DNA of 6,446 bases. Origin: Candidatus Eiseniibacteriota bacterium (GTDB lineage Bacteria > JAFGKV01). Of this stretch, positions 1 to 6,446 are shown in pieces; position 1 is the stretch's first letter, and each line of letters starts with the position of its first letter. The stretch is taken from positions 1 through 6,446 of the forward strand of contig JALOPK010000190.1 of NCBI GenBank assembly GCA_025453925.1. Reading direction: 5' to 3'. The notes under the pieces were generated by a model. The model saw only the letters and a list, made by a program, of their open reading frames with translations. It ran no database searches and was not told the DNA's origin. A program made the translations under genes and the position numbers.

Positions 1-524
1 CGTTCTTCCGGGAGAAAACCAGTGTTCGTGACGTTCTCCGCCGGCCTCGCCAGGTCGATCTCCTTGTGTGCGGTGTTGAAATCACCGCAGACCACGAGAC
101 GCCTCCCCCCCTCCCGAAGCTGCTGCGCCCTGCTGAGGAACGCCTCGCAGAACGCGAGCTTGAAGGGCACGCGGCGGTTCTCGTCACCGCCATTGGGGAA
201 GTAGTGGTTCAGGAGCACGAACTCCCCGAAGTCGATGATGAGGGTTCTGCCCTCTCGATCGAACTCCGGGACTCCAAGTCCTTCCGCCACGGACAGCGGC
301 TTCCGACGCGAGAACACCGCGACGCCGCTGTAGCCCTTGCGTTCGGCGGACGACCAGAATGCATAGTAGCCGGGCGGGTGTGTCAGGACCGCCTCGAGCT
401 GGGAGGGGTGAGCCTTCGTCTCCTGGAGACAAATCACATCGGCGTGTTCCCGGGTCATCCAATCCAGGAACCCCTTCCCTTGAATCGCACGGATTCCGTT
501 CACATTCCAGCAGAGCAGCTTCAT
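1..524 (-). CDS. xth: Exodeoxyribonuclease III / AP endonuclease, C-terminus cut off by window edge
   Basis: This gene encodes the EEP-family DNA repair enzyme that cleaves 5' to abasic sites and degrades duplex DNA from 3' ends in base excision repair, in the cytoplasm. It reads leftwards from an ATG at 524-522, and 174 complete codons are visible. Seen directly: the N-terminal LCWNVNGIRA motif (residues 4-13, with the metal-site Asn), LQETKA (residues 33-38, with the catalytic Glu), GYSGVAVFSR (64-73), the NHYFPNGG loop (106-113), and GDFNTAHKEIDLARP (147-161, with the Asp and Asn of the active site). Family members are about 250-270 residues, so roughly the last 80, including the C-terminal Asp-His pair, lie outside the window. 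The start is supported by GAGGG on the minus strand (538-534), 9 nt before the ATG. It is the third gene of a leftward unit, 82 nt after the DUF2058 gene. The family assignment is secure. The exact subgroup (XthA or ExoA type) is not resolved. Confidence 0.95.
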   Translation of the reverse strand, partial: MKLLCWNVNGIRAIQGKGFLDWMTREHADVICLQETKAHPSQLEAVLTHPPGYYAFWSSAERKGYSGVAVFSRRKPLSVAEGLGVPEFDREGRTLIIDFGEFVLLNHYFPNGGDENRRVPFKLAFCEAFLSRAQQLREGGRRLVVCGDFNTAHKEIDLARPAENVTNTGFLPEE

Positions 525-543
525 GGTTGAGATCCCTCATGAT

Positions 544-581
544 GCCCCGGCTGAGGCGGGGCTATCCGAATCCGAATCCGA
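544..581 (-). other. Hairpin and short tandem repeat between DUF2058 and xth
   Basis: The gap between the two genes contains a perfect 6-bp stem: GCCCCG (544-549) pairs with CGGGGC (557-562) around a 7-nt loop. Next to it is a short tandem repeat of TCCGAA (565-570, 571-576, then a partial copy to 581). On the transcribed minus strand the hairpin is not followed by a T-run, so it is not a standard intrinsic terminator. It lies about 20 nt before the xth start codon. It could tune readthrough, RNA stability or translation, or mean nothing in such GC-rich DNA. Confidence 0.35.
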
Positions 582-606
582 TGGTCGCGGTCGCGCGCAC
601 GCGGCT

Positions 607-1032
607 TCACCGCGCATTCCAGAAGCGGATGGCATCCGGTGCGCACTGGGTGAGCTGGCGCGCCGTCTCTGCGGTCACGACCACGGTCTCCTCCGAAGAT
701 GCGCCGCACGACTCCACGATGGCGAGAGCACCGTTGGAGAGCCCGCGGACGGTGTCCTCCCCGAGTTCCAGGAACGGGATGCGCCCCACCCGGTCAACAT
801 AGTGGAAGCGCTTGTTCCCCGGGGTCGTTGCCACCAGCCCTCGCCTGATCAGATCGCGGGGCTCCGCGCCCCCGGGCGACATCGATGGCGGGGGCACCGG
901 CGCGGTGTTCTCCTCAGGGGTGGACGGCTGCGGCGCCTGCCGTTCCTCGACCCGCCGCGCTCGATGGATGTCACGGGCGGCTCGCTCGGTGATGAGCCCC
1001 GCCTTCAGCAGTTCGTTCCGAATGTCTCCCAT
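607..1032 (-). CDS. DUF2058 family protein (YaiL-like), compact form
   Basis: The 141-residue protein matches the plan of the DUF2058 family (E. coli YaiL), sometimes labelled nucleoprotein/polynucleotide-associated; its biochemical role is not established. Seen: the conserved N-terminal helix NELLKAGLITERAARD (6-21), a basic stretch HRARRVEERQ (23-32), and a Pro/Ser/Glu-rich linker (33-57). The C-terminal block follows: LIRRGLV (61-67), FHYVDRVGRIPFLELGED (76-93), LSNGALAIVE (98-107), then VVVTAETARQLTQ and IRFWN at the end. YaiL is about 180 residues; here the long charged coiled-coil middle is replaced by the short Pro-rich linker. The ATG is preceded by AGGAG (1044-1040 on the minus strand) with 7-nt spacing. 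The gene starts 27 nt after the stop of the radical SAM gene, which suggests one mRNA. The family call rests on remembered motif order, not a search. Confidence 0.75.
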   Translation of the reverse strand: MGDIRNELLKAGLITERAARDIHRARRVEERQAPQPSTPEENTAPVPPPSMSPGGAEPRDLIRRGLVATTPGNKRFHYVDRVGRIPFLELGEDTVRGLSNGALAIVESCGASSEETVVVTAETARQLTQCAPDAIRFWNAR

Positions 1033-1059
1033 CGTCTCACTCCTCTGCGTGCCGGCCGG

Positions 1060-2334
1060 TCAGACGCCCGTGGTGATCGCCCAGCGGTTGAAATAGCCAA
1101 GTTCCACGTCCGGCAGTTCGGCGCGGAGCGCGTCGACGACCTGCTCCATGCCGAATCCGCGCGGCCATTGCTCCGCGCCGAGAGCGGTGAGGTAGAACCA
1201 GGGATCGATGTTGAGGTTCTTGAGGTGAATGAAACGGACCTTGGCGGTGCGTGCCAGTCTCACGAGCGCGCGGATCTCCTCCGGCTGGTCGGTGACACCC
1301 GGGCACACCAGGTAGTTCAGCATGGTAAAGGCCCCCGCCTCCGCGGCCGCCTCGATGGCCTCCGTCACATCCGCAAGGGAGAAGCCGATGGGCTTGTGGT
1401 AGGCCGCGAACACATCCCGCCGCGCCGACGCGAGGCTCACTCGGACGGAATCGAGCCCGGCCTGGACGAGCCTCTTCAACAACGCTGCGCTGTAGCCGTT
1501 GGTGTTCAGGTTGATCACGCCCCGGGAGGTCACGGCCCGGATCCGCCTGATGCTTTCTTCGATGAGATCGACCTCAGTGAGCGGTTCACCCTCGCAGCCC
1601 TGGCCGAAGCTCACAATGGGCTCTTCGGCACGGGAGAGATGAAAGAGCGCAACGTCGGCCACCTCGCCCGGGGTCGGCGTGAAGGCGATGCGTTCGTGGG
1701 ATGCTGCGCAGCCGTCGGGGGGCTGCAGCGAGAGACATCCCAGACAGCGGGCATTGCAGGCCCTGCTGACCGGGAGCGGCGCTTCCCAGCGGCCCAGGAA
1801 GAGATTCTTCGCCGCGAAGCAATGGTACTCGGTGGCACACCGGATGAGGTGTTCCAGCAACCGGTTGCCCGGCAACGCCTGCCTCAGCGGCGCGACCGCC
1901 GGGATAAGATCGCGATCGTCGTAGTTCTCCGGGCTCCAGCGCGGCGTCGCGTCCAGCGTGACATACGGGGCCACAATGGTCCCACGGGCCCATCCCGCAG
2001 CGGAGTACGACCACAGAGGGAGAGGCCTCCTCGGGTAGTCCGGGCGCGCAGAGGGCAGCAGCAGCCTGAGGTGCCCGGGAGGAAGAAAGGCGGAGACCGC
2101 GAACACGGGACGGCCTCGGTAGCGCTCGACAAAGACGATACGGCCCGTGGAAGGATCCTGGCCCGCGGGCGTACACCCGGGAAGGAAGAACAGCTTGGTG
2201 TACGGCGGGACCTCGTGGACGGTCTCGGGCACGGAGGCCACGGGGTGGATGCCGCTTGCCCCGACCATCAGCAGCCGTGGGTGCTCGAAGATGGCGCCGC
2301 TGTCGTCTGCCATCAGCATGAAGGGAAGTGGCAT
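1060..2334 (-). CDS. Radical SAM enzyme with about 185-residue N-terminal extension, substrate unknown
   Basis: This is a 424-residue radical SAM protein. The cluster motif is CNARCLGC (C193, C197, C200), the CxxxCxxC that holds the 4Fe-4S cluster binding S-adenosylmethionine. The core continues with VSFGQGCEGEPL (241-252, in the place of the Gly-rich SAM-binding motif), INLNTNGYS (274-282), LDSVRVSLAS (294-303) and FTMLNYLVCPGVTD (336-349), which fit the strands of a partial TIM barrel. Residues 1-185 precede the core and include PPYTKLFFLPGC (43-54). Further cysteines are at 54, 166, 172, 209, 247 and 344. The open frame extends about 280 codons further upstream, but that part has no protein-like character. 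The chosen ATG (2334) has GGAG 6 nt before it; the in-frame ATGs at 2319 and 2313 lack one. It is first gene of the leftward unit with DUF2058 and xth. I do not recognise a characterised subfamily and assign no reaction. Confidence 0.88.
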   Translation of the reverse strand: MPLPFMLMADDSGAIFEHPRLLMVGASGIHPVASVPETVHEVPPYTKLFFLPGCTPAGQDPSTGRIVFVERYRGRPVFAVSAFLPPGHLRLLLPSARPDYPRRPLPLWSYSAAGWARGTIVAPYVTLDATPRWSPENYDDRDLIPAVAPLRQALPGNRLLEHLIRCATEYHCFAAKNLFLGRWEAPLPVSRACNARCLGCLSLQPPDGCAASHERIAFTPTPGEVADVALFHLSRAEEPIVSFGQGCEGEPLTEVDLIEESIRRIRAVTSRGVINLNTNGYSAALLKRLVQAGLDSVRVSLASARRDVFAAYHKPIGFSLADVTEAIEAAAEAGAFTMLNYLVCPGVTDQPEEIRALVRLARTAKVRFIHLKNLNIDPWFYLTALGAEQWPRGFGMEQVVDALRAELPDVELGYFNRWAITTGV

Positions 2335-2382
2335 CGATGACTCCGGTGAGATGGTGCGTCGGAAGGCGAGCGATTCACGCAG

Positions 2383-2412
2383 AGGGTATGTCGTCGTGCG
2401 GGAACCCGTCAA
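2383..2412 (-). promoter_or_regulatory. Candidate sigma70-type promoter for the radical SAM unit
   Basis: On the minus strand TTGACG (2412-2407) is followed by 18 nt and then TACCCT (2388-2383). The first matches the -35 consensus at five of six positions. The second keeps the first two and last bases of the -10 consensus. Transcription would begin near 2376, giving a leader of about 40 nt before the ATG at 2334. The match is partial and promoter consensus in this organism is unknown, so this is a suggestion based on sequence and position. Confidence 0.35.
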
Positions 2413-2417
2413 CCCTC

Positions 2418-2459
2418 CCGTGAAGCCAACCCGACTCACGGTGGCTTGCCCCGACTCAC
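2418..2459. repeat. 10-bp direct repeat with 20-bp period, plus overlapping inverted repeat
   Basis: CCCGACTCAC occurs at 2430-2439 and again at 2450-2459, exactly 20 bp apart, so both copies face the same side of the helix. An inverted repeat, CCGTGA (2418-2423) and TCACGG (2436-2441), overlaps the first copy. If the candidate promoter is right, the copies centre near -58 and -78 relative to its start. Those are usual positions for an activator such as a response regulator. No regulator is encoded in the window. Confidence 0.4.
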
Positions 2460-2794
2460 TCCTCTCTCGGGCCCATGGATGCGATCGATGTCCGTGCAGG
2501 ACGGGCGTGCGGCGGCTGAGGAGGTACCGGAGAGCTCTCGAGACGGGGTCAACGGTAGCCGGCGAACCGGGAACTGACACCGAACCGCCACGCGGACCGC
2601 CCGAGTATCTAGGATCTTCGGCATCCTGGATTTCCCTGCGCGGCACGCGGCGCAACGAAGTCGCTCGGGCGTGGCGTTCGCAGACACTAGGCGTGACGAC
2701 GCGCCCGCATCCTCTCTGGCATCCGGTATCTGGGGAGGTTGTGCCGGCCGCCGGTCGGCGACGCGATTCCGCAGGCATCGAGGAGGTGAAGCTG

Positions 2795-2830
2795 ATATAG
2801 GACCTGTCCAATATAGGACAGATCCTATAT
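2795..2830. promoter_or_regulatory. Two overlapping 20-bp near-palindromes, probable operator of an unknown dimeric regulator
   Basis: In a GC-rich region this AT-rich island holds four copies of one half-site. The first palindrome (2795-2814) is ATATAGGAC, spacer CT, GTCCAATAT, with one mismatch between arms. The second (2811-2830) is ATATAGGAC, spacer AG, ATCCTATAT, with one mismatch. They share four bases (ATAT) and their centres are 16 bp apart. This is the form expected for cooperative binding of two dimers. The site sits roughly midway between the divergent genes, about 460 nt from the radical SAM start and 450 nt from the receptor start, so its target is not obvious. The arms contain TATAT and could also overlap a -10 element on either strand. 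I do not match it with confidence to a named regulator. Confidence 0.55.
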
Positions 2831-3045
2831 GCTCTGCATCCCGTGAGCCGGCAGCCCATGATCAGGGGCCGGGATGTCCTCTCGCTGCTCCATCCGTGAG
2901 GTTCCACCGCTGTCTCAACACAGCCGTTCGACCCGTGGGAGTTCCTCCCGGAGCCGCGCGGACTGATGATCCGCCGCTGATCGCCGGCAGCAATCTGAAG
3001 GCACTCGCCCCCGTTCCAGACTCCCCGGCGCCGAGGTGACACGTA

Positions 3046-3093
3046 CCGCGCCCCGTGGTGTTGTTTGGGGGGAATCCGGCCGCGCCCCGTGGT
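3046..3093. repeat. 14-bp direct repeat upstream of the receptor gene
   Basis: CCGCGCCCCGTGGT is present exactly at 3046-3059 and 3080-3093, a 34-bp period. Similarity continues weakly downstream (a G/T-rich tail after each copy). The spacer contains a run of six G. It lies about 190-240 nt ahead of the receptor start codon. Function is unknown; it may be a binding-site pair or a small duplication. Confidence 0.4.
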
Positions 3094-3230
3094 AGTGGTT
3101 GCCGCCGGCCCGGTGTATCCAACGCACGCGCGGCGCGGCGTCGGCTCTCTCCTGTAGGCCCTTGCCGATACGGTGAACAACGCGGCCGGCGCATTCGGGG
3201 GCCTGCTGAGAACACCGCGCCCCTCTGGAG

Positions 3231-3248
3231 GGTATGAAATCGCATACC
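3231..3248. promoter_or_regulatory. Small inverted repeat just upstream of the receptor ribosome binding site
   Basis: GGTATG (3231-3236) and CATACC (3243-3248) form a perfect 6-bp inverted repeat with a 6-nt spacer, ending 34 nt before the receptor ATG. It could be an operator or a leader hairpin. The arms are short, so chance is possible. Confidence 0.3.
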
Positions 3249-3282
3249 GTTGCCTCTACGAGGCATGGGAAGGAGTCATCCG

Positions 3283-5571
3283 ATGATCATGATGAGAGCT
3301 CACTGTGCCCTCGCCCTCGCGCTGCTTGCGGCCATGGCGGGCGGCGCCTCTTCGCTCCCTATTCGAGGCTTCGCCGTCGACGCCACCAGCGCGGAGCCTC
3401 TCCCCGTCGCCAATGTGTGGCTCGAAGGCACGGGCCGCGGCACGGCGGCCAATCTCGATGGCTACTTCGTGATCAATGATCTGGAGCCAGGCCGTTACGC
3501 CATCCAGGTGTCGTACGTGGGGTACCATACCGCCCGCCGGGAGGTGGAGGTCACGAGAACCCTCATGGAGCCCATCAAGATCGAACTCCTTCCTGAGGCG
3601 GTGCAGCTCGATGTGGTGGAAATCGTCGCGAACGAGGAAACCGCCACCGAGGAGCGGCTCAGTCCCCGGGTCTCGACCGTTCCGGTCGACGGCCTGACCA
3701 TTCGGAGCATGCCCTCTCTCATGGGGGAGATGGACATCCTCCGCGCGGTGCAGACGATTCCCGGCGTCAAAGCATCATCCGACTTGAGCAGCGCCCCCTA
3801 CATCCGCGGAGGGAGCCCGGATCAGACGCTTATCCTGATGGACCGAAACGTCGTGTACAACCCCTCCCACCTCTTCGGGCTGTTTAGCACGTTCAACGCC
3901 GACGCGGTCAAGCGCCTCGATCTGATGAAGGGTGGCTTCCCCGCCGAATACGGCGGCCGGAGCGGCAGTGTCCTCGACGTGATCACCAATGAAGGCAATC
4001 GCCGCGAGACCAAGGGCCTGCTGTCCCTCGGCATCATCTCCGCGCGCGGGGCGCTGGAGGGGCCGCTTCCGGATGGCCGCGGTTCCTTTGCCCTCTCGGC
4101 CCGGCGCACCTACTTCGAGCCGATTCTCGAAGCCCTGCGCGACGTCTACGACACCGACATTCCCGACTACTACTTCTACGATGCCAATGGCAAGGTGAAC
4201 CTCGATCTCTCCCAGAAGACCACGATCACTACCGCCGGCTACCTCGGTAATGACGTCATGACCGCCGAGTTCGGCGATACCGATGAGCGGATCGGCATCC
4301 GGATGGCGTGGGGCAATCGCTCCATCACCGGCAGGCTCCGTCACGTGCTGTCACAGAATCTCTTCCTCTCGATCGGCGGCGCCGTGAGCCGGTACCGCTC
4401 CAACTGGTCGTTCGACACCGACGACGTGCTCCTGGAGGAAGCGGCCAACACCCTTCACGACCAGTCCCTTCAGGCGGATCTGGAGATCCTTGGCCATGAC
4501 CGGCACAGGGTCAAGGCCGGCATCTGTTTCAACAACTACGACATCGACTTCTTCGACAGGTCCGAAGATGTGACCTGGGTATCCGTCGATACCTCCACGA
4601 TCAATCTCTCGGCCTATCTCCAGGACACCTGGCGCCTGGGACCTCTGGTTGAGATACAGCCCGGCATCCGCGCCTACTACCATCAGGCCGGGAAGCACTA
4701 CCGCGTCGATCCGCGTCTCTCCCTCGTGTATCATCATGGCCCGGAGATGCGATTCAAGCTCTCCGTGGGCCGCTACACCCAGTGGATCAACGTCATCACA
4801 TTCGGCGAGGGGTTCAGCAACTTCGACATCTGGATCCCCGTGGATGCATCCGTCAAGCCAACGTACACAAACCAGACGGTCCTCGGCTTCGAGTATGATC
4901 CCCGGGAGGATCTCCAGTTCACCACCGAGGCCTACTACACGGACATGAGGAACCTGACCACCTTCGACCTGCTCTCGGACCAGGGCGACGTCGCGACTGA
5001 CGCGTTCGTCACGGGCCGGGGCTTCGCATATGGCCTGGAGTGGATGGTGCGGCGCAACATGGGTCGAACCACGGGCTGGATCGGCTACTCCCTCTCGTGG
5101 ACACGGCGGCAGTTCCCCGGCACCTATGTCAACAACGGCCAGTGGTTCTACCCACGGTGGGACCGGCGGCACGACTTCATCGTGGTCGCCAACCGAGCCC
5201 TGAGTCATCGTTGGGATCTCTCGGGCTCGTGGAGGTACAATACCGGGCAGGGCTTCACACAGGGGTTGGGCCTCTACACGCTCCGGGAGCCGGGCGTGCC
5301 GCCGGATTGGATGTTCGGCGACGGACGCGTCGTCCTGCCGGGATCCATGAACAACTACCGGTTTCCGGCGGACCATCGCCTGGATGTCACGGCGACCTAC
5401 AACCACACGTTCTTCGGGCTCCCCGCCAAACTGAATCTCAGCGTGTACAATGTCTACAGCCGGAGGAGCTACTGGATTCGGTACTTCGACACCCAGGAGA
5501 ACCCGGTCGAGGTCAGCGATCTCAAGCTGCTGCCGATCGTTCCCCTGATCTCCTACGAAGTGAGGTTCTAA
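3283..5571 (+). CDS. TonB-dependent outer-membrane receptor with N-terminal carboxypeptidase-regulatory-like domain
   Basis: This 762-residue outer-membrane receptor should move an unknown ligand into the periplasm using TonB-ExbBD energy. Residues 1-24 form a signal peptide (MIMMR, then a hydrophobic Ala/Leu run, then GGASS). Residues 25-102 are a carboxypeptidase-regulatory-like domain, with GYFVINDLEPGRYAIQVSYV at 60-79. LDVVEIVANEE (109-119) may act as the TonB box. The plug covers about 137-238: DILRAVQTIPGV, PYIRGGSPDQTLILMDRNVV, FNADAVKRLDLMKGGFPAEY and GGRSGSVLDVI. The rest is the beta barrel, including FYPRWDRRHD, and it ends in aromatic EVRF as outer-membrane proteins do. The start is ATG 3283, with AAGGAG (3270-3275) 7 nt upstream; TTG 3250 and ATG 3265 are also in frame but poorly placed. 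No SusD partner is visible; the neighbour 2 nt downstream is a DUF4249-type lipoprotein. The family is certain, the ligand is not known. Confidence 0.95.
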   Translation: MIMMRAHCALALALLAAMAGGASSLPIRGFAVDATSAEPLPVANVWLEGTGRGTAANLDGYFVINDLEPGRYAIQVSYVGYHTARREVEVTRTLMEPIKIELLPEAVQLDVVEIVANEETATEERLSPRVSTVPVDGLTIRSMPSLMGEMDILRAVQTIPGVKASSDLSSAPYIRGGSPDQTLILMDRNVVYNPSHLFGLFSTFNADAVKRLDLMKGGFPAEYGGRSGSVLDVITNEGNRRETKGLLSLGIISARGALEGPLPDGRGSFALSARRTYFEPILEALRDVYDTDIPDYYFYDANGKVNLDLSQKTTITTAGYLGNDVMTAEFGDTDERIGIRMAWGNRSITGRLRHVLSQNLFLSIGGAVSRYRSNWSFDTDDVLLEEAANTLHDQSLQADLEILGHDRHRVKAGICFNNYDIDFFDRSEDVTWVSVDTSTINLSAYLQDTWRLGPLVEIQPGIRAYYHQAGKHYRVDPRLSLVYHHGPEMRFKLSVGRYTQWINVITFGEGFSNFDIWIPVDASVKPTYTNQTVLGFEYDPREDLQFTTEAYYTDMRNLTTFDLLSDQGDVATDAFVTGRGFAYGLEWMVRRNMGRTTGWIGYSLSWTRRQFPGTYVNNGQWFYPRWDRRHDFIVVANRALSHRWDLSGSWRYNTGQGFTQGLGLYTLREPGVPPDWMFGDGRVVLPGSMNNYRFPADHRLDVTATYNHTFFGLPAKLNLSVYNVYSRRSYWIRYFDTQENPVEVSDLKLLPIVPLISYEVRF

Positions 5572-5573
5572 AG
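5560..5573 (+). promoter_or_regulatory. Ribosome binding site inside the end of the receptor gene
   Basis: GTGAGG (5560-5565) lies within the last codons of the receptor, 8 nt before the lipoprotein ATG at 5574. The receptor stop (5569-5571) falls between them. The layout implies translational coupling of the two proteins and fixes the lipoprotein start. Confidence 0.6.
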
Positions 5574-6443
5574 ATGTCAAGGGCCGCCCTCATGCTGCGT
5601 GCTGCCCTCGTGGCTGCCTCAGCCGCTGCGATCTCGCTCCTTTCCGGCTGCGAATCCGCCCCCACGGAAGCGCGGGACTACGATCCTGAGCCGGTGCTCA
5701 CCGCGTACCTCATGCGCGGAGAACCGGTACGCGAGGTCTATCTGCAACGGGTCGCTCCGCTGCAGGGTTTCTACCTTCCCGGGGACCACGGCATCACCGG
5801 GGCTGACGTTCTGGTACGGAGCATCGGCGGGGCTGACTCGCTTACCTTCCATGACGATCCCGAGGAGCGGGGACACTACCTGCCGGATGACACAACCTGG
5901 GTGCCGCGTGGCGCCATTCGATATCGGATCGAAGCCCGCTTCGATGATGACCTGCTATGGGCCGAGACGGTGGTGCCCGGTGCATTCGATCTCGAGGTGC
6001 TGCCCACACCGGTGGCCGGCGACACGCTGACCCGGGATGATGCCAACATCCTGTTGCAGTGGAGCACCTCTGACAGTGCGGGAGGATACACTTTCTCCAT
6101 CATGTCCCTCGCGGATGAGGACTCGTTGATTCACCTCGATCCCGACTACGAGCCCGATCCCGAGGACGCCGGGGAGGATTCCCTGGCCCGGAGCGCCGGG
6201 TGGATGATGCGCGAGGATCAGCGCACGCTCACGATTCCGTGGATCATCTTCAACTGGGCGGGCCCCTATCGGGTTTCGGTCATGGCAGTCACCAGCGAGT
6301 ACTACGAGTATGCCTTCGCGTGGATGCGCATCGCCAGCGGAGCGGAGATGACTCCGCCGACCAACATCCACGGCGGCCTTGGCATTTTCGCGGGGCTCTC
6401 CCGCCACCAGTTCGAGTTCTATATGAAGCCGGTGGCGGGCTAG
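5574..6443 (+). CDS. DUF4249-type outer-membrane lipoprotein, partner of the TonB-dependent receptor
   Basis: The 289-residue protein has a lipoprotein signal: a hydrophobic segment (about 8-24) followed by the lipobox LLSGC, with Cys26 as the lipidated residue. Residue 27 is Glu, not Asp, so retention in the inner membrane is not signalled and outer-membrane sorting is expected. After a short linker come PVLTAYLMRGEPVREVYLQR (40-59) and DHGITGADVLVRS (71-83), then HYLPDDTTWVPRGAIRYRIE (101-120), and a C-terminal TNIHGGLGIFAGLS (263-276). This order and the last motif are typical of DUF4249 proteins, which are often next to TonB-dependent receptors in Bacteroidota. Residues 180-203 are very acidic (DEDS, then DPDYEPDPEDAGED) and might bind a cation. 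The gene starts 2 nt after the receptor stop and is complete. A role as surface or periplasmic accessory in ligand capture is inferred from context. The DUF4249 assignment is from motif memory. Confidence 0.8.
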   Translation: MSRAALMLRAALVAASAAAISLLSGCESAPTEARDYDPEPVLTAYLMRGEPVREVYLQRVAPLQGFYLPGDHGITGADVLVRSIGGADSLTFHDDPEERGHYLPDDTTWVPRGAIRYRIEARFDDDLLWAETVVPGAFDLEVLPTPVAGDTLTRDDANILLQWSTSDSAGGYTFSIMSLADEDSLIHLDPDYEPDPEDAGEDSLARSAGWMMREDQRTLTIPWIIFNWAGPYRVSVMAVTSEYYEYAFAWMRIASGAEMTPPTNIHGGLGIFAGLSRHQFEFYMKPVAG

Positions 6444-6446
6444 CCA

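Follow-up and report, generated by a model that had tools for sequence, protein, structure and literature searches.

A double palindrome dispersed through the intergenic DNA of a bacterial genus as a candidate PadR-family operator

In the 6,446-nt stretch of DNA analysed here (the window; contig G000:C205), a 36-bp pair of overlapping palindromes lies at positions 2795 to 2830, near the middle of a 948-bp gap between two divergent genes. This raises the question of which protein might recognise so ordered an element, and what such an element does at a distance from any called gene start.

A double palindrome between divergent genes

The left palindrome, ATATAGGAC-CT-GTCCAATAT (positions 2795-2814; ATATAGGACCTGTCCAATAT), and the right palindrome, ATATAGGAC-AG-ATCCTATAT (2811-2830; ATATAGGACAGATCCTATAT), are each 20 bp long and each depart from ATATAGGAC-NN-GTCCTATAT by a single mismatch. 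They have ATAT in common (2811-2814), their centres are 16 bp apart, and the entire unit (ATATAGGACCTGTCCAATATAGGACAGATCCTATAT) is also an imperfect inverted repeat. The coordinates and geometry given in an earlier note on this DNA are correct, as is its judgement that such order is improbable by chance, with 0.00 expected in 200 dinucleotide shuffles of the window. Its description of an AT-rich island holds for the 36 bp themselves (36% G+C) and extends no further, with the flanking 50-mers at 72% and 68%. The site lies 460 nt from the start codon of a radical SAM protein on the left (1060-2334, minus strand; start at 2334) and 452 nt from the called start of a TonB-dependent receptor with a carboxypeptidase-regulatory-like domain on the right (3283-5571, plus strand), close to the 450 nt first estimated. 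We agree with the earlier reading that neither neighbouring gene has its ordinary operator here. The site is real and ordered, and predicted to be of the protein-binding type.

A redox or iron-sulfur sensing regulator of the Rrf2 family had been offered as one guess only, which the iron-sulfur enzyme to the left made worth testing. The presence of this enzyme looks incidental: no copy of the site lies upstream of its orthologue in a second species of the genus, and the genes beside the other sites are mixed and have no common function. The Rrf2 guess is not supported. No Rrf2 gene was seen among the neighbour genes examined, and the regulator indicated by the evidence belongs to the PadR family. 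Synteny does not extend to the window locus in the second species, where its two genes occupy different contigs and neither has a site close by, a result that on the TonB side covers only the 395 bp between the match and the end of the contig.

Dispersal and anatomy of the site

When the genome of the window (G000; a 3.9-Mb, 82%-complete assembly in 502 contigs) was scanned with the half-site pattern, ATATAGGACNNGTCCTATAT was found at 87 places with at most 3 mismatches and the tandem core GGACNNGTCC-N6-GGACNNGTCC at 43 places, against 0 in the controls (the reversed pattern for ATATAGGACNNGTCCTATAT). In total the genome carries about 40 double 36-bp sites and at least 5 single palindromes, and all sites in the loci read are intergenic. 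The possibility that the motif occurs at random, raised in the earlier note, is not borne out by these ordered recurrences. The second species (G001, Candidatus Fermentibacteria MAG Zod_Metabat.355) has about 25-30 double sites, with 44 places at 2 or fewer mismatches. The element has been multiplied in this Fermentibacteria genus at some 40 further intergenic places, almost never near a start codon.

Beyond the genus, no sites were found in a genome of the sister genus (G002), none at 1 or fewer mismatches in 57 other genomes, and no tandem site in viral contigs. Among 84,980 reference genomes, from which the window's own may have been left out, the exact tandem pattern had no match, while the exact single palindrome was found in 14 stretches, 5 of them from the Zod_Metabat.355 MAG. 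Literature searches on the sequence and on genome-wide PadR binding returned nothing matching the motif.

An alignment of 63 double sites revealed almost no variation in the outer halves (ATATAGGA), two freely varying NN spacers and looser inner halves. Outside the 36 bp there is bias at just one or two bases per side, and the copies share no longer flank. Together, fixed contact positions, free spacers and unshared flanks argue for selection on protein contacts rather than recent copying of a DNA element. In the second species the inner halves are often GTCA or TGAC; across its sites L052-L076 this amounts to 38%, with the outer halves still GTCC/GGAC, a species-wide shift confined to the inner halves.

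The paired NN spacers in G001 are also mutually reverse complementary more often than expected (9 vs 3.4, p 0.0014, or p 0.03 once orthologous duplicates are removed), whereas the corresponding figures in G000 are 8 vs 6.1 (p 0.23). Examples are seen at L012/L066, L063, L067 and others. Changes at inner positions 15 and 22 are not matched by compensatory ones. The covariation in G001 is not predicted by a simple dimer-pair model, and may reflect either a hairpin role or the mutational correction of near-palindromes.

Comparison of the two species reveals both retention and loss. At L012/L066 and L035/L063 (both between convergent genes), L050/L062, L021/L075 and padR, where the flanking genes are still neighbours, the site stands as a conserved island in diverged DNA. 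Turnover is nevertheless considerable: 0.88 Mb of G001 contigs not picked for sites contained two weak sites only, and no strong site was present alongside the orthologous flank of eleven G000 loci represented in these unselected contigs, among them the kept gene pair L008/L200.

The site at padR promoters

The candidate regulator is an AphA-like protein of the PadR family encoded at G000:C333 (L025:426-989), with PadR and Vir_act_alpha_C domains (Pfam PF03551, 60.2 bits against a cut-off of 27; PF10400, 49.9 bits against 22.4). A copy of the site lies 21 nt before the padR ATG at this locus and 18 nt before that of its 74% identical orthologue in the second species (L074), and in both a TonB-receptor gene comes after padR; the receptor in the window is distantly related to the one in L025 (26% identity). 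Both promoters have TTGACT or TTGACA and, at a spacing of exactly 17 bp, a TATATA that is both the -10 box and the start of the site, a position from which PadR would repress its own synthesis.

Related arrangements were found at distant padR genes. In five Salinibacterium species the exact palindrome fills the 17-bp spacer between TTGAC and TATATT and lies 6 nt before the ATG of a PadR gene whose product is 40-43% identical; in both of the two genomes scanned among these five it is single-copy. In genome G062, a PadR with 45% identity is preceded by TATAGGACTTGTAGCATATAGTACAAGTCCTATA, with centres again 16 bp apart, and this padR copy is the only one found. A 400-genome draw of the same phylum yielded further orthologues, of which L260, L261, L270 and L274 have double palindromes at 16-bp spacing upstream. 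We also observed that the double operator upstream of padR in L096 (G062:C15) lies within a longer, nearly perfect inverted repeat, CCACCCCGTGCCATTATAGGACTTGT-agcatatagt-ACAAGTCCTATAATGGCACGGGGTGG, whose 26-bp arms reach past the operator.

The presence of the site tracks the protein's recognition helix, the position of which we take from general knowledge of the PadR fold. An upstream match was found for all 10 homologues carrying A[D/N]QxQIYRTL (as good in at most 1 of 100 shuffles) and for none of the 24 with other helices (34 examined in all), counts in which the relatedness of the homologues is not corrected for. L278, with the near-match helix VDQMQIYRTL, has no site. The site-free sister genus does encode PadR proteins; the best is only 33% identical, and the site-linked PadR is not among them. 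Taken together, these comparisons make it very probable that PadR is the protein that binds the site, and across several phyla they identify the site as a predicted operator of the padR promoter. The 16-bp-spaced double palindrome is the likely operator for this PadR subfamily.

By sequence, the closest solved structure to this PadR is AphA of Vibrio cholerae (PDB 1yg2, E 6e-24). Its target is palindromic, and it occupies either a single site or, co-operatively, two sites next to each other (PMC6855506). The AphA motif, ATGCAA-N4-TTGCAT, differs from ATATAGGAC-N2-GTCCTATAT, and its peaks cluster at gene 5' ends, whereas the sites described here have a fixed 16-bp double form and avoid gene starts. 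LmrR of Lactococcus lactis, a PadR-like repressor of its own gene, places two dimers on each operator (PMC5428041); the PadR consensus there is ATGT-Nn-ACAT, and LmrR serves a transporter operon rather than tens of non-promoter sites.

Candidate functions of the dispersed copies

Placement was analysed for the 47 sites with both flanking genes called, using a simple codon-usage caller written for this analysis rather than a standard annotator. The padR copy is the only one of the 47 found within 100 bp of a start codon, where 37% would be expected (p 2e-8), while 18 lie between convergent genes, a 2.8-fold enrichment over the 13.6% of intergenic placements expected (p 2e-5), and 10 are in divergent regions. 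Between tandem genes, the stop codon of the upstream gene is closer to the site (median 117 nt) than the next start is (327 nt) in 19 of 19 cases. This bias retains a p of 0.004 after a promoter exclusion zone of 146 bp and of 0.04 after one of 200 bp; most of it results from the avoidance of promoters, and any pull towards gene 3' ends beyond this is only suggested.

We propose that the window carries one copy of the double operator recognised by a PadR-family repressor. One dimer would occupy each 20-bp palindrome, such that two dimers sit side by side on 36 bp, about 1.5 helical turns apart, and PadR would repress its own gene and probably also the TonB-receptor gene behind it. The dispersed copies would be bound by the same PadR, mostly without switching promoters, and could act as a roadblock to RNA polymerase running past gene ends, mark or organise the chromosome, or buffer the level of free PadR by titration. 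From their sequence and placement, a non-promoter role for most dispersed copies seems rather likely, and the window copy, like most, is probably a protein-binding site of this kind. As a whole, this account of PadR double-operator copies with mostly non-promoter roles is the one we favour, with some confidence. More tentatively, and with appreciable doubt, a local, self-repressing PadR may have turned into a chromosome-scale DNA-binding factor, with its double operator spread to about 40 non-promoter positions at which dimer pairs have an architectural or roadblock function, in many cases at the ends of genes.

No bacterial system is known to us in which dispersed sites at the ends of genes are dedicated to a roadblock function. 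DNA-bound repressors are able to halt elongating RNA polymerase (PMC10310618), and the 3'-proximal placement of the sites would suit such a role. Intrinsic-terminator-like signals are no rarer beside sites (5/21) than elsewhere (12/77), so that the roadblock idea gains no support from them.

A more conventional view is that the sites form an ordinary large PadR regulon, acting through long-leader promoters or unannotated small RNAs, in which the window site would control one or both of its flanking genes. The classical promoter operator at padR itself, the 10 of 47 sites in divergent regions and the length of the window's divergent gap are consistent with this view, which we nonetheless consider fairly unlikely given the 18 convergent placements, the single site within 100 bp of a start and the mixed target genes. 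Moreover, a -35 box at fixed spacing was found at padR and at none of the dispersed sites, and an Rfam search of the window gave no match, results which also yield no evidence for the earlier suggestion that a small transcript begins at the site. A REP-like or other mobile palindromic repeat, hairpin-forming and copied by a transposase and resembling or containing a PadR operator by chance, would account for other features. REP elements are typically intergenic, promoter-avoiding and 3'-biased, as are the sites described here; like REP and REPIN sequences with their RAYT transposases, these are short, dispersed extragenic palindromes off promoters; once transcribed, the window copy could form a hairpin of 36 nt (-19 kcal/mol); and the spacers covary in G001 in a setting of high turnover. 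Against such an origin, the spacers are free while the contact positions are fixed, flanks are not common to the copies, G000 displays no spacer covariation, and positions 15 and 22 are uncompensated. Y1_Tnp matches number 3 in G000, 5 in G001 and 4 in site-free G002, and none of the six loci read adjoins a site. A repeat of this type would also leave the regulator-linked promoter copy in other phyla unexplained, and we judge it unlikely.

In number and dispersal the sites also resemble those of Noc in B. subtilis (~70 sites) and SlmA in E. coli (24-52 sites), the latter a TetR-type protein that forms a dimer of dimers on DNA (PMC4726725). Both systems involve tens of dispersed palindromes and protein families unrelated to PadR; those systems involve a site distribution that is asymmetric about the origin-terminus axis and a connection to FtsZ, the data here being at contig level only. 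By analogy, the sites could serve another DNA-binding protein of this genus, for instance one dedicated to the nucleoid or to cell division, with a motif matching the PadR operator. We regard this as very unlikely, since the palindrome, including its 16-bp double form, goes with PadR orthologues in other phyla according to their recognition helix. Least probable of all, to the point of being barely tenable, is a site for site-specific recombination at points of rearrangement. The geometry is similar to that of dif or loxP (15-bp arms, 6-bp centre), and gene order often differs between the species across intergenic regions with a site; however, order is broken as often without one (kept in 1/8 sited vs 2/8 unsited regions, p 1.0), gene order being scrambled generally and sites no more affected than elsewhere, and recombination would again leave the padR promoter link unexplained.

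Under our preferred reading, in which the copies derive from the PadR double operator, a single-target autoregulator has been caught with its site multiplied across the genome in one genus, which belongs to a phylum known almost solely from metagenome assemblies. Such dispersal is unusual. If the dispersed copies do act off promoters, PadR would join the few folds with chromosome-scale tasks, which include TetR in SlmA and ParB in Noc.

For many of the sites a contig end is no more than a few hundred bases away (L018, L021, L034, L043 and L077 in G000; L052, L060, L067 and L075 in G001), perhaps where nearby repeats or hairpins hinder assembly. Single exact palindromes also occur in other settings. 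Two Paraburkholderia species carry one at matching positions (L081 879-898; L082 795-814), some 100 nt in front of a large autotransporter-like gene and with no PadR gene seen alongside, and in Nostoc sp. CHAB 5836 (L087 1375-1394) one precedes a peroxiredoxin-like gene by about 100 nt.
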